Shown here piece by piece: positions 1-64,000 of a stretch of DNA of 64,000 bases. Each line of letters begins with the position of its first letter. The first letter of the stretch is position 1. This stretch comes from Peptoniphilus gorbachii. Lineage in GTDB: Bacteria; Bacillota; Clostridia; Tissierellales; Peptoniphilaceae. The DNA lies in NCBI RefSeq assembly GCF_016908115.1, contig NZ_JAFBDH010000001.1:186001-250000 (forward strand), written 5' to 3'. The notes under the pieces are model-generated. The model ran no database searches, was not told the origin of the DNA, and saw nothing but the letters and a program-made list of their open reading frames with translations. The position numbers and the translations under genes were made by a program.

Positions 1-445
1 CATCAATTAAGTCTTTTGCTTCTTTTTTTCTGTTAAGTAATTTTCCAAGATCCTCTATTGACTTATACATTCCATCTGTGTTGTTTAGGTTCAAAAATCC
101 ATAGTCAAGGTCTGCTGCCTTGTATTTTGGAAGTAGGTCTGAAATTAAAGACACTGGTGAGAATACATAGTCTGGATTTATTTGCTTTAATTTTTCTATG
201 TCTGGTGTCATTGCCATTCCTACCTTAGGGACATCCTTATATCGTTCTGGCATTGGATCGATCTTTGAGTCTGGTACTGCAACTAGGTCTATGTTTAATT
301 TTTCCATTATATAAACTGTTGCCATTGATGTTGCTGCTATTCTCAGCTCGCCATTATTTGCTTTCTTACCAGATTTTTGACTCACGCAAGATGTTAATAA
401 TAGACTTGCTAGAAGTATGGCTAGAATCTTTTTTATTCTATTCAT
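1..445 (-). CDS. Haem ABC transporter substrate-binding lipoprotein (HtsA/IsdE-like), 3' end cut by window edge
   Basis: About 148 N-terminal residues are visible; the rest lies before base 1. The protein opens with a lipoprotein signal (charged MNRIKK, hydrophobic stretch, lipobox LLTSC), so it should be lipid-anchored outside the membrane. The mature part resembles the N-lobe of periplasmic-binding-protein family TroA/BtuF-like haem receptors: a strand reading RIAATSMATVYIMEKL, then D-P-M-P and a helix containing 'TPDIEKLKQINPDYVFSP'. The ATG at 445 overlaps the stop of the preceding Shp-type gene by 8 bases, so the two are translationally coupled. With Shp and NEAT proteins just upstream, it is probably the haem acceptor that feeds a permease and ATPase encoded beyond the window. 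The haem ligands cannot be judged in this fragment. Confidence 0.8.
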   Translation of the reverse strand, partial: MNRIKKILAILLASLLLTSCVSQKSGKKANNGELRIAATSMATVYIMEKLNIDLVAVPDSKIDPMPERYKDVPKVGMAMTPDIEKLKQINPDYVFSPVSLISDLLPKYKAADLDYGFLNLNNTDGMYKSIEDLGKLLNRKKEAKDLID

Positions 446-1400
446 AGATGTTTCTCCTTTTTTCTTCTAATTCATCTTCTACTTTTTTCTTGTAGTTATA
501 TGATAGGAGGGCTAGTATGATAAATCCTCCTGTTAATATTACAAAGAGTCCTATTAAGCCATAAATAAAAGCTAAAGTTATTTTGCCTAATTTTGTCTTT
601 TGTGTTCCTTTTTCATCTTGGTCATCTGAATAATATAATTTTTTAATTATTGGAGAATCCTTTGTCAAAAGTCCATGGTCATAACCCAAGTCACCAGCAG
701 AAAATTTTGAGTTGACAGGTTTTTGCTCTATTACTTCTCCTTGGTTAGGAGCTTGTAAAACTTCTCCAACTTGTTCATCATTGTCTAGTGGTTTTAAGTT
801 GCTTAGGTTAGGTGTATTGTTCTTTGTATTTGTTTTAGGAATGTTTACTTGTGCCTGGGGGGCTTCCGCTGCTACTTCTTGTTTATTAGTATTTCTTGAT
901 GAACTATTTTGAAGGGTTGCAAAGTCAGTGTTACCATTAACCAGATCTGATATTGTGTAGTAAAATATTACATCCCTTCCCATGGGCCCTACAAAAAATG
1001 TTGCCCTTACGATTACATTTTTGCTTGGTATCTCAAATCTGTAATCTCGTGTTTCTGCTGTCTTTCCTGTAACTTCTGCTGGTACAGAATAGAAACTATT
1101 GTCGCCATAATTTTGGACTGCGAAGGTTTCATTTTTTATATAGTTGGCTAGGTTATAACGGACTGACAAAAATATTCTTCCATCATCTGTTGTTTCTACC
1201 AAAGCTTGTGGACATACTACATTTTCTGTCATACCCTGTCCTATGCCTGGATTGTTACCTGGGTCTTCTATGACTCCTGTAACTGGATGGATATAGTATG
1301 GCGTTGTCTTTGCTATTTCTTGTGAATAGGCATAGGTAACATTTATTAGACTTGTAAAAATGAGAGCCATAAGGCAAAGGCTATTTATTATTTTTTTCAT
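438..1400 (-). CDS. Shp-type cell-surface haem-binding protein
   Basis: A 320-residue protein with a signal peptide (residues 1-25), an Shp/NEAT-like beta-sandwich at about 33-162, a low-complexity linker, and a membrane anchor at about 271-295 followed by a charged tail. Shp hallmarks are visible: YYIHPVTGVIEDPG (35-48), GQGM ending at Met57, and VGPMGRDVIFYYTISDL around Met140. Streptococcal Shp holds haem iron between two methionines. Met57 and Met140 sit at comparable positions, so bis-Met ligation is a reasonable inference. Shp passes haem to the HtsA lipoprotein, and here the downstream gene encodes such a lipoprotein. It overlaps the upstream NEAT gene by 20 bases. Confidence 0.85.
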   Translation of the reverse strand: MKKIINSLCLMALIFTSLINVTYAYSQEIAKTTPYYIHPVTGVIEDPGNNPGIGQGMTENVVCPQALVETTDDGRIFLSVRYNLANYIKNETFAVQNYGDNSFYSVPAEVTGKTAETRDYRFEIPSKNVIVRATFFVGPMGRDVIFYYTISDLVNGNTDFATLQNSSSRNTNKQEVAAEAPQAQVNIPKTNTKNNTPNLSNLKPLDNDEQVGEVLQAPNQGEVIEQKPVNSKFSAGDLGYDHGLLTKDSPIIKKLYYSDDQDEKGTQKTKLGKITLAFIYGLIGLFVILTGGFIILALLSYNYKKKVEDELEEKRRNIYE

Positions 1401-2862
1401 TATCTTTTAGCCCTCCTAAAAACATCATTTCATCTTTCATATCTTTTACTTCTTGCAAATTTTTTCGAATTACAACAAAGGCTATTGCATTTAATCCTAT
1501 AAATATTAGGAGTATTAAAATAATAATGCCCTTTGATTCTTTTTCTTCGATTTCTTGTCCCTCAATCCCATTCTCTTTATCTTTATTTTGATTGGAGGAT
1601 GATCCCTTGTTTTCTTGACTTGTAATTTTATTTTGTAGTGATCCTATAGAAGGTGGGCTTGTGTTTTGTGTTGTTGAACTAACTTGTGGTCCTTCTACTG
1701 GCATAGGGGATGAGGAATCTGAAGAGCTTGATATTTTTTGATTCTGTGGTTTTTTAACTGTCGCCATAAAGGCCTTTGCTTTTTCTTCCTTTGAACTACT
1801 AGTGTTTGTGCTTATATTGCTTAGTGTAGGCAAATTTTTATTATCTAAGGTTTTATTTACTTGCACACGTGCACTAGCACTTTTTACAAGTATGAAGTTT
1901 GCTGAATCTTTTGTTTTAAATTCAATGTAGTCTCCATTGACTTTGTAATTTATCTTCTTTTTTTCTCCATTATTTACTTCATAAAGACTTAATTTGTCTT
2001 GTCCTTTGAATTTTAAAAGAGGTAATTTTAAATCAAATTCTTTATTTGCGTAAATCTTTTTTCTCTTTGCTTGAATGCTTTCTTCCTTGCCTGTTATTTC
2101 ATCTAGGGACCCTAAAAACTCAATCTTAAAAACATTCACTTGATCTAACTTATCAAAGTCCTTAGTGTAGTCTTCTGCTTCTTTCCCAGATAACTTATTG
2201 CCATAAAAATAAAACTCTTCTTCAAAGGTGTCTGGTCCGTAGTTGACTATCAAGTTTTTATTTTGGACTTCTCCAGCTTCCTTTGAATTAAATTCTGGCT
2301 TCTTTGGTCCTTCTTTAAACTTCTTTATTAAAGTTGCTTCACTTTCATTTATTTTTTTTATTTTGTCAAAGTCTAATTTTATTCTCGCCCTTATTGGTTC
2401 GTCACCCATGGGCTCTACCTTTGGATCTACATAAACCTTTGTCATTTCATCCATATTAATTAAGTTTGTCTTAAATACTCTTGGCCTTTTGTCCTCTTCC
2501 TTAGGTACTTCTAGGTCATAGCAACCTGCTTCTGCCCTGTGATAAATTCCATCTTCCTTTTGGAAATATATATTTACTAAGGACGCTGTTATGGACATAT
2601 ATTCCATCTTGTCTGATCCTATGTATAAATTTGCTTCTTTATTATCTACTTCTATCTCGGCTCTTTGTATAAGGGCCTTGTTGCCCATACTAGGCTTTTC
2701 TTCTATGGCATGCCATAACTTAATTGGAATTTCATAGTAGCCATCTTCTAAATTTATTTCTTCTTTCTCTGGTGTGCTTTCATTGTCCGCAAATACAAAA
2801 TTTGTTAAGAATAGTAAAGATAATAAAAATACTAGAGATATGTAAATTTTTTTATTTTTCAT
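1381..2862 (-). CDS. NEAT-domain surface protein, membrane-anchored haem receptor
   Basis: A 493-residue protein with a signal peptide (1-25). A NEAT domain spans about 40-168, with DGYYEIPIKLWHAIEEKPSM at the start, the lip-helix sequence KPSMGNKAL, and ARIKLDFDK at the end where the haem-ligand strand lies in this family. A second beta-rich domain (about 205-335) ends in FILVKS, like Ig-like repeats of clostridial surface proteins. A Ser/Pro/Gln/Asn-rich linker, one membrane helix (about 448-470) and a short cytoplasmic tail follow. No LPXTG motif is seen, so anchoring is by the membrane helix. As first gene of the operon behind a Fur box, it probably captures haem at the surface and passes it to the Shp-type protein. 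Confidence 0.82.
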   Translation of the reverse strand: MKNKKIYISLVFLLSLLFLTNFVFADNESTPEKEEINLEDGYYEIPIKLWHAIEEKPSMGNKALIQRAEIEVDNKEANLYIGSDKMEYMSITASLVNIYFQKEDGIYHRAEAGCYDLEVPKEEDKRPRVFKTNLINMDEMTKVYVDPKVEPMGDEPIRARIKLDFDKIKKINESEATLIKKFKEGPKKPEFNSKEAGEVQNKNLIVNYGPDTFEEEFYFYGNKLSGKEAEDYTKDFDKLDQVNVFKIEFLGSLDEITGKEESIQAKRKKIYANKEFDLKLPLLKFKGQDKLSLYEVNNGEKKKINYKVNGDYIEFKTKDSANFILVKSASARVQVNKTLDNKNLPTLSNISTNTSSSKEEKAKAFMATVKKPQNQKISSSSDSSSPMPVEGPQVSSTTQNTSPPSIGSLQNKITSQENKGSSSNQNKDKENGIEGQEIEEKESKGIIILILLIFIGLNAIAFVVIRKNLQEVKDMKDEMMFLGGLKDNEKNNK

Positions 2863-2887
2863 TATAAAGACCCCTTGTTATCAATTT

Positions 2888-2918
2888 ATATTACTCAGGT
2901 AATGATATTACTTATCAA
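2888..2918 (-). promoter_or_regulatory. Fur box overlapping the haem-operon promoter
   Basis: GGTAATGATATTACTTATC at 2898-2916 matches 15 of 19 positions of the classical Fur box GATAATGATAATCATTATC. On the minus strand a -35-like TTGATA (2913-2918) and a -10-like TAATAT (2888-2893) lie 19 bases apart, with the box filling the spacer. Fur bound here would block RNA polymerase when iron is plentiful. The promoter hexamers are a weaker inference than the box. Confidence 0.75.
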
Positions 2919-3009
2919 TAAAATAAACTATAATAAATTCACGGAATTTTTGTTAACTCTGATTTACTTGCAGAAAAAATTTTATAAATATATTATTTTA
3001 ATTTTTGTA

Positions 3010-3045
3010 ATAAAAATAAACCCTAGTCTTTGACTAGAGTTTAAA
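3010..3045 (-). terminator. Rho-independent terminator after the DtxR-like gene
   Basis: An 11-bp stem (3018-3028 with 3032-3042; core CCTAGTC/GACTAGA) has a 3-base loop, followed on the minus strand by a T-rich run. It closes the 3084-7647 operon and separates it from the haem operon. Confidence 0.75.
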
Positions 3046-3083
3046 ATCTTTTTATCTATTTTACGGTGTAAAAATTTAAGTAT

Positions 3084-3917
3084 TTAACTTAAACAAAGGT
3101 TAACTATGAATAAAAAATTTGCTTTTTTTTCATGAATTGTTATTCCCATTTGAGATTTAATTTTTAAAATCAAGGATGCTTCTAAAATTATTCCATCTGA
3201 TGTTGACCAGTAATCAATTAAATTAAGAGGAATCTTAAAAATCCTGTCCTTAGAATTTATTTCTATTTCTTCTCCATCATCAAAATAAAATAGCTTTGTA
3301 GCAATTGCTTTTTTAATGTAACCTTGATAAGCCTTCTTTATGGTCTTAGTCGAAAGTTCTATATAGGATTCTTCTCCAATTATTAAATATGCGTGATCAT
3401 CAAAGCCCATAAGTGCCATTGAATTATCTACAAAGGAGTTTTTGCTATCTTCAGAAATTTTTTTTATTGAAAAATTAATTTCATGCCTTCCCTTTTCTAA
3501 ATATTGGGAAATATCTTGGACCTTCTCTCTCCCCTGAATATCTTTAGCTAAAATCATACTTTTGTATCTTTTTTCTAGTGCCTCTTGGTAAGGAATAAGT
3601 CTCTTTGACAACATTTCAAGGCTGATACTTTTAGCAAGATTATCGTCAATACCCAAAAATTTTTGTATTACAAAAAAATTCTTTTCAAAATTTTCATTAT
3701 AAAATTCTGAAAGCTCCTGTCCTATTTTTGTCAACTTATACTCATTATCGTCTTTGTATAGAATGCCTGTAAGAATCATTTTATCTAGAATTTTTTTTGA
3801 GTTAGGCCGAGAACAACTAAAGAATTGACTTGCTTCTGTGATGGTCTTCCTTCCTTCATGATTTTTTATAAATAATAAATATTCAATTTGTATTTTTGTT
3901 ATATCCAAATTTATCAT
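3084..3917 (-). CDS. DtxR/MntR-like winged-helix regulator with altered metal site
   Basis: 277 residues. Residues 5-70 form a winged helix-turn-helix (TITEASQFFSCSRPNSKKIL, then a wing and KLTKIGQEL). Residues 71-110 resemble the DtxR dimerisation helices (EFYNENFEKNFFVIQKFLGI ... LEMLSKRL). In DtxR and MntR this second segment carries the E-H metal ligands. Here the Glu is present (E101) but the following His is Met102 by my alignment, so metal sensing may be lost or changed. The C-terminal half (about 125-277) is beta-rich and I do not recognise it. The gene lies 4 bases after the ABC exporter pair and is probably its regulator. It has no strong ribosome site and may be coupled to the gene upstream. 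Confidence 0.6.
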   Translation of the reverse strand: MINLDITKIQIEYLLFIKNHEGRKTITEASQFFSCSRPNSKKILDKMILTGILYKDDNEYKLTKIGQELSEFYNENFEKNFFVIQKFLGIDDNLAKSISLEMLSKRLIPYQEALEKRYKSMILAKDIQGREKVQDISQYLEKGRHEINFSIKKISEDSKNSFVDNSMALMGFDDHAYLIIGEESYIELSTKTIKKAYQGYIKKAIATKLFYFDDGEEIEINSKDRIFKIPLNLIDYWSTSDGIILEASLILKIKSQMGITIHEKKANFLFIVNLCLS

Positions 3918-3921
3918 TGAA

Positions 3922-5580
3922 TTATGACTCCATTTCTCTCTTTACTTCTACTATTCTGTCACAAATCCTAAGAGAACTATCACGGTGAGATGAAATTATA
4001 ATATTTTTATTTTTTCTCTCATTATATAGGGACTTTAAAATTATCCCTTCGTTTAATGCATCTATGTTAGCCGTTGGTTCATCAAGTAGATATAGCTTTG
4101 ATTTTCTTAAAAAGATTCTTGCTAAAGCCAGCCTTTGAGCTTGTCCAGTGGAGATTTCATTATTTTCCTTTACTATCTCTGTGTCCAACTTCTTATCAAG
4201 TGTCATTATGAAATCATAAATATTTGCCTTCTTGCAAGCTTCTATTAATTCATCTTCACTTGCATCTTTTTTTGCAATTTTCAAGTTATCTCTAATGCTT
4301 CCTCTAAATAAATGGGTTTCTTGACTTAAGTAAGAAATGTTCTCTCTTAAATTTAATGTATTCAAGTCTTTTATGTTTTTTTCATTTAGGCAAATCTTAC
4401 CACTCTTTGGATCGTAAAATCTCATCATTAATTTTATTAAGGTCGACTTGCCACAACCACTTTTCCCTTTAAGACCTATTATCTCATTTAACTGAGCTTT
4501 AAAGTTAAAATCATTAATGAGTTTTGTTTCATCATAAGAAAAATTCACTTTCTCAAGACATATATTTTCATAATCAATTTCTTCTCCCTCGTAATTTATC
4601 GGTGTAAGGGGATTTTCTTCTAAAAGTTCCATGACTCTCTTGCCACAAGCAAAGGTCAAGACTAAATTATTTGCAAGAGATGAAAGGGCACTTGTGGGTC
4701 CAAAAGAAGAAATGAAAACTCCCAAGGGAAATAATAATCCACTTAGGTCAAGGATTGACTCATTATAAAGCTTGAATGCCACCATTGTAAAAATTAAATC
4801 TGCAAGTATTATTGTAAAAGATGTGAGAGCAAAGTTATTAGATGACTTTTCTGTAAGAATCTTGGTAGACCTGTTTAGCTTGTTTGCTTCAAATTCAATC
4901 TCTTTATACCTATCATCAAAATACGAAAAATTAATAATTTCTTTTATTCCCTTAAAACTTTCCAGGATTAGAGAATTTAAAGTCGATAAATTCTTCCTCT
5001 GCCTTCGCCCAATTTCTCCAGCAGATTTTTCAGTAATAATTGGGATAATTATAGCTAATGTTAAGTGAAAAACTAGAAGTATCCAAGAATAAATTGGATT
5101 AAATTTCCACAAGATTACGAAGAAAAATAAGGTGTGAGCAAGAGCTATACAAACAGGAGAAATTGTATGTGCATAAAATACCTCTAGTAGCTCTATATCT
5201 GATGTGATTATAGAAATTAATTCTCCCTTGTTTTTTCCATTCATCTTGGCTGGTCCCAAGGATCTTAGTTTTTTGAAGATTTTATCTCTTAATATTGCTA
5301 AAATTTTGAAGGCTATATAGTGGTTTAAAAGCTGTTCTAAATACTTAAAAAAAGCCCTTAGTATAGCTAAAGTGAATAAAACTCCAATTACTAATTTTAT
5401 ATTTATATTTTGACCTAATAATAGCTTACTTAGATATAGCAAACCTATTGAGGGCAATAAAGTCGCAAATATGTGTCCACTTGCGCCAAAAAAGATGGCA
5501 AATAACATTTGTAACTTCAAAGTACCTACAAGAGATAGGAGTTTTCCTATTAAATTTTTATATTCAATTAATTTTTTCAT
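3922..5580 (-). CDS. ABC exporter-type protein, half of a heterodimer (degenerate signature motif)
   Basis: 552 residues: six membrane helices (about 1-300) fused to an ATPase domain (about 335-552). Walker A is GKSGCGKST, the Q-loop SQETHLF, Walker B LYLLDEP and the switch histidine SSHR. The signature motif reads ISTGQ instead of LSGGQ. Its start overlaps the partner gene's end by 17 bases. In this fold the signature of one half acts on ATP bound to the other half, so this change belongs to the same composite site as the missing Q-loop glutamine in the partner. Substrate unknown. Its place next to haem uptake and a DtxR-like regulator suggests haem, metal or siderophore traffic. It resembles CydDC and Irt-type transporters only in architecture. 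Confidence 0.8.
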   Translation of the reverse strand: MKKLIEYKNLIGKLLSLVGTLKLQMLFAIFFGASGHIFATLLPSIGLLYLSKLLLGQNINIKLVIGVLFTLAILRAFFKYLEQLLNHYIAFKILAILRDKIFKKLRSLGPAKMNGKNKGELISIITSDIELLEVFYAHTISPVCIALAHTLFFFVILWKFNPIYSWILLVFHLTLAIIIPIITEKSAGEIGRRQRKNLSTLNSLILESFKGIKEIINFSYFDDRYKEIEFEANKLNRSTKILTEKSSNNFALTSFTIILADLIFTMVAFKLYNESILDLSGLLFPLGVFISSFGPTSALSSLANNLVLTFACGKRVMELLEENPLTPINYEGEEIDYENICLEKVNFSYDETKLINDFNFKAQLNEIIGLKGKSGCGKSTLIKLMMRFYDPKSGKICLNEKNIKDLNTLNLRENISYLSQETHLFRGSIRDNLKIAKKDASEDELIEACKKANIYDFIMTLDKKLDTEIVKENNEISTGQAQRLALARIFLRKSKLYLLDEPTANIDALNEGIILKSLYNERKNKNIIISSHRDSSLRICDRIVEVKREMES

Positions 5581-7282
5581 TTAAACCCCACATTTCTAAT
5601 TCTCTTTGGTATTTATAAATACCAGAAAATAATTTTCCCTTACTTATTTCTTCAAAACTTCCTTCTTCAGCAACCTTCTTATTGTCAAGATAGTATATAT
5701 AGTCTGCCTGAAGAACTGTGTTGAGCCTATGAGTAATGAGAATTATGGTCATTTTTTCTTTTAATTTTTGTATAAGATTTAGAATTAGATCTTCGGATTC
5801 CTTATCTATATTTGAAATGGACTCATCTAAAATTAAAATCTTTGGTTCTTTCAAAAGAACCCTTCCTATTGCAAGTCTTTGTTTTTGCCCACCTGATAGG
5901 TTGTTACCAGCACTTTCTAACTTACTATCTAAGCAACCTATATTTTTAAAGTAGGAATAAAGACCAACTTCTTCCAAAACTTCTATTAACTTATCATCGT
6001 CTGCATTTTTATTTGCAATTTTAAGATTATACCTAAGACTTTCCTTAAAAAAGTAAGGATTATTGTCTACTAACATTATGTTTTCGTTTAAAGAATCATT
6101 TGAAATTTCACTTAAACCCTTGTAAAGTATTTCTCCATCATATTTTCTTTTAATACCTCCAACTAATTTCGCAAGAGTAGACTTTCCACAACCACTTTCA
6201 CCTACTATGGCTGTGATTTTGTTAGCCTTAATCTTCATATTTAAGTTTTTTAAAATTTCTTTTTCTCCGTAAGAAAAATTTAAATTTCTTATTTCTATAT
6301 CCACCTTTTCGTCCTTTATTACATCTTCAAAATCCTCTATACTTTCTATTTCTAAAATTTCAAAAAGAGAATTGGCTGCTGTAATTCCATTCATCGCAAC
6401 ATGAAAAAGTGCTCCTAGCCGTCTCAAGGGCAAGAAAAATTCTTGACTCAAGAGTATAAAAGAAAAGGCTGCAAAGATTGAAAGCTGACCCTTAGAATAA
6501 TAATAGATGGATAAAATTATTCCCAAAGCTGATCCTGCATAAGAAACTAAATCTAGGACTGTGATATTATTAAGCTGCATCATGAGAAGCTTCATGGTTT
6601 TGACCCTAAAGTCCTCTGCCTTTTCATTTAGTAGGTCATTGTAGTCTTCATCTGCATTAAAAACTTCTAAACTTGTTAAGCCATATAGGAAGTCTATAAA
6701 AACTTCTGACAGATTTGTATATGATTTCCAATAAGTTTTTACAACTTTTTTTGCAAGTTTTTGCACCATCATTATGGCAATAGGTATTAGTGGTATTAAT
6801 AAAAGCATTACTATTGCAATTTTAAAATTTAAAAATGAAAGTATGAAAAATAAAATTACAGGACCTATTAAGGCGAATAGAAGTTGTGGCAAGAGAGCAG
6901 AGTAAAATAAGTTGAGTTGCTCTATCCCCTCTACACCCAAATTTATAACTTCTGAAATAGAAACTTTGCTGCCATACTCCATCTTAAAAGAAAAAACTTT
7001 TTTCATTAGTCTTTCTCTCAGGGTATTTTTAATCCTATAGGAAGCCTTATAAGATATACTTGCTTCTATCTTTATTAAGAAAATATTTAGTCCAATTATT
7101 AAGAGCATAAAGAAAATAAATTTGCTCCCACTAAAATTTGAATTAATTATACTTTCTATTGACTTACCTATTAAAAAAATCAGGGCAACATTAGTGGCCA
7201 TTTGTAAAATTTTTATAAGTAAAAGCTTTAAGATTTGTATCTTCTCACTCTTTAACTCATTGAATAATTTCTTGTTAAACAT
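5564..7282 (-). CDS. ABC exporter-type protein, partner half (altered Q-loop)
   Basis: 572 residues: six membrane helices (about 15-295) and an ATPase domain (about 325-560). Walker A is GESGCGKST, the signature LSGGQ is canonical, Walker B is ILILDES and the switch histidine is ITHR. The Q-loop position reads MLVDNNPYFF, with no glutamine. Together with ISTGQ in the downstream partner this predicts one full and one degenerate ATP site, as in many heterodimeric exporters. It starts 2 bases after the stop of the DUF454 gene, so the three genes form one transcript with the regulator last. Confidence 0.8.
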   Translation of the reverse strand: MFNKKLFNELKSEKIQILKLLLIKILQMATNVALIFLIGKSIESIINSNFSGSKFIFFMLLIIGLNIFLIKIEASISYKASYRIKNTLRERLMKKVFSFKMEYGSKVSISEVINLGVEGIEQLNLFYSALLPQLLFALIGPVILFFILSFLNFKIAIVMLLLIPLIPIAIMMVQKLAKKVVKTYWKSYTNLSEVFIDFLYGLTSLEVFNADEDYNDLLNEKAEDFRVKTMKLLMMQLNNITVLDLVSYAGSALGIILSIYYYSKGQLSIFAAFSFILLSQEFFLPLRRLGALFHVAMNGITAANSLFEILEIESIEDFEDVIKDEKVDIEIRNLNFSYGEKEILKNLNMKIKANKITAIVGESGCGKSTLAKLVGGIKRKYDGEILYKGLSEISNDSLNENIMLVDNNPYFFKESLRYNLKIANKNADDDKLIEVLEEVGLYSYFKNIGCLDSKLESAGNNLSGGQKQRLAIGRVLLKEPKILILDESISNIDKESEDLILNLIQKLKEKMTIILITHRLNTVLQADYIYYLDNKKVAEEGSFEEISKGKLFSGIYKYQRELEMWGLNEKIN

Positions 7283-7284
7283 TT

Positions 7285-7647
7285 CTACTCCTTGATTGTC
7301 TTAATTTTAAAAATAAAGTATATGTAGTGAAAAATTAGCACTAGTAAAAGTGTGATTCTCGCATGCAAATTGTTTACAAAATAAAATGATATAGCTAAAA
7401 AGAAAGTGATTGTCATAAGAATCTTTCTCTTCCTCTCTCTTGTCATACCAGTCTTGTTTTTTATTGGCTCAATATTTTCTTTGTAAAGTTTAGTAGAAAT
7501 AAAATAGTCGTTGAACTTTTTTGATCCTCTTGCAAAGCAATAAGTTGCCAGTAACAAGAAGGGAGTTGCTGGTAATAAAGGCAAATATATCCCGACTATT
7601 CCAATCCCCAAAAATATAAATCCAAATATTAAAAATAAAATCTTCAA
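7285..7647 (-). CDS. YbaN/DUF454 small membrane protein
   Basis: 120 residues with an N-terminal membrane hairpin. It carries the family's hallmark loop, IGIVGIYLPLLPATPFLLLA (about 16-35) followed by FARGS, and more hydrophobic segments near 77-93 and 97-115. The start is TTG at 7647, placed 6 bases after a strong AAGGAGG. The family's biochemical role is unknown, though members often sit near haem or metal transport genes. As first gene of the operon, it lies directly before the ABC pair. Confidence 0.8.
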   Translation of the reverse strand: MKILFLIFGFIFLGIGIVGIYLPLLPATPFLLLATYCFARGSKKFNDYFISTKLYKENIEPIKNKTGMTRERKRKILMTITFFLAISFYFVNNLHARITLLLVLIFHYIYFIFKIKTIKE

Positions 7648-7841
7648 TTATATCCTCCTTAACTTTTGTTTTTTTAATTTTTCAAAATAAATACTAACAA
7701 AGAATTTTTTATAAGTAAATAATATTGATATCGGATATCATTTTGTTTCCCTTAAATATATTCACTTTTTTTATGTTCTACGTTGATTTATAGGGACTCG
7801 AACTTTGTTAACCGAAGTTAATTTTATATAGAAATCAAGGC
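7648..7841 (-). promoter_or_regulatory. Promoter region of the DUF454-ABC-DtxR-like operon with palindromic operator candidate
   Basis: TGATATCGGATATCA at 7726-7740 is a perfect 7-1-7 inverted repeat about 80 bases upstream of the start codon, with a -10-like TATAAA about 20 bases downstream on the minus strand. A second element, TTAAC-N4-GTTAA, lies at 7808-7821. One of these is likely the operator for the DtxR-like regulator encoded at the operon's end. The assignment is inference. Confidence 0.45.
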
Positions 7842-7872
7842 AAAAAAATAAGACCCTGGTTGCCCAGAGCCT
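7842..7872 (-). terminator. Rho-independent terminator of ileS
   Basis: On the minus strand an 8-bp stem GGCTCTGG/CCAGGGTC (7864-7871 with 7852-7859, two G-T pairs) closes a GCAA tetraloop and is followed by TTATTTTTTT. It sits 16 bases after the ileS stop. Confidence 0.85.
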
Positions 7873-7887
7873 TTCATCTTATAAACT

Positions 7888-10800
7888 TTACAATTTTTCT
7901 ATTTCAATTTTTATGTCGTGACCGTTAAGGTTTTCTACTTCTGCATCAACATCAGAATTTACTAATTCTTTTGCCAAAGTTTCTGTCTTTATAAATTCTT
8001 CTTCAGAAGCAAGAGCCTTTTCTACTTCTTCATCAGACTTATAAGTTATCTTAATATTATCTAAGATATCTAAATCTTTTTTCTTTCTAAGTTGTTGAAT
8101 CTTTGATACAAATTCTCTTACATAACCTTCATTTAGAAGTTCTTCATTAAGCTCAGTGTCTAAAATTACAAAGAGGTTATTTTCCATAACCACATCAAAT
8201 CCTTCTTTTGCACTGATTTTAACTTCAACATAATCTCTTTTAATTTCAGTTTCTTCTCCACCGATTTCAAGCTTTCCATCGCCATCATCTAATTTAGCAA
8301 GAAGTTCTTTTGCATCAGTTTCTCTTAAATATTTTCCAAAATCTTTAACCTTTGATCCTAAAATACTTCCGCAAACTCTAAAGTTTGGTTTAAGTTCAAA
8401 TTCCATATATTCAGAAAGATTTTCTTCGAAGTCAACTTCTTTAACATTAAGTTCTTCCTTCATTAAATCAGTTAAATCGCCAATAATTTCTTTGTATTTG
8501 CCATCGATAATAACTTTTGAAAGTGGTTGTCTAACTTTAATTTTAGCTTCTTCTCTTGATGCTCTTCCTAATGTTACAAGATCCCTAACTAAATCCATTT
8601 TTTCTTCAACTTTATCATTAATCATATTTTCGTCATAAGTTGGATAATCTGTTAAGTGAACAGATTCTTCATCAGTTAGTGACTTAAATAATTCTTCTGA
8701 AATAAATGGAACTATTGGTGCAATTAATTTTGTAACGCCAAGTAAAACTTCGTAAGTTGTCTTATAAACTGCAAGCTTAGTGTTGTCCTTATCAGTTTTC
8801 CAGAATCTTCTTCTATTTCTTCTGATATACCAGTTAGAAACATCTTCTATTACAAATTCTTGGATTTCTCTTACAACCTTTGTAAGTTCAAAGACTTCCA
8901 TGTCTTCTCTTACAGTTTTTACAAGTCTATTGTATTTTGAAAGTAGCCATTTGTCGATTTCTTCTAGGTCATCATAGCTTACCTTGTGTTCTCTAGGATC
9001 TATATTATCTGTATTGGCATATAGACTAAAGAAGTTATAAGTGTTTCTTAATGATCTAAAGAATTTTGATTCAATTTCACGAAGTCCATCTTCGTCAAAT
9101 TTTGTTGGAGTCCATGGTGGAGATACATAAAGTAGATACCACCTAACAACATCGGCACCATACTTGTCAAATAATTCAAAAGGTGCAACTGTATTTCCTC
9201 TTGACTTAGACATTTTCTTTCCTTCTTTGTCTAGTATAAGGTCATTTACAAGAACATTTTTGTAAGGGCTCTTGCCTGTCATATAAGTTGAAATTGCAAG
9301 AAGTGAATAGAACCAACCTCTAGTTTGGTCAATACCTTCAGAAATAAAGTCAGCTGGGAATAATTCATCAAAGTTGTCCTTATTTTCAAATGGATAATGC
9401 CATTGAGCAAAAGGCATTGAACCAGAATCAAACCATACATCAATTACATCAGGTTCTCTCTTCATTTCTTTGCCACACTTAGGACATTTTAGATGAATAT
9501 CATCTACATAAGGTCTGTGAAGTTCAACATCACAAGGAACATCTTCTACTGCTTTATTTCTAAGGTCTTCTATTGAACCAACTGATTCAGTATGACCACA
9601 TTCACATCTCCAAATTGGAAGTGGAGTTCCCCAATATCTTGATCTTGAAATTGCCCAGTCATTTAAATTTTCTAACCAATTTCCAAATCTCTTTTCACCA
9701 ACAAAGTCTGGGAACCAATTTACTCCATTGTTGTTTTCAATTAATTTATCCTTAAACTTAGTTACTTCAATATACCAAGATGGATGTGCGTAATAAATTA
9801 ATGGAGTATGACATCTCCAACAGTGTGGATAATTGTGAACTACTTTTTGTTTTGAAAATAATAAGTCATTATCCATTAAGTAGTGAAGCACTTCGTGGTC
9901 TGCATCTATTACGAATTGACCCTTCCATGGTGTATCTGTAAATTTACCTTCTTCATCAACTGGCTTTAACATAGGAAGGTCATAGCCCCTTGCAGTTTGG
10001 TAGTCATCTTCACCGAAGGCAGGTGCAATATGAACTATTCCAGTACCATCTTCAGTAGTTACATAATCAGCACAGATTACATAAAAGGCTTTTTTATCTG
10101 GTTCAAGGAATTTAAGAAGTTGTTCATATTCCATGTACTCTAAATCTTTTCCGACAAATTCTTCTATAACTTCAAAGTCATCATCTTTAAATACAGCCTT
10201 TGCGAGTGGTTTAGCAAGATAATAAATATTGCCATCAGCGTGTTTAACTTTTATATATTCAACCTTTGGATTGACAGCAAGGGCAACATTTGATGGTAGA
10301 GTCCAAGGTGTAGTTGTCCATGCCAAGAAATATTCATTTTCCTTGTCCTTTAATTTAAATTTACAAGTTGCAGTAGTTGTCTTAATTTCTTCATAACCCT
10401 GTGCAACTTCGTGAGATGCAAGACCAGTTCCACATCTTGGGCAATAAGGAACTATTTTGTGACCTTCATAAATTAGTCCATCTTTAAACATCTTGTCTAG
10501 TATATGCCAAACTGATTCAATATAAGTATTTTCAAGGGTGATGTATGGATGGTCTAAGTCAATTAGATAGCCCATTCTTCTAGTAAGTGTTCTCCATTCC
10601 TTTTCATATTCAAAAACAGATTCCTTACATTTTTTATTAAATTCTTCTACTCCATAGGACTCAATGTCTTGTTTGTTGTGAAGACCAAGTTTCTTTTCAA
10701 CTTCAATTTCTACTGGTAGACCATGTGTATCCCAGCCTGCTTTCCTCTTAACCTTATATCCAAGCATTGTATGATATCTACAAGTTAAGTCCTTTAAAGT

Positions 10801-10989
10801 TCTCGCCATTACATGGTGTATGCCTGGCTTACCATTTGCTGTTGGAGGTCCTTCATAAAAGATATAATTTTCTCCATCTTTTCTTGCTTCTACAGATTTG
10901 TGTAAAAGGTCGATTTCATCCCAAAATTTTGAGATTTCTTCTTCCCTTACACTAACCTTATCCTTAGATAATTCTTTAAAATTTTTCAT
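7888..10989 (-). CDS. ileS: Isoleucyl-tRNA synthetase, type 2 (GxHH signature)
   Basis: Charges tRNA-Ile with isoleucine in the cytoplasm. At 1033 residues it has the length of the eukaryote-like type-2 enzymes. The first class I signature, normally HxGH, reads PGIHH at residues 55-59, the inverted GxHH form reported for some type-2 enzymes. KMSKS is intact (near residue 593). The editing domain (TWTTPWTLPSN), paired Cys motifs (CPRCG, CPKCG) and a C-terminal anticodon-binding region with a long extension are present. Type-2 enzymes are generally insensitive to mupirocin, and the GxHH form is linked to very high resistance. Expression is controlled by the T-box leader upstream, and a terminator follows the gene. 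Confidence 0.97.
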   Translation of the reverse strand: MKNFKELSKDKVSVREEEISKFWDEIDLLHKSVEARKDGENYIFYEGPPTANGKPGIHHVMARTLKDLTCRYHTMLGYKVKRKAGWDTHGLPVEIEVEKKLGLHNKQDIESYGVEEFNKKCKESVFEYEKEWRTLTRRMGYLIDLDHPYITLENTYIESVWHILDKMFKDGLIYEGHKIVPYCPRCGTGLASHEVAQGYEEIKTTTATCKFKLKDKENEYFLAWTTTPWTLPSNVALAVNPKVEYIKVKHADGNIYYLAKPLAKAVFKDDDFEVIEEFVGKDLEYMEYEQLLKFLEPDKKAFYVICADYVTTEDGTGIVHIAPAFGEDDYQTARGYDLPMLKPVDEEGKFTDTPWKGQFVIDADHEVLHYLMDNDLLFSKQKVVHNYPHCWRCHTPLIYYAHPSWYIEVTKFKDKLIENNNGVNWFPDFVGEKRFGNWLENLNDWAISRSRYWGTPLPIWRCECGHTESVGSIEDLRNKAVEDVPCDVELHRPYVDDIHLKCPKCGKEMKREPDVIDVWFDSGSMPFAQWHYPFENKDNFDELFPADFISEGIDQTRGWFYSLLAISTYMTGKSPYKNVLVNDLILDKEGKKMSKSRGNTVAPFELFDKYGADVVRWYLLYVSPPWTPTKFDEDGLREIESKFFRSLRNTYNFFSLYANTDNIDPREHKVSYDDLEEIDKWLLSKYNRLVKTVREDMEVFELTKVVREIQEFVIEDVSNWYIRRNRRRFWKTDKDNTKLAVYKTTYEVLLGVTKLIAPIVPFISEELFKSLTDEESVHLTDYPTYDENMINDKVEEKMDLVRDLVTLGRASREEAKIKVRQPLSKVIIDGKYKEIIGDLTDLMKEELNVKEVDFEENLSEYMEFELKPNFRVCGSILGSKVKDFGKYLRETDAKELLAKLDDGDGKLEIGGEETEIKRDYVEVKISAKEGFDVVMENNLFVILDTELNEELLNEGYVREFVSKIQQLRKKKDLDILDNIKITYKSDEEVEKALASEEEFIKTETLAKELVNSDVDAEVENLNGHDIKIEIEKL

Positions 10990-11020
10990 CTACAACTCCT
11001 TAATCTTCCAAATAATATAT

Positions 11021-11222
11021 AAAAAAAGTCCCCTCTCAAATGAGAAGGGACGAACTAGCCGCGGTACCACCCTAATTATAGGTAACTATCACTTAATTTT
11101 TTAACGCAAATGCGCAAAGGCTTTTGACCTTTGAGCTCCGAGGTGATCTATAAATTTCTAAAACACAGTTTCGCACCAGACAACTGTTCTCTTAGTTTCT
11201 CAAAACTTACCGTCCTCATCAA
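11021..11222 (-). promoter_or_regulatory. T-box riboswitch (isoleucine) upstream of ileS
   Basis: On the minus strand the hallmark T-box AGGGTGGTACCGCGG lies at 11059-11073. It precedes a terminator stem GTCCCTTCTCA/TGAGAGGGGAC (11051-11041 with 11038-11028) and a run of seven T. Stem I starts near 11221, and the specifier loop reads ATC (11147-11145) followed by A, which matches isoleucine. Uncharged tRNA-Ile should stabilise the antiterminator and switch ileS on. A -10-like TATATA at 11227-11232 overlaps the stop of the Rrf2 gene, so the leader probably has its own promoter there. Confidence 0.95.
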
Positions 11223-11225
11223 AGC

Positions 11226-11633
11226 TTATATAAAATTGTCAATTGTTTGGTTTTTAAACATTTTTATGATGTTTGATTGCATCATTGCAAGTGTAGTGTG
11301 GAATTTGCAGTTTTTTACATCACTAACTTTGTTTTTGTTACAAAAGCTATCCCCTTGCAAGCACCTATTGATTACAATAGGACCATCTACTGCTACAAGT
11401 ACGTCGTACAGTGTTACCTCTTCTTTTGGTTTTTTCAGATAGTATCCACCCTTAGAACCTCTTTTTGCATCAGTTATTCCCGCCAAATTTAATTTTCTAA
11501 GTATTCTAAGAGTAAATCTCTTTGTAACGCATTCACTTTCAGCAATTTGTGGCGCTCCAACGACTTTACCCTCGTTCTTAGCAAGATAACTTACAATCCT
11601 AAAGGCATAATCTGTTTCTTGTGTAATTCTCAT
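11226..11633 (-). CDS. Rrf2-family transcriptional regulator
   Basis: 135 residues. The winged helix (residues 1-65) begins MRITQETDYAFRIVSYLA, typical of the family, with RGSKGGYYL in the wing. Three cysteines, C91, C98 and C109, lie in the C-terminal part where IscR- and NsrR-type members bind an iron-sulphur cluster. Their spacing is wider than in IscR. It may sense iron-sulphur status, redox or nitric oxide; the target is unknown. The SAF-domain oxidoreductase gene lies 35 bases upstream on the same strand, with a -10-like TATAAT (11653-11658) and AGGTGAT ribosome site in between. Confidence 0.88.
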   Translation of the reverse strand: MRITQETDYAFRIVSYLAKNEGKVVGAPQIAESECVTKRFTLRILRKLNLAGITDAKRGSKGGYYLKKPKEEVTLYDVLVAVDGPIVINRCLQGDSFCNKNKVSDVKNCKFHTTLAMMQSNIIKMFKNQTIDNFI

Positions 11634-11668
11634 TTCATCACCTATTGCGAATATTATATCAGATTTGT

Positions 11669-12946
11669 TTACTTTTTAAAATACTTATCTTGTTTTTTTC
11701 TCAATTTCACTATTTCCGCAAACTCATTTAAGGACAAATCTTCATAAGTAAGAAGGCTTCCCTTTTTAATGTCTTTTATTGCAAAGGCACCTTCAGTTAT
11801 AATTCCTATTGGCACATGATTCCCCTCTACTTGTGATTTTTTTGTTTCAAGAGTTCCAAAAATCATTTCTCCACCAATAGAATCAAGTTTTTCACCTTTT
11901 TTTATGTCTCTTTTAGCAACTGCAACAGTTTCTGCAAAAGGCTCTCCCTTTGGTGCAATAGATGCATCTCTTAATACTACAGCCTTAATTATTGAAATTA
12001 TAGTTTCAATACTAGTCAAATGATAAGGCCTATAAATTTCATAGTTTGGACCCGTACCCATAGAAAGGTATTTCATTTCTTCATCTATTATATGAGACTT
12101 TGGTTTTACAACAGCAAAAACTCCAGGAGCAATTCCTGTGGCAAAATCTACAACACCATAAGAATTTAAAATTCCACCATCTTTTTTTAATTTATAATCC
12201 TTTGCAATATTTTTTGGGCTAGTTTCTACAAAGTGACATCCTCTTATGTCTGGCACGAAACCAAGAGCATTACAAACAGCATTAAGTTCAATCATAGTGT
12301 TAGTTCCATCAACAAAAGAAGTGAGCATTCTTGGGTTTATTCCTTTTTTTTCTGCAGCCTTCTTTAAACTTTCTGGAGTAGCAAAGTTATCTAATTCATT
12401 GTTTTTTCCTTTACCAAGAACCAGGACATCAAAACCACAATTTTTTGCAAATTCATATATTTCTACAATGGCGCCAGGTTCGTCACCCTTAGTTCCAGAA
12501 TATATAATTCCCTTTTCATCAGCCATAACTTTTAAAATTGGACCAACAGTCGCATCCATTTCAACATTAAGGCTTACTATATCAACGCCATTTTCTATAG
12601 CTGCAAGGGATAGTTTTGTACCAGTTTCTGTATCTCCAGTACAATCTACAATGCAGTCCACTAGACTTGCTGCAACTAAATTATTTGTAGTAGCTATATA
12701 TTTTTTTTCTTTTATGAGATTTTTTGCTTCTTCAAAATCATCTGTAAAAGCAAATTCTTTTTCATCTATATTTGCTGATTTTATTGCATTATTAAGTGTT
12801 ACTTTATTTCTAGATGAGAAAATTATGGGATAAAAATTTTCATTTTGACTTAATATGGTAAAAAGTGAAGTACCCATTATTCCTGAGCCAACAATACCAA
12901 CAGAAATATTTCCATATTCTTTTAATTTATTTTGTAAGTAAAACAT
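11669..12946 (-). CDS. COG4091-type NAD(P)-dependent oxidoreductase with C-terminal SAF domain
   Basis: 425 residues. An N-terminal Rossmann fold (GIVGSGIMGTSLF, about 17-29) resembles homoserine dehydrogenase. The middle carries GTKGDEPGAIVEIYEFAK, and a SAF domain (about 335-410; AVAKRDIKKGEKL ... IGIITEGAFAIKDIKKGSLL) closes the protein. COG4091 members are often called 'predicted homoserine dehydrogenases', but the typical homoserine-binding and ACT regions are not seen. Several relatives act in sugar-acid or polyol catabolism, so the substrate is open. It stands alone between the HI0933 flavoprotein and the Rrf2 gene. Confidence 0.7.
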   Translation of the reverse strand: MFYLQNKLKEYGNISVGIVGSGIMGTSLFTILSQNENFYPIIFSSRNKVTLNNAIKSANIDEKEFAFTDDFEEAKNLIKEKKYIATTNNLVAASLVDCIVDCTGDTETGTKLSLAAIENGVDIVSLNVEMDATVGPILKVMADEKGIIYSGTKGDEPGAIVEIYEFAKNCGFDVLVLGKGKNNELDNFATPESLKKAAEKKGINPRMLTSFVDGTNTMIELNAVCNALGFVPDIRGCHFVETSPKNIAKDYKLKKDGGILNSYGVVDFATGIAPGVFAVVKPKSHIIDEEMKYLSMGTGPNYEIYRPYHLTSIETIISIIKAVVLRDASIAPKGEPFAETVAVAKRDIKKGEKLDSIGGEMIFGTLETKKSQVEGNHVPIGIITEGAFAIKDIKKGSLLTYEDLSLNEFAEIVKLRKKQDKYFKK

Positions 12947-13028
12947 TCTTCCTCCAAATTTATATGAATAGTTTTAATTTTATTCGCAAAAAATATTTTA
13001 ATCTGAATTACCCTCTATTGCAAATATT

Positions 13029-14225
13029 TTACAAATTATTTTCACTGAGCATTTTACCAAGCCTATATCCAGAAGCAAAGGCAAAGTGCAAATTGTAACC
13101 TCCACAGTCTCCATCAATATTAAGTGCTTCGCCGATAATATATAAATTTTCAAATTTTTTACTTGAGTAGTCCCAATTATTTACTTCAGACAAATCCACA
13201 CCACCTCTTGTAACCTGAGAATTTTTAAATCCTGTTGTGCCAATTACCTTAAATTTTGACTTCAATAATATTTCAATAATTTTTTGAAAATCTGCCATAG
13301 AAATCATATTCATTGCTGTATTTTTGTCAAGATTTAAATAATCAATAATGTAGTGAATAAATTTTTTATCAACTATTCCCATTAAGTACTCTTCAATAGA
13401 AAAATCTTCTAGCATATAATATCTACTGTAGAGCTTATCCACAGTATTTTCATCGACGTTATTTATTAATGGGACTTCAATAAAGTTATCTTCACTAATA
13501 TTTACAGATAAATCTAAAATTGGTGGACCACTAATTCCATAATTTGTAAATAAAATTTCTCCATTTCTCTCATCAATTTCTTTATTTTTTTTAAATAATT
13601 TGGCCTTTCCTATAACTTTTGTGCCACTTAAATGTTTTAAGTATTTCGATTCCAACTTTACCTGAGTTAAGGCTGGCTTTAATTCAGTAATTTTTAAGCC
13701 AAGTTTTTTTAAGATTTCAAAACTCTTTCCATCAGAACCACTTGCAGGCATTGATTTCCCACCAAAAGCAGCAATAACAATATCCGCCTCTATTTTATCA
13801 TCATTAGTAATTACATCAAATCCATTTTTATTTTTTTTGATTTCCTTAACTTCAGTATTAGATCTAATATCTATTCCCTTTTTATCAAGCCAATATATCA
13901 AAATATTTAAAACAGAATTTGCTTTTAGGGTGATTGGATAAACTCTATTGCCATCAGTGGTAGATTCTAGACCCAATAAAGAGAAATAATTTATTAAGTC
14001 TTCATTTGAAAACTCATCTATAGTTTCTTTTACAAAACTAGGACTAGAATAATTGTCCTCTGACAAGTTTAAATTTGTATAATTACATCTGCCATTTCCT
14101 GTAGCTAAAAGTTTTTTCCCAACTCTATCATTTTTTTCAATTAATATTACATTGTTATTTTCATTTTTTGCATTTATTGCAGCTACCATTCCTGCTGGTC
14201 CTGCACCAATAATTATTATATTCAT
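13029..14225 (-). CDS. HI0933/YhiN-family FAD-dependent oxidoreductase
   Basis: 398 residues. The N-terminal FAD-binding motif IIGAGPAGMVAA (5-16) and GKKLLATGNGRCNYTN (about 36-52) are characteristic of the HI0933 (BaiN/YhiN) family. The C-terminal FAD contact GDCGGYNLHFAFASG (about 374-388) is also typical. The biochemical role of most members is unknown; BaiN acts on bile acids, but nothing here points to that. Its start faces the pyrophosphatase gene across a 91-base divergent intergenic region. Confidence 0.85.
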   Translation of the reverse strand: MNIIIIGAGPAGMVAAINAKNENNNVILIEKNDRVGKKLLATGNGRCNYTNLNLSEDNYSSPSFVKETIDEFSNEDLINYFSLLGLESTTDGNRVYPITLKANSVLNILIYWLDKKGIDIRSNTEVKEIKKNKNGFDVITNDDKIEADIVIAAFGGKSMPASGSDGKSFEILKKLGLKITELKPALTQVKLESKYLKHLSGTKVIGKAKLFKKNKEIDERNGEILFTNYGISGPPILDLSVNISEDNFIEVPLINNVDENTVDKLYSRYYMLEDFSIEEYLMGIVDKKFIHYIIDYLNLDKNTAMNMISMADFQKIIEILLKSKFKVIGTTGFKNSQVTRGGVDLSEVNNWDYSSKKFENLYIIGEALNIDGDCGGYNLHFAFASGYRLGKMLSENNL

Positions 14226-14285
14226 AGTATCACAGATAAATTATATCCTAAAATTATAAAAATTTACAATAAATAAGGAAATTTG

Positions 14286-14294
14286 TGCTATAAT
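14286..14294 (+). promoter_or_regulatory. Extended -10 promoter of the Mn-pyrophosphatase gene
   Basis: TGCTATAAT is a perfect extended -10 element. Transcription should begin near 14301, giving a short leader with GGAGGA at 14308-14313. An upstream in-frame ATG at 14293 lies inside this -10 and cannot be translated from this promoter. Confidence 0.75.
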
Positions 14295-14316
14295 GACTAA
14301 GAATTTTGGAGGAATT

Positions 14317-15951
14317 ATGAAAAATAAAATTTATATAACAGGACACAAAAATCCTGACACTGACAGTATATGTTCCGCCATCGCCCTTGCAGAATTAAAA
14401 ACAAAAATGGGCGAAGATGCTGAAGCAATTAGACTTGGCAACTTAAATAAAGAAACTGAATTTGTACTTAAACATTTTGGCGTGCAAAAGCCAAGACTAA
14501 AGACTTCAATAAAGCCACAAGTAAGAGATATAGAAATAGACGCTGCCTATTGTGTCAATCCAAGCCTTTCTATGGCATCAGCAATGGATTTGATTCAAAA
14601 AAATAATATCAATTCCTTGCCCGTTGTAGACGATGATGACAACTTAATTGGAATCGTAAGTCTTTCAAATATTGCATCTACTTATATGGAGATATGGGAC
14701 GACTCTATTATTGGAAGAAGTAATACAAGCTTTGAAAATATTTTAGATGTTTTAAGAGGAAAAGTTATTTATCTTCCAGAAAATCCAAGAAAATTATCTG
14801 GAAAAATGGCTGTAAAGGCTATTAAAAACCAAGATTTAATAAAAGAAGGCGACATTGTAATTGTAGGAGACGATGTTAAAGATCAAGAATCTGTAATAAA
14901 AAAGGGCATCTCCCTATTAATTTTAACAATTTCAAGTAAGCTTGATGATAAACTTTTAAAGCTTGCTAAGGAAAATAATGTTGCTGTAATTTCAACTGGT
15001 CTTTCCACTTTTATGGTTGCAAGGATTTTGCCACAAGCAGTTCCTGTAGAATATGTAATGACAAGAGATAATTTAATTGTTTTTCACAAGGATGATTTAA
15101 TTGACGATGTGAGAGAAAAAATGTCACAATCAAGATTTAGGTCTTATCCAGTTCTTGACAACAAAAATAAAGTTATAGGAAATATATCTCGTTACCACTT
15201 GATTTCAAATTTAAAGAAAAAAATAATTCTAGTTGATCACAATGAAAGAAATCAATCCATTGATGACTTAGATTCTGCAGAAATAGTTCAAATTGTTGAC
15301 CATCACAGAGTTGCAAATATTTCTACATCCTCTCCAATATACTTTAGAAATGAGCCTGTTGGATCAACTGCTACAATAGTTTCAAAGATGTTTTTTGAAA
15401 ATGGAATCAAACCATCTCGTGAAGTTGCAGGTCTTCTATGCGCAGCAATAATTTCTGATACACTTTTATTTAGATCCCCAACTTCAACTGATACAGACAA
15501 ATATGTTCTAAACAAAATGAAAAAAATTGCAGCGATTGATGTAGAAGAATTTGCCATGGAAATGTTTAAAGCTGGTACAAGCCTTGAAGGAAGAAAACCT
15601 GATGAACTATTAAAATCTGATGTTAAAAACTTTTCCATTGAAGGCGTAAATGTAAGAGTATGCCAAATCTTTACAATGGATTTGGATAGCACAAATTCAG
15701 TAGAAAAAGATTTAAAAGAAGCTATGGAACACTTTATTGAAACTTCTGATGCTGAAACTTTTGTATTAATGATTACAGATATTTTTAAAGAGGTTTCAGA
15801 AGTAATACTTGCAGGAAGTTTTAAAGAAGCTATTGCAAGAAAATTTGAGAAAGAACTTGTAGCCGATAAATTTTTATCTGAGGGACTATTATCAAGAAAA
15901 AAACAATTAGTTCCAAAAATTAGTGCCGCAATTTCAGAAGAACTTTCATAA
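14317..15951 (+). CDS. Manganese-dependent inorganic pyrophosphatase with CBS and DRTGG domains
   Basis: Family II pyrophosphatase, hydrolysing pyrophosphate to phosphate in the cytoplasm. 544 residues from the ATG at 14317, chosen because GGAGGA precedes it and the promoter lies just upstream. The N-terminal DHH core has GHKNPDTDS with H10, D14 and D16 as metal ligands. CBS motifs (SLPVVDDDDNLIGIVS near 102; RSYPVLDNKNKVIGNIS near 275) flank a DRTGG-like insert. The DHH motif VDHHRVAN follows, then a C-terminal DHHA2 domain. CBS inserts of this family bind adenine nucleotides and tune activity. It is one of the few plus-strand genes and has its own terminator. Confidence 0.93.
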   Translation: MKNKIYITGHKNPDTDSICSAIALAELKTKMGEDAEAIRLGNLNKETEFVLKHFGVQKPRLKTSIKPQVRDIEIDAAYCVNPSLSMASAMDLIQKNNINSLPVVDDDDNLIGIVSLSNIASTYMEIWDDSIIGRSNTSFENILDVLRGKVIYLPENPRKLSGKMAVKAIKNQDLIKEGDIVIVGDDVKDQESVIKKGISLLILTISSKLDDKLLKLAKENNVAVISTGLSTFMVARILPQAVPVEYVMTRDNLIVFHKDDLIDDVREKMSQSRFRSYPVLDNKNKVIGNISRYHLISNLKKKIILVDHNERNQSIDDLDSAEIVQIVDHHRVANISTSSPIYFRNEPVGSTATIVSKMFFENGIKPSREVAGLLCAAIISDTLLFRSPTSTDTDKYVLNKMKKIAAIDVEEFAMEMFKAGTSLEGRKPDELLKSDVKNFSIEGVNVRVCQIFTMDLDSTNSVEKDLKEAMEHFIETSDAETFVLMITDIFKEVSEVILAGSFKEAIARKFEKELVADKFLSEGLLSRKKQLVPKISAAISEELS

Positions 15952-15970
15952 AATTTATTTTGACAAAATA

Positions 15971-16004
15971 AGAGCCTATCAAAATTTGATAGACTCTTTT
16001 TTTA
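15971..16004 (+). terminator. Terminator shared by the pyrophosphatase gene and pepC
   Basis: AGAGCCTATCA pairs with TGATAGACTCT around an A/T loop and is followed by seven T on the plus strand. T-rich sequence also follows on the minus strand, so it can serve both convergent genes. Confidence 0.8.
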
Positions 16005-16019
16005 TTTCAGTTCTTTAAT

Positions 16020-17351
16020 TTATGCAAGCGAACCCATTGGATCCCATGGTTTTAAATGGATTGGTTCTTCACTATATGCTTTTATTACTTTTTCGTCTAA
16101 ATATTTTTTGTTTATTAGGGCTTGATACATGTATTCGTCAAACCACTCATCACTCATGACAAGATAGCCTCTATCGCCAGCATCTTTTCCCCATGAATTT
16201 TCAACTTTATATCTATTTATTTTCTTATTTTCTTCATCATAATCGCAACCAACAAAGACCATGGCATGTGTCATTAGTGACTCCTTGTAGTCTAATCTTT
16301 CTTCCTTTGACAAGTCATATTCTACATTTAGTAAATCAAAAATTTTTAAAGTTGAAAGGTCTAAATTTGCTCCCTTTCTGTAGAAGAATTGTGCAACATC
16401 ACAGCCAAACCAAACTGGCTCACCATCTTTTAGTTGTTTTAAAATTCCGTCTTTCATAACTTCTACTGGCACATTTACATACCTAACCTTGTCAAGTTCC
16501 ATTACATTACCTAAAAAGTCAACTGTATAAGATTTAAAATAAGGCTTATCCTTAGTTGGTGCATTAATTAAAGAAATATAATCATCTAAATTTACTTCTA
16601 CATGTTTTTTCAAAAATTCTTGTGGTGTTAAATTTTTGTCAGAAATAAATTCTTCATCTTCATTGCGAACTTCGAAGTCGAATTTTTCTGGTGGAGTTCC
16701 TAAGGAAATTGAAAGAACATCATAAATTTTCTTCATATATTCTTCTTGAGTTTTCTTTAATTTTTCTAAATCTTTTTCTTTTTTATAGGAATCCCTCAAA
16801 TTCTTAGCATACATTCTAAGAATTTTTGTTAAATAATTATTTAAATTTGCTGTTGCAGATGAATTTACTGATTCTTTCATTGCATAAGATGGTACAAGTC
16901 CATATTTTTTTATAATATTTTTAATCATATCCCATTGTCCGCCATCTCCCATGGGGTCAGTCAAAATATGAGAAACAAGTCTTCCATCTAAATCTTCATC
17001 TAAAGTTCTTATAATTGAATCTAAAAAGTAATTGCATCTTTCTAATTTATCGAAAAATAGAGTATAATTTTTTGAAAGTTCAAAGCCCTTTAAATTATAC
17101 TTTCTGCAAAGTTTATATTCCATTAAATTAAGAGCTGCAAACATCCAACATCTTCCAGATTGTTTTTGATTCCTAATTTCTTTTTCCTTTAACTCAATAT
17201 TAAAAGTATGCCTATTCCTTTCGTCTTCAACCCTATCAACAGAAGCTTCAACTAAACCATTATTTACAGCAGCTCTTTGGGCTACTCTATTTGCTCTGTC
17301 TTTATAAAATTTTTCTCTACTATTTTGTAAAAATTCTTTTGTTATTTCCAT
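16020..17351 (-). CDS. pepC: Aminopeptidase C (bleomycin hydrolase family C1)
   Basis: Papain-like cytoplasmic cysteine aminopeptidase, normally a hexamer, releasing N-terminal residues from peptides. At 443 residues it has the usual family length. The catalytic triad is visible: Cys68 in KQSGRCWMFA, His362 in LMTHAMVFVG and Asn385 in VENSWG. The C-terminal tail, which trims access to the active site in this family, ends PMGSLA. It is monocistronic, converging on the pyrophosphatase gene. Confidence 0.95.
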   Translation of the reverse strand: MEITKEFLQNSREKFYKDRANRVAQRAAVNNGLVEASVDRVEDERNRHTFNIELKEKEIRNQKQSGRCWMFAALNLMEYKLCRKYNLKGFELSKNYTLFFDKLERCNYFLDSIIRTLDEDLDGRLVSHILTDPMGDGGQWDMIKNIIKKYGLVPSYAMKESVNSSATANLNNYLTKILRMYAKNLRDSYKKEKDLEKLKKTQEEYMKKIYDVLSISLGTPPEKFDFEVRNEDEEFISDKNLTPQEFLKKHVEVNLDDYISLINAPTKDKPYFKSYTVDFLGNVMELDKVRYVNVPVEVMKDGILKQLKDGEPVWFGCDVAQFFYRKGANLDLSTLKIFDLLNVEYDLSKEERLDYKESLMTHAMVFVGCDYDEENKKINRYKVENSWGKDAGDRGYLVMSDEWFDEYMYQALINKKYLDEKVIKAYSEEPIHLKPWDPMGSLA

Positions 17352-17448
17352 TAAATCATCCTCTTTATAAATAAATTTTTTATATTAAAAATTAACTTAC
17401 TTTTATATTATACTCTTCTTTTAAAATTTTAAAAAATAACATTTATAT

Positions 17449-17476
17449 GAAAAAGAGACTCTAATAAAAGAGTCTC
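17449..17476 (-). terminator. Terminator after the His-rich protein gene
   Basis: A perfect 7-bp stem GAGACTC/GAGTCTC (17455-17461 with 17470-17476) is followed on the minus strand by TTTTTC. Confidence 0.75.
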
Positions 17477-17503
17477 AAATATTAAAAAAAGCACATTTCT
17501 TAT

Positions 17504-18049
17504 TTATTTAGAAGGGTCCTCATGACAAGCACAAGAATTCCCATCATCTTCATGGTGGTGCTTGTGGTCATGGTCATGCTCATGATCATGATGATGGTTC
17601 TCTTCATCATCCTCACTCTTATCAATATAGACATTTAAATCTTTTATTCCATAAACTTTTTCTAGTTCTTCACAAAATGCCACTACAGATTTTTCATCAA
17701 AGCCATAGATGTAAACTTCACTGCCATAATTTAAGATTTCTAATTTTAAAATCCCATCGTCATAAAGGCTTATTCCCATAAAGTTTAAAGAAGCATCTCC
17801 AATTAAATTTTCTAAAATCACTTTTTTGAAGTCTTCATCAACAATTCCTTGATAAATGTATTCGTAGCCATCTTCATCAGAATAAACTGCAAAATCTTCT
17901 AATAATTTCTTTGATTTTGCATCTTCCTTTAAAATTTTAACTTGATAAGAATCGCACTTATTTAAATATATTCTTAAAATATCATAAATTGGTTTTAAGT
18001 CAATTTCTTGATCAATAAATATATCATTTTCAAAATTTATATAATACAA
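17504..18049 (-). CDS. Uncharacterised acidic protein with histidine-rich metal-binding tail
   Basis: 181 residues. I do not recognise the N-terminal domain (1-148), an acidic alpha/beta domain with no signal peptide. Residues 151-170 are a run of His alternating with Asp/Glu (HHHDHEHDHDHKHHHEDD), followed by CAC and another His. Such tails bind zinc, nickel or other metals in metallochaperones and metal stores. The gene lies 12 bases downstream of the DUF4153-like membrane protein gene and is probably co-transcribed. Cytoplasmic metal storage or delivery is a guess. Confidence 0.55.
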   Translation of the reverse strand: MYYINFENDIFIDQEIDLKPIYDILRIYLNKCDSYQVKILKEDAKSKKLLEDFAVYSDEDGYEYIYQGIVDEDFKKVILENLIGDASLNFMGISLYDDGILKLEILNYGSEVYIYGFDEKSVVAFCEELEKVYGIKDLNVYIDKSEDDEENHHHDHEHDHDHKHHHEDDGNSCACHEDPSK

Positions 18050-18061
18050 ATAGATCTCTCC

Positions 18062-19819
18062 TTATTTTATCAAAAAATAAAATTCAATATAAGAATCTTC
18101 TGACTTGTCTTCTTTGCCAAAATAAATATCAGAAAATATAATCTTATAAGCATTATTTTCCATTGCTAAATCTTCAAGTTCAATATGATTTTTTGTCTTT
18201 TTTAATAGTTTTAAGTTGTCTCTAAGTTTTGCCAAATCAATTGTAAAAACTTTTTTGTAATCATCATGAGATTTTTTATAAATTTTTATTTCTTTTTTAT
18301 TTTTTTCAAATTTATATTCACCAGATGTAACAACATTATCAAGAGAATATACAAAGATTATTTTTTTGTAACCTTCAATGTCTATGTTAAAACCTAGTTC
18401 ACTATTCTTAGCTATCTTATCTGCATAAGAATATCCCAAATATTCTTTGTCTTCTACAATATTGGAAAAACCAAATAATTTTGTAAAACTATCTTCATTT
18501 AGTTTAAAATCCTTAGGCATATAGCTAAGCTTGTCTACTCTATCCGTCCTAACCATATAGCTTACAATATCTATAATTTGACTTTTTGTACTACTTTCAA
18601 CATTTACATTTGCTTTTATCTCGTCGCCAGCAATCATTTTATTTTCTTTTAAAAGTTTTTCAAATCTTGTATTTTGTGATCTCACACTTAAACTTGTTGC
18701 AGATGCAGGGCCAAGACCTGTTATTAAAATTATTACTGATAAAAAAATTGGAATAGTAATATTTGAATTTTCTCTGTAAAAAATATAATAAATTAGAGAT
18801 AGAAAAATCCAAACTCCTGCCGCAATTACAATATATCTATTTTCTGTAATTCCATATTCCTGAATTCTTAAATAAATTGCAAAGAACATCATTCCTAATA
18901 GTGGAAAGAGTGTAAAGGGAAAAATAATTTTAAATTTATTTATAAATTTAATACTATCTATTCTAGATAGGAAAAATAAATATACCACTGAAAAACTTGC
19001 AAACCAAATAACTAAATTAACAATTAAATTATTTGGAATTTGCCATAGCCATAAAATTTTAACAAAATAAGCAAGTAAAATTCCTGTGTAAATAATAACA
19101 ATAGGAGTCATTATATATACCAACAAAATTTTAAAAGCCTTAGGATATTTATAATCTATAAAAGAATCTCTAACTTTTGGAAAATCAGAGAAAAATGTCA
19201 CAACATTAAATAAAATAAAGGAAAAAATTCCAACTCTTAAATAAATAGAAGATGAAAAATTTAATTTAAATAAAGTATTTAGTGCATAAATAATTCCGCT
19301 AACTCCGATAAAGACAATAAAACTGTATATATTTGAAATAATAAATGCCTTTAATATTTTAGCTACATAAACTACATAATCCTTGTGATAATTAAATTTA
19401 CCTACAAAAGATGTGCCAACTACTAAAGCTGCAATTAAGGTAAAATAAATAAAATTACTATTATAATGGGATAAAGCCTGATCCTTATCATAAACAAGTT
19501 CATAAATCCCATATAAAATTGGAAGGGTGATTACATAGGAAAGTATCTTGAAAAAATTATTATTTTTTAAATTTTTAAGATCGTAATAATTTCTTAATCC
19601 TTCATTAAATAGTTTAATAAAGGCGTAGAGAAAAATTCCAAAAACAAAAACTAATCCAAAGCTCATCAACTTGTTATTATATGCTTCAGCGTATTCATCG
19701 AAAGTTGATAAAATTAAAAATATTGTGGCAAGTGTAGCAGATATTATTGTGAATGGAAATCTTTTAATGGTGTTTTTAATACTATTAAAATTAAGTAAAG
19801 TGTAATTAAAAATTCTCAT
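18062..19819 (-). CDS. DUF4153-like polytopic membrane protein
   Basis: 585 residues. An N-terminal segment FPFTIISATLATIFLILS matches the way DUF4153 proteins open. About eleven or twelve hydrophobic helices fill residues 20-380. The remaining 200 residues are hydrophilic and lie on one face of the membrane. Function is unknown. It sits between pyrC and the His-tailed protein. Confidence 0.6.
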   Translation of the reverse strand: MRIFNYTLLNFNSIKNTIKRFPFTIISATLATIFLILSTFDEYAEAYNNKLMSFGLVFVFGIFLYAFIKLFNEGLRNYYDLKNLKNNNFFKILSYVITLPILYGIYELVYDKDQALSHYNSNFIYFTLIAALVVGTSFVGKFNYHKDYVVYVAKILKAFIISNIYSFIVFIGVSGIIYALNTLFKLNFSSSIYLRVGIFSFILFNVVTFFSDFPKVRDSFIDYKYPKAFKILLVYIMTPIVIIYTGILLAYFVKILWLWQIPNNLIVNLVIWFASFSVVYLFFLSRIDSIKFINKFKIIFPFTLFPLLGMMFFAIYLRIQEYGITENRYIVIAAGVWIFLSLIYYIFYRENSNITIPIFLSVIILITGLGPASATSLSVRSQNTRFEKLLKENKMIAGDEIKANVNVESSTKSQIIDIVSYMVRTDRVDKLSYMPKDFKLNEDSFTKLFGFSNIVEDKEYLGYSYADKIAKNSELGFNIDIEGYKKIIFVYSLDNVVTSGEYKFEKNKKEIKIYKKSHDDYKKVFTIDLAKLRDNLKLLKKTKNHIELEDLAMENNAYKIIFSDIYFGKEDKSEDSYIEFYFLIK

Positions 19820-19909
19820 AACTACCTCCCTATTTTAATAATATATCAAGTATATAGAATTTTAAAGTAAATGGCTTAAATCTTTATCTTTGTATCCACT
19901 TTGACATAT

Positions 19910-21178
19910 TTATTTTTTATATACAACTTTTCCCTCAGAAATTGTATAAAGAATTTCGCCTTTTAAATTCTTATTTGCAAAGGGACTATTAGATGATTTT
20001 GATTTAAATCTTTCTATTTTGTATTCCTTTTCAAGATCAATTATTGTTAAATCTGCAAGTTTATTAACTGCTATTTCCCCACCTTCAAGTCCATATATTT
20101 TTGCAGGATTTGTGCTCATTAGTTCAATTAATTTCATAAGAGATATTTCTTTACTTAAAACTAAGTTTTCATAGCAAATAGAAAAAGATGTCTCTAGTCC
20201 AATAATTCCTGATGGCGCCTTAGTTAGTTCTTTTTCCTTTTCTTCAGAGCTGTGAGGAGCGTGATCTGTTGCTATAATTTCAATTGTTCCCTCTTTTATA
20301 CCTTTTATAATTCTTAATCTGTCTTCTTCACTTCTTAGTGGTGGATTCATTTTTGCAAGACTACCATATTCTAAAACAGCCCTGTCATTTAAGGCTATAT
20401 GATGTGGCGTCACTTCTGCAAAAATATTTGCACCCATAGATTTTCCAAATTTAACAAGGTCAACACCAAGACCTGTTGATAGATGCTGAATAGAAATTTT
20501 TGCACCAGTGTAAATTGCCATGGCTACATCTCTTGCTATAAAAGATGTCTCTGCAATACTTGGTGAGCCATAAATATTTAAAGAATCAGAAACTTCTGAA
20601 TGATTTATACCATTTTGAGAAATTAAATTTGGATCTTCTTCATGAAAAGAAATTATTGCGCCTATTTTTTTTGCACAATTCATGGCATCTAGTATTAATT
20701 TAGAATTTCTATTAGGTATTCCATCATCTGTAAAAGCAATGGCACCAGCTATAAAATTTTCTTCCATATCAACAAGTTCTAAGTCTTCAAAATTTCTTGT
20801 GAGAGCAGATACTGTAAAAACTTTTAAAGGTAGGTCTCTTGCTTTTTTATAATGCTCAATTATTTTTTCTTTGTTGTCTATTTTGGGACTAGTATTTGCC
20901 ATTTGTACTACTGTGGTAAATCCACCAGCAATAGCAGCCTGGCTTCCCGTTTTCAAATCTTCTTTATAAGTTTGACCTGGATCTCTAAAATGAACATGAA
21001 CATCTATAAGACCTGGTACAAGAACTTTTCCACTTGCATTAATTATTTCTTCATTAGGGTATTTTTTCTCATCAATATTTTTTTCTATTTCAGCTATTAT
21101 TCCCTTTTCTATTCTTATATCTAAAACTTCATCAGTTCTTGAGATAGGATCAATTATTCTTCCGCCTTTAATAATCAT
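19910..21178 (-). CDS. pyrC: Dihydroorotase, class I
   Basis: Catalyses ring closure of carbamoyl-aspartate to dihydroorotate in pyrimidine synthesis. 422 residues, amidohydrolase fold. Metal-site motif DVHVHFRDPGQTYKEDL (about 59-75), later metal-binding His in SFHEEDP and SIQHLS, and the catalytic ATDHAPHS (about 305-312) are all intact. RBS AGGAG precedes the ATG. No other pyr genes are in the window. Confidence 0.95.
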   Translation of the reverse strand: MIIKGGRIIDPISRTDEVLDIRIEKGIIAEIEKNIDEKKYPNEEIINASGKVLVPGLIDVHVHFRDPGQTYKEDLKTGSQAAIAGGFTTVVQMANTSPKIDNKEKIIEHYKKARDLPLKVFTVSALTRNFEDLELVDMEENFIAGAIAFTDDGIPNRNSKLILDAMNCAKKIGAIISFHEEDPNLISQNGINHSEVSDSLNIYGSPSIAETSFIARDVAMAIYTGAKISIQHLSTGLGVDLVKFGKSMGANIFAEVTPHHIALNDRAVLEYGSLAKMNPPLRSEEDRLRIIKGIKEGTIEIIATDHAPHSSEEKEKELTKAPSGIIGLETSFSICYENLVLSKEISLMKLIELMSTNPAKIYGLEGGEIAVNKLADLTIIDLEKEYKIERFKSKSSNSPFANKNLKGEILYTISEGKVVYKK

Positions 21179-21204
21179 ATTTTCTCCTATAATTTATAAT
21201 GAAT

Positions 21205-21236
21205 CTTAAAAAAGACGAGGAAACACCTCGCCTTTT
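21205..21236 (-). terminator. Terminator at the end of the NusG_II-to-CD1247 operon
   Basis: On the minus strand the stem AAAGGCGAGG/CCTCGTCTTT (near 21235 to 21211) is followed by TTTTTTAAG. It closes the long operon just ahead of pyrC. Confidence 0.8.
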
Positions 21237-21247
21237 AAAAAAATTAA

Positions 21248-21556
21248 TTATTCTTCTTCACTTTCTTCTTCATTTTCATCATAGATTTCTAAATCATCAA
21301 AATCAAAATCATCATCATATAAATCGAAATCCATGTCTTCATTTTCGTAAACATAATCTTCTAAATCAGCAAGATCTTCTTCAATTATGTCAACATAATC
21401 TTCAATCTCTTCACGAGATTCTCTCATTTCATCAATAACATCGCTTAAAATATCTACAAGTTCAGATATAATTTTTCCTTCGTTAGTTGTAGTGTCTAAA
21501 TCATATCCATCACAAAGTCCTTGCAAATAAGAAATTCTCTTTAATAAATATTCCAT
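21248..21556 (-). CDS. CD1247 N-terminal-domain protein
   Basis: 102 residues. The first 65 (MEYLLKRISYLQGLCDGYDL ... IEDYVDIIEEDLADLEDYVY) form a helical CD1247-type domain. The rest is a very acidic Asp/Glu/Tyr tail. This small Firmicute family is often encoded beside efp, as here (12 bases from efp). Function unknown; a coiled-coil protein-protein module is likely. Confidence 0.75.
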   Translation of the reverse strand: MEYLLKRISYLQGLCDGYDLDTTTNEGKIISELVDILSDVIDEMRESREEIEDYVDIIEEDLADLEDYVYENEDMDFDLYDDDFDFDDLEIYDENEEESEEE

Positions 21557-21568
21557 ATTTCCTCCAAA

Positions 21569-22126
21569 TTAAACTCTAGACATATATTCGCCGTCTCTCG
21601 TGTCAATTCTTATAATATCGCCTGTATTAATGAAAAGTGGTACATTAAGAGTGTAACCTGTTTCAACAGTAGCAGGTTTAGATCCACCACTTGATGTATC
21701 TCCTTTGACACCTGGTTCAGTTTGAGTTACTTCTAATTCCACAAAGTTTTGAGGTGTAACTCTAAAAGCTTTGCCCTTGTAAAAATTAATAGTAGCCATG
21801 TCATTTTCTTTCATGAAGTTAAGTGCGTCTTCTACCATGCTTTTTTCTAGTGGAATTTGTTCGTAAGTTTCTTGATCCATAAAGTAATAAAGTTCTCCAT
21901 CAGAATATAAATATTGCATTTCTTTATTTTCAATTACAACTTTTTCAAATTTTTCTGATGGGTTAAATGTTGTATCTTTAATACTGCCAGTAAGTACTGA
22001 TTTAATTTTACTTCTTACAAAAGCAGCACCTTTCCCAGGTTTAACGTGTTGAAAGTCAATTACAACCCAAACATCTCCATCCCATTCAAATGTAAGTCCT
22101 TTTCTTAAATCTCCTGCTGTTATCAT
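21569..22126 (-). CDS. efp: Elongation factor P
   Basis: Relieves ribosome stalling at polyproline by binding between P and E sites. 185 residues from the ATG at 22126. A 12-base-longer reading exists, but its codons contain the GGAGG ribosome site, so the inner ATG is the start. KOW-like N-domain ([10 protein letters not shown]), the modifiable loop [10 protein letters not shown] with the conserved lysine at its tip, and two OB domains ending [17 protein letters not shown] are complete. It follows the pseudopilin cluster by 13 bases. Confidence 0.97.
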
Positions 22127-22139
22127 ATTTTCCTCCATA

Positions 22140-23105
22140 TTAAGTATTGTCTTCTAAATCATAATGATTAAGTGAAATTGGCTGAAATTTTATAAAATCA
22201 GGCATAACTGAACCATAAAATTTTAAGACTGGTGGATTATATTCAACGCTTATACTAGAATTTTTGTCGTATAAATCAATTAAATACCCCACTAATTTGC
22301 AATTATTAGAAATTTGTGCATTATTATTTAAAATAATTATACCAGATATTTTATTATGGTTAAACAAAACTTTGTCATTTATTACTAAAATTTGATTATT
22401 TATGTCCGATTCTATTTTTAAACTTCCACTATTTTGTACTATTATATTTACATTATCTAAAGAAATCCTAGGAATTCTTTTTATAGTTTTTTCTAAAGTA
22501 ACCTCATTTATCTCCTCGACTTCTTGAAAAATGTATTTCTTTCCCTTTTCATCTCCATAAATAAAATCACCATCTAAATTTATAAGCTTATATTTAACAT
22601 GCGTCCAATTATTTTTTTCAAAAGAATTTTTTATTTTTTCCAAATCATACTTATTAACTTTTCCTGAATTTAGGACACCGTCATCCATTTTATATAATTT
22701 ATTAATATAATTTGCCCTAATTTTAGCACTAGCTAGTGAGTTTTTATATTTTATGTCAGTAGAAAGTTCAACTAGATCAAAATTTTTTATACTCTTATCA
22801 TCGTCTAGCAATCTTAACTGAAGTCTTTTAATTTCTGTATCATTTGGTTTAAATCCACAAGCTAAATTATTATAAATGCTATGAGAATTAATTAATTTTT
22901 CTAAGTCTTTATTAAAATTTTCTTCAGAGCTTCTAATATTTAATACAGATTCTGCCGCATAATTTGCCTGAATCTTTTCAACTTTATTTAAGCTTATGTA
23001 TGATGTATTTGACGTATAGGAATATATAAAGTAAAAGAAAAGAGCAAGCAATGAAATTAAAATAATAGTAAAAATATAAATATATCCTTCTTTTCTTTTA
23101 TTCAT
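22140..23105 (-). CDS. PilX/ComGG-like minor pilin candidate
   Basis: 321 residues. The N-terminus has a short charged leader (MNKRKEG), then [22 protein letters not shown], a single membrane helix placed as in prepilins. The conserved Glu at +5 after the processing glycine is absent. The remainder is exported-type sequence rich in Asn, Lys and Ile. Lack of Glu5 and the last position in a pseudopilin cluster fit a PilX/GspK/ComGG-type tip subunit. Assignment rests on position and architecture. It overlaps the gene upstream by 8 bases. Confidence 0.5.
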
Positions 23106-23604
23106 AAAGTTTTATCCTCTTTGCTATTTTAAAATTTATTTTATCTTTATCATTATACTTTAAATAAATGTTAAAATAAGGCCCTTGGTCACTTACTTTA
23201 AAAGCACCTATCTCTTCAGTCAAGGCATTATTTCCTTTTTTGGGCAAATTATTGAACTTTTGCATTTTATCTACAGTTGTGGAATATCTAAATAATTGAT
23301 TATCTTTTAATCCATAACTAATATAATTATACTTGTTGTCAACTTTTTTAATAAAATATAGTCCTCCATTAATATAAGTGTAATAATCACAAGATTCTAT
23401 TTCGTCTTTTATGTAATTTATGGCATAGGACATGTCAGAATTAGTATTTTGATTAATGTAGCTTTTATTTAATATCTTTTGTGTTACTCCAAGAATAGAT
23501 GTTAAAACCATTGTTATGATTAAAAGCATGGCTATAGAAAGTACAAGCTCAATTAGTGAATAACCCTTCTTGCGGTAAGTATACTTCAAGTTTAATTTCT
23601 TCAT
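23098..23604 (-). CDS. Type IV pilin-like protein (PilW/ComGF-like)
   Basis: About 168 residues from the ATG at 23604, with AGAGG 10 bases before it. A longer reading to a TTG at 23631 is less likely. Prepilin signal RKKG/YSLIELVLSIAMLLII has the cleavage glycine and Glu5. The C-terminal part is a small globular domain. It overlaps the upstream pseudopilin gene by 56 bases. The order of the four genes resembles comGD-GE-GF-GG. Confidence 0.65.
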   Translation of the reverse strand: MKKLNLKYTYRKKGYSLIELVLSIAMLLIITMVLTSILGVTQKILNKSYINQNTNSDMSYAINYIKDEIESCDYYTYINGGLYFIKKVDNKYNYISYGLKDNQLFRYSTTVDKMQKFNNLPKKGNNALTEEIGAFKVSDQGPYFNIYLKYNDKDKINFKIAKRIKLYE

Positions 23605-23929
23605 CACTACCACGCCTCTTTCCACTAACAATTACATGATTTAAATTACCCTCATTATTTTTTACTACATTAATGATAAAATTCTTTTTTGTATCATCGT
23701 CCTTATCAAAATTTATTTTCAAATCTTTATTGTTATAAGCATCTCCAATGATCTCTTCCATTTTTGAATTTACAGCATAAATTAATAATTCTCTTTCTTT
23801 TAAATAATTTTGATTTTCCAAGAGACTAATAATATTTGGCATAATTACAGATGCAATTAGACCTACAATAGCTATTGAAAACAAAACTTCAATCATTAAA
23901 TGTCCCTTATTCCTAGTCCTTAATATCAT
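23549..23929 (-). CDS. Type IV pilin-like protein (PilV/ComGE-like)
   Basis: 126 residues. Prepilin signal RNKG/HLMIEVLFSIAIVGLIAS with Glu5 conserved but an unusual His-Leu-Met at +1 to +3, which could affect processing. Short globular part. It overlaps the FimT-like gene upstream by 17 bases and the next pseudopilin gene by 56. Confidence 0.6.
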   Translation of the reverse strand: MILRTRNKGHLMIEVLFSIAIVGLIASVIMPNIISLLENQNYLKERELLIYAVNSKMEEIIGDAYNNKDLKINFDKDDDTKKNFIINVVKNNEGNLNHVIVSGKRRGSDEEIKLEVYLPQEGLFTN

Positions 23930-24365
23930 AATAATTCACCTTGCCAGTAACTGGTAAAACTTTTATAGTAATAGTTTTTTTATCCCCTATAGAATAAACA
24001 ATGGTACCCGCAGAATTATTTTTGCTTATATATGATGGCTTCCCGCTACTTGTAAAATTAATATCATATACATTAGTGGATTTTAATTTAATAAGTTTAT
24101 TAAACTTAATAGTTTTGATTTTATCTCCAAATTTAACTGTATAGCCATCATTTTCAATTTTGAGGCTGGTTCTACAATTATTAACTTGAGCATAATTTTT
24201 TACAAATTTAATATCAAGTGCCAAAGTTTTTAATTGCTGCCTTGCTTCAATTTTCTCTCGAACATTAAAATTAATTACGCCAATTGATAAAAGTACTATT
24301 ATAATCCCAATTGTTATTACTAGTTCAATTAAAGTAAAACCTTTAGATGTTTTCATTGTATTCAA
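23913..24365 (-). CDS. GspH/FimT/ComGD-like pseudopilin
   Basis: 150 residues. Canonical prepilin motif SKG/FTLIELVITIGIIIVLLSIG, then a beta-rich C-terminal domain of the GspH/FimT kind (DINFTSSGKPSYISKNNSAGTIVYSI). It should be cut after the glycine by a prepilin peptidase, which is not encoded in the window. It overlaps the 385-residue gene upstream by 23 bases. Confidence 0.75.
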   Translation of the reverse strand: MNTMKTSKGFTLIELVITIGIIIVLLSIGVINFNVREKIEARQQLKTLALDIKFVKNYAQVNNCRTSLKIENDGYTVKFGDKIKTIKFNKLIKLKSTNVYDINFTSSGKPSYISKNNSAGTIVYSIGDKKTITIKVLPVTGKVNYYDIKD

Positions 24366-25500
24366 CTTCTTTTATAAAAAAGAATAAATCTTCATTATTT
24401 TGTGGCAAAAAATAAATATAACTAATGTCTTCAGCAAATAAATTTATTCTAAACCACTCATTTTGAAGTATTTTTCCTGTAAAAGGAATTTTTTCTCCTG
24501 CAATATTAATTATTCCAATTTCTTTGCAAGAATCATAGGGAAATAAAAGTGAAAGAGATACTCCATCACAATGTCTGTCAACTCCAAGCTTTATAATGTC
24601 GTAAATTTTTTCTTTATCTACAAAAATTGATATAATCCCAGATTCACTATAATAATTTGTATTTACATTATTATCTACTATAAATTTATTTTCCTCATTT
24701 TTATTTGATTCTAAATCCAAATTATTATGATTACTTTCTAATTTGTCTTTAGATTTATTATCAATATTGTCTTTTACGCCATTTAGGTTAGATAACTTTT
24801 CTTCATGACCCTTAATTACATTATCTTTATTATTAGTTTTTAAAGATTTTTTTCCTTTTAAAGTTAAGTTTTTCATAATTTTTTTATTTGTACTTTGTAA
24901 TTCAGTGGCCTTTATATTTTTTATATCAGTTATATTCTTATCTTTCTTATCATCTTTAGAATTTAAATTTTCTTTTTCACTTTCCTTATTATTTAGATCA
25001 GATGAATTTTTTTCATTAAAGTAAGCACTTTTTAAATCGGAGTAATAAACAGCCTTTGATGGCTTTTCTGCCTTAAATTCAAAATTAAATGTATTTTCAT
25101 CATTTCTATTTAAAGTAATATTAGAATAACCATAATAATTTGTTAGCTTAGAAATTTTACCAATATCTCCATTATTTATTATTCCAGATATGGATAGTGT
25201 TTCAATATCTGTCTCTGCTTCCTTAGCAATATTTTCTTCTTCTAAATTATTCTCAGCAACAATTTTATCTATATTTTCCTTTGAAAAATTTTCTAAACCA
25301 CTATATTTATAATTAATTTTTTCATTTTCAATACTTTCATTAAATTGTATTTCAGAAATTTTTTGTTGTTCATTTTTTATCAAAAAATTATAAAATAAAA
25401 ATTCTAAAAATAACAAAATGAAAATTACCAATAAAATCTTTTCTCTCTTTGAAAATCGCCTATAAGAAATTTTTTTGCTTAAAACATCAAAAATATCCAT
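24343..25500 (-). CDS. Uncharacterised membrane-anchored protein heading the pseudopilin cluster
   Basis: 385 residues. A short cytoplasmic N-terminus is followed by one membrane helix (about 24-43), a possible small alpha/beta domain (about 100-150), a long Lys/Asp/Asn-rich low-complexity linker (about 165-290) and a beta-rich C-terminal domain (about 295-385). The single-helix architecture and the position before pseudopilins recall PilO or PilN assembly proteins, but I see no diagnostic motif. It overlaps the SGNH hydrolase gene by 14 bases and the FimT-like gene by 23, which ties it to pilus assembly. Confidence 0.45.
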   Translation of the reverse strand: MDIFDVLSKKISYRRFSKREKILLVIFILLFLEFLFYNFLIKNEQQKISEIQFNESIENEKINYKYSGLENFSKENIDKIVAENNLEEENIAKEAETDIETLSISGIINNGDIGKISKLTNYYGYSNITLNRNDENTFNFEFKAEKPSKAVYYSDLKSAYFNEKNSSDLNNKESEKENLNSKDDKKDKNITDIKNIKATELQSTNKKIMKNLTLKGKKSLKTNNKDNVIKGHEEKLSNLNGVKDNIDNKSKDKLESNHNNLDLESNKNEENKFIVDNNVNTNYYSESGIISIFVDKEKIYDIIKLGVDRHCDGVSLSLLFPYDSCKEIGIINIAGEKIPFTGKILQNEWFRINLFAEDISYIYFLPQNNEDLFFFIKEVEYNENI

Positions 25501-26035
25501 TCAATTTTTCCTCTAAAAATATTGATAATTTTTCATGAAGCCTTTCATTAGGATGTATTCCATCGATTAAATCATCCTCAATGTTATTTTCTTTAGCATA
25601 ATCGTAAAATGAAACAACTTTATAATCCTTGGCATTTTCCTTTAATTTTTTGTCAAGATTTTCTATTTTATTGTTCACTGAATTAAAATTTATAAAACTT
25701 TCATAAGCTTTATCTAAGTTTTTAAAAGATGTTGGATAGGGTGTGATGACAATAATTTTTCCAGCTAAGCTCTTTAATTTCTCTATAATTTTATTTATAT
25801 TTTTTAAAACATAATCAAGAGATCTTCCATTATAAAAATCGTTTAAACCTATGAGAATAAAATATAAATCATAACTCATCAAATTATTTATTGCATATAA
25901 AACTTCATCAGTAGTTAAGCCATTGACACCGTAGTTATCAATATCATAACCTTTTCCCTGCAAATAATAAATTAAGGATTTTCCTCCAACTAAATATCCT
26001 TCAAATATGGAGTCTCCAAGAGCACAAATTCTCAT
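25487..26035 (-). CDS. SGNH/GDSL-family hydrolase
   Basis: 182 residues. Block I GDSIFEGY carries the catalytic Ser9, block III GLND the Asn, and block V DGIHPNE the Asp-His pair, so the esterase triad is intact. No signal peptide is seen, so it acts in the cytoplasm unless exported otherwise. It lies between radC and the pilus-like cluster and overlaps the latter's first gene. Substrate unknown. Confidence 0.85.
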   Translation of the reverse strand: MRICALGDSIFEGYLVGGKSLIYYLQGKGYDIDNYGVNGLTTDEVLYAINNLMSYDLYFILIGLNDFYNGRSLDYVLKNINKIIEKLKSLAGKIIVITPYPTSFKNLDKAYESFINFNSVNNKIENLDKKLKENAKDYKVVSFYDYAKENNIEDDLIDGIHPNERLHEKLSIFLEEKLNGYF

Positions 26036-26043
26036 AAAACCTC

Positions 26044-26763
26044 CTACATAAGTCCTTCTTCTAAAAAACTAAAATACTTATTATCCCCAATAATAATATG
26101 ATCTAAAATATCAATTCCAATTATCTTTGATGCCTCAACTAAGGTATTGGTAAGATCAATGTCCTCCTTAGAGGGTTTTGGGTCCCCTGTTGGATGATTA
26201 TGTAGCAAAATAATCGTGTGAGCATTGTCAAAAATGGCAGCCCTAAAAACTTCTCTTGCGTGAACAAGGGTCATATTTATAGTGCCCTTAGATATTTCTC
26301 TAACAAAATTTATTTCTTTTTTGGTATTTAAAGTCATAATCCTAAAATGTTCTTCTTCTAAAACACTCATATCACTTAAAACATAATTTGCAGCAATAGA
26401 TGGAGATGTAACTCTAATTTTTGAATCGTAAGAACTAGCCGAAAGACGCATTCCAAGTTGCACAGCAGCAATAATCATGGCAGCCTTAGCTTCTCCAATT
26501 CCTTCCACTTTCATTAAGTTTGAAAAGTTTGCATTTTTAAGACTATTTAAGCCATTCTTATCATTTTCTGATTTTAAACTTCTAAGAACTTTATTGGCTG
26601 TATCAATGGATGAATCGCCACTTTTAGACCCAGTTCTTATTATTAAAGCTAAAAGTTCAGCATTGGATAGATAATTTGGCCCAAATTTTATTAATTTTTC
26701 CTGAGGTCTCTCATCTTCTGGCATCTCTTTTATTGTGTATCTGTCATTTTCTCTATCTTTCAT
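26044..26763 (-). CDS. radC: RadC family JAB-domain protein
   Basis: 239 residues. N-terminal helix-hairpin-helix region (MKVEGIGEAKAAMI), then a JAB/MPN metalloprotease-like domain with HNHPTGDPKPSKED and upstream Glu, the conserved metal-binding set. The name comes from a withdrawn DNA-repair link; the true role is unclear. It neighbours maf, as in many Firmicutes. Confidence 0.93.
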   Translation of the reverse strand: MKDRENDRYTIKEMPEDERPQEKLIKFGPNYLSNAELLALIIRTGSKSGDSSIDTANKVLRSLKSENDKNGLNSLKNANFSNLMKVEGIGEAKAAMIIAAVQLGMRLSASSYDSKIRVTSPSIAANYVLSDMSVLEEEHFRIMTLNTKKEINFVREISKGTINMTLVHAREVFRAAIFDNAHTIILLHNHPTGDPKPSKEDIDLTNTLVEASKIIGIDILDHIIIGDNKYFSFLEEGLM

Positions 26764-26767
26764 AAAA

Positions 26768-27343
26768 TCACCACAAGCTTAAATTTAATAATCTCATTAA
26801 GTCTCTATTAATCTTTCCAATAGGAAAGCCCACAATATTAAAATAGTCTCCTTCTATATTCTCCACTAAAAGACACCCCTTGCCCTGTATTCCATAAGCA
26901 CCAGCCTTATCTTTATATTCAAGGGTGTCTAAATATTTTTCTATTTCATCATCACTTAAATCATAAAATTTAACAGAAGATTTATCATAGCTAACATATT
27001 TAATTTTTTTAGATAATTTAAATATTGCATAACCTGTATAAACATTGTGAATTTTTCCGCTTAAACTTTTAATCATAATCTTTGCATCTTCACGATTTTT
27101 TGGTTTTCCAAGAAGCTTTCCATCAAGTTCAACTAAAGTGTCTGCAGATAAAACTACTTCATCAACATTATCCTTTGCAACTTCTATTCCTTTTTCATAG
27201 GCAAGTGCCATAACAGTTGTCCAAGGAGAAAAACAATCATCTTTTATCTCATCAATTTCTTTAGAAATTACAGTAAAGTCTATAAATTTTGATAGGATTT
27301 CTCTCCTTCTAGGAGAATTTGATGCTAAAATAATTTTTTCCAT
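26768..27343 (-). CDS. maf: Maf family nucleotide pyrophosphatase
   Basis: 191 residues. Opens ILASNSPRRREILS (the family phosphate-binding signature) and keeps SADTLVELDGKLLGKP and GKIHNVYTGYA. Maf proteins hydrolyse non-canonical nucleoside triphosphates such as dTTP/UTP and modified nucleotides, and can slow septation. The gene lies 4 bases from radC and 1 base from the Gx transporter gene. Confidence 0.93.
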   Translation of the reverse strand: MEKIILASNSPRRREILSKFIDFTVISKEIDEIKDDCFSPWTTVMALAYEKGIEVAKDNVDEVVLSADTLVELDGKLLGKPKNREDAKIMIKSLSGKIHNVYTGYAIFKLSKKIKYVSYDKSSVKFYDLSDDEIEKYLDTLEYKDKAGAYGIQGKGCLLVENIEGDYFNIVGFPIGKINRDLMRLLNLSLW

Positions 27344-27344
27344 T

Positions 27345-27854
27345 TCAACCTCTCTCTTTTGAAATATTTGTATTGTCGACTACATAGATTGAAGTAAGGC
27401 CAACAAAAAAACCAGTAAAAATCCCTAAAATAACGAGAAGTGGTAAATAAGCAAGTATTGCAGTAGTTTTCATAATATATGATGCAACTAAAACTTGACC
27501 CAAATTGTGAAAAAAAGATCCAATCTCACTAATACCAATTAGCGATAAATATTTTTTCAAAAATTTGTGGGATAAAATCATAGCAAAAGAACTTAAAATA
27601 GCTCCTCCCATTGAAAAAAAGAAACTAGAAACTGCACCAGTAACCAGTGCCAAAATCACAGTTTTAAATATAGATACAAAAAATCCCTCTTTATATCCTA
27701 TGGCAACTATAGTTACAAGAACTACAATATTTGATAAACCAAGTCTTGCTCCAGGTATTGCAACAGGAAGTGGAATAACACTTTCAAAAAGTCCAAGGAC
27801 GATTCCCAAAGCACTAAGTAGAGATAAATAAATTAATTTTCTATTATTTCTCAT
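27345..27854 (-). CDS. Gx transporter family / heptaprenyl diphosphate synthase component I-like membrane protein
   Basis: 169 residues with five or six membrane helices. It opens YLSLLSALGIVLGLFESVIP, followed by PGARLGLSNIVVLV, the family's conserved substrate-region motif. Annotated in databases as Hpre_diP_synt_I, but the fold is closer to ECF-type transport S components; the substrate is unknown. It is consistently paired with a NusG_II protein, as here (4-base overlap). Confidence 0.8.
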   Translation of the reverse strand: MRNNRKLIYLSLLSALGIVLGLFESVIPLPVAIPGARLGLSNIVVLVTIVAIGYKEGFFVSIFKTVILALVTGAVSSFFFSMGGAILSSFAMILSHKFLKKYLSLIGISEIGSFFHNLGQVLVASYIMKTTAILAYLPLLVILGIFTGFFVGLTSIYVVDNTNISKERG

Positions 27855-28246
27855 TTTATTATCAAATCCAAACTATCCTCATTTTTTTTGTCAGAGACAA
27901 TTTTTACCATAAGTCTATTAGGTAGGCAAATAATCGAATCTCCAGCTATAGAAATTTTTCCCATCTTCATACAAATTTTTTCCTTACAATTAGATTCATG
28001 CATGTAGACCTTTCCATTTTCAATTATTACTTCGTTCTTACCATAAATAGTATTTATATCAATTTTTTCTTTTGTATTATTAGTTAAGGGAAGCTCTTTA
28101 TAAATTTTTCCATCTACAGTTATGACAACCTTTTTTGAAATATTATTTTCTTCCTTAGGCAATTTATTTGTAAAAAGATAAATCAAAAAGGAGGCAATTA
28201 CTAGTAAAATAATAACTAATATATCCGCTTTTTTTAACTTTTTCAT
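27851..28246 (-). CDS. NusG domain II-containing membrane-anchored protein
   Basis: 131 residues from the ATG at 28246. One N-terminal membrane helix (about 9-25) is followed by an extracellular NusG_II-like beta domain. It carries two cysteines in ESNCKEKICMKMGKI and ends ICLPNRLMVKIV, a conserved block of this family. These proteins usually accompany Gx transporters and FMN or quinone systems; role unknown. A longer reading from 28264 would include the -10 box. It heads the operon running to the CD1247-type gene. Confidence 0.8.
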   Translation of the reverse strand: MKKLKKADILVIILLVIASFLIYLFTNKLPKEENNISKKVVITVDGKIYKELPLTNNTKEKIDINTIYGKNEVIIENGKVYMHESNCKEKICMKMGKISIAGDSIICLPNRLMVKIVSDKKNEDSLDLIIK

Positions 28247-28252
28247 AGTTTT

Positions 28253-28261
28253 ATTATAGCA
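28253..28261 (-). promoter_or_regulatory. Extended -10 promoter predicting a leaderless transcript
   Basis: On the minus strand TGCTATAAT spans 28261-28253. The +1 expected 7 bases after the -10 falls on the A of the ATG at 28246. No ribosome site precedes that ATG. Two terminators upstream block read-through from rpmF. Confidence 0.6.
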
Positions 28262-28297
28262 CAAAGTTTAACTTGCAAATATAATTTAAATTTGTAA

Positions 28298-28346
28298 ATA
28301 AAAAACTCTATAAAATCTTAGAAATCAATCTAAAATATTATAGAGT
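28298..28346 (-). terminator. Second of two tandem terminators after rpmF
   Basis: A 17-base stem with 15 pairs (28330-28346 with 28305-28321; ACTCTATAA/TTATAGAGT core) is followed on the minus strand by TTTTTTATTT. Confidence 0.7.
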
Positions 28347-28351
28347 AAATT

Positions 28352-28384
28352 AGTTAAAAAAAGTGAGACTTTAGTCTCACTTTT
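28352..28384 (-). terminator. First of two tandem terminators after rpmF
   Basis: On the minus strand the stem AAAGTGAGACT/AGTCTCACTTT, around a tiny loop, is followed by seven T, directly after the rpmF stop. Confidence 0.85.
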
Positions 28385-28385
28385 A

Positions 28386-28568
28386 TTATTCTGCTTCTGC
28401 AACAATTTCTTTGCCTGCATAGTGTCCACAAGAAGGACAAACTCTATGAGGTAATTTCATTTCATGGCAGTTAGGACATTCAACTACTGTTGCTTTATTT
28501 AATCTGTAAGAAGATGCTCTTCTCTTGTTCTTTCTTTGTTTTGAAGTTTTTCTCTTAGGTACGGCCAT
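28386..28568 (-). CDS. rpmF: Ribosomal protein bL32 (zinc type)
   Basis: 60 residues, opening [20 protein letters not shown], typical of bL32. Both zinc pairs CPNC and CPSC are kept, so this is the C+ paralogue that needs zinc. It follows yceD by 2 bases, the standard pairing. Confidence 0.97.
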
Positions 28569-28570
28569 TT

Positions 28571-29104
28571 CTACACCTCCTCATCTTTAAATAAATCTAA
28601 TAACTTTCCAAATCTTGGATCCATTGATTCTTGTACAGATTCTTCTTCATGGCAATCACATGGACCATCATTTAAGTTCTTTCCACAATGTGGACAAAGT
28701 CCCTTGCAATCTTCGCTGCACAAATTTTTACCTCCAATAGAAGTAATAATTTGTGAAAAAATAATCTCTGAAAGATTAATGGAATCATCGGTAATTTTAA
28801 AATACTCATCTATTGAATCTTCATCATATAGACTTGGGTCTTTAAAATTGTAAGCAATGTAAGATGTCTCTTTTTCCTTTATAAATTCTTTGAGGCACCT
28901 GTCACAAATTGCTTTGAATTTGTAGGAAATATCAAGACAAAGTTCTAATTCCCCTGTCAAATCATGAATATATCCCTTGTACTCTATTGGATAGATGAGA
29001 TTTAGATCTTCTAAACTCAAATCCGTGTCATTTTCCTTTAAGCTACCCTGAAAGTCAAGCCTAACTTCATCAGATGACAAAAAAGTACTAAGATCTAATT
29101 TCAT
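28571..29104 (-). CDS. yceD: YceD/DUF177 family protein
   Basis: 177 residues. Typical DUF177 motif CDRCLKEF (about 81-88) and C-terminal [21 protein letters not shown] with several metal-type cysteines. The family is linked to 23S rRNA accumulation and ribosome assembly in plants and bacteria and always sits before rpmF. Confidence 0.92.
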
Positions 29105-29176
29105 ATACTCACCTCAAAAATACATACAAATCATTATAACTTTTTATTTTTTAAATGTCAACAAAAATCTTGAAAA

Positions 29177-30373
29177 TTATGCTTTTACAAGTTCCTTTGT
29201 ATCTCTTGCAATCATAAGCTCTTCGTTAGTTGGAATTACAAAAATCTTAATGGAAGAATCGTCAGCAGAAATAAGTTTGTCTTCTCCTCTAACATTATTT
29301 CTTTCAGGATCAATCTTAATTCCAAGAGATTTCAATCCATTAACTATTGACTCTCTCATTTCAATTGAATTTTCACCAACGCCTGCTGTAAATACAATTG
29401 CGTCAACATGGTCAAGTTCAGTCATGTAAGAACCAATGTAGCCACGAACTCTTTTTTCGAAGATATCAAGGGCAAGTTTTGCTCTCTTGTTTCCTTCATC
29501 TCTAGCTGCTTCAATATCTCTAAAGTCACTTGATACTCCAGAAATTCCAAGTACACCAGATTTTTTATTTATTAATGTGTTAATTTCATCAGTGGAAAGA
29601 TTTTCTTTTTCCATAATGAATGGAAGAATAGCTGGGTCTAAATCACCACATCTAGTTCCCATTGCAAGTCCTTCAAGTGGTGTGAATCCCATTGATGTGT
29701 CAATTGATTTACCATTTTTAACTGCACAAATACTTGAACCATTTCCAAGGTGACAAGTAATTAAGTTAACTTCATTTACATCTTTTCCTAACATTTCAGC
29801 TGCTCTGTTAGTTATATATTTATGAGAAGTTCCGTGGAAACCAAATCTTCTAATTTTATATTTTTCATAGTATTCATATGGAAGTGCATAGATGTAGCTT
29901 TCAGCTGGCATAGTTTGGTGGAAAGCTGTATCAAATACTGCAACTTGTTTAACATTAGGAAGAAGTCTTTGGCAAGCTTTGATTCCCATAATGTTTGGTG
30001 GATTGTGAAGAGGAGCTATTTCAACATTATCTTCAATTCCCTTTAAAACTTTTTCATCTATTACAACAGATTTAGCGAAATCTTCGCCACCATGTACAAC
30101 TCTGTGACCTACAGCATCAATTTCATCAAGAGATTTAATTGCACCGTATTCTTCATTTGTTAGGGATTCCATTACAAGTTCAAGAGCTCTCTTGTGGTCT
30201 TGCATTGGAGTTTCAATAGTTTTCTTTTCCTTTCCTATTGTTTCGTGTTTAATTCTTGAACCTTCAATTCCAATTCTTTCAACTAAACCCTTTGCCATCA
30301 ATTCTTCAGTTTCCATATCAATTAATTGATATTTTAGAGAAGAAGATCCGCAATTAATTACTAATATCTTCAT
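29177..30373 (-). CDS. ackA: Acetate kinase
   Basis: Converts acetyl phosphate and ADP to acetate and ATP, the usual energy-yielding step of fermenting anaerobes. 398 residues, ASKHA fold. Motifs present: NCGSSSLKY (6-14), [19 protein letters not shown] with catalytic Asp, [18 protein letters not shown] and a C-terminal [13 protein letters not shown]. No pta gene is next to it. It is monocistronic and diverges from tmcAL. Confidence 0.97.
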
Positions 30374-30410
30374 ATTTCCTCCTCATGTTTTTTAAATTTC
30401 TTAAATATAG

Positions 30411-30456
30411 TATAATAACTAATAATAAGTTTATAACAGATGTAGCCATTAGTCAA
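30411..30456. promoter_or_regulatory. Divergent ackA/tmcAL promoter region
   Basis: On the minus strand TTGACT (30451-30456) is followed, after 15 to 17 bases, by TATAAA or TAAACT, a plausible ackA promoter. On the plus strand TATAAT lies at 30411-30416, 60 bases before tmcAL, without a clear -35. Confidence 0.45.
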
Positions 30457-30474
30457 TAATTGGAGATTTAAAAT

Positions 30475-31614
30475 ATGAAAATTGCTTCTATAATTGCGGA
30501 GTACAATCCCTTCCACAGGGGTCATGCCTACCAAATTAAAAAAATAAAAAGTGAATACTCAGATTATATAGTTGTTATTATGTCTGGAAATTTTGTGCAA
30601 AGGGGCGAGCCTGCCATAATAAATAAATTTGAAAGGGCAAAAATTGCAGTGGATAATGGAGCAAGTCTTGTATTAGAGCTCCCCCTCTTCTACGCAACAT
30701 CAAATGCAGAAATATTTGCTCGCGGCGGCATTTCTATTTTAGATTCTATGGACATCATAAATAGGCTTTACTTTGGTAGTGAAGATGATGCTTCAATTTT
30801 AAAAAATTTGTCAGAAAAAATTTATAAAAACTTAGATGATGAGAAAATAAAAAAATTTTTGAATGAGGGAAATTCCTATATAAAATCTCGTGAGCTTGCC
30901 ATGGATTTTCTAAATAAAGAAGAAAAAGAAATTTTAAAAAAACCAAATAATATTTTAGGCTTGGAGTACATCAAAAATTTAGAAAAAATAAATTCAAAAA
31001 TTGAAGCTCACTCAATAGAAAGAAAGAACGTAAACCACAAGGACGATTTTGCCCATGAAGGCTTTGCATCGGCATCTCACATTAGAAAGCTTGCCTATAG
31101 AGGCGAGGATGTTTCAAATTTTATTCCAGACTATGAGCTAATTACAGAAAATAAATTAGAAAATTATTTTGAAATTTTTAAATATAAAATGATCTCAGAA
31201 AAAATAAATTTCAGCCATTACTTTGACTATGAAGTTGGACTTGAAAATAGAATTTTAGAAAATTTAGACTCCAAAAACTTTGAAGAACTAATAGAAAAAG
31301 TTCACTCAAAGAGGCACAGCAGGTCAAGGATAAAGAGGCTTATCCTAGAAATACTCTTAGACATAAAAAAAGATGCCATAAAAAAATCCTTTGAAACTCC
31401 CTACACAAGAGTCCTTGCCTGCGACGAAAGAGGCATAGAGATCTTAAAAAAATCAAAAAATAAAAATAAAATTTATTCCTTTAAAAGCTTTTATGACAAA
31501 TCAACTAGCATTACAAAAGAGATGCTTGATAAAGAAATCTTGGCAAGTGATCTCTACAACATAAAATCTGGGAAAATAAAGACAGACTTCACCACAGAAG
31601 TCTATAAAAAATAA
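30475..31614 (+). CDS. tmcAL: tRNA(Met) cytidine acetate ligase
   Basis: 379 residues. Uses acetate and ATP to acetylate the wobble cytidine (C34) of elongator tRNA-Met. The nucleotidyltransferase motif AEYNPFHRGHAYQI (8-21) with the HxGH signature, and later SGNFVQRGEPAIINKFERA, are diagnostic of the DUF795 family. The genes ackA and tmcAL sit back to back, and both handle acetate. AGT/GGAG-type ribosome site (TTGGAG) precedes the ATG. Confidence 0.93.
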   Translation: MKIASIIAEYNPFHRGHAYQIKKIKSEYSDYIVVIMSGNFVQRGEPAIINKFERAKIAVDNGASLVLELPLFYATSNAEIFARGGISILDSMDIINRLYFGSEDDASILKNLSEKIYKNLDDEKIKKFLNEGNSYIKSRELAMDFLNKEEKEILKKPNNILGLEYIKNLEKINSKIEAHSIERKNVNHKDDFAHEGFASASHIRKLAYRGEDVSNFIPDYELITENKLENYFEIFKYKMISEKINFSHYFDYEVGLENRILENLDSKNFEELIEKVHSKRHSRSRIKRLILEILLDIKKDAIKKSFETPYTRVLACDERGIEILKKSKNKNKIYSFKSFYDKSTSITKEMLDKEILASDLYNIKSGKIKTDFTTEVYKK

Positions 31615-31668
31615 ACTCTCACCCTTGGAAATTTCAAAATCTCTAATTCCTATGGATGAGAGTTTTTT
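31613..31668 (+). terminator. Bidirectional terminator between convergent tmcAL and the 249-residue gene
   Basis: AAACTCTCACCC (31613-31624) pairs with GGATGAGAGTTT (31654-31665) with one mismatch, followed by six T on the plus strand. The outer stem begins at the tmcAL stop. Confidence 0.7.
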
Positions 31669-31669
31669 C

Positions 31670-32419
31670 TTAGTCTTTAGTCTCTCTTATTGACTTTTCA
31701 TAAATATTTGTAAATTCTTTTATATCCTTATTCCTTACAACTTCTTCTGGAACATCGTAAACATTAACAGAACCTGCCCATGACTCGGCTTCCCCATCAG
31801 GCTTTTTGTTTTCCTCTGGAATTAAAATAATAGAATATTTCGTAACCTTTAAAGAAGTCTTGTCCATAATTTTTTGCAAATCACAGAGAAGATCAAAGCA
31901 CTTTTCAAGGCTTGGCTTTTTAGCATAACCAAGAGCCTGGGCATTTATATCTTCCTTAAAATTATTAAAATCAAATTTTTGGTCTAGAGTGAGTTTCTCT
32001 TCAATATCATCATTAACTGTAGTTAAAGAAATTTTATAAGGAAAATTATATTCTTCCGCAAGGCTTTTACCATAATCATTTAATTCATTATCAAGTCTTA
32101 TAAATGTGTTGAATAAAATAGAGTCGTAAGTATCTGCCTTTATCTTACCAAAAGAATCAAAGCTCAAATAAAACTTAGTGTCCTCACTATTTTTGTCACT
32201 GAGTCTTACAATATAGTAGCCGTCCTTAAAATTATAATAGGCCCTGTCACGATCTAGGTCCAAGTCCTTGTAATTAGCCTCAATATATTTAGTAGCAGAC
32301 CTCTCTGCTATTAGTCTAGAAATAGGATTTCCGAAAAATATTAGATAAAAGATTGAGAAAATTATAGCTAATAAAACAAATAAGCCAATAAAAACTTTGC
32401 TAAGCTTACCCTTACTCAT
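31670..32419 (-). CDS. Uncharacterised membrane-anchored protein
   Basis: 249 residues. One N-terminal membrane helix (about 9-29, GLFVLLAIIFSIFYLIFFG) and an otherwise hydrophilic, probably extracytoplasmic domain with an acidic centre. No cleavable signal or lipobox is seen and I do not recognise the family. YIEANYKDLDLDRDRAYYNFKDGYYIVRL near residues 45-75 resembles the DUF3139-like YVxKNY opening of small Firmicute membrane proteins. It is monocistronic, between two terminators. Confidence 0.5.
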   Translation of the reverse strand: MSKGKLSKVFIGLFVLLAIIFSIFYLIFFGNPISRLIAERSATKYIEANYKDLDLDRDRAYYNFKDGYYIVRLSDKNSEDTKFYLSFDSFGKIKADTYDSILFNTFIRLDNELNDYGKSLAEEYNFPYKISLTTVNDDIEEKLTLDQKFDFNNFKEDINAQALGYAKKPSLEKCFDLLCDLQKIMDKTSLKVTKYSIILIPEENKKPDGEAESWAGSVNVYDVPEEVVRNKDIKEFTNIYEKSIRETKD

Positions 32420-32463
32420 AACAAAACCTCCTTTATTGGAATTTATTATATTATATCACAGAA

Positions 32464-32493
32464 AAAAACTCGAAGCCTAGCCCCGAGTTTTTA
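32464..32493 (-). terminator. Terminator of the DUF262 gene
   Basis: On the minus strand AAAACTCG/CGAGTTTTTTT forms a stem around a GC-rich loop (32491 to 32465), followed by T. Confidence 0.75.
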
Positions 32494-32505
32494 ATCCTTA
32501 ATATA

Positions 32506-35046
32506 TTATTTATCTTGGAATTCTCTAAGTCTAGGAACAAATTCCTTATAAAAGGCATCGCTCATATCAGCGTGGAATTTTGCAATTTTTTCCCAATTAG
32601 ACTTATCCCTTGAGTTTATATTTTCTATTGAGGCGTCAATAGTTGAAACTTTTTTATCATCCAACCTATTCCAAGATAGTTTATAGCCCAAATTATTTTC
32701 AATACTTTCCTTATACTTATACAAATAATCAAAAGCAGCTTTATTTTTTTCTTTGTCAGATTTATTTAATACCATAGATACTTTAGCAGATTTCATATAA
32801 AAATAACAAGAAATATAAAATCTATTTATGCCAATAGCTCCACTAACCCAAGAATTTTTAGTTATATTAACATTTCTAAAAGTTTCATTATCAATATTTG
32901 CTTCTTTAATTATAGGAATAGCATAATTCCAATATTCTTCTTTTAAGTTTTCTGGAGACCTATCAAAATTTTCAGATTCTTCAAAATAAAAAACTAAATT
33001 ATCAAGACCTTCATTATATAGTTCAAATAGCTTCTCCAATATTTTTATTTTTGTATTTGTATTATTATTTGTAGAGACAAAAATATTCTCATCTATTTTT
33101 TCAAAACTTCGCAAATCATTAGAAGTTGTAAAAAAATTAAGTCCTAAAATGTCCCTTGGCTCCTCAGCCACTAAATTTATTAACTTCGACTTATCTTCCT
33201 CATGCATGGTTTTTATTATAAAAGTAAAGGCTTCTGCCCAATTTTTAAAAAATAACTCTTCTCCTCTAAAGTTAATTTTTATAAGTTTTTTTCCCTTTAA
33301 ATCATAATCATCATCCAAAGAAATATATTCTTCATCTGCGATTATAGGCTTATAACTTGAAATAGGGTATTTCCAGATCTCATTTACTGCTAAATTTAAT
33401 AAATCTTCATGTCTTTTTTCAATTTCATCTTCTCCCCATGAGTCCAATAAAGCCAAGTCTTGATTCATTCTAATTCCACTCTTCTTAAAGCCATGACTTC
33501 CATCCCTCTTTTTCTCAAAAGAAGAATTTCCCATATCAGAATTATATCCAGTTATAGTAAGATTTCCTAGCTTGTGAATCCACTTTTCATGAATCTCCTC
33601 AGCATTGTCACCTAACTCTTTAAACCAATCATTATTTAATTTTTGAGGCATAATATGCTCAATACTATATGTTCCACTATCTAAATGATTGTAAATATCT
33701 TTAGTTTCAACAGTGCCGTAATTTTCAATTTTATTAAATAAATAGTTTTTAAACCTACCACGCATTAAATAAATATCTTTATTACTTAAATTTTCGTAAA
33801 ATTCTTCATCTTTAGGAAACCTACCAGATTCCTTTTTGTTAGTAAGATTATATTTTAACTTCTCCACATAATTATCAGTAGACCCATCATATCTAATAAT
33901 ATCTTTGTTTAAGTTCAAAAATATTTTATTAAGTGCATTAGTTGCAACACCGCAAATATTTCTTCTAAATAAATAAATTTCAACAATTGTAAAAATTCCA
34001 ATTAAATCATCAACAGATAGCTTTCCTTCATCATGTAAACTAAATACCTCCATAAAGAAAGGTTCAGTAACAGTAATTTCCATTTTATTCATATTAAACA
34101 TGGTATCATCTAAAGCTTTAGTATTAAAGCTGCTATCGCCTTTCATTAGCTTATTATAAAACTTAGAATACCTAAGCATATCTTCTAATAAATCTTTTAG
34201 AGTGTCATTGTGCTTATTTACATAATCTTTGAATTCTAAATAAACTTTTGCCATAGTTGGAGTTGAAAAAGTCTTAATGCTCAAATAATTTCTAACAAAG
34301 TTGTCGATTTTTTTATTAGTCAAATCCTCTATCTTTATCCAATACTTTTCAAAATAATCATTTTGTATGTCTAAAGGCAAATTCATTAGGATAAAATTCC
34401 TTATCTTGTCACCTTCACTAAGAGCAAGACCAGTGGAGTTTAAACTTTCAAAAATTAGCTGAGCATCATCATCTTTATCTAAAGTTATCGATATAACTTG
34501 AAGTCTTTGAATAGCATAATAAATTTCATCAATAATATCAGAATCATTTTTTAATCTATCATAAAAATATTTAAAATTAATTGTTAAATTAGAATTTTCT
34601 ATGTAATCTTCCTTAGCCTCAAAAATCAAATTATATAAAGCTTGTCTATCTCTTTTAACAGGAATTAATTTAATCCTATTATCCATGTCAGCCCATTTAG
34701 AAATAATAAATCTCTCCATAATTTGGTTGCTCAAATCTCTAACGTTAGACTTAGCTTCGCCCTCTTCTACTAACTTTGCAAGAGCAAGAAGAAGTAGGGT
34801 CACAGTTGTAAGTCTTTGCTGACCATCAATAATATAGAATTCAGTAGTTGCTCCGCCGCCTTTGACATCAGAGACAATGCTGCCGAAAAAGTGAGTTCCA
34901 CCGTTTTTAGTAAGTCTTATTAAATCATTATAAAGTTGTTTGCAATTATCAATTTTCCAATCATATCTTCTTTGATAAACAGGAATAACATATCTGTGAC
35001 TAGACCCTTCCATGTAAGAAAATAAAAATATACCGTCGCCTTTCAT
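32506..35046 (-). CDS. GmrSD-like DUF262-DUF1524 nuclease with C-terminal DUF4268-like domain
   Basis: 846 residues from the ATG at 35046, 5 bases after AGGAGG; a GTG one codon earlier is too close to it. DUF262 NTPase motifs are intact: IPVYQRRYDW (21-30), HFFGSIV (52-58), DGQQR (74-78) and FESLNSTGLALSEGDKIRN (199-217). The DUF1524 His-Me nuclease has EHIMPQ (His464), HKLGNLT (His491, Asn495) and N502 to K513. Residues about 680-846 resemble DUF4268. This architecture belongs to modification-dependent type IV restriction enzymes such as GmrSD/BrxU that cut phage DNA bearing modified bases. It stands alone, with no methylase or other defence gene beside it. Confidence 0.88.
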   Translation of the reverse strand: MKGDGIFLFSYMEGSSHRYVIPVYQRRYDWKIDNCKQLYNDLIRLTKNGGTHFFGSIVSDVKGGGATTEFYIIDGQQRLTTVTLLLLALAKLVEEGEAKSNVRDLSNQIMERFIISKWADMDNRIKLIPVKRDRQALYNLIFEAKEDYIENSNLTINFKYFYDRLKNDSDIIDEIYYAIQRLQVISITLDKDDDAQLIFESLNSTGLALSEGDKIRNFILMNLPLDIQNDYFEKYWIKIEDLTNKKIDNFVRNYLSIKTFSTPTMAKVYLEFKDYVNKHNDTLKDLLEDMLRYSKFYNKLMKGDSSFNTKALDDTMFNMNKMEITVTEPFFMEVFSLHDEGKLSVDDLIGIFTIVEIYLFRRNICGVATNALNKIFLNLNKDIIRYDGSTDNYVEKLKYNLTNKKESGRFPKDEEFYENLSNKDIYLMRGRFKNYLFNKIENYGTVETKDIYNHLDSGTYSIEHIMPQKLNNDWFKELGDNAEEIHEKWIHKLGNLTITGYNSDMGNSSFEKKRDGSHGFKKSGIRMNQDLALLDSWGEDEIEKRHEDLLNLAVNEIWKYPISSYKPIIADEEYISLDDDYDLKGKKLIKINFRGEELFFKNWAEAFTFIIKTMHEEDKSKLINLVAEEPRDILGLNFFTTSNDLRSFEKIDENIFVSTNNNTNTKIKILEKLFELYNEGLDNLVFYFEESENFDRSPENLKEEYWNYAIPIIKEANIDNETFRNVNITKNSWVSGAIGINRFYISCYFYMKSAKVSMVLNKSDKEKNKAAFDYLYKYKESIENNLGYKLSWNRLDDKKVSTIDASIENINSRDKSNWEKIAKFHADMSDAFYKEFVPRLREFQDK

Positions 35047-35170
35047 CACTACCTCCTAGGTCATAATTCTATTTATATTTTATCATATAAAAAATATTAT
35101 TTTTTAAGTTTAATATTTATAAAAATTTTTAACTTTAAAAATTTATAAGTTCAATTTAATTTTTTCCACA

Positions 35171-35202
35171 AAAAAAAGATCCCATTTTCATGAGATCTTT
35201 TC
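35171..35202 (-). terminator. Terminator of ppsA
   Basis: On the minus strand AAAGATCTCAT/ATGGGATCTTT with a GAAA loop is followed by a run of T, 12 bases after the ppsA stop. Confidence 0.85.
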
Positions 35203-35213
35203 TAATTTAGATT

Positions 35214-37562
35214 TTACATTTGTCTAAGTTTCTTTAAAATAATTTTTTGTTCAACACTTGCAACAATTCTTCTTGTGTATTCTACTGTATCTGGATTTAC
35301 TGACATTGAAGTGATTCCACATTCAACTAAAAATTCTGCAAGTTCTGGATATTGGCTTGGTCCTTGTCCACAAATTGAGCAAGTGATTCCCTTTTTGTTG
35401 GCTGCATCAATAATTGTCTTTAGTGCAATTTTAACTGCGTCATTTCTTTCGTCAAAGTATCCCATATTATTTAGAACACCTGAATCTCTGTCTGCTCCCA
35501 TTACAAGTTGTGTTAAGTCATTTGATCCAATGGAGAATCCGTCAACTAATTCTGCAAATTCTTCAGCTTGAAGAACTACTGCTGGCACTTCTGCCATGAT
35601 CCAAATCTTAAAGTTTTTAGATTGAACAAGTCCTTCTTCAGCCATTATTCCCTTAACAACTTTAAGTTCTTCAGGAGTTCTAACGAATGGAAGCATTACA
35701 ATTACATTTGTAAGTCCATATTCTTCTCTAACTTTTTTTATTGCACGACATTCTAGTCTAAAGCCTTCTTCATATTCTGGAGAAATATATCTTGAAACAC
35801 CTCTCCAACCAATCATTGGATTTGCCTCAATTGGCTCAACTTCGTCGCCACCTTTAAGACCTCTAAATTCATTTGTTCTAAAATCTGAAGTTCTTACAAC
35901 TAAATTCTTTGGATAAATTGCTTGAGCAACTTTAGAAATTCCTTCAGCAAGTTTATCTATCATTAAGTCGCCTTGGCCTGTTTTTACTAAATACATTGGG
36001 TGAGCACCAATCATATTTGTGAAAATAAATTCAGTTCTCATAAGTCCAATGCCGTCCATTGGAAGATTTTTATATTTTTCAATTAATTCTGGTTCGCCAA
36101 GGTTCATGTAAATTTTTGTTGCAGTTGTTGGTGCAAATAAATTTCTAAGTTCATCTAAGTTGGCAATACTTGAAACATTTGGTGAATCAGGAGATTTTTT
36201 TTCTTCTTTTTCCTTTAGAACTTCGCCTTCGTAAACAATTCCTCTTACTGCATCAACTGTTACAGTGTCGCCAGTTTTTAATGTTTTTGTTGCAGTTTTT
36301 GCTCCAACTATACATGGAATTTGTAATTCTCTTGAAACTATAGCTGCGTGACAAGTTCTTCCACCTTCGTCAGTTACAACTCCAGCACATTTTCTCATTG
36401 CAGGAACCATATCTGGGTTAGTCATTGCAGTTACAAGTACATCTCCTTCTTCAACAAGGTTGATTTCTGAAATGTCTTTAATTAATTTTACTTTACCTCT
36501 GCCAATTCCCGGAGAAGCAGGAAGTCCCTTAACAAGAGTTATTAATTTTTCTTCTTTTTCTTCTTTGTCGCCAAGAGTTGTAATAGGTCTTGATTGTAAG
36601 AAATAAAATTCCTTAGTGTCTCTATCAAATCCCCATTCAGTATCTTGAACTGAACCATAAAGTTTTTCAACTTTAAGTCCTCTTTCAACAAGAGTGTCTA
36701 ATTCTTTAGGAGAAAGTGCTTCAGCTTTAACTGCATCTTTACCTAAAATATCTTTTACATTAACTACTCTAGTTCCAACACCATTTTCATTTTTAATTAC
36801 CATGTATTCTTTTTCGGCAATATTTTTTTCAATGACTTTTTTAGTTTTTTTGTCGATAATATATTCATCAGGAGTTACAATTCCGGAAACAACAGCTTCG
36901 CCAAGTCCGTAACTTGCGTTAATCATCATTTCATCTTTGCTATTATTAATTGGGTTTGCTGTAAACATTACTCCAGACTTTTCAGAGTTAACCATTTTTT
37001 GAATTACAACTGAAAGAGCAACATCAAAATGATCGTAATTTTGTTTTTCTCTATAATAAATTGCCCTTGAAGTCCAAAGTGAAGCGAAACAATCTCTAAT
37101 ATGATTTAAAAGTTCTTCTTCGCCAGAAATGTGTAAGTAAGTATCTTGTTGTCCTGCAAAGGATGCATCAGGTAAATCTTCTGCAGTGGCTGAAGATCTA
37201 ACTGCAACTTCAGGATCTTTTACTCCAATATTTTCAGAAAATTCTCTATATGCAGATAAAATTTCTTCTTTTAATTCTGGGTCAAATTCTTTTTCTTTAA
37301 TTTTCTTTTGAATTTCCTTTGAAGCATTAGTAAGTTCATCAACATCTTCAACATCTACAGCTTCCATTAAAAATTTTACAACTTCATCAAGTTCTGCATA
37401 TTTAATAAATTTTGTATAGCCACTAGCTGTTACACAAAATCCTGGAGGCACAGGTAGACCAAAACTAGTTAATTCACCTAAATTTGCTCCCTTTCCTCCA
37501 ACAATTCCTACATCTTCTTTGCCAATTTCATCAAACCATTTAATATAATTATACTTAGACAT
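35214..37562 (-). CDS. ppsA: Phosphoenolpyruvate synthase
   Basis: Makes phosphoenolpyruvate from pyruvate and ATP. 782 residues: N-terminal ATP-grasp domain (about 1-330, GGKGANLGELTSFGLPVPPGF), the swivelling phosphohistidine domain with DEGGRTCHAAIVSREL (catalytic His about 405), and a C-terminal TIM barrel (RTEFIFTNMIGAHPMYL, CSICGQGPSQYPE). This is full length. The fusion order separates it from pyruvate phosphate dikinase. It has its own strong promoter and a terminator. Confidence 0.95.
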   Translation of the reverse strand: MSKYNYIKWFDEIGKEDVGIVGGKGANLGELTSFGLPVPPGFCVTASGYTKFIKYAELDEVVKFLMEAVDVEDVDELTNASKEIQKKIKEKEFDPELKEEILSAYREFSENIGVKDPEVAVRSSATAEDLPDASFAGQQDTYLHISGEEELLNHIRDCFASLWTSRAIYYREKQNYDHFDVALSVVIQKMVNSEKSGVMFTANPINNSKDEMMINASYGLGEAVVSGIVTPDEYIIDKKTKKVIEKNIAEKEYMVIKNENGVGTRVVNVKDILGKDAVKAEALSPKELDTLVERGLKVEKLYGSVQDTEWGFDRDTKEFYFLQSRPITTLGDKEEKEEKLITLVKGLPASPGIGRGKVKLIKDISEINLVEEGDVLVTAMTNPDMVPAMRKCAGVVTDEGGRTCHAAIVSRELQIPCIVGAKTATKTLKTGDTVTVDAVRGIVYEGEVLKEKEEKKSPDSPNVSSIANLDELRNLFAPTTATKIYMNLGEPELIEKYKNLPMDGIGLMRTEFIFTNMIGAHPMYLVKTGQGDLMIDKLAEGISKVAQAIYPKNLVVRTSDFRTNEFRGLKGGDEVEPIEANPMIGWRGVSRYISPEYEEGFRLECRAIKKVREEYGLTNVIVMLPFVRTPEELKVVKGIMAEEGLVQSKNFKIWIMAEVPAVVLQAEEFAELVDGFSIGSNDLTQLVMGADRDSGVLNNMGYFDERNDAVKIALKTIIDAANKKGITCSICGQGPSQYPELAEFLVECGITSMSVNPDTVEYTRRIVASVEQKIILKKLRQM

Positions 37563-37587
37563 AAACTCCTCCTTATTTGCTAAAAAT

Positions 37588-37615
37588 ATTATAACACATT
37601 AATTATATATGTCAC
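37588..37615 (-). promoter_or_regulatory. Promoter of ppsA
   Basis: On the minus strand GTGACA (37615-37610), a 16-base spacer and an extended -10 TGTTATAAT ending at 37588 form a near-consensus sigma-A promoter, starting just after the stop of the CYTH gene. Confidence 0.8.
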
Positions 37616-37616
37616 A

Positions 37617-38150
37617 CTATTTTTTTAAAGATTTTCTAAGTTCATCAATGGACATTGTAGATACATGATCTCTATCTATTTTAAGTTCATCAACGAGGCT
37701 ATAAATTTCTTCCATACTTGGTGCCTCAATTTCCACATAAGGCTTTGGATAAGTATCTTCATCCCAAGTGTCAATGTCAATTACAAGGGAATTTAAACTG
37801 TATTTTTTTCTATTTTTATATCCCTTGTGAAATTTATCGTAGCCAAGACATTTTAAAATATTTATTAAATCTTCCACACTATTTATTTCAGTAGTATGCT
37901 CTATATTATCTCTAACCTTTATGTCAGAAATATTTTCTTTAAAAGTAAAATATTTTTTTTCTTGGCCCTCAGATTTTGCAATTCTTATTCTAAGATAGCC
38001 TTGCTTCTTATAAATTTTATGGGCAGTTGAATTAATTGTTATATTGATTTGATCTTCTTCTTTAACAAAAATAGCTCCTAGAGACTTTATTTTTTCTTCA
38101 AAATCTTTAATGTCAATATCAAGAAGTTTAACTTCAATTTCTCTTTCCAT
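37617..38150 (-). CDS. CYTH-domain protein (class IV adenylate cyclase/thiamine triphosphatase-like)
   Basis: 177 residues. N-terminal EREIEVKL contains the ExExK signature, and later strands carry the charged tunnel residues (YLRIRIAKSEG, YFTFKE, SLVIDIDTWDED, PYVEIEAPS). CYTH enzymes hydrolyse or cyclise triphosphate substrates with divalent metals; inorganic triphosphate is common in bacteria. It overlaps the metallophosphoesterase gene by one base, so the two are probably co-translated. Confidence 0.85.
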   Translation of the reverse strand: MEREIEVKLLDIDIKDFEEKIKSLGAIFVKEEDQINITINSTAHKIYKKQGYLRIRIAKSEGQEKKYFTFKENISDIKVRDNIEHTTEINSVEDLINILKCLGYDKFHKGYKNRKKYSLNSLVIDIDTWDEDTYPKPYVEIEAPSMEEIYSLVDELKIDRDHVSTMSIDELRKSLKK

Positions 38151-38833
38151 TAGTCCTCCAAAATTTTTTTTAATTTAAAATCTAAGTAATCACTTGCAAC
38201 AAATTCATATTCAACTCCCAATAAATCTCCCTCATAGGAATACTTGTGACCCTTGCCATGTAAGTGACCGTAAACACATTTTTCTACATGATAACCTGCT
38301 AAGGTCTCTGAAAACTCATTAGGGCCTAAGTCTTGATTAAAGGGTGGATAGTGAATCATTGCAATTATTTTTTTATTTACACAGGAATCCAGAGAATTTT
38401 TTAGTCTCTGAACTTCTCTCAAATATATTTTCTCATCATCTTCCGAAAATTCAAAAGAATCACGAGAAGCCCAACCTCTCGTGCCACAAATGGAATAATC
38501 TTTGTATTCAAAGGAGTTGTTGTGCAAAAAGTGAATAGTCTTTAAATCTAAATTGTTCATTTTATTTAAGGAAGACCACCAATAATCGTGATTACCCTTA
38601 GAAATTATTTTTGTACCTGGAAGTTTATCAATTCTCATTAGATCTTGAACTGCTGTATCTAATTTTAATGCCCAAGAAATATCTCCAGGTAGGAGGACTA
38701 AATCTTCATCACTAACAACTTTTTTCCAGTTTTCAATTATTTTTTCTTCATGATTTTCCCAGTTGTCTCCAAAAATATTCATAGGCTTTTCTTCTGTATA
38801 ATCGAAATGAAGATCTCCTATTGCGTATATCAT
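38150..38833 (-). CDS. Calcineurin-like metallophosphoesterase
   Basis: 227 residues from the ATG at 38833; a GTG two codons earlier sits inside the GAGGTG ribosome site. Metal-binding motifs DLHFD, PGDISWA, KGNHDYWW, MIHYPP and YGHLHGKGH are complete. The YkuE/YmdB-like length and cytoplasmic location leave the substrate open. It lies between the CYTH gene and the YhaN-like ATPase gene. Confidence 0.85.
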   Translation of the reverse strand: MIYAIGDLHFDYTEEKPMNIFGDNWENHEEKIIENWKKVVSDEDLVLLPGDISWALKLDTAVQDLMRIDKLPGTKIISKGNHDYWWSSLNKMNNLDLKTIHFLHNNSFEYKDYSICGTRGWASRDSFEFSEDDEKIYLREVQRLKNSLDSCVNKKIIAMIHYPPFNQDLGPNEFSETLAGYHVEKCVYGHLHGKGHKYSYEGDLLGVEYEFVASDYLDFKLKKILED

Positions 38834-38840
38834 ATACACC

Positions 38841-41090
38841 TCAAAGTCTAATTAATTTATACGTCGAATTATTCTTATCTAAAATTTCTTTTTCCCTATT
38901 TGAGCTTGAAAAAATTAATACCTGCTCTTCTTCTAATAAAACTTCTAGAGTATTTTTCAGTCTTTCATCATCATAGGAATCAAAATGGCTATCAAGCACA
39001 AGGGGGATTTTTTTGTCTGTAATTATTTTTGAAATAGAAAGTCTAAAGGCAAGATAAATTTGATCTATTGTGCCAAGACTTAAACTATCTAAATCTACAT
39101 AATCATCTATGTTTTTATCATATACCTTTATGTCAAATCTGTCATCAATTAAAATTTCGCTGTATTTAGATTTTGTCATCTTATCTAAATAATTTGAAAT
39201 ATTATTTTTTAAAATAGGAAGAGTGTCCCTTCTTCTAAGCTTAATAAAAGCTTCAAATTTTTCTATGGAAAGATCAAGTAAATCTCTTTTATACTCGAGT
39301 TTTTTTAATTTATCTTTTAACTCAAAGGATTTTTCCTCTAAAATTCTAAGCTTTTCTAAAGATTCTTCTTGAGTCCTTAAAATTCCATCTAAGTTTGAGA
39401 CCTCTATTGTAAGCTCTTTAATTTTTTTTGAAATATTTTCCAATGACTCTTCTCTATAAATTTCACCACTTAGATTTTCTTTTTCAAGCTCATCAATTCT
39501 ATATTTGTATTCACTTGTCTTGTCCTTGTTAGAGTCTTTAAGTTCATAAAATAAATTTTTTAGTTCTTTTATATTTTTTACTCTATATTTTTCAAGAATT
39601 TTAAGAAGTTCATCTTCAAGACTAGATATTTTTTCTTTAGTTGTCTCTATTTCAAGATGATTTTTTTCTTTCCAATTTTCATTGTACTCATTTTTTGAAA
39701 CATTTTTTAAATTTTCCTCTTTTCTCTCATCTAAAATTTCTGATAAAGCCTTTACGTCATTTACATTATATTTTTCAAAAAGCTCTTCAAAATCCTGGTC
39801 AAATTCTTTCTTTTTTATGGTTTTATCCAAAGATTTTTTCTTAAAATCTACTAGTTTGTTTTTAAGACGGTTTAAAAGGTCTTTATTTTCTATAAATTTT
39901 ACAATCCTAAAGTAAGAGTAAGTAAAAAATAAGATTGAAAAAATTATTAAAAAATATTTTTTAAAATAAAATGCCAGAAAAATAAAGGCTCCACCTGCAA
40001 GAAGGGAGAAAAATATCTTTAAAGAGTATTTAAATACAACTTTTTCTATATTTTTTATGTCGGCAGATATTATCTCAATTTCTTTTGAATAATTATTTTC
40101 ATTTAAAAGCCTAATTTCCTCTCTTATCTCTTTAAATTTCTTATAATCTTTTTCTACTTCTTCGTCAATTTCAAAAATATTTTCTTCCTTTGAAAGTAAA
40201 TCATCAAGCTTACTAGAATATAGTCCACTAGTTCTATTTATTTCAATTGCCCTTTCAAAATCTGCAAAATCAAAATTCTCATCTTGCTTTGCCTTTTCAT
40301 CTTGAATTTCTTTTAATTTTCTTTTTAATTCTCCTAGTTCAAAAAGTTTTCTTCCTCTTAATTTATCTTTAAAATTTTTTAATTTTTCCTCAGTTTCTTT
40401 ATATTTTTCTGCAACTTTTTCATAATTTTCTCTTAAGTTAACAAAATTTAATCTTTCAGATGCTAATTTATCAAGTTCTGTATAAATTCTTCCAATTTCA
40501 GAATTTTTTCGCCTCTTATTCCCCAAATCATCTAAGTCTTTATTCATTTTTTCCAATACCTTAGTCAAATCAATATTTTCATCTTGAGATACAGAAAAAT
40601 TATCTATTTTATTTTTTAAATCTTCTGCAGCATCTTCTTCAATTTGAGAAAGTCTTTGAGAAATAAAAAAGCTGGATTTATAAAGTTTTCTACTTATTTC
40701 AAAAAATAAAAAGCCAGGCTGGGCAATTCTCGACTTTAAAAAATTCCTCTCATCCTTAGAAAGATCTTCTCCATTTTCTGTATTTAAAATAGAAATCTCA
40801 TCCCTGTCAAAATCTCGACTAAGCCTATAATTTTTACCATCATAATTTAAAATTATATAGCCTTTATATAAACTTGAAGACCAAGGTCTTGATTTTTCAA
40901 AAATATCGTCACGAATTTTCCTAGCAAGGGAGTCTCTGCTAAATCCGTAAAAAATTCCATCAATAAAATTTACAATAGTGGATTTTCCACCTTCATTTTC
41001 TCCAAAAATTATATTAAGACCACTATCAAGTTCTATTATTTTATTTTCAAATTTTCCAAAATTTAAAATTCCAAGTTCTTTAAATATCAT
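38841..41090 (-). CDS. YhaN-like SMC/Rad50-type ATPase
   Basis: 749 residues from the ATG at 41090, preceded by GGAG and overlapping the yhaO-like gene by 11 bases. Walker A FGENEGGKSTIVNF lies near residue 35. Long coiled coils (about 190-350 and 420-640) flank a membrane hairpin (about 360-405), as in Bacillus YhaN. The Walker B region reads PLVLDSHFDSYDDERL, with Ser where the catalytic Asp/Glu usually sits. Such proteins pair with a nuclease, as SbcC does with SbcD, but the membrane hairpin sets YhaN apart. The partner is the upstream gene. Confidence 0.82.
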   Translation of the reverse strand: MIFKELGILNFGKFENKIIELDSGLNIIFGENEGGKSTIVNFIDGIFYGFSRDSLARKIRDDIFEKSRPWSSSLYKGYIILNYDGKNYRLSRDFDRDEISILNTENGEDLSKDERNFLKSRIAQPGFLFFEISRKLYKSSFFISQRLSQIEEDAAEDLKNKIDNFSVSQDENIDLTKVLEKMNKDLDDLGNKRRKNSEIGRIYTELDKLASERLNFVNLRENYEKVAEKYKETEEKLKNFKDKLRGRKLFELGELKRKLKEIQDEKAKQDENFDFADFERAIEINRTSGLYSSKLDDLLSKEENIFEIDEEVEKDYKKFKEIREEIRLLNENNYSKEIEIISADIKNIEKVVFKYSLKIFFSLLAGGAFIFLAFYFKKYFLIIFSILFFTYSYFRIVKFIENKDLLNRLKNKLVDFKKKSLDKTIKKKEFDQDFEELFEKYNVNDVKALSEILDERKEENLKNVSKNEYNENWKEKNHLEIETTKEKISSLEDELLKILEKYRVKNIKELKNLFYELKDSNKDKTSEYKYRIDELEKENLSGEIYREESLENISKKIKELTIEVSNLDGILRTQEESLEKLRILEEKSFELKDKLKKLEYKRDLLDLSIEKFEAFIKLRRRDTLPILKNNISNYLDKMTKSKYSEILIDDRFDIKVYDKNIDDYVDLDSLSLGTIDQIYLAFRLSISKIITDKKIPLVLDSHFDSYDDERLKNTLEVLLEEEQVLIFSSSNREKEILDKNNSTYKLIRL

Positions 41091-42102
41091 AATATTGCTC
41101 CAAAATGTAATCTTTACATAATTCCCTTGCATCCCTTTCTTTTTCATCATTAGAAAAGCTAGCTAGTAAATCTAAAATATATTTGTCTTTAATTTCAAAA
41201 TCATCTTCAAGGGTTTGTATAAGTTCATTATTTATTTCAAAATAAAAAGCTAATAAGTTCTCTTTTAAAAATCTTTCAATTTCTATTTTGTGGGGACTCT
41301 TTCCCCTTAGACTTATCCTATAGAGATTATCCTCTTTTATTTTATCTTGAATATTATTTAAAATTTCAGAAAAGGTCATATGAGAATCTATTTTTACATC
41401 AAGATTTACAAATTCTCTCTTTGAAAAATTTTTAAACTCAATAGTTTTTTTCTCATCATCTAAGAATATTATTCCTCTTTCCCCTTCATCTTTAAAGGAA
41501 AGTGGAATAAGGGACCCAGAATAATAGGCATTATTAGAGACTTTTCCCCTTTTGTGAATATGACCAAGTGCAAGATAATTAAATTCTCTCATAAAATTTT
41601 CATCAAGGGGCATATATCTTTTGTCCTTTAAGTCGGAGTGAAATAAACCAATATTTATAAAACTTTTGTCTAATTTTACCTGGCTAAAATCTTTTTTAAA
41701 ACTAAAATTGTCGTAGGATATTCCATAAATTCGAGTTTTTAAGTCACTTAATTCATAAAAATCAAGTTCATTTTTAAATATATATAAATTTTCTGGCAAA
41801 CTTACCTTTAAAAATAAATTATCCTTAGAAAGATAATCATGGTTTCCAAAAACTAGGAAGACCTTAGCTTTTATGCCTTGGATTATATCCAATAATCTTT
41901 TTAAGTCTTTTAGGTTAAAAAATTCCCTCTCAAATAAATCTCCAGCAATTAAAAAAATATCCGCCTCAACCTCATTTGAAAAGTCTGCTAAATCTTTTAA
42001 GGCAGACCAAGTATCCTCTAAAAGTTTATTTGTAACATCAAGAGGTAATCTTCCCCTATAAAATTTTTTTAAATGTAAATCACTTGCGTGAATTATTTTC
42101 AT
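41080..42102 (-). CDS. YhaO/SbcD-like DNA-repair metallophosphoesterase
   Basis: 340 residues. Motifs HASDLHL (5-11), AGDLFER, VFGNHDYL, GLFHSDL and LGHIHKRG form the dinuclear metal site of Mre11/SbcD-type nucleases. The C-terminal 100 residues match the capping region of SbcD/YhaO. It overlaps the YhaN-like ATPase gene, a conserved pair. A DNA-end-processing nuclease is the likely role. Confidence 0.87.
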   Translation of the reverse strand: MKIIHASDLHLKKFYRGRLPLDVTNKLLEDTWSALKDLADFSNEVEADIFLIAGDLFEREFFNLKDLKRLLDIIQGIKAKVFLVFGNHDYLSKDNLFLKVSLPENLYIFKNELDFYELSDLKTRIYGISYDNFSFKKDFSQVKLDKSFINIGLFHSDLKDKRYMPLDENFMREFNYLALGHIHKRGKVSNNAYYSGSLIPLSFKDEGERGIIFLDDEKKTIEFKNFSKREFVNLDVKIDSHMTFSEILNNIQDKIKEDNLYRISLRGKSPHKIEIERFLKENLLAFYFEINNELIQTLEDDFEIKDKYILDLLASFSNDEKERDARELCKDYILEQYYDI

Positions 42103-42138
42103 TTTATCACCAAAATAATTATATCACAGTTTAAAATT

Positions 42139-42164
42139 AAAAAAGAGCTTCACTAGTGAAGCTC
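42139..42164 (-). terminator. Terminator of the ybaK-to-isochorismatase operon
   Basis: GAGCTTCACTAGTGAAGCTC at 42145-42164 is a perfect 20-base inverted repeat, followed on the minus strand by six T. Confidence 0.88.
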
Positions 42165-42169
42165 CTCTA

Positions 42170-42721
42170 TTAGATAATTAATTTTTGTAGAGTTTTAAAT
42201 TCATCTGTTCCTGCAATGCCTGCAAGGTCGAATAAAACTGTTTCTGTGTTTGTTATAACTGCACCCATTTCTCTAAGTAGTTCCATGCCATTTTTTGAAT
42301 TTTTTTCTGTCCTTGACCCAAGTGCATCTTCGACAATAAAAACTTCAAATCCTGCTTCTAAAAGTGATCTTACAGTTTGGAAAACGCAGATATGTGTTTC
42401 CATGCCGCAGATAATAATTTGTTTTTTCCCAAGTCTATCAATTTCTTTTTTAATTTCTTCATCGCCATAGGAATTAAAAGTAAGTTTTCCAAATTCTTTT
42501 TTGTCCTTAAAGGGAGCTTTTACTTCTTCATTAGTATATCCTAATCCCTTAGGATATTGCACAGTATAAATTACTTCTGAACCAATAATACTTGCAACTT
42601 TTGCCATAATTGTAGAATTTTTTACAATTTCTTCCTTGTTATACATTGCCTTTAAAAGTTTATCTTGAATGTCAATAAAGGCAAAAAGTACATGATCTCT
42701 ATTTAAGTGAAAATTCTTCAT
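42170..42721 (-). CDS. Isochorismatase-family cysteine hydrolase
   Basis: 183 residues. The catalytic triad is seen in FAFIDIQDKL (Asp), the lysine near GLGYTNEEVK/KDKKEFGKL, and GMETHICVFQT (nucleophilic Cys). Members hydrolyse isochorismate, nicotinamide or related amides. The short length and context-free position do not pick a substrate. Last gene of its operon. Confidence 0.85.
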   Translation of the reverse strand: MKNFHLNRDHVLFAFIDIQDKLLKAMYNKEEIVKNSTIMAKVASIIGSEVIYTVQYPKGLGYTNEEVKAPFKDKKEFGKLTFNSYGDEEIKKEIDRLGKKQIIICGMETHICVFQTVRSLLEAGFEVFIVEDALGSRTEKNSKNGMELLREMGAVITNTETVLFDLAGIAGTDEFKTLQKLII

Positions 42722-42732
42722 TTATCCTCCTC

Positions 42733-43641
42733 TTAAATTTCTTCAACTTCAACGCTATTCATAATTTTTTTAATAGTGCTCATGTCAATTTTATCTTTTT
42801 CAACAAAATTTTCCCACACTCCACAGGATATTGCAAGCTTAATTGAAGTGATAAAATCATAATCTCTATCAATAGCCATTGCAAGGCCTGCAAGGGAAAG
42901 CTCTGTGTCAAATTTTTCTGTTATTTCATTTCTTTCAAGTTTCTTTTTATTTACATAGGCTCTGTAATTTTTTTCTTCTGTGGAAATAATTGTGGCTCTC
43001 TTGCTGTTTACAAAAACAATTTTACTTCCAGCTTGAATAAATTTCTTGTTGAATTCAATAACTTCGCCAGTATAATTTATCTTTTTCTCTTTTTCAATAT
43101 CATTTTTGTCAAACATTAGAATATAAGGATTAGTCTTTTCCATTGTGTCGAGATTTTTTGGATTTACAGCAACTTTCAAATTATTTTTGTAGCATATTTT
43201 AATTAATTTTTCATAAATGTCATCTTCAATCCCAAACAAATCAATTTTTGGAATAACAGCAATTTTTTTGTTATAAAGGGCCCTTTCAAAGGAATTTAAG
43301 ATGTCGTTTCTATCTTCCATAGTTATTCTTGGGTCTTGAGTTCTATAATCTTTTACAGTTTCTTCACCCCTTATTATAACTTCCTCAACATTTTCATCTT
43401 TAAGGGCAGTATAATTTACATCAATGCCAAGTCTAGATAAGCTTAGAGCAATTTCTCTGCCCTTAGAACCTCCCTTTAACATAAAAACTTCTGAATCCCC
43501 GCCAAGTTTTTTGGCAAAAAGAGACATGTATAGACCCTTACCGCTGGGATAAATTTTTGAGTTTTCAATTATATTTTCAGTTTCACTATCTAATTTGTAT
43601 TCTCTTATAATTTTGGGATTAAAATCACAAAATAGTATCAT
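42733..43641 (-). CDS. PfkB-family sugar kinase-like protein lacking the GAGD motif
   Basis: 302 residues from the ATG at 43641 (AGGTGAT just upstream). N-terminal NPKIIREYKL and PSGKGLYMSLFAKKLGG match the 1-phosphofructokinase/LacC branch. The C-terminal catalytic signature, normally DxxGAGD, reads EKFDTELSLAGLAMAID: the GAGD anion hole and catalytic Asp are gone. The earlier KPNxxE motif is also lost (FDKNDIEKE). It may be inactive, regulatory or altered in chemistry. It lies just downstream of a phosphosugar mutase gene. Confidence 0.75.
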   Translation of the reverse strand: MILFCDFNPKIIREYKLDSETENIIENSKIYPSGKGLYMSLFAKKLGGDSEVFMLKGGSKGREIALSLSRLGIDVNYTALKDENVEEVIIRGEETVKDYRTQDPRITMEDRNDILNSFERALYNKKIAVIPKIDLFGIEDDIYEKLIKICYKNNLKVAVNPKNLDTMEKTNPYILMFDKNDIEKEKKINYTGEVIEFNKKFIQAGSKIVFVNSKRATIISTEEKNYRAYVNKKKLERNEITEKFDTELSLAGLAMAIDRDYDFITSIKLAISCGVWENFVEKDKIDMSTIKKIMNSVEVEEI

Positions 43642-43645
43642 TAAA

Positions 43646-45310
43646 TCACCTACTTCCCTCAATTTTTTCCATTATTTCTTCTTTCATTGCACTTATTTTT
43701 TTCTTAGCTTCATCTTTATCTTCTGAAACTGCATAGGCATAAATTTTTAATTTTGGTTCTGTTCCTGATGGTCTAAGGGCAAACCATGTTTCTTCTCCAA
43801 AATAAAATTTTAAAAGATCTTGTGGATTTTCTTCATCTTCTATAAAATCAACTTTTTTCTTTAGCTCTCCAATTTTTTCAAAGCTTTCGATTTCTCTAAA
43901 GTCATCCATAATTTTTTTCATAGTTTCTTTTCCATCTTTGCCTTCAAAATAAACTGAGTCTAGGAATTCTTCAAAGTATCCATATTTTTTATAAATTTCT
44001 TCAATATAATCTTTTATTTTTAAGTTTCTCTTTTTAAGATAGCCAGCCATTTCCGCTACAATCATTGAAGTTCCAATGGCATCCTTGTCTCTTATATGAT
44101 TACCAATTACATAACCAATAGACTCTTCATAGCCAAATATAAATTTCTTTTCCTTGCTCTCATCCCAAATATTTGGAAGATTGCAAATATTTTTAAATCC
44201 AGTTAAAGTTTCAAAAACTTCTACCCCATAATCCTCTGCGATTTTTTTTATTAAATCAGCAGTAACAAGAGTTTTAACTATTGCACCATTTTCTATTTTT
44301 TTATCCTTAATTCTTTCCAAAATAAAGTTTCCAAGGATAAATCCCATTTGATTTCCAGAGATTCTTAAAATATCCTCGCCCATTTCCATAACAGCTACCC
44401 TATCTGAATCAGGATCAGTTGCAATGATTATGTCGGCATTTTCTTTTTTTGCAAGTTCAAGTGCCTTATCAAAGGCCCTAGCATCTTCTGGGTTTGGATT
44501 TGTCACATTAGTGAAATCTCCATCTGGATTTTCTTGCTCAGGCACTACATAAACATTTTTAAATCCTCGAAAGGCTAAAATATTTCTCACGAATTTATTG
44601 CCGCAGCCACTTAGTGGTGTATAGACAATTTTTATTTCCTTATCTACATCATCAGTTAGACTTTCTTTTAAGGTATTTCTGTAAAAAGATTTTGTAACCC
44701 TTTCACCTAAAAATTTAATATTTTCATATTCGCCTAATTTTTTTAGGCTAGAAAAATCAAAATCTAAGATGTCAATTTTTTGTGACTCAGCTTCCATTTT
44801 ATCAGCAATATCAGATAAAATTTGTGAGCCCTTTTCCCAGTAAAGTTTAAAGCCATTGTAATTTTTTGGATTGTGAGAAGCAGTTATCATAATACCTGAA
44901 ATAGTTTTTAAGTATCTTATTGAATAGGCAAGAAGTGGCGTTGGAGTAATTCCTGGAAAAAGATAAACCTTAATTCCCTTTTCTGCTAAAATTTCTGCAG
45001 TTAAGATAGAAAATTCATAGGAATAATGTCTTATGTCACGACCAATGACAACTCCTTTTTTCTTAGCATCTTCGCCAAGACTTTCAATTAAATTCGAAAG
45101 AGCAAGAGCTGTCCTTCCTACAGTTAAATAATTCATGCGATTTGTACCTGCACCTAAAATTCCGCGAAGTCCTGCAGTGCCAAATTCTAAATCCTTATAA
45201 AATCTGTCTTCAATTTCTTCTTCATTATCCTTAATATTTAAAAGTTCTTTTTTTAAATTTTCATCTAAAATTTCACTTGCAAGCCATTTTTCATAAATAT
45301 CTCTGTACAT
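43646..45310 (-). CDS. pgcA: Phosphoglucomutase/phosphomannomutase (PgcA type)
   Basis: Interconverts hexose 1- and 6-phosphates. 554 residues, four-domain phosphohexomutase. Active-site serine loop TASHNPKNYNGFK (near 140), metal loop DPDSDR (near 305), sugar loop FGYEESIG (near 385) and phosphate-binding RPSGTEPK (near 520) are intact. It is 2 bases downstream of ybaK and 4 bases from the PfkB-like gene. Confidence 0.92.
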   Translation of the reverse strand: MYRDIYEKWLASEILDENLKKELLNIKDNEEEIEDRFYKDLEFGTAGLRGILGAGTNRMNYLTVGRTALALSNLIESLGEDAKKKGVVIGRDIRHYSYEFSILTAEILAEKGIKVYLFPGITPTPLLAYSIRYLKTISGIMITASHNPKNYNGFKLYWEKGSQILSDIADKMEAESQKIDILDFDFSSLKKLGEYENIKFLGERVTKSFYRNTLKESLTDDVDKEIKIVYTPLSGCGNKFVRNILAFRGFKNVYVVPEQENPDGDFTNVTNPNPEDARAFDKALELAKKENADIIIATDPDSDRVAVMEMGEDILRISGNQMGFILGNFILERIKDKKIENGAIVKTLVTADLIKKIAEDYGVEVFETLTGFKNICNLPNIWDESKEKKFIFGYEESIGYVIGNHIRDKDAIGTSMIVAEMAGYLKKRNLKIKDYIEEIYKKYGYFEEFLDSVYFEGKDGKETMKKIMDDFREIESFEKIGELKKKVDFIEDEENPQDLLKFYFGEETWFALRPSGTEPKLKIYAYAVSEDKDEAKKKISAMKEEIMEKIEGSR

Positions 45311-45312
45311 AC

Positions 45313-45783
45313 TTACTCCTTTTTAATATCAGAAAATTCTCCATCAAGAGCAGAAATTAATTCCTTTGGATTTACTTTTATTTGCATGCCAACTTTTCCT
45401 CCACTTACATAAAAGAAGTCTAAGTCCTCTGCTGATGAATCGATAAAAGTTTTAAAAGATTTTTTCATGCCAACAGGAGAACAACCTCCATGAACATAAC
45501 CAGTTAGTGGAAGAAGTTTTTTTTGTGGAATCATTTCAATTTTTTTAGAATTTGATGCCTTTGCTGCCTTTTTTAAGTCAAGTTCACTGGAAACAGGAAC
45601 CACAAAGACGAAATGCTCGCTATCTTTTGCTTCTGTCACAAGAGTTTTAAAAACCCTATTTTTATCTTCACCTAACTTTTCTGCAACGTCAACTCCACCA
45701 ATTCCATCCTTGGTTGAGTATTCGATTATTTCAAAATTTATATTCTCGCTTTCAAGAATTCTCATTGCATTTGTTTTTTTCAT
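45313..45783 (-). CDS. ybaK: YbaK/EbsC-family Cys-tRNA(Pro) deacylase
   Basis: 156 residues. Removes mischarged cysteine from tRNA-Pro. The conserved lysine lies in NRVFKTLV; other family signatures are PVSSELDLKKAAKA, LTGYVHGGCSPVGMKK and FYVSGGKVGMQI. First gene of its operon, with the terminator of the aro operon about 80 bases upstream. Confidence 0.92.
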   Translation of the reverse strand: MKKTNAMRILESENINFEIIEYSTKDGIGGVDVAEKLGEDKNRVFKTLVTEAKDSEHFVFVVPVSSELDLKKAAKASNSKKIEMIPQKKLLPLTGYVHGGCSPVGMKKSFKTFIDSSAEDLDFFYVSGGKVGMQIKVNPKELISALDGEFSDIKKE

Positions 45784-45863
45784 AAAATCACCTTTTCATC
45801 TACTTTAATTTTACAACAAAAAAGAATTTTCTTCATCTATTTAATCTTCTTCTTTAGCAAATT

Positions 45864-45886
45864 AAAAAAGACTGGTCTCACCAGTC
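45864..45886 (-). terminator. Terminator of the aro-pab operon
   Basis: On the minus strand GACTGGT/ACCAGTC (45886-45880 with 45876-45870) is followed by a T-run, 3 bases after the pabC stop. Confidence 0.87.
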
Positions 45887-45888
45887 TT

Positions 45889-46602
45889 TTAAAATCCATA
45901 AATTTTTAATTTTTCTTGAATTTTTCTTGTCTTGTCCCTGCCAGTAAATTTTATCTCGTCGATTGCTTTGACATTTCTCACGCCCATTAATGAATTTGAA
46001 ATAAAACATTCATCAAAACTAGCTAAATCTTTGGCATTAATTATTTCTTCAACAATTTCAAAATTTTTAAGGAGAAAATCTCTCATAGTTCCCCTTAAAA
46101 GTCCTGAAGAAATTTCTGGAGTATAGATTTTATCCTCTCTTACGAAGAAAATATTTGCAAAGGAAGTTTCACAGACTTCATTTCTTTCATTTAAAAAAAG
46201 AGCAGAATCAAAACCATTTTCCACAGCCCACCTGTGTTCCAAAATATTTTCATAATAGCAAAGGCTCTTATGATAGATGATTTTTGAAGAGCTATTTCTT
46301 CTTACAGGTGAAATTTTTAAGCTGAAGCCTTTATTTTCATCTCTATAACTATCTTTTCTACCTGTCAAAATAAAATTTTCATCAGAAACTATTAGTTTTA
46401 AGGCAAAATCTTTTTCTTCAGAATTTTTTATATAGTCATAAATTTTTTCTTCCTTTATTTCTTTTTCAATGCCAAAAAATTTTAAAGATTTTTTTAATCT
46501 ATCTAAATGTTCTCTTAAAAAGAGAGGGTCACCCTTTACTACTTTTATAGTTTCAAAGGCGCCCTTTCCAAAAGAAAATCCATCATCAAATTCTATTTCC
46601 AT
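45889..46602 (-). CDS. pabC: Aminodeoxychorismate lyase (class IV aminotransferase)
   Basis: Releases pyruvate from aminodeoxychorismate to give p-aminobenzoate. 237 residues, shorter than most (about 270). FDDGFSFGKGAFETI opens it, the PLP lysine is in YHKSLCYYENIL (about 131), and NEVCETSFANIFFV carries the conserved Glu. A D-amino acid or branched-chain transaminase is possible by family, but the operon with pabAB decides for PabC. AGGAG precedes the ATG; it overlaps aroF by 17 bases. Confidence 0.85.
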   Translation of the reverse strand: MEIEFDDGFSFGKGAFETIKVVKGDPLFLREHLDRLKKSLKFFGIEKEIKEEKIYDYIKNSEEKDFALKLIVSDENFILTGRKDSYRDENKGFSLKISPVRRNSSSKIIYHKSLCYYENILEHRWAVENGFDSALFLNERNEVCETSFANIFFVREDKIYTPEISSGLLRGTMRDFLLKNFEIVEEIINAKDLASFDECFISNSLMGVRNVKAIDEIKFTGRDKTRKIQEKLKIYGF

Positions 46603-47371
46603 TAAATTCTCCTAGAATTTTTGTAATTTTTTTATAAGCTTCATAATCAATAGTTTGTGGGCCGTCACTTTTTGCCATGTCTGGATTTTCGTGAACTTCT
46701 ATCATCACACCATCAAGTCCAAGAGCAAGAGTGGCTTTAACCATTGGCTCAATTAATTCTCTTTTTCCTGTTCCGTGGCTTGGGTCAATAATAACTGGAT
46801 AGCCTGTTTTTTCTTTTATATAATAAGCTCCAGCAAAGTCAAGGGTGTTTCTAAGTTCTGTTTCAAAAGTCCTTATGCCTCTTTCGCAAAAAATTATATT
46901 ATGATTTCCCTCTACTTCAATATATTTTGCAGCCATTTCCCATTCTCTAAGATTTGCAGAAAAACTTCTCTTTAAAATTATTGGCTTATTAGTTTTACCA
47001 ACTTTTTTTAAAAGAGCATAATTATACATATTTCGTGATCCAATTTGAAAGGCATCTACATAGTCCTTCATGGCGTCAACATGGTCTTCACTTAAAACTT
47101 CTGTAACTATAGGAAGATTTGTCATATCTGATGCTTCCTTTAAATATTTTAATCCTTCAAAGCCAAGTCCTTGAAAGTCAAAGGGACTTGTTCTTGGTTT
47201 AAAGGCTCCACCGCGAAGAATATCTATGCCCATTTCTTTTAAGGCTTTTGCTTCCTCAATAATGTGTTCTCGAGATTCAATGGAGCAGGGTCCAGCAATA
47301 ATAATTGGCTTGCCAGAACCTAGCTTGACATCTCTAATTTTTACAATTTTTCCTTTACTCATTTCATTCAT
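46586..47371 (-). CDS. aroF: DAHP synthase, type I-beta (3-deoxy-7-phosphoheptulonate synthase)
   Basis: Joins phosphoenolpyruvate and erythrose 4-phosphate, the first step of the shikimate pathway. 261 residues, the short type without regulatory domain. Motifs AGPCSIES, KPRTSPFDFQGLG, QIGSRNMYNYALLKKVG, CERGIRTFET and DPSHGTGKR are intact. No chorismate mutase or ferredoxin-like regulatory domain is fused here. A chorismate mutase domain sits instead on the tri-domain protein of the same operon. Starts one base inside the end of pabAB. Confidence 0.95.
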   Translation of the reverse strand: MNEMSKGKIVKIRDVKLGSGKPIIIAGPCSIESREHIIEEAKALKEMGIDILRGGAFKPRTSPFDFQGLGFEGLKYLKEASDMTNLPIVTEVLSEDHVDAMKDYVDAFQIGSRNMYNYALLKKVGKTNKPIILKRSFSANLREWEMAAKYIEVEGNHNIIFCERGIRTFETELRNTLDFAGAYYIKEKTGYPVIIDPSHGTGKRELIEPMVKATLALGLDGVMIEVHENPDMAKSDGPQTIDYEAYKKITKILGEFNGNRI

Positions 47372-49383
47372 TATCCTTTGCTTCCCTCAATATCTATGTC
47401 ATTAAAATTATTGTAATAAGCTTGCAGTGCCAGTAGAGATCCCTTTGCCTTTAAGACAATTTCGTCAAATTCTTCTTCTGCATCAGATAAAAGAATTATA
47501 GCTCCTCCTACTCCTATTGTCGCCTTATCTTCTTCTATTAAAGCAGTTCTAATTACAATATTAAAATCAATTGTAGAATTATTTGATATAAATCCAATTG
47601 TTCCTGAATAAACTCCTCGAGGATAATTTTCTAACTGGTCAATGATTTCCAGTGTACGTTTTTTTGGCGCACCTGTCATGGAACCACCTGGAAAAGTTTT
47701 TTTCAAGACATCCATTATATCCACATCATCTTTAATTTTTCCAGAAACTGTAGTTACAAGTTGATGAAGAGTTTTATAAGTCTCTACATCCATTAATTTT
47801 GGCACCTTTACAGTTCCAATTTCACAAAATTTACCCAGGTCATTTCTAAGTAAATCTACAATCATTAAATTTTCAGATTTTGTCTTTTCTTCATTTCTAA
47901 GTTCATCAATAAGTTTTTGATCTTCTTCTAAGCTATCTCCTCTTCTAATAGTACCCTTTATTGGCTTTGTCGTCACAATTTTATTTTTATCCACTTTTAA
48001 AAATCTTTCCATGGAAGATGAGGCAATTTTTATCTCATCTAAGGGCAAGAAGGCAGAATATTGTCCAGGACTTTTTTCTCTTAGCTTCATATAATATTTT
48101 TTAGCATCTAATTTATCAAAAATATCTAGTCTATTTGTTAGACAAACTTCATAAGTTTCTCCCTGGCATATTAAGTCTTTGATCTTTTCTATATCATTTA
48201 TATAAGTTTTTTTGTCCTTCATAAATTTTAATTTTGGAAAATCTTTTTTACTAGCCTCTTCATTATTTTCTTCAAAATTCTTCTCCAAAATGTTTTTTAT
48301 GTCTTTTACCCAATCTTTGTCATCTGCCATAGATAAAATATAGAGTTTTTCTTCTTTGTGGTCGTATACAAGTGCCCTGTCGCAATATTTAAAATAGGCA
48401 TCAGGAAAATCGTAGGAAAATTTATTTGTGACATTTTCTGTATCTTTTTTTAATTCGTAACCCAAATATCCAATATAGCCCAACTGAAAATCAAAGGGAA
48501 GTGCTTCATTATATGTCCATTTTTTTCTATTTTTCTTTAAGAAATCAAAAATATTTTCTTTGTCATTTTCTTTTTTTCTTCCATCAAGAAAATATTTTTC
48601 TACAAGATTTTTGTCTACATCATACTTTATTGTGTGAGCCTTTGTACTTTGCAAGCCAAAAATTGAAAATCTTGAAAGGCCTTCTTCCACCTTGCTGGAG
48701 TCAAGCCAAAGAGCTTTATGGTCATACTTATAAAGTTTTTCATAAATATTTTTTGTATCAAAACTTTTCTCAATTATTTCATAATAAAGTTGGTATTCCT
48801 TATAAAATTCTCTGCAAATATTTATAAAATTTTCAATTAGTTTTTCTCCACATTCACTTGCAATAGATTCTGGATGAAATTGCAGACCATAAATTGGCTT
48901 AGTCTTGTGAGAAATTGCCATTACAACTCCATCTTCCGTTCTTGCATCAATATTTATATTTTGAAGTTCCTTGTCTTCGCAAGTTAGTGAGTGATATCTT
49001 GTGACTTTAAAATTATTTTTTATTCCCTTAAATAAATTTTTACCATTATGAATAATTTCGCTTTGCCTTCCGTGCATGGGTTCACTTGCCCTTAAAATTT
49101 TGCCACCATTATAATAATAAATTCCCTGATGACCTAGGCAAATCCCTAAAATTGGCTTATTTAATTTTTCTATTATGTCTTTACAAACACCAAAATCCTT
49201 CTCTTTTTCTGGGCTACCAGGACCTGGAGATAAAATTACATTGTCAAAGTCTAAATCTAAAATTTCTTGGTAAGTCAATTCATCATTTTTAATTACAAGA
49301 GGTTCAATACCACTGACTTTTCCAATTAATTGAAAAAGGTTATAAGTATAGGAATCGTAGTTGTCAATTATAAGTGATTTCAT
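47371..49383 (-). CDS. pabAB: Aminodeoxychorismate synthase, PabA-PabB fusion
   Basis: Makes 4-amino-4-deoxychorismate from chorismate and glutamine. 670 residues. The glutaminase (1-195) has SPGPGSPE, the nucleophile in GICLGHQG and FHPESIAS. The chorismate-binding part (about 205-665) has PIKGTIRRG at 474-482. The Lys in PIKGT is typical of PabB, where anthranilate synthase has PIAGT, so pABA rather than tryptophan is the product. FPGGSMTGAPKKR (564-576) is intact. Overlaps aroQ by 4 bases. Confidence 0.93.
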   Translation of the reverse strand: MKSLIIDNYDSYTYNLFQLIGKVSGIEPLVIKNDELTYQEILDLDFDNVILSPGPGSPEKEKDFGVCKDIIEKLNKPILGICLGHQGIYYYNGGKILRASEPMHGRQSEIIHNGKNLFKGIKNNFKVTRYHSLTCEDKELQNINIDARTEDGVVMAISHKTKPIYGLQFHPESIASECGEKLIENFINICREFYKEYQLYYEIIEKSFDTKNIYEKLYKYDHKALWLDSSKVEEGLSRFSIFGLQSTKAHTIKYDVDKNLVEKYFLDGRKKENDKENIFDFLKKNRKKWTYNEALPFDFQLGYIGYLGYELKKDTENVTNKFSYDFPDAYFKYCDRALVYDHKEEKLYILSMADDKDWVKDIKNILEKNFEENNEEASKKDFPKLKFMKDKKTYINDIEKIKDLICQGETYEVCLTNRLDIFDKLDAKKYYMKLREKSPGQYSAFLPLDEIKIASSSMERFLKVDKNKIVTTKPIKGTIRRGDSLEEDQKLIDELRNEEKTKSENLMIVDLLRNDLGKFCEIGTVKVPKLMDVETYKTLHQLVTTVSGKIKDDVDIMDVLKKTFPGGSMTGAPKKRTLEIIDQLENYPRGVYSGTIGFISNNSTIDFNIVIRTALIEEDKATIGVGGAIILLSDAEEEFDEIVLKAKGSLLALQAYYNNFNDIDIEGSKG

Positions 49384-49820
49384 TTTTGCTCCTTTAAATA
49401 GTTTTTTAGATATATTATTGCCTTTGTGTAGCCTTCAATTCCATAGCCTTCAAAAAACTTTAAGGAATAATTTCTAATAAAATTTACTTGTCTAAAATCT
49501 TCACGCTCTGAAACTTTCGAAATGTGAACTTCAACTGTGGGGATATTCACCGCCTTTAGGGAATCTAAAATTGCCACGCTAGTGTGAGTGTAGGCAGCTG
49601 GGTTGATAACAATGCCGTCTACTTTTTTGTAGACACTTTGAATTTTATCCACGATGTCACCTTCGTGATTTGATTGAAATTCTTCTATTTCAATATTTTC
49701 CTCAGCTGCTACTTTATCTATTAAGTTTAACAAATTTTCGTAAGTATCCCTGCCATAGATATTTACTTCGCGAATGCCCAGCATATTTATATTTGGACCA
49801 TTAATTACTAGAATTTTCAT
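49380..49820 (-). CDS. aroQ: 3-Dehydroquinate dehydratase, type II
   Basis: Removes water from 3-dehydroquinate to give 3-dehydroshikimate. 146 residues, the usual length for the dodecameric type. INGPNINMLGIREVNIYG carries the catalytic Tyr loop, QSNHEGDIVDKI and NPAAYTHTSVAILDSL the catalytic and substrate residues, VEVHISKVSERE the closing block. Overlaps the upstream fusion gene by 20 bases. Confidence 0.96.
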   Translation of the reverse strand: MKILVINGPNINMLGIREVNIYGRDTYENLLNLIDKVAAEENIEIEEFQSNHEGDIVDKIQSVYKKVDGIVINPAAYTHTSVAILDSLKAVNIPTVEVHISKVSEREDFRQVNFIRNYSLKFFEGYGIEGYTKAIIYLKNYLKEQK

Positions 49821-51309
49821 AGTTCTTTATTTCCTCCAGAATTTTTTCCAAAGTCTTTTCCTCATCTTCAATAACTTTTATTTTTATGTGAGAAATTTCT
49901 TGGTAAATTTTATTTCTCTCTCCATACATTTTTTCTAGGGTCTCTAAATCTTTTGAGAGAGGTCTTCCCTCAGTTTCAAGATGTTTTATATCTCTATCTA
50001 AATAAATTACAAGTGAATTTTGTAAAATTAAATCTCTATTTATTTCTTTTAGTGGAGTGCCGCCACCAGTGGCAATTATTACTCCAGTTTTTTTGGAAAC
50101 ATCTTCTAGCACCCTTGTCTCAAGGTCCCTAAAATATTTTTCGCCCTTCTTATCAAAAATTTCTGGAATATTTCCTTCCCTTTCCTCGATTAATTTATCT
50201 GTGTCAAAGTATTCTCTCTTTAATTTTTCTGACAAGAGTCTTGCCATTGTAGTCTTGCCACAGGAAGGCATGCCCACAAAAGCAATATTATCCATGTCAA
50301 TTTTTATTTTAAAATAGATTTTTTCAATTAAAGACTCATCTAATTTTTCATCTAAAAAAAGTTCTGCCGCAAAAAAAGCTTGCGCAACTAGCATTAAAAG
50401 TCCATTCATGGTTTTTATGCCAAGCTTCTCCCCGTCTAAAATTAATTTTGTCTTTAGGGGATTATAAATTAAATCTATTGCACTTTCTAAATTTTTAAAG
50501 ATTTTTATATCCACCTTGCAGTCCATATTATTTGGAAACATGCCCACTGGACTCGCGTTAATTATAATATCAAAATCTTTAAATTTATCTAAATTGTCGT
50601 AATTATTTTCGCCACTTCTACTGATGACAACAACACTTTTTGCTCCCTTATCAGCTGCAAGTTTTTGGACCATTTTGCTTGCTCCGCCAGAACCAAGAAT
50701 TAAAATCTTTTTGTCTTTTAGGTCAATATCAAAATATTTTAAAGAGTAATCAAAGCCAAGATAGTCTGTGTTGTAGCCCTTTAAAATTCCATTTCTATTT
50801 ATAATTGTATTTACTGCTCCAATTTCTTTAGCAGCAAGATCAACTTGGTCTAAATATTTTATAGAAAGTTCCTTATAGGGAATTGTCACATTTATTCCCC
50901 TAAAATTTTTCTTTTTAAAAAAATCTTCAACTTCACTTTCTTTTAAATTTTTTAGATTATAAGCATATTTTCCAAATAATTCATGTATTTCTTTTGATTT
51001 GCTGTGGGACAAACTTTGACCTATAAGTCCATACTTAAAATTTTCATCCTTAACTTTTGAAATTATTTTTTTGCTCTCCCTAAAAATTTCACCATAAATT
51101 GGCTTTATGGCATCTTTAAATTCTGGGGCAATTTTATTTTCTAAGTTTTTTATAATTTCCCCTTCACGACTAGAATCTTCAGTGTTTAAATTGCTATTTG
51201 CCTTAATAATTCCAACTTCCTTGGAGATTTTCATTCGCCTTTCTAAAAGATGGACAATTTTTGAATCTATTTCATCTAAAATTTTTCTTGATTCATCTAA
51301 ATTTTTCAT
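49801..51309 (-). CDS. Chorismate mutase - shikimate dehydrogenase - shikimate kinase fusion
   Basis: 502 residues with three domains. Chorismate mutase of AroQ type (1-88): R8, R25, K36, D45, R48, E49 and S79 line up with the E. coli active site, but the Gln88 position is Ile83. Shikimate dehydrogenase (about 91-335): SHSKS (101-105), catalytic K146 in VTIPYKE, NTD (180-182), NADP loop GSGGAS (207-212). Shikimate kinase (about 339-495): P-loop GMPSCGKTT (346-354), DTD (369-371), R394, GGG (415-417), R449. The last two are consecutive pathway steps; the mutase may divert chorismate to prephenate or sense pathway products. Overlaps aroC by 4 bases (ATGA). Confidence 0.93.
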   Translation of the reverse strand: MKNLDESRKILDEIDSKIVHLLERRMKISKEVGIIKANSNLNTEDSSREGEIIKNLENKIAPEFKDAIKPIYGEIFRESKKIISKVKDENFKYGLIGQSLSHSKSKEIHELFGKYAYNLKNLKESEVEDFFKKKNFRGINVTIPYKELSIKYLDQVDLAAKEIGAVNTIINRNGILKGYNTDYLGFDYSLKYFDIDLKDKKILILGSGGASKMVQKLAADKGAKSVVVISRSGENNYDNLDKFKDFDIIINASPVGMFPNNMDCKVDIKIFKNLESAIDLIYNPLKTKLILDGEKLGIKTMNGLLMLVAQAFFAAELFLDEKLDESLIEKIYFKIKIDMDNIAFVGMPSCGKTTMARLLSEKLKREYFDTDKLIEEREGNIPEIFDKKGEKYFRDLETRVLEDVSKKTGVIIATGGGTPLKEINRDLILQNSLVIYLDRDIKHLETEGRPLSKDLETLEKMYGERNKIYQEISHIKIKVIEDEEKTLEKILEEIKNYENSSN

Positions 51310-52391
51310 CCTTCACCTTCCATAACTAAGTCTAAAATTGCAAGTGCAGTAATCATTTCAATGGCAACAAGAGCTCTGGGAACTATTGAAGGATCATGTC
51401 TTCCAATAATTTTAAGCTTAACATTTTTTTTATCTTTTAAAGATATTGTATTTTGCGCCTTTGCAATGGAGCTCGTGGACTTCACTGCAGTCCTAAAAAT
51501 TATTGGCATGCCACTTGAAAGTCCGCCAATAATTCCACCATTATTGTTAGTCCTAGTCTTTACCTCTCCATTTTCGTAATAGTATTCATCGTTGTGGCTG
51601 CTTCCGTGCATTTTTGCTGCTTCAAATCCACTGCCAAATTCAATTCCTCTTATTCCAGGAACGGAAAAAACTGCGTGAGAAATTACTGACTCTAGAGAAT
51701 CAAAAAAAGGCTCGCCAATTCCTTTAGGTATATTTAAAATAAAGGTCTCTACAATTCCACCAATGGAATCTCCAACTTCCTTTGCCCTTAAAATTTCTTC
51801 CTGCATTTTTTCCCTTGCTGAATCTTCAAAAACTGGGAAGTCTTCATTTTTTAAATCGTAAAGTTTTTCTTCGCCAATATCATTTAAATTTAAGTCAATA
51901 TCACTTGCTTGGCCTATTGATTTTATCCTAGAATAAATTTTTATGCCCCTCTTTAAAAGTAAATCTTCAGCAATAGAACCGGCGATTACTATGGGAGCAG
52001 TCATTCTGCCAGAAAATTGTCCGCCACCTCTTATATCGTTAAAGCCCTTGAATTTAACATAGGCTGGATAGTCTGCATGAGATGGACGTGGTCTATCCTT
52101 TAAATTATCGTAGTCCCTACTCTTTTGGTCTTTGTTTTCGATTATTGCACAGATTGGTGCTCCACAAGTAATGCCATCAACTTCTCCACTCACAATTTTA
52201 AAGTCGTCATCTTCCTTTCTTGCAGTGGAAAATTTATTTTTGCCAGGTCTTCTTCTCTCAAGGTTTTTCCTTATTAAATCTTTATTTATTTTATATCCAG
52301 CACTTATGCCCTCAATAACAATTCCAAGATCTTCAGAATGTGATTGACCAAATAAAGTTACTTTAAAATTTTTGCCAAAACTATATGACAT
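51306..52391 (-). CDS. aroC: Chorismate synthase
   Basis: Converts EPSP to chorismate using reduced FMN. 361 residues. Signatures FGQSHSEDLGIVIEG (about 13-27), RPSHADYPAYVKF, GGQFSGRMTAP and the C-terminal GRHDPSIVPRALVAIE are intact. Overlaps aroA by 11 bases. Confidence 0.97.
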   Translation of the reverse strand: MSYSFGKNFKVTLFGQSHSEDLGIVIEGISAGYKINKDLIRKNLERRRPGKNKFSTARKEDDDFKIVSGEVDGITCGAPICAIIENKDQKSRDYDNLKDRPRPSHADYPAYVKFKGFNDIRGGGQFSGRMTAPIVIAGSIAEDLLLKRGIKIYSRIKSIGQASDIDLNLNDIGEEKLYDLKNEDFPVFEDSAREKMQEEILRAKEVGDSIGGIVETFILNIPKGIGEPFFDSLESVISHAVFSVPGIRGIEFGSGFEAAKMHGSSHNDEYYYENGEVKTRTNNNGGIIGGLSSGMPIIFRTAVKSTSSIAKAQNTISLKDKKNVKLKIIGRHDPSIVPRALVAIEMITALAILDLVMEGEG

Positions 52392-53616
52392 TTGTCTTAC
52401 CTCCTAAAGATTTAAAATCACAAAAAAAGTTTTTGTAAGATTTTTCCACGCACTGACTATCATTTATTGTGATTGGACCATCTGCAAAAGTTGCTGCAAT
52501 AGAAGCAGCCATGGCTATTCTGTGGTCATTATAAGTATTAACTTTTGCAGACTTAAAATTTTTTACTCCCCTAAAGTAAAAGGAGTCTTCAAATAATTTT
52601 ACCTGAACTCCCAAATTTTCTAGCATGTCAATAGTGCTTTTTACCCTGTCGCTTTCCTTTAGTCTCAACCTTTCTATATTTATAACTTCTGTCTCTGTAT
52701 TTGAATGTGTTGCAACTATTGATAAAATTGGGACAGCATCAGGCATATTTTTTGCATCTAAAATTACTCTTTTCTTAGCATCATTTATTTTTTTTAGCTG
52801 AAACTCATCTTTAGAAATATTATAATACCCCAGGTCTTTTAAAAATTCTAAGGCTTTTTTATCTCCTTGAACTGAATTTTTATTAAGTCCCAGCACTTTT
52901 ACACCAGCTGCCAAAAAAAATAAAGCATTGCTCCAGTCTTTTTCAACAACATAATTTACCGGAGAAAATTTTCCCTTACAAGTATAAAAATTTTCATTTT
53001 CTATAACCTCTACTCCAAAATTTTTCATGACATCAATAGTCATGTCAATATAGGGTTTTGATTCCGTTTCATTTGTTAGCCTTATATTAAAATCTTCCTG
53101 ACAGTATCCTGATGCAAGCATAAGACCAGAAATAAATTGAGAGCTTATATTTCCTGGAAGAGTAAAACTAAAGTCCTTAAGCTTTCCACTTAAATAAATA
53201 AAGTCTCCGTCTTCTCTTATATCAACCCCATGCTTGGGAAATTCCTCGAAATAAACAGAATTAGTTCTCCCAATAAGACTACCCCTCCTTATAACTTTTG
53301 CATCAAGTCCAAGCGTGGCTATGACTGGTAGTAAAAACCTAAGAGTACTTCCACTTTCATAGACATCAAGAGTTACTGGTCCTTCAAATTTTTCTGCTGG
53401 ATTAATATAAAATTTATTCCCATTTCTTTTTACCTTAGTACCAAGACCTTTTATAACATTAAGAGATGATTCAATGTCTTTTGAGAGGTCATGTAACTCT
53501 ATTACAGACTCTCCCCCTGCTAAGGCTGCACAAAAAATTGCACGATGGGCATAGGATTTTGATGTAATTGCAGAAATTTCTCCAGATAATTTTTTGTTTT
53601 CAATAATTCTATTCAT
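52381..53616 (-). CDS. aroA: EPSP synthase (3-phosphoshikimate 1-carboxyvinyltransferase)
   Basis: 411 residues, two-lobed. KSYAHRAIFCAALA (about 19-32) binds shikimate phosphate. ESGSTLRFLLPVIATLG replaces the more usual NAGTxxRF..., with Glu-Ser in place of Asn-Ala, so this is a class II-like active site that may be less sensitive to glyphosate. RLRLKESDRVKS and NDHRIAMAASIAA are intact. Overlaps aroB by 8 bases. Confidence 0.95.
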   Translation of the reverse strand: MNRIIENKKLSGEISAITSKSYAHRAIFCAALAGGESVIELHDLSKDIESSLNVIKGLGTKVKRNGNKFYINPAEKFEGPVTLDVYESGSTLRFLLPVIATLGLDAKVIRRGSLIGRTNSVYFEEFPKHGVDIREDGDFIYLSGKLKDFSFTLPGNISSQFISGLMLASGYCQEDFNIRLTNETESKPYIDMTIDVMKNFGVEVIENENFYTCKGKFSPVNYVVEKDWSNALFFLAAGVKVLGLNKNSVQGDKKALEFLKDLGYYNISKDEFQLKKINDAKKRVILDAKNMPDAVPILSIVATHSNTETEVINIERLRLKESDRVKSTIDMLENLGVQVKLFEDSFYFRGVKNFKSAKVNTYNDHRIAMAASIAATFADGPITINDSQCVEKSYKNFFCDFKSLGGKTNVI

Positions 53617-54652
53617 TTTCCTTACCTAAATCAATTATTTTTTTTAACTCATCAAAAGTAATTTTTTTACTTATAACCTCGCCTATTTTTACTGGAAGAA
53701 TTACATTTATAAGATTTTTATTTATTTTTTTGTCGTGCTTTAAAATCCCTAAAATTTCTTCTGTCTCAAAGTCATAAGAAGTTGGAAGATTGTGATTTTT
53801 AAAAGCAGAAATTATTTCGCCGGAAAAATCTTCTTCCGCAAGACCCATCTTATAAGCTGCCCTTGCCATATAAATTAGTCCAATTCCAATACTTTCGCCG
53901 TGGTTTAATTTATATTTTGAAAGAGATTCTATGCCGTGACCAATAGTGTGACCAAGATTTAACTTTTGTCTCTTGCCCTTGTCCCTTTCATCATCTCTTA
54001 CAAAGTCCAGCTTAATATTTAAAGATTTGTAAATAATTTTTTCGTAGTCAAGTTTTTTTGCAGACTTTAAATAATCAAAAAATCCCCTATCCCTTAAGAC
54101 GGAATATTTAAAAATTTCTGCAAGTCCATTGTTAATATTTCTATCGTCAAGACTTTCCAAAAAGCTGTAATCAATGTGGACATATTTTGGAAAATAAAAG
54201 GCGCCAATTTGATTTTTTAAGTTCATAAAATTTATGCCATTTTTTCCGCCAACAGAAGAGTCAATCATAGAAAGAAGTGTCGTTGGCACAGAGATAAAAT
54301 CAATTCCCCTAAGATATGTTGCTGCAACAAAACCAGATATATCGCCAACAACACCGCCACCAAAGGCTATGATTATGTCGCCTCTGTTAAAATTTTTTTC
54401 CAATAAAAACTTATTTATATTTATATAATTTTCCATGGACTTGGATTTTTCGCCAGCAGGAAATTTATTAATAAAATAATTTAAGCCATCCATAAGTTTT
54501 TTTAATCTTTCACTGTAAATACCAAAGACATTTTCGTCAGTGATGACTAAAAATTTCCCGTCCTTATTTTGATATAAATAATCCCTTAACTTTTTATCAT
54601 TTTTATAGTCAATATCTATTGTATAATTATTTTCTTTAACTTGAATTTTCAT
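53609..54652 (-). CDS. aroB: 3-Dehydroquinate synthase
   Basis: 347 residues, NAD- and metal-dependent. Glycine-rich GGGVVGDISGFVAATYLRGI (about 98-117), SVGGKNGIN (about 132-140), metal-site Glu in NGLAEIFKYS, and LNLGHTIGHGIE (about 231-242) with metal-binding His are intact. First gene of the eight-gene operon. TAGGAG precedes its ATG. Confidence 0.96.
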   Translation of the reverse strand: MKIQVKENNYTIDIDYKNDKKLRDYLYQNKDGKFLVITDENVFGIYSERLKKLMDGLNYFINKFPAGEKSKSMENYININKFLLEKNFNRGDIIIAFGGGVVGDISGFVAATYLRGIDFISVPTTLLSMIDSSVGGKNGINFMNLKNQIGAFYFPKYVHIDYSFLESLDDRNINNGLAEIFKYSVLRDRGFFDYLKSAKKLDYEKIIYKSLNIKLDFVRDDERDKGKRQKLNLGHTIGHGIESLSKYKLNHGESIGIGLIYMARAAYKMGLAEEDFSGEIISAFKNHNLPTSYDFETEEILGILKHDKKINKNLINVILPVKIGEVISKKITFDELKKIIDLGKENE

Positions 54653-55001
54653 AAAACACTCCTATGCTTTCCTCTCTCTATAATAAAACAAAGATAGCTA
54701 TAAATAAAGAATCTTCTTATTTTTAAGCTAATATACTTTTTACTTTATCTAAATATCATTGAAAAGTTTTCCTCTTTATATTAAAATTTATTTGAGATAT
54801 TTATATGAGCTATTATTATAATTATTTGTTTAGACAGCTTTTAATTTTTTAATTGCCATTTTTTCTTGTTATACTAGGAAAAAATTGTTTTTATATTTTT
54901 AAAAATTCCTATAAGAAAAAGTATTATATTCTTAAATACCTCTACTTTTTATTTGATAGCTTAATTCTAATTAAGATTATTTATTTTTTAGGAGGGCAGT
55001 C
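54653..55001. other. 349-base divergent intergenic region between aroB and the secreted-protein gene
   Basis: Very AT-rich. On the plus strand an extended -10, TGTTATACT (54867-54875), could drive the gene at 55002 with a leader of about 120 bases. That leader holds CTTAAT-N4-ATTAAG (54960-54975) and AGGAGG before the ATG. On the minus strand TATAAT (54820-54815) could serve aroB, without a good -35. I see no riboswitch, T-box or tRNA here. Confidence 0.5.
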
Positions 55002-55610
55002 ATGAATTTATTTAAAAAATTCTTACTTTTAAGTTTATTACTTATTGTATCTCTAATACTGATATTTTCTAATTCAGATAAACTAAATATTCAAAAGGAA
55101 AATATAGATATTGAAACTTCTAAAAACAAAATATTAACCTATGATGAAATGTTCAATACTATGCTAGAAGATGGATTTAATGAAAGTGAGATATATTCTA
55201 TTCTCGGTGGAGATTTTTCAAACAACAATGAATCAGAATTAAAAGATTTTTCTTATACTACATTATCTAAAGTATTGAATGTAAGTCCAGACTATAAACC
55301 TACATTAAAATTTTACATTCAAGTTGATTCTCGTCAAGGTGCTTATTATATTAGTAAAATATTAAAGGTTGATATGAGTAGACAATCTAATTCAAAATCA
55401 AAAACTTTTGCAGGTAACATATACTATAACTTAGAAACTAACACAAAAATTTATTATTCGATTAGTGGAGACTTCTATAATAACGGTACAATTAGCACTT
55501 CTGGTGGAGGAGCTGTTGGTATTGGCGAAAGTGGTAAATTGTATTTTTCCCTAACAGGAGCATCTTCTCATTTTAAATATTTCTATGAAGAAGATTATGC
55601 TCACTATTAG
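55002..55610 (+). CDS. Uncharacterised small secreted protein
   Basis: 202 residues. A signal peptide or anchor (about 5-24, FLLLSLLLIVSLILIFSN) has no lipobox and no clear cleavage site. Residues 45-70 (LTYDEMFNTMLEDGFNESEI ... LGG) look like a short helical motif also seen in other secreted Firmicute proteins. The C-terminal domain (about 100-202) is beta-rich with many Tyr, Ser and Gly and aromatic-charged strands (TFAGNIYYNLETNTKIYYSI). I do not recognise the family. Strong ribosome site, plus-strand orientation against its neighbours, own promoter and terminator: a self-contained unit, possibly acquired. Confidence 0.6.
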   Translation: MNLFKKFLLLSLLLIVSLILIFSNSDKLNIQKENIDIETSKNKILTYDEMFNTMLEDGFNESEIYSILGGDFSNNNESELKDFSYTTLSKVLNVSPDYKPTLKFYIQVDSRQGAYYISKILKVDMSRQSNSKSKTFAGNIYYNLETNTKIYYSISGDFYNNGTISTSGGGAVGIGESGKLYFSLTGASSHFKYFYEEDYAHY

Positions 55611-55637
55611 TTAAAAATTAAAACTTAACATATTAAT

Positions 55638-55668
55638 AAAGAGTGGGGACACATGGCGTCCTCACTCT
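55638..55668 (+). terminator. Terminator shared by the secreted-protein gene and znuB
   Basis: AAAGAGTGGGGAC pairs with GTCCTCACTCTTT around a 7-base loop, followed on the plus strand by ATTTTTT. It also lies 1 base after the znuB stop, so it can act for both convergent units. Confidence 0.85.
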
Positions 55669-56460
55669 TTATTTTTTCTTTATTAAAAGTATAATCGTTA
55701 AAAATAAAACTCCAATTAATACAATTGCGCCGCCTGGTTTAAGTCCAATATAAAATGATGAAACAAGCCCCGTTATTGTAAAGATAAAGCCAAAAATTGA
55801 TGCAAGAATAGTGGTCTTTAAGTAGCCCAGCTTAAACTGCATGGCTGATGCCACTGGCACTACCATTAGTGATGAGATAATTAAAATCCCAACAGTTCTT
55901 GCAGAAACAGAAATTGTAACTGCAATTAGGATCATAAAAATTAAATTTACCCTATCAACATTTACTCCAGATAATCTCGCCGATGATTCATCAAAGGAAA
56001 TATACATGAGATCAGTAAAAAGATAGAAAAACAAAATAAATACCAAGACTGAAACTATTAAGATTAAATAAAAATCAAATTCTGGTATGGCAATTATAGA
56101 TCCAAAGAGATATTCTTCAAAGTTGGCACTTGTCTTTACAAAGCCAGAAAAAAGTGATGCAAGACCAATACCTGTGCTCATTAAAATTGCAGAGGAAATT
56201 TCTTGATAACCTGGGAATTTTGTCCTCACATATTCCAAAAATAATGAACCGAGAACACATAAGACTAAGGCTCCAAGAACTGGCGAAGTTGATGTTATTA
56301 GCCCCAGCATTACACCGGCAAGGGACACATGAGATAGGGCGTCTCCTATTACAGAAATCTTTTTATTGACAACCACAACACCCATGCAGGGGATGATTAT
56401 TGACAAGAAGGCTCCCACAATTAGCGCCTTAATCATGTATGAATATTGAAAGATTTCCAT
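55669..56460 (-). CDS. znuB: Zinc/manganese ABC transporter permease (ZnuB type)
   Basis: 263 residues with about eight membrane helices (ABC-3 family). VVVNKKISVIGDALSHVSLAGV near residues 25-46 is the conserved cytoplasmic coupling segment. It overlaps znuC by one base. The family takes zinc or manganese; the His-rich binding protein and Fur-type regulator of the locus favour zinc. Confidence 0.92.
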   Translation of the reverse strand: MEIFQYSYMIKALIVGAFLSIIIPCMGVVVVNKKISVIGDALSHVSLAGVMLGLITSTSPVLGALVLCVLGSLFLEYVRTKFPGYQEISSAILMSTGIGLASLFSGFVKTSANFEEYLFGSIIAIPEFDFYLILIVSVLVFILFFYLFTDLMYISFDESSARLSGVNVDRVNLIFMILIAVTISVSARTVGILIISSLMVVPVASAMQFKLGYLKTTILASIFGFIFTITGLVSSFYIGLKPGGAIVLIGVLFLTIILLIKKK

Positions 56461-57119
56461 TATTTCACTTCCCTAATTTTTTTATCTTTTATTTCAAAAA
56501 CCTTATTTACATTTTCACGAACCTCTTCAAGATTATGAGTAATCATTAAAATTGTAATATTGTGCTCTTTATTAATGTGGCTCAAAAGATGAAATAGTGA
56601 CTTCTTGGATTCTCTGTCCACACCAGTCATGGGTTCATCTAAAATTAAAAATTCTGGTGTAGCAACAAGGGTCTTAGCAATTAAAATTCTCTGTCTTTGT
56701 CCCCCAGATAATTCTGTATAAAGTCTATCCTTATATTTTCCCATGCCCACAAGATTTAATGCATTATCAATTTTTTCACTGTCATAGTTTTTTAATTTTC
56801 TAAATCCCTTATTCCTTGGATAAAGCGCAAGAGATAATAATTCTTTTACAGTTATTGGAAATTCTAAAGATGATGGAACCGATAATTGTGGCACATAGCC
56901 AATATCTTTTAATTTATTTTTTGTATAAAAAGAAACAGTGCCGGTAAGTGGTTTAAGTTGATTTAAAATCAGCTTAACTAAAGTCGACTTTCCGGCACCG
57001 TTAGAACCTATAAGGGCGATGTAGTCGCCCCTATAGACATCAAAATTTATATCATCTAAAACTAATTCATCACTGTATTTAAAGCTTAGATTTTTGATTT
57101 CTAACAATTTTTCCTTCAC
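56460..57119 (-). CDS. znuC: Zinc ABC transporter ATPase (ZnuC type)
   Basis: 219 residues. Walker A IGSNGAGKSTLVKL (about 35-48), Q-loop IGYVPQL, signature LSGGQRQR (about 140), Walker B FLILDEP, and switch His in MITHN are all intact. It overlaps znuA by one base and znuB by one base, so the three are tightly coupled. Confidence 0.93.
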   Translation of the reverse strand: MKEKLLEIKNLSFKYSDELVLDDINFDVYRGDYIALIGSNGAGKSTLVKLILNQLKPLTGTVSFYTKNKLKDIGYVPQLSVPSSLEFPITVKELLSLALYPRNKGFRKLKNYDSEKIDNALNLVGMGKYKDRLYTELSGGQRQRILIAKTLVATPEFLILDEPMTGVDRESKKSLFHLLSHINKEHNITILMITHNLEEVRENVNKVFEIKDKKIREVK

Positions 57120-58162
57120 TATTTTAAAGCACCTACTAAATTTTCTAAATTTTCTTCCATGATGCTAAAATATTCTTCCTTATTTTTTATTTGTTCTTCA
57201 CTTAATCCTTCAACTGGAGAAAGAACTTTAACTTCGCATCCTGTTTCTTCGGCAATAATTTTTGAAACCTTTGGATCAATTAATTCTTCTGTGAAAATAG
57301 TAGAAATTTTATTTTCTTTGATGTAATTTATTATTTCTGCCATTTTCTTAGCATCTGGTTCAGTTTCTGCATTTACACCTTTAATTCCAAGTTGAGTTAA
57401 ACCGTAATCTTTACATAGATAGCCATAAGCTTCGTGACTAACTACTATAGTCTTATTTGGAAGATCTCCTAATTTTTCCTTGTATTTTGCATCAAGTTCA
57501 TCTAACATTTTAGCATATTTTTCATAATTTGACTCGTAATAATCTGCATTTTCTTTGTCAAGTTCCACTAAAGCATTTTTTATATTTTCCATTTCAATTT
57601 TTGCATTCTTTGGTGAAATCCAAACATGGGGATCCATCCCTCCATGGTGGTGACCTTCATGTTCATGATCCTCTTCATGAGCTTCGTGGTTGTGATTGTT
57701 TTCAGCTGCTTCATGATTGTGATTTTCTTCAGCCCCTTCATGATCATGTTCTTCCTCTTCATGGTCATGACTGTGAGTAGATTTCATTAATTCCACACCT
57801 TCTGATGCTTCTAGAACTTTTAAATTTTTATTTGAAAGTGAATCAATAACTTTTTCTGTCCAGTCTTCAAGACCTGCACCATTGTAGATAAATAAATCTG
57901 CATTTTCTAATTTCTTAATGTCCTCTGTACCAGGTTCCCATCCATGAGGTTCTGTACCTTGAGGCATAATCATTTCAACATCAAGTTTATCTCCTGCAAT
58001 TTTTTTTGCAAAGTCATACATTGGATATACTGAAGCATAAACCTTTAGTCCTTCTTTATTTTCATCTTCTTTTGCAGCATTCTTTGTATCTGCTGCCTTA
58101 GAACAGCCTGAAAATAAAACTATTCCTACTAATAAAAATAATATTTTTTTAATATTTTTCAT
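57119..58162 (-). CDS. znuA: Zinc-binding lipoprotein (ZnuA/AdcA type)
   Basis: 347 residues. Lipobox LFSGC with Cys20, so it is anchored outside the membrane. The cluster A-I fold shows metal ligands in GTEPHGWEP (about 71), GGMDPHVWIS and VSHEAYGYLC, plus a late acidic ligand. A long His/Glu/Asp-rich loop (about 133-175) sits between the first two ligands, as in zinc-specific ZnuA proteins, and probably gathers zinc. AGGAGG precedes the ATG. First gene of znuACB and divergent from the regulator. Confidence 0.95.
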   Translation of the reverse strand: MKNIKKILFLLVGIVLFSGCSKAADTKNAAKEDENKEGLKVYASVYPMYDFAKKIAGDKLDVEMIMPQGTEPHGWEPGTEDIKKLENADLFIYNGAGLEDWTEKVIDSLSNKNLKVLEASEGVELMKSTHSHDHEEEEHDHEGAEENHNHEAAENNHNHEAHEEDHEHEGHHHGGMDPHVWISPKNAKIEMENIKNALVELDKENADYYESNYEKYAKMLDELDAKYKEKLGDLPNKTIVVSHEAYGYLCKDYGLTQLGIKGVNAETEPDAKKMAEIINYIKENKISTIFTEELIDPKVSKIIAEETGCEVKVLSPVEGLSEEQIKNKEEYFSIMEENLENLVGALK

Positions 58163-58189
58163 CTTTTCCTCCTAAACAATAATGATTTC

Positions 58190-58267
58190 TATTAATTATT
58201 ATAACAAAATTTTTTCATTTTTAAAGTAATTTTTTAAATTAAATAAATTTTGTTATAATAATTATAA
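58190..58267. promoter_or_regulatory. Divergent znuA/zur promoters within a 19-bp perfect inverted repeat, with Zur/PerR-type boxes
   Basis: AAATTTTGTTATAATAATT occurs at 58245-58263 and as its exact reverse complement at 58194-58212. Each copy contains an extended -10 TGTTATAAT pointing outward. Overlapping the right copy is TTATAATAATTATAA (58253-58267), a perfect 7-1-7 palindrome equal to the Bacillus PerR-box consensus. The left copy has TATTAATTATTATAA (58190-58204), 12 of 14 arm positions. A Fur-family protein bound here would block both promoters. Confidence 0.85.
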
Positions 58268-58287
58268 GATTGAAAGCAGGTGAATAT

Positions 58288-58704
58288 TTGAAAAATTTTG
58301 AAGATATACTAAAGAAAAATAATTTAAAGGTGACTAAGGGTAGACTTGCACTTTTAGATCTTTTATATAATTCTCATGTGCCAATGAACACAGAAGAAAT
58401 TTTTGAAGCTGTTGATAAAAAATCTCTTCCAAGCTTCACTTCCCTTTACAGAATGCTAAATGAGCTTACTGATAAAAATATTTTGAAGAAAAATTTGTAC
58501 CATAATGGACTTTATTATTTTGAATTTGCAAATATGGGACACAGGCACTATATTGTCTGTGACAATTGTGGCAAAATATCTGCTATAGAAAATTGTCCCA
58601 TTTCAGATTTTGAAAAAATTGCAGAAAAGGAAACTGGCTATACTGTTACAAACCATATTGTAGAACTTCGTGGCATATGCCCTGAATGTCAAAAAAATAA
58701 TTAA
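58288..58704 (+). CDS. Fur-family regulator, probably Zur
   Basis: 138 residues from the TTG at 58288, chosen because AGGTGA lies 5 bases before it and transcription should begin near 58266. The upstream TTG at 58270 has no ribosome site. Winged helix at 10-80 (TKGRLALLDLLYNS, SLPSFTSLYRMLNEL), metal-site region HRHYIVCDNCGKI (about 86-98) and CPEC near the end; the two CxxC pairs bind structural zinc. Divergent znuACB and shared operators make Zur the best guess; the box sequence equals a PerR box, so PerR remains possible. Confidence 0.85.
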   Translation: MKNFEDILKKNNLKVTKGRLALLDLLYNSHVPMNTEEIFEAVDKKSLPSFTSLYRMLNELTDKNILKKNLYHNGLYYFEFANMGHRHYIVCDNCGKISAIENCPISDFEKIAEKETGYTVTNHIVELRGICPECQKNN

Positions 58705-58799
58705 GTAACTTAAATTTCCCTCTCTATTTTAAAGTATAATTTTTAGATGTTTTAAAATAACTCTTATTATTTACTTACTAAAAATAATCCACATAATGG

Positions 58800-58854
58800 A
58801 ATGTGATTCACATTACAAAATATTTCTTTACTTTTTCTATATTAGAGTTATAAT
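58800..58854 (+). promoter_or_regulatory. Palindrome and promoter ahead of a candidate small RNA
   Basis: AATGTGATTCACATT (58800-58814) is a perfect 7-1-7 inverted repeat. It sits 12 bases before TTTACT (58827-58832), which has a 16-base spacer to TATAAT (58849-58854). Both flanking genes converge here, so this promoter serves neither. Confidence 0.6.
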
Positions 58855-58860
58855 ATATTT

Positions 58861-58952
58861 AGTAAAATAATAAATGATTATTTTACATCCTTTACTTATA
58901 TTTTGACAAATAAAAGAGACTTCTGTACACCCCGCAGAAGCCTCTTTTATTT
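58861..58952 (+). ncRNA. Candidate small RNA between convergent genes
   Basis: A transcript from the promoter at 58827-58854 would begin near 58861. It would end at a strong hairpin, AAAAGAGACTTCTG (58912-58925) with CAGAAGCCTCTTTT (58935-58948), followed by T, giving about 92 bases. Near its 5' end AAAATAAT/ATTATTTT can pair. The only reading frame is a 10-codon ATG at 58874 without a ribosome site. The hairpin also terminates the antiporter gene on the other strand. Confidence 0.4.
58908..58952 (-). terminator. Terminator of the antiporter gene (works on both strands)
   Basis: The 14-bp stem described for the small RNA (one mismatch) lies 19 bases after the antiporter stop, with TTTT and ATTTG following on the minus strand. 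Confidence 0.8.
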
Positions 58953-58970
58953 TTATATCCATTTTTAATT

Positions 58971-60269
58971 TTAAATTAAAGTTGTTACAAAACCACCAAT
59001 TATAATTAGCGGCACTCCAAAGAAACATATTTGAGGAATACAAGTATCCTTAATATGCTCATGTTGTCCGTCAACTGAAAGACCAGATGTAGGTCCAAGA
59101 GTTGTATCAGATGCTGGTGAACCTGCATCTCCACAAGCTGCCGCAACTGTTACAAGTAAAATAGTTGCTGGAATTGAATATCCAAGACTAGTTGCAATTG
59201 GAACATAAATTGCTGAAATTATAGGAACTGTACCAAAGGATGTTCCTATACCAAGTGTAATCATCAGTCCTAGAAGAATCATTACATAGGAAGCAACGAG
59301 TTTTGAACCACCTAAGAACTGAGTTGCTACTTGAACTAAATCGTCAACTGCTCCACATTGTTTAACTACTTCTGCATATCCTGCTGCCAATAGCATTACA
59401 AAGGCAATAAAACCCATCATCTTAATACCACCGTCAAGCATTTTTTGCAAGTCAGCCCACTTAACTACGCCAGTTACAACTACAAATATTAGTCCAACTA
59501 AGGCACCTAGTGGAAGTGATTCTGTTAGTATTTGAACAACAACAGTTATTACTCCTGACAAAAGAACAATTACATGTTTCTTCTCTAATTTTTCTGGTAC
59601 TTCAACAATTTTTCCTTCAACGCTTTTTGTATCATATTCCTTGTCTTTCATAAAGAATATTAAACCAGCACATAGACCTAAAAACATTATAAGAGCAACA
59701 ATCCAGTTAGTTCCTGTTACATCTTTATCTGTAATAGTAAGCCCTGATCTTGCAAAAGAATCAATTATCAAACCATGGAATATTGCACCATAACCTATAG
59801 GTAAGGCAATGTAAGGTGCTTTTAATCCAAAACCAAAGGAAACAGAAAGCATTTTCCTATTCATTTTCATTTTGTTAGTGATTGCAAGAAGTGGTGGTAT
59901 CAAAATTGGTATAAAGGCAATGTGAATTGGAATAACAGTTTCTGCTGCAATTGCAATTACTATTATTATTGCACACAATAAAATTTTATTGTCCTTAACA
60001 AGAGATCCAATTTTCTTAGCCATTATGGCTGCGGCACCAGTTTCTTCCATGCAATAAGCAAGTGAACCTAGAAGAATGTAACTTAAAGCTGTTTCAGCAT
60101 TTCCACCCATTCCTCCAATTAAAATCTTCATCGTCTCTGTAATATCTAATCCAGAGATAAGTCCAGCAGAAATTCCCGAAATCATAAGTGCAAAAAACAC
60201 AGGGACTTTTGCTAAACATAGGGCTGCCAGAATTATTACTGACAACACAACTGCATTTGTAAAAATCAT
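58971..60269 (-). CDS. Na+/H+ antiporter family protein (YuiF/COG2056 type)
   Basis: 432 residues with about eleven membrane helices and a central cytoplasmic loop (about 210-235), which splits two structural halves. SYILLGSLAYCMEETGAAAIMAKKI, ETVIPIHIAFIPILIPPLL and ACGDAGSPASDTTLGPTSGL (near 385) are conserved blocks of this family in the ion-transporter superfamily. Relatives include NhaC and YuiF, which may export amino acids or exchange sodium; the cargo cannot be read. Monocistronic. Confidence 0.82.
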   Translation of the reverse strand: MIFTNAVVLSVIILAALCLAKVPVFFALMISGISAGLISGLDITETMKILIGGMGGNAETALSYILLGSLAYCMEETGAAAIMAKKIGSLVKDNKILLCAIIIVIAIAAETVIPIHIAFIPILIPPLLAITNKMKMNRKMLSVSFGFGLKAPYIALPIGYGAIFHGLIIDSFARSGLTITDKDVTGTNWIVALIMFLGLCAGLIFFMKDKEYDTKSVEGKIVEVPEKLEKKHVIVLLSGVITVVVQILTESLPLGALVGLIFVVVTGVVKWADLQKMLDGGIKMMGFIAFVMLLAAGYAEVVKQCGAVDDLVQVATQFLGGSKLVASYVMILLGLMITLGIGTSFGTVPIISAIYVPIATSLGYSIPATILLVTVAAACGDAGSPASDTTLGPTSGLSVDGQHEHIKDTCIPQICFFGVPLIIIGGFVTTLI

Positions 60270-60333
60270 TTTTTCCTCTTTTCTTTTTTATTTTCCTTTT
60301 ACTTCTATATTATATTTTAATCTAAATTACATA

Positions 60334-60370
60334 TAAAAAAAAGACTTTTCTTTAATTAGAAAAATCTTTT
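60334..60370 (-). terminator. Terminator of ftsH
   Basis: On the minus strand AAAGATTTTTCT/AGAAAAGTCTTT (60369 to 60340) with a 6-base loop is followed by T. The rest of the 204-base gap 60270-60473 shows nothing else I can name. Confidence 0.7.
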
Positions 60371-60473
60371 CTATAATAAATATTAATTTAACTATAATTT
60401 AGGAATAAATTTCTAAATTATATAATCTGTAATTAACAAACTTTTGACTAATTTTAATTTAAATCTCTTAGTC

Positions 60474-62354
60474 TTAATCTATAGACTCTAATTCATCTTT
60501 AAAATCAGTTTGAATTTCTTTTTTATCATATTCTTTTAATATATCCATAAATTCTTCGCCAGTTATTGTTTCTTGACGAAGAAGATATTCTGCAATTGCG
60601 TGAAGTGCTTTAATGTTTTCTTTTAAGATTTTTCTAGCCTCATCATGAGCATGGTCAATAATTTTTTGCACAGCTTCATCAATTTCGTATTGCGTTTGTG
60701 GTGAACATTGAAGTGATGTATCTCCCCCAAGATAAGCATTTGTCATAGACTCTAAAGCCACAAAGCCAAATTCATCTGTCATTCCAAATCTAGTTACCAT
60801 TGCCTTTGCTATTTTTGTCGCCTTTTCAATATCATTTGATGCACCGCTTGTCCTTATGTTAAAAATAAGCTCTTCAGCAGACCTTCCGCCAGTAAGTGTA
60901 ACAATGCTATTAATTGCATCTTCCTTAGTCATTAAGAATTTTTCTTCTTCATCAACTTGCATTGTATAACCTAGTGCACCAGAAGTTCTTGGAATAATGG
61001 TTATTTTGTGTACTGGTGCAGAATCCTTTTGTTTTGCAGCAACTAGGGCATGACCTACTTCATGGTAGGCAATAATTCTCTTTTCCTTTGGAGAAATAAC
61101 TGCATTTTTCTTTTCATATCCTGCAAGAACTACTTCTACAGATTCTTCCAAATCCCTTTCACTCATTTTGTCTCTTCCTTCACGCACTGCATGTAGAGCT
61201 GCTTCATTAATCATGTTAGCTAAATCGGCACCAGAGGCACCTGCAGTTGCTCGAGCAATTTTTTCAAAGTCAATTGCTTCTTCTTTTTTTATATTTTTAG
61301 CATGAACTTTTAAAATTGCAGTTCTTCCACTTAAATCTGGAAGTTCAACTGGAATTCTCCTGTCAAATCTTCCTGGTCTTAATAGAGCAGGATCAAGTGA
61401 ATCAGGTCTATTTGTAGCTGCTAAAATTACTACTCCTGCCTTTGCATCAAATCCATCCATTTCTGAAAGAAGTTGATTTAAGGTTTGTTCTCTTTCATCA
61501 TTTCCTGAAATTCCCGCTCCATCTCTTCTTTTACCAATTGTGTCAATTTCATCAATAAAAATTATACATGGAGCTTTTTCAACTGCTTGTTTAAATAAAT
61601 CTCTAACTTTTGCAGCGCCAAGACCTACAAACATTTCAACAAAAGCAGATCCAGAAATTGAAAAGAAAGGAACTTCTGCTTCACTAGCCACAGCCTTAGC
61701 TAAAAGAGTTTTTCCAGTTCCTGGAGGTCCAACCAAAAGTGCACCCTTTGGTAATTTTGCTCCAATTTCTGTATATTTCTTAGGATTGTGTAAAAAGTCT
61801 ACAAGTTCTGACAAGGCTTCCTTTGCCTCATCTTGTCCGGCTACATTTTCAAATTTAATTCCATCAGTTGATTCAACATAAATTTTTGCACCACTTTTAC
61901 CAAGACTCATTGGACCAACATCGCCCATTCTCTTAAAAATAAACTTTGATAAGAAGAACCAAAAGGCAATAAAAATTGCAAAAGTTGCAAGTGTTGAAAT
62001 TATAAAAGAAAGTACGGGATTCATTTCAGGCTTATAAACCTGAGCAGATTTTACATTTTTATTAACTAACCTATCAACTAAGTTAGGATCGTACATCCTA
62101 TTTGTTTCGTACTTAACTTTTTTCCCATCTTTTTCTACTTCAAAAGCAATAGTTCTATCTCGAACTTCAGCTTTTTTTATATCGCCCCTATTTACCATAT
62201 TTACAAAGGAAACATAATCAATTTCTTTTATGTCTTTTTCCTTATTAAGTCTTGGGACAAAAACTATGGCGACTAGATAAAAAATTATAATCGCCAAAAT
62301 TACATAGAGAATTGTGGGAATATATTTATTAAAATTATTTTTGTTGTTAGACAA
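60474..62354 (-). CDS. ftsH: ATP-dependent zinc metalloprotease FtsH
   Basis: Hexameric membrane AAA protease for quality control. 626 residues. Two membrane helices (about 11-30 and 112-133) flank the external domain. AAA motifs: Walker [14 protein letters not shown], Walker [34 protein letters not shown]. Protease site HEVGH (near 430) and a later Asp ligand. The start is TTG at 62354, 8 bases after AAAGGGG. Separated from recR by a terminator. Confidence 0.97.
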
Positions 62355-62383
62355 ATTTTTCCCCTTTCTAGAAACCTTAAAAG

Positions 62384-62408
62384 AAAAAATTTGGGACTAA
62401 GTCCCAAA
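62384..62408 (-). terminator. Terminator of the dnaX-ybaB-recR operon
   Basis: TTTGGGAC/GTCCCAAA (62390-62397 with 62401-62408), 3-base loop, followed on the minus strand by TTTTTT, directly after the recR stop. Confidence 0.87.
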
Positions 62409-62409
62409 A

Positions 62410-63012
62410 TTAATCTAATCTTCTTCTATTTTCCATGGCTGTTTGAATTGTAATCTCATCATAATATTCAAGATCTCCTCCAACAGGTAAGCCATAACCT
62501 ATTCTAGAAACTGTTATATCATAGTCAGATAAAATATTTTTTATATAAGTTGCAGTTGCATCTCCATCTACAGTGGGATTTGTTGCAACTATTATTTCTT
62601 TAATATTTTCTTTTTTAACTCTGTCAATTAGTTCCTTAACTTTCACATCATCTGGTGATTTACCCTTTAATGGTGATATGACTCCATGTAGCACATGATA
62701 TTTTCCATGAAAACTGTGAGATCTCTCCATTGCCTCAACATCCTTTGGACTTTCTACTACACATACTATAGAATCATCTCTTGATTTATTTGAACAAATA
62801 TCGCAGGGATCACTATCAGCATAATTCATACATATAGAACACTGAACAGTGTTTCTTTTTGCTGCAATTATAGAATCTGTAAGATTTATTACTTCAGATT
62901 CGTCAAGTCCAATTATATGATAAGCAAGTCTTTGAGCAGTTTTAGAACCAATGCCTGGAAGTCTATTTAGTTTCTTTATTAAATCTTCAATAGGACCAAT
63001 TTCTTTATTCAT
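62410..63012 (-). CDS. recR: Recombination protein RecR
   Basis: 200 residues. Helix-hairpin-helix RLPGIGSKTAQRLAYHI (about 15-31), four-Cys zinc finger CSICMNYADSDPCDIC (57-72), Toprim VVESPKDVEAMERS and a C-terminal Walker-like segment. Works with RecO and RecF to load RecA on gapped DNA. It is 1 base after ybaB, the classic dnaX-ybaB-recR order. Confidence 0.97.
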   Translation of the reverse strand: MNKEIGPIEDLIKKLNRLPGIGSKTAQRLAYHIIGLDESEVINLTDSIIAAKRNTVQCSICMNYADSDPCDICSNKSRDDSIVCVVESPKDVEAMERSHSFHGKYHVLHGVISPLKGKSPDDVKVKELIDRVKKENIKEIIVATNPTVDGDATATYIKNILSDYDITVSRIGYGLPVGGDLEYYDEITIQTAMENRRRLD

Positions 63013-63013
63013 C

Positions 63014-63355
63014 TTATAGTCCAGGAATATTTAATCCGCCTGTAAATTTACCCATTTGAGAATTCATTTTGCTTTCAGCACTTCTCATAGCTTCATTTAC
63101 TGCTGCTACAATTAAATCTTCAAGCATTTCAACATCATCAGGATCAACTGCGTCCTTATCAAGTTTAATAGAAATCAATTCTTTATTTCCATTAACAGTT
63201 GCACAAACTGCACCTCCACCTGAAGTTGCAGAAATTTCTTCATTAGCTAAATTTTCTTGCATTTCTTCCATTTGTTTTTGAAGCTTTTCAATTTGCTTCA
63301 TCATATTATTTCTTCCGCCTCCACCTGGGAAGCCATTAAATCCACCTCTAGCCAT
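63014..63355 (-). CDS. ybaB: YbaB/EbfC nucleoid-associated protein
   Basis: 113 residues. N-terminal Gly-rich opening (ARGGFNGFPGGGGRNNMMKQ), a coiled helix (KQIEKLQKQMEEMQENLAN) and the family's beta-hairpin (TVNGNKELISIKLDKDAVDP). Dimeric DNA-binding protein of unknown detailed role. Standard position between dnaX and recR. Confidence 0.96.
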   Translation of the reverse strand: MARGGFNGFPGGGGRNNMMKQIEKLQKQMEEMQENLANEEISATSGGGAVCATVNGNKELISIKLDKDAVDPDDVEMLEDLIVAAVNEAMRSAESKMNSQMGKFTGGLNIPGL

Positions 63356-63363
63356 AATTCCTC

Positions 63364-64000
63364 CTAAATATCTTCTATATTATTTTTCCCAAAAATTTCT
63401 TCTAATTTGTCTACTCCACTTTTTTTGATTTTCATCCTGACATCAATATCCTTGCCATAAATAGACTTTAATAAATCAGGCAAAATATTTTTTCTCTCTG
63501 GATTTGAGCAATAGTCAAAATAGAATTCGTATTTATCTTGAAATACAATATCTAATATTCCATCATGAAAATTTTCTACTTCTGCAAATTTTAAAAATCC
63601 TCCAAATCCCGAAGAATTTTGTGAAATTAATTCATCTACAATTTTTTGCCAATCCATTTTTATTTTTTCAAGAGAAAGTGAAGTTTCTGTCTTGCCTTTT
63701 ACTTCACCATTATCCTCTATTATAGCAGATTGATTTGATTTTTCAATTGAAGCATCATTTATAGATTCCTTGTTAATTTGGGCTGGTTTTACTTTCGAAT
63801 TATCTATATTATTAGTTATATTTTCTAGATTTTTTGAATCCTTTAAATTTTTATAATAATCTTCTCTTTGCCCTTGGCTTAATTTGTTTTTTAAATAATT
63901 AATATCAGAGCTAGAATTAATTTTATCTTCTAAAGCTTTAACTCTAAGTGTCAAATCATCTTTGAGAATTCTATTGCAGATTTTAACAGCATTCATTTCA
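63364..64000 (-). CDS. dnaX: DNA polymerase III gamma/tau subunit, C-terminal part, cut by window end
   Basis: The frame runs open past base 64000, so only the last about 211 residues are seen. Visible are a helical region (ICNRILKDDLTLRVKALEDKI), a Ser/Asn/Lys linker, and a C-terminal domain starting KIKMDWQKIVDELISQ that matches the tail domain of Firmicute tau. Position before ybaB and recR supports dnaX. The ATP-binding clamp-loader part lies outside the window. Confidence 0.85.
   Translation of the reverse strand, partial: EMNAVKICNRILKDDLTLRVKALEDKINSSSDINYLKNKLSQGQREDYYKNLKDSKNLENITNNIDNSKVKPAQINKESINDASIEKSNQSAIIEDNGEVKGKTETSLSLEKIKMDWQKIVDELISQNSSGFGGFLKFAEVENFHDGILDIVFQDKYEFYFDYCSNPERKNILPDLLKSIYGKDIDVRMKIKKSGVDKLEEIFGKNNIEDI

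Follow-up and report, generated by a model that had tools for sequence, protein, structure and literature searches.

The locus described here raises the question of what a chorismate mutase (CM) domain does at the head of a shikimate dehydrogenase-shikimate kinase protein. The window (the whole stretch of 64,000 nucleotides of Peptoniphilus gorbachii DNA that was analysed) carries the three domains in one open reading frame of 502 residues, each with its own domain match (Table 1), as the initial annotation had described. The ends of the gene overlap its neighbours, the start with the aroC stop and the end with the aroQ start, within the operon-like order aroB-aroA-aroC-fusion-aroQ-pabAB-aroF-pabC. 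No RNA regulator was found in the operon, where the two Rfam matches are at chance level and far under the gathering scores.

Table 1. Positions in the window of the fusion gene, its domains and the surrounding aro and pab genes
Feature	Positions	Strand	Basis
aroB, first gene of the operon	53609..54652	minus	TIGR01357 above cut-off
aroA	52381..53616	minus	283.7 bits, just below TIGR01356 cut-off 287.25
aroC, chorismate synthase	51306..52391	minus	TIGR00033 above cut-off
CM - shikimate dehydrogenase - shikimate kinase fusion gene	49801..51309	minus	502 aa, one ORF
AroQ-type CM domain, residues 2-88	51046..51306	minus	CM_2 55.6 bits, cut-off 27
Ile83 codon (ATT), position of E. coli Gln88	51061..51063	minus	alignment to E. 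coli PheA
Shikimate dehydrogenase domain, residues 92-336	50302..51036	minus	profile and structure-database matches
Shikimate kinase domain, residues 340-494	49828..50292	minus	SKI 131 bits
aroQ, type II dehydroquinase	49380..49820	minus	profile matches
pabA-pabB fusion, aminodeoxychorismate synthase	47371..49383	minus	TIGR00553 above cut-off
aroF, type Ibeta DAHP synthase (261 aa, catalytic core only)	46586..47371	minus	TIGR01361 above cut-off
pabC-like aminodeoxychorismate lyase, class IV aminotransferase	45889..46602	minus	best NCBIfam match pabC, below cut-off

AlphaFold2 models the fusion as a single chain, from an input alignment of 43 sequences, with a mean pLDDT of 94.9 and a pTM of 0.89. 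The CM part of the model consists of three helices (residues 4-39, 46-59 and 62-89; pLDDT 85-97 by 10-residue block), and helix 3, which runs to residue 89, is followed by a link of three residues and by the first dehydrogenase strand from residue 93. The CM_2 domain and the three-helix protomer are those of the AroQ class, which is also marked by Gln or Glu at position 88 (E. coli numbering), with the active M. tuberculosis CM as a known exception; the window protein has Ile83 there. The order of a CM domain amino-terminal to AroE in a single chain is that of the CM-shikimate dehydrogenase class, and the protein is not a bifunctional CM-prephenate dehydratase (PheA), since a Pfam search of it found no prephenate dehydratase (PDT) domain. 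PDB fold searches with the fusion returned shikimate dehydrogenase folds and hardly probed the CM part. Against NCBIfam the CM domain gave 17 matches, all below cut-off, and the same is true of the Gln-keeping L086 domain.

The fusion can be placed among several related architectures in a comparison set of 130 genomes of the family, 14 of which belong to the window's genus. Ten of these 14, the window's included, carry an intact fusion (502-503 residues) in the same gene order, and the nine further orthologues rule out a frameshift or assembly artefact; a frameshift that merged two genes was one of the refuting cases named by the initial annotation. An eleventh genome, G119, has the same order, but here the fusion, aroA and pabAB are all interrupted; at that locus (L050) a ybaK-like gene is likewise broken or short, and the FolP of this genome is in two pieces, so that either the assembly is poor or the folate pathway is decaying. 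In G117 pabAB is two ORFs. Three members of the genus remain: G113 and G116 each have a CM-kinase protein in which Gln88 is retained, as well as dehydrogenase-like matches elsewhere in the genome, and G115 has no CM_2 match. In other genera of the family, triple fusions occur in G012, G022, G025, G036, G037, G043, G044 and G071, and in G038 with a stop inside the matched stretch; G069 and G070 have a CM-kinase protein without the dehydrogenase; in G054 and G055 CM has its own gene, which lies between aroC and aroEK; and G125 (L055:9467-10726) has the same aro-pab order with an AroE-AroK protein of 419 residues and no CM domain. Four-domain chains of chorismate synthase, CM, dehydrogenase and kinase (858 and 852 residues; Pfam on L062 only) were seen in G059 and G068 (L062:6844-9417, L063:6640-9198).

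Other arrangements lie further from the window's. CM-shikimate kinase fusions stand beside aroA in L051:8544-9299, L052:8497-9285, L058:8223-8954 and L059:8433-9146, and in L051 and L052 also beside aroC; aroB, aroE, aroF and aroQ were unmatched within these 18-kb stretches, which may represent half pathways where CM retains Gln88 despite no PDT, PF00425 protein or convincing PDH being found. The dehydrogenase-kinase proteins of G056-G058 (L064, L065, L066), about 500 residues long, begin with a degenerate CM-like stretch unmatched by CM_2. G058 also has a free CM gene, whose neighbours are the gene of a CitMHS-type transporter and two peptidase-U32 genes resembling trhP1/trhP2 (L067:363-4428). 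The other two genomes, G056 and G057, which belong to the same genus, show no CM_2 match and, among the matches listed, no U32; the neighbourhood and these absences suggest a CM that feeds prephenate-dependent tRNA hydroxylation.

On a quick tree of the dehydrogenase-kinase part, which includes 60 of 126 proteins, the fused state changes at least seven times when the frame-broken G010, G011 and G119 are scored as fused (ten times before this relabelling). The window's genus groups with G043 and G044, which are fused and keep the glutamine, and with G125, which has no CM (SH-aLRT 99). Triple fusions were also found in 5 of 80 loci of a scan of named genomes, from which near relatives of the window may be missing, and in at least 10 of 391 class genomes drawn, all 10 outside the family. 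These occurrences rule out a fusion peculiar to one organism: the architecture is not unique, and similar fusions recur across the class. A widespread and already characterised arrangement was the other case that the initial annotation set against itself; the first half holds for the class, but among the open-licence papers listed none dealt with the triple fusion or with such a CM pseudoenzyme.

What sets the window's genus apart is the CM active site. Alignment to E. coli PheA bears out the earlier count of seven of eight E. coli active-site residues, with Ile83 for Gln88. All 11 triple fusions of the genus lack the glutamine (Ile in 6, Thr in 3, Ser in 2, counting the CM piece of G119), and the 147 other CM domains have Gln in 146 and Glu in one. 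These comparators form three sets without shared sequences. The first is the family alignment (a single CM domain per genome, for the 68 of 130 genomes with CM_2), in which all 57 domains other than the genus fusions, those of G113 and G116 among them, have Gln88. The second comes from the named loci, 63 of which held a CM domain for this count, all with Gln88; L088, L100, L101, L119 and L126, which have in-frame stops, are excluded from alignment A2. The third comprises 27 CM-dehydrogenase(-kinase) fusions of the class (the non-family ones among the matches listed, with a match start at or before residue 5), with Gln in 26 and Glu in one (G364); class counts, which come from the draw of 391 genomes, are to be read as 'at least'.

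The other seven residues (R11, R28, K39, D48, R51, E52 and S84) are retained in all 11 genus fusions. Among the 120 family and named-loci comparators, R11, K39, R51, E52 and Q88 are invariant, D48 varies in 26, S84 in two and R28 in one, and the 27 listed class fusions show a few variants at D48, R51 and S84. The E. coli enzyme depends critically on Ser84 and Gln88, and its Gln88Ala variant is 2x10^4-fold less active (excerpt of PMC4281200). On the dehydrogenase-kinase tree Gln88 disappears in a single change, which gives no basis for claiming a recurrent association. The clade-wide loss of this residue in a genome's sole CM is a new observation.

The CM domain is nonetheless under constraint. 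Among the ten intact fusions of the genus (eight pairs, G119 excluded; some dS values large, saturated or undefined), dN/dS ranges over 0.03-0.25 for CM, 0.08-0.18 for the dehydrogenase part and 0.08-0.19 for the kinase part. In four of the eight pairs CM has the highest value of the three domains, and some relaxation is therefore possible. All seven ligand residues are among the 36 invariant sites of the 83 in the domain (hypergeometric P 0.002, burial ignored). The ratio of CM distance to dehydrogenase-kinase distance has a mean of 1.15 in the window's genus (range 0.12-1.60, 45 non-independent pairs) and of 0.98 in fusions that keep the glutamine (range 0.53-1.33, 7 pairs). The low dN/dS and the similar distance ratios indicate purifying selection on CM, with at most mild relaxation. 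Ligand residues and constraint are thus kept where a residue crucial to catalysis is lost, which fits a binding, non-catalytic role. Judged from the sequences, we put at about even the chance that the domain is catalytically disabled yet ligand-binding, most likely as a sensor of chorismate (or prephenate). The earlier alternative of a sensor or a weak mutase named the right pair, but the two are not on a level: a non-catalytic domain is favoured by the loss of Gln88 in 11 of 11 against 0 of 147 (one Glu counted as kept) and by the ligand residues that stay.

The metabolic setting bears on what the domain could sense or make. The window's genome (G000) has a single CM_2 protein; CM_2 and AroH-type searches found no second CM, and a profile search found no PDT there or in any of the 14 genus members. 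Its PDH_N match, in a 336-residue frame, reaches 23 bits, below the cut-off of 26.5, and is probably another dehydrogenase; PDH_N matches at E 0.001 occur in 7 of the 14 genus members, and the one in G113, which covers part of the profile, scores 29.3 bits. The sole PF00425 protein found in G000 is PabAB of the operon; within the genus, PF00425 proteins occur in the 11 fusion-bearing genomes (counting G119 with its broken copy) and in no others. FolP occurs in all 11 fusion genomes, G000 among them, as well as in G115; the search did not find it in G113 or G116. We infer that the shikimate pathway of G000 serves folate only, p-aminobenzoate being the only product found by searches that covered the PF00425, PDT and PDH_N families.

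Missing prephenate dehydratase does not by itself explain the change at position 88. Of the 47 family genomes with a CM and without PDT (among them G055 and G065, where PDT is matched below cut-off), 36 keep Gln88, 8 of these 36 with a PF00425 protein, which rules out PDT loss alone as the cause and counts against the sensor reading, in that lost prephenate use alone does not predict loss of the glutamine. These intact CMs point to another use of prephenate. A general role of CM in U32/TrhP tRNA hydroxylation is unsupported as a rule: peptidase-U32 is found in at least 126 of the 130 family genomes, against 68 for CM_2, and is so nearly universal that its presence decides nothing.

The window's CM could accordingly still be a mutase, slow or partner-activated, supplying a trickle of prephenate, for example for TrhP-type tRNA U34 hydroxylation; we regard this as unlikely. 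In its favour, G000 has three peptidase-U32 matches among those listed, and in E. coli TrhP-dependent ho5U34 requires prephenate (passages of PMC6599085); the 36 PDT-less genomes that keep Gln88 suggest that prephenate is useful without that phenylalanine route; and Ser or Thr, present in 5 of the 11 species, could still give a hydrogen bond. The Ile of the other six cannot donate one, and U32 is no predictor of CM. The M. tuberculosis CM (AroQdelta, Rv0948c), a sequence match to the window's CM at E 0.0022, likewise has no Gln88 equivalent and is efficient when complexed with DAHP synthase (excerpt of PMC7762937), which speaks for the mutase and against the sensor. That enzyme is, however, free-standing and DAHP synthase-activated, and also has no equivalent of Ser84 (excerpt of PMC4281200), which the window protein keeps.

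A CM domain without ligand, an intertwined dimer that does no more than dimerise or stabilise the dehydrogenase-kinase part, is less likely still. Such a scaffold would suit the AroQ prototype, an intertwined dimer (in the part of PMC10520331 drawn on here), and the passage from helix 3 into the dehydrogenase in the single-chain model, but the seven ligand residues, invariant above the background of the domain, would be unneeded unless they stabilise the fold. That the domain is a functionless relic heading for loss is hardly credible: it is missing in G125, Gln88 is gone and its dN/dS is the highest in half the pairs, yet that dN/dS stays low and its distance ratio is near that of the Gln-keeping fusions.

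Several known systems resemble the window protein in part. The Clostridium acetobutylicum CM-shikimate 5-dehydrogenase fusion (PDB 3fbt) has no kinase domain matched, and its CM part is probably outside the structure, since the solved chain has 282 residues and the aligned residues are numbered 96-368. An AroE-AroK fusion is reported by a fusion survey of archaea (excerpt of PMC11237513). The CM-dehydrogenase-kinase fusions of the class (for example L086, L089, L111, L131, L161, G270 and G325) have the same domains in the same order, but class triple fusions keep Gln at position 88 (Glu in G364), unlike the window's genus. PDT is present in two of the five genomes of the named triple-fusion loci and in 23 of the 27 listed class genomes, CM-dehydrogenase fusions included.

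Also comparable are the CM-like domains that regulate DAHP synthase in Listeria and Bacillus (excerpts of PMC5526877 and PMC6362186), whose chains (PDB 3nvt, 5gmu, 5j6f) match the window's CM by sequence. They have the AroQ fold, little or no mutase role and a response to chorismate or prephenate (as described in part of PMC5526877), and the sensor role here is a hypothesis modelled on them. They are fused to the first enzyme of the pathway, whereas the window's CM is fused to AroE-AroK and AroF is separate. They also keep their polar residues, Gln86 in B. subtilis (same excerpt), so sensing does not need loss of the glutamine. The absence of a mutase-like regulatory domain from the operon's DAHP synthase was correctly noted before, AroF being a 261-residue core, and a core-only type Ibeta enzyme has been argued to escape feedback (in a portion of PMC6362186). 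The further suggestion that a sensing role moved from DAHP synthase into the fusion is unsupported: in the family loci read, CM is part of the aroC-aroE-aroK stretch, also where it has a gene of its own (G054 and G055), and no CM-DAHP synthase fusion occurs in them.

For the ligand-binding, non-catalytic CM we infer loss of catalysis, ligand binding and a regulated target, and the following course of events may be envisaged. The amino-terminal domain descends from an active mutase; the common ancestor of the 11 species with the fusion lost the glutamine crucial to catalysis and retained the chorismate-holding residues, and the present domain would most likely bind chorismate or prephenate without efficient turnover. 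Through the three-residue link between helix 3 and the strand it might signal the level of pathway product to the attached dehydrogenase and kinase, or it might act in trans on the core-only AroF. The dehydrogenase and kinase catalyse steps 4 and 5 of the shikimate pathway, the only product of which found here is p-aminobenzoate for folate. G125, with the same operon and the PABA genes, has no CM, so the domain is dispensable for such a pathway.

Shikimate pathway control usually sits at the first step. If the proposal is true, a regulator would act at steps 4-5, and an enzyme domain would have lost catalysis by one residue, with its ligand site kept, in a lineage that no longer has the pathway branch to which the enzyme belonged. 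The window's genus and its relatives provide matched cases in which the glutamine is kept, the glutamine is lost or the domain is lost. In its full form the proposal is tentative: a pseudoenzyme CM would sense chorismate and control either the dehydrogenase/kinase or, in trans, AroF, in bacteria that use the pathway for folate alone. This would amount to feedback at steps 4-5 by the retired enzyme of a lost branch.
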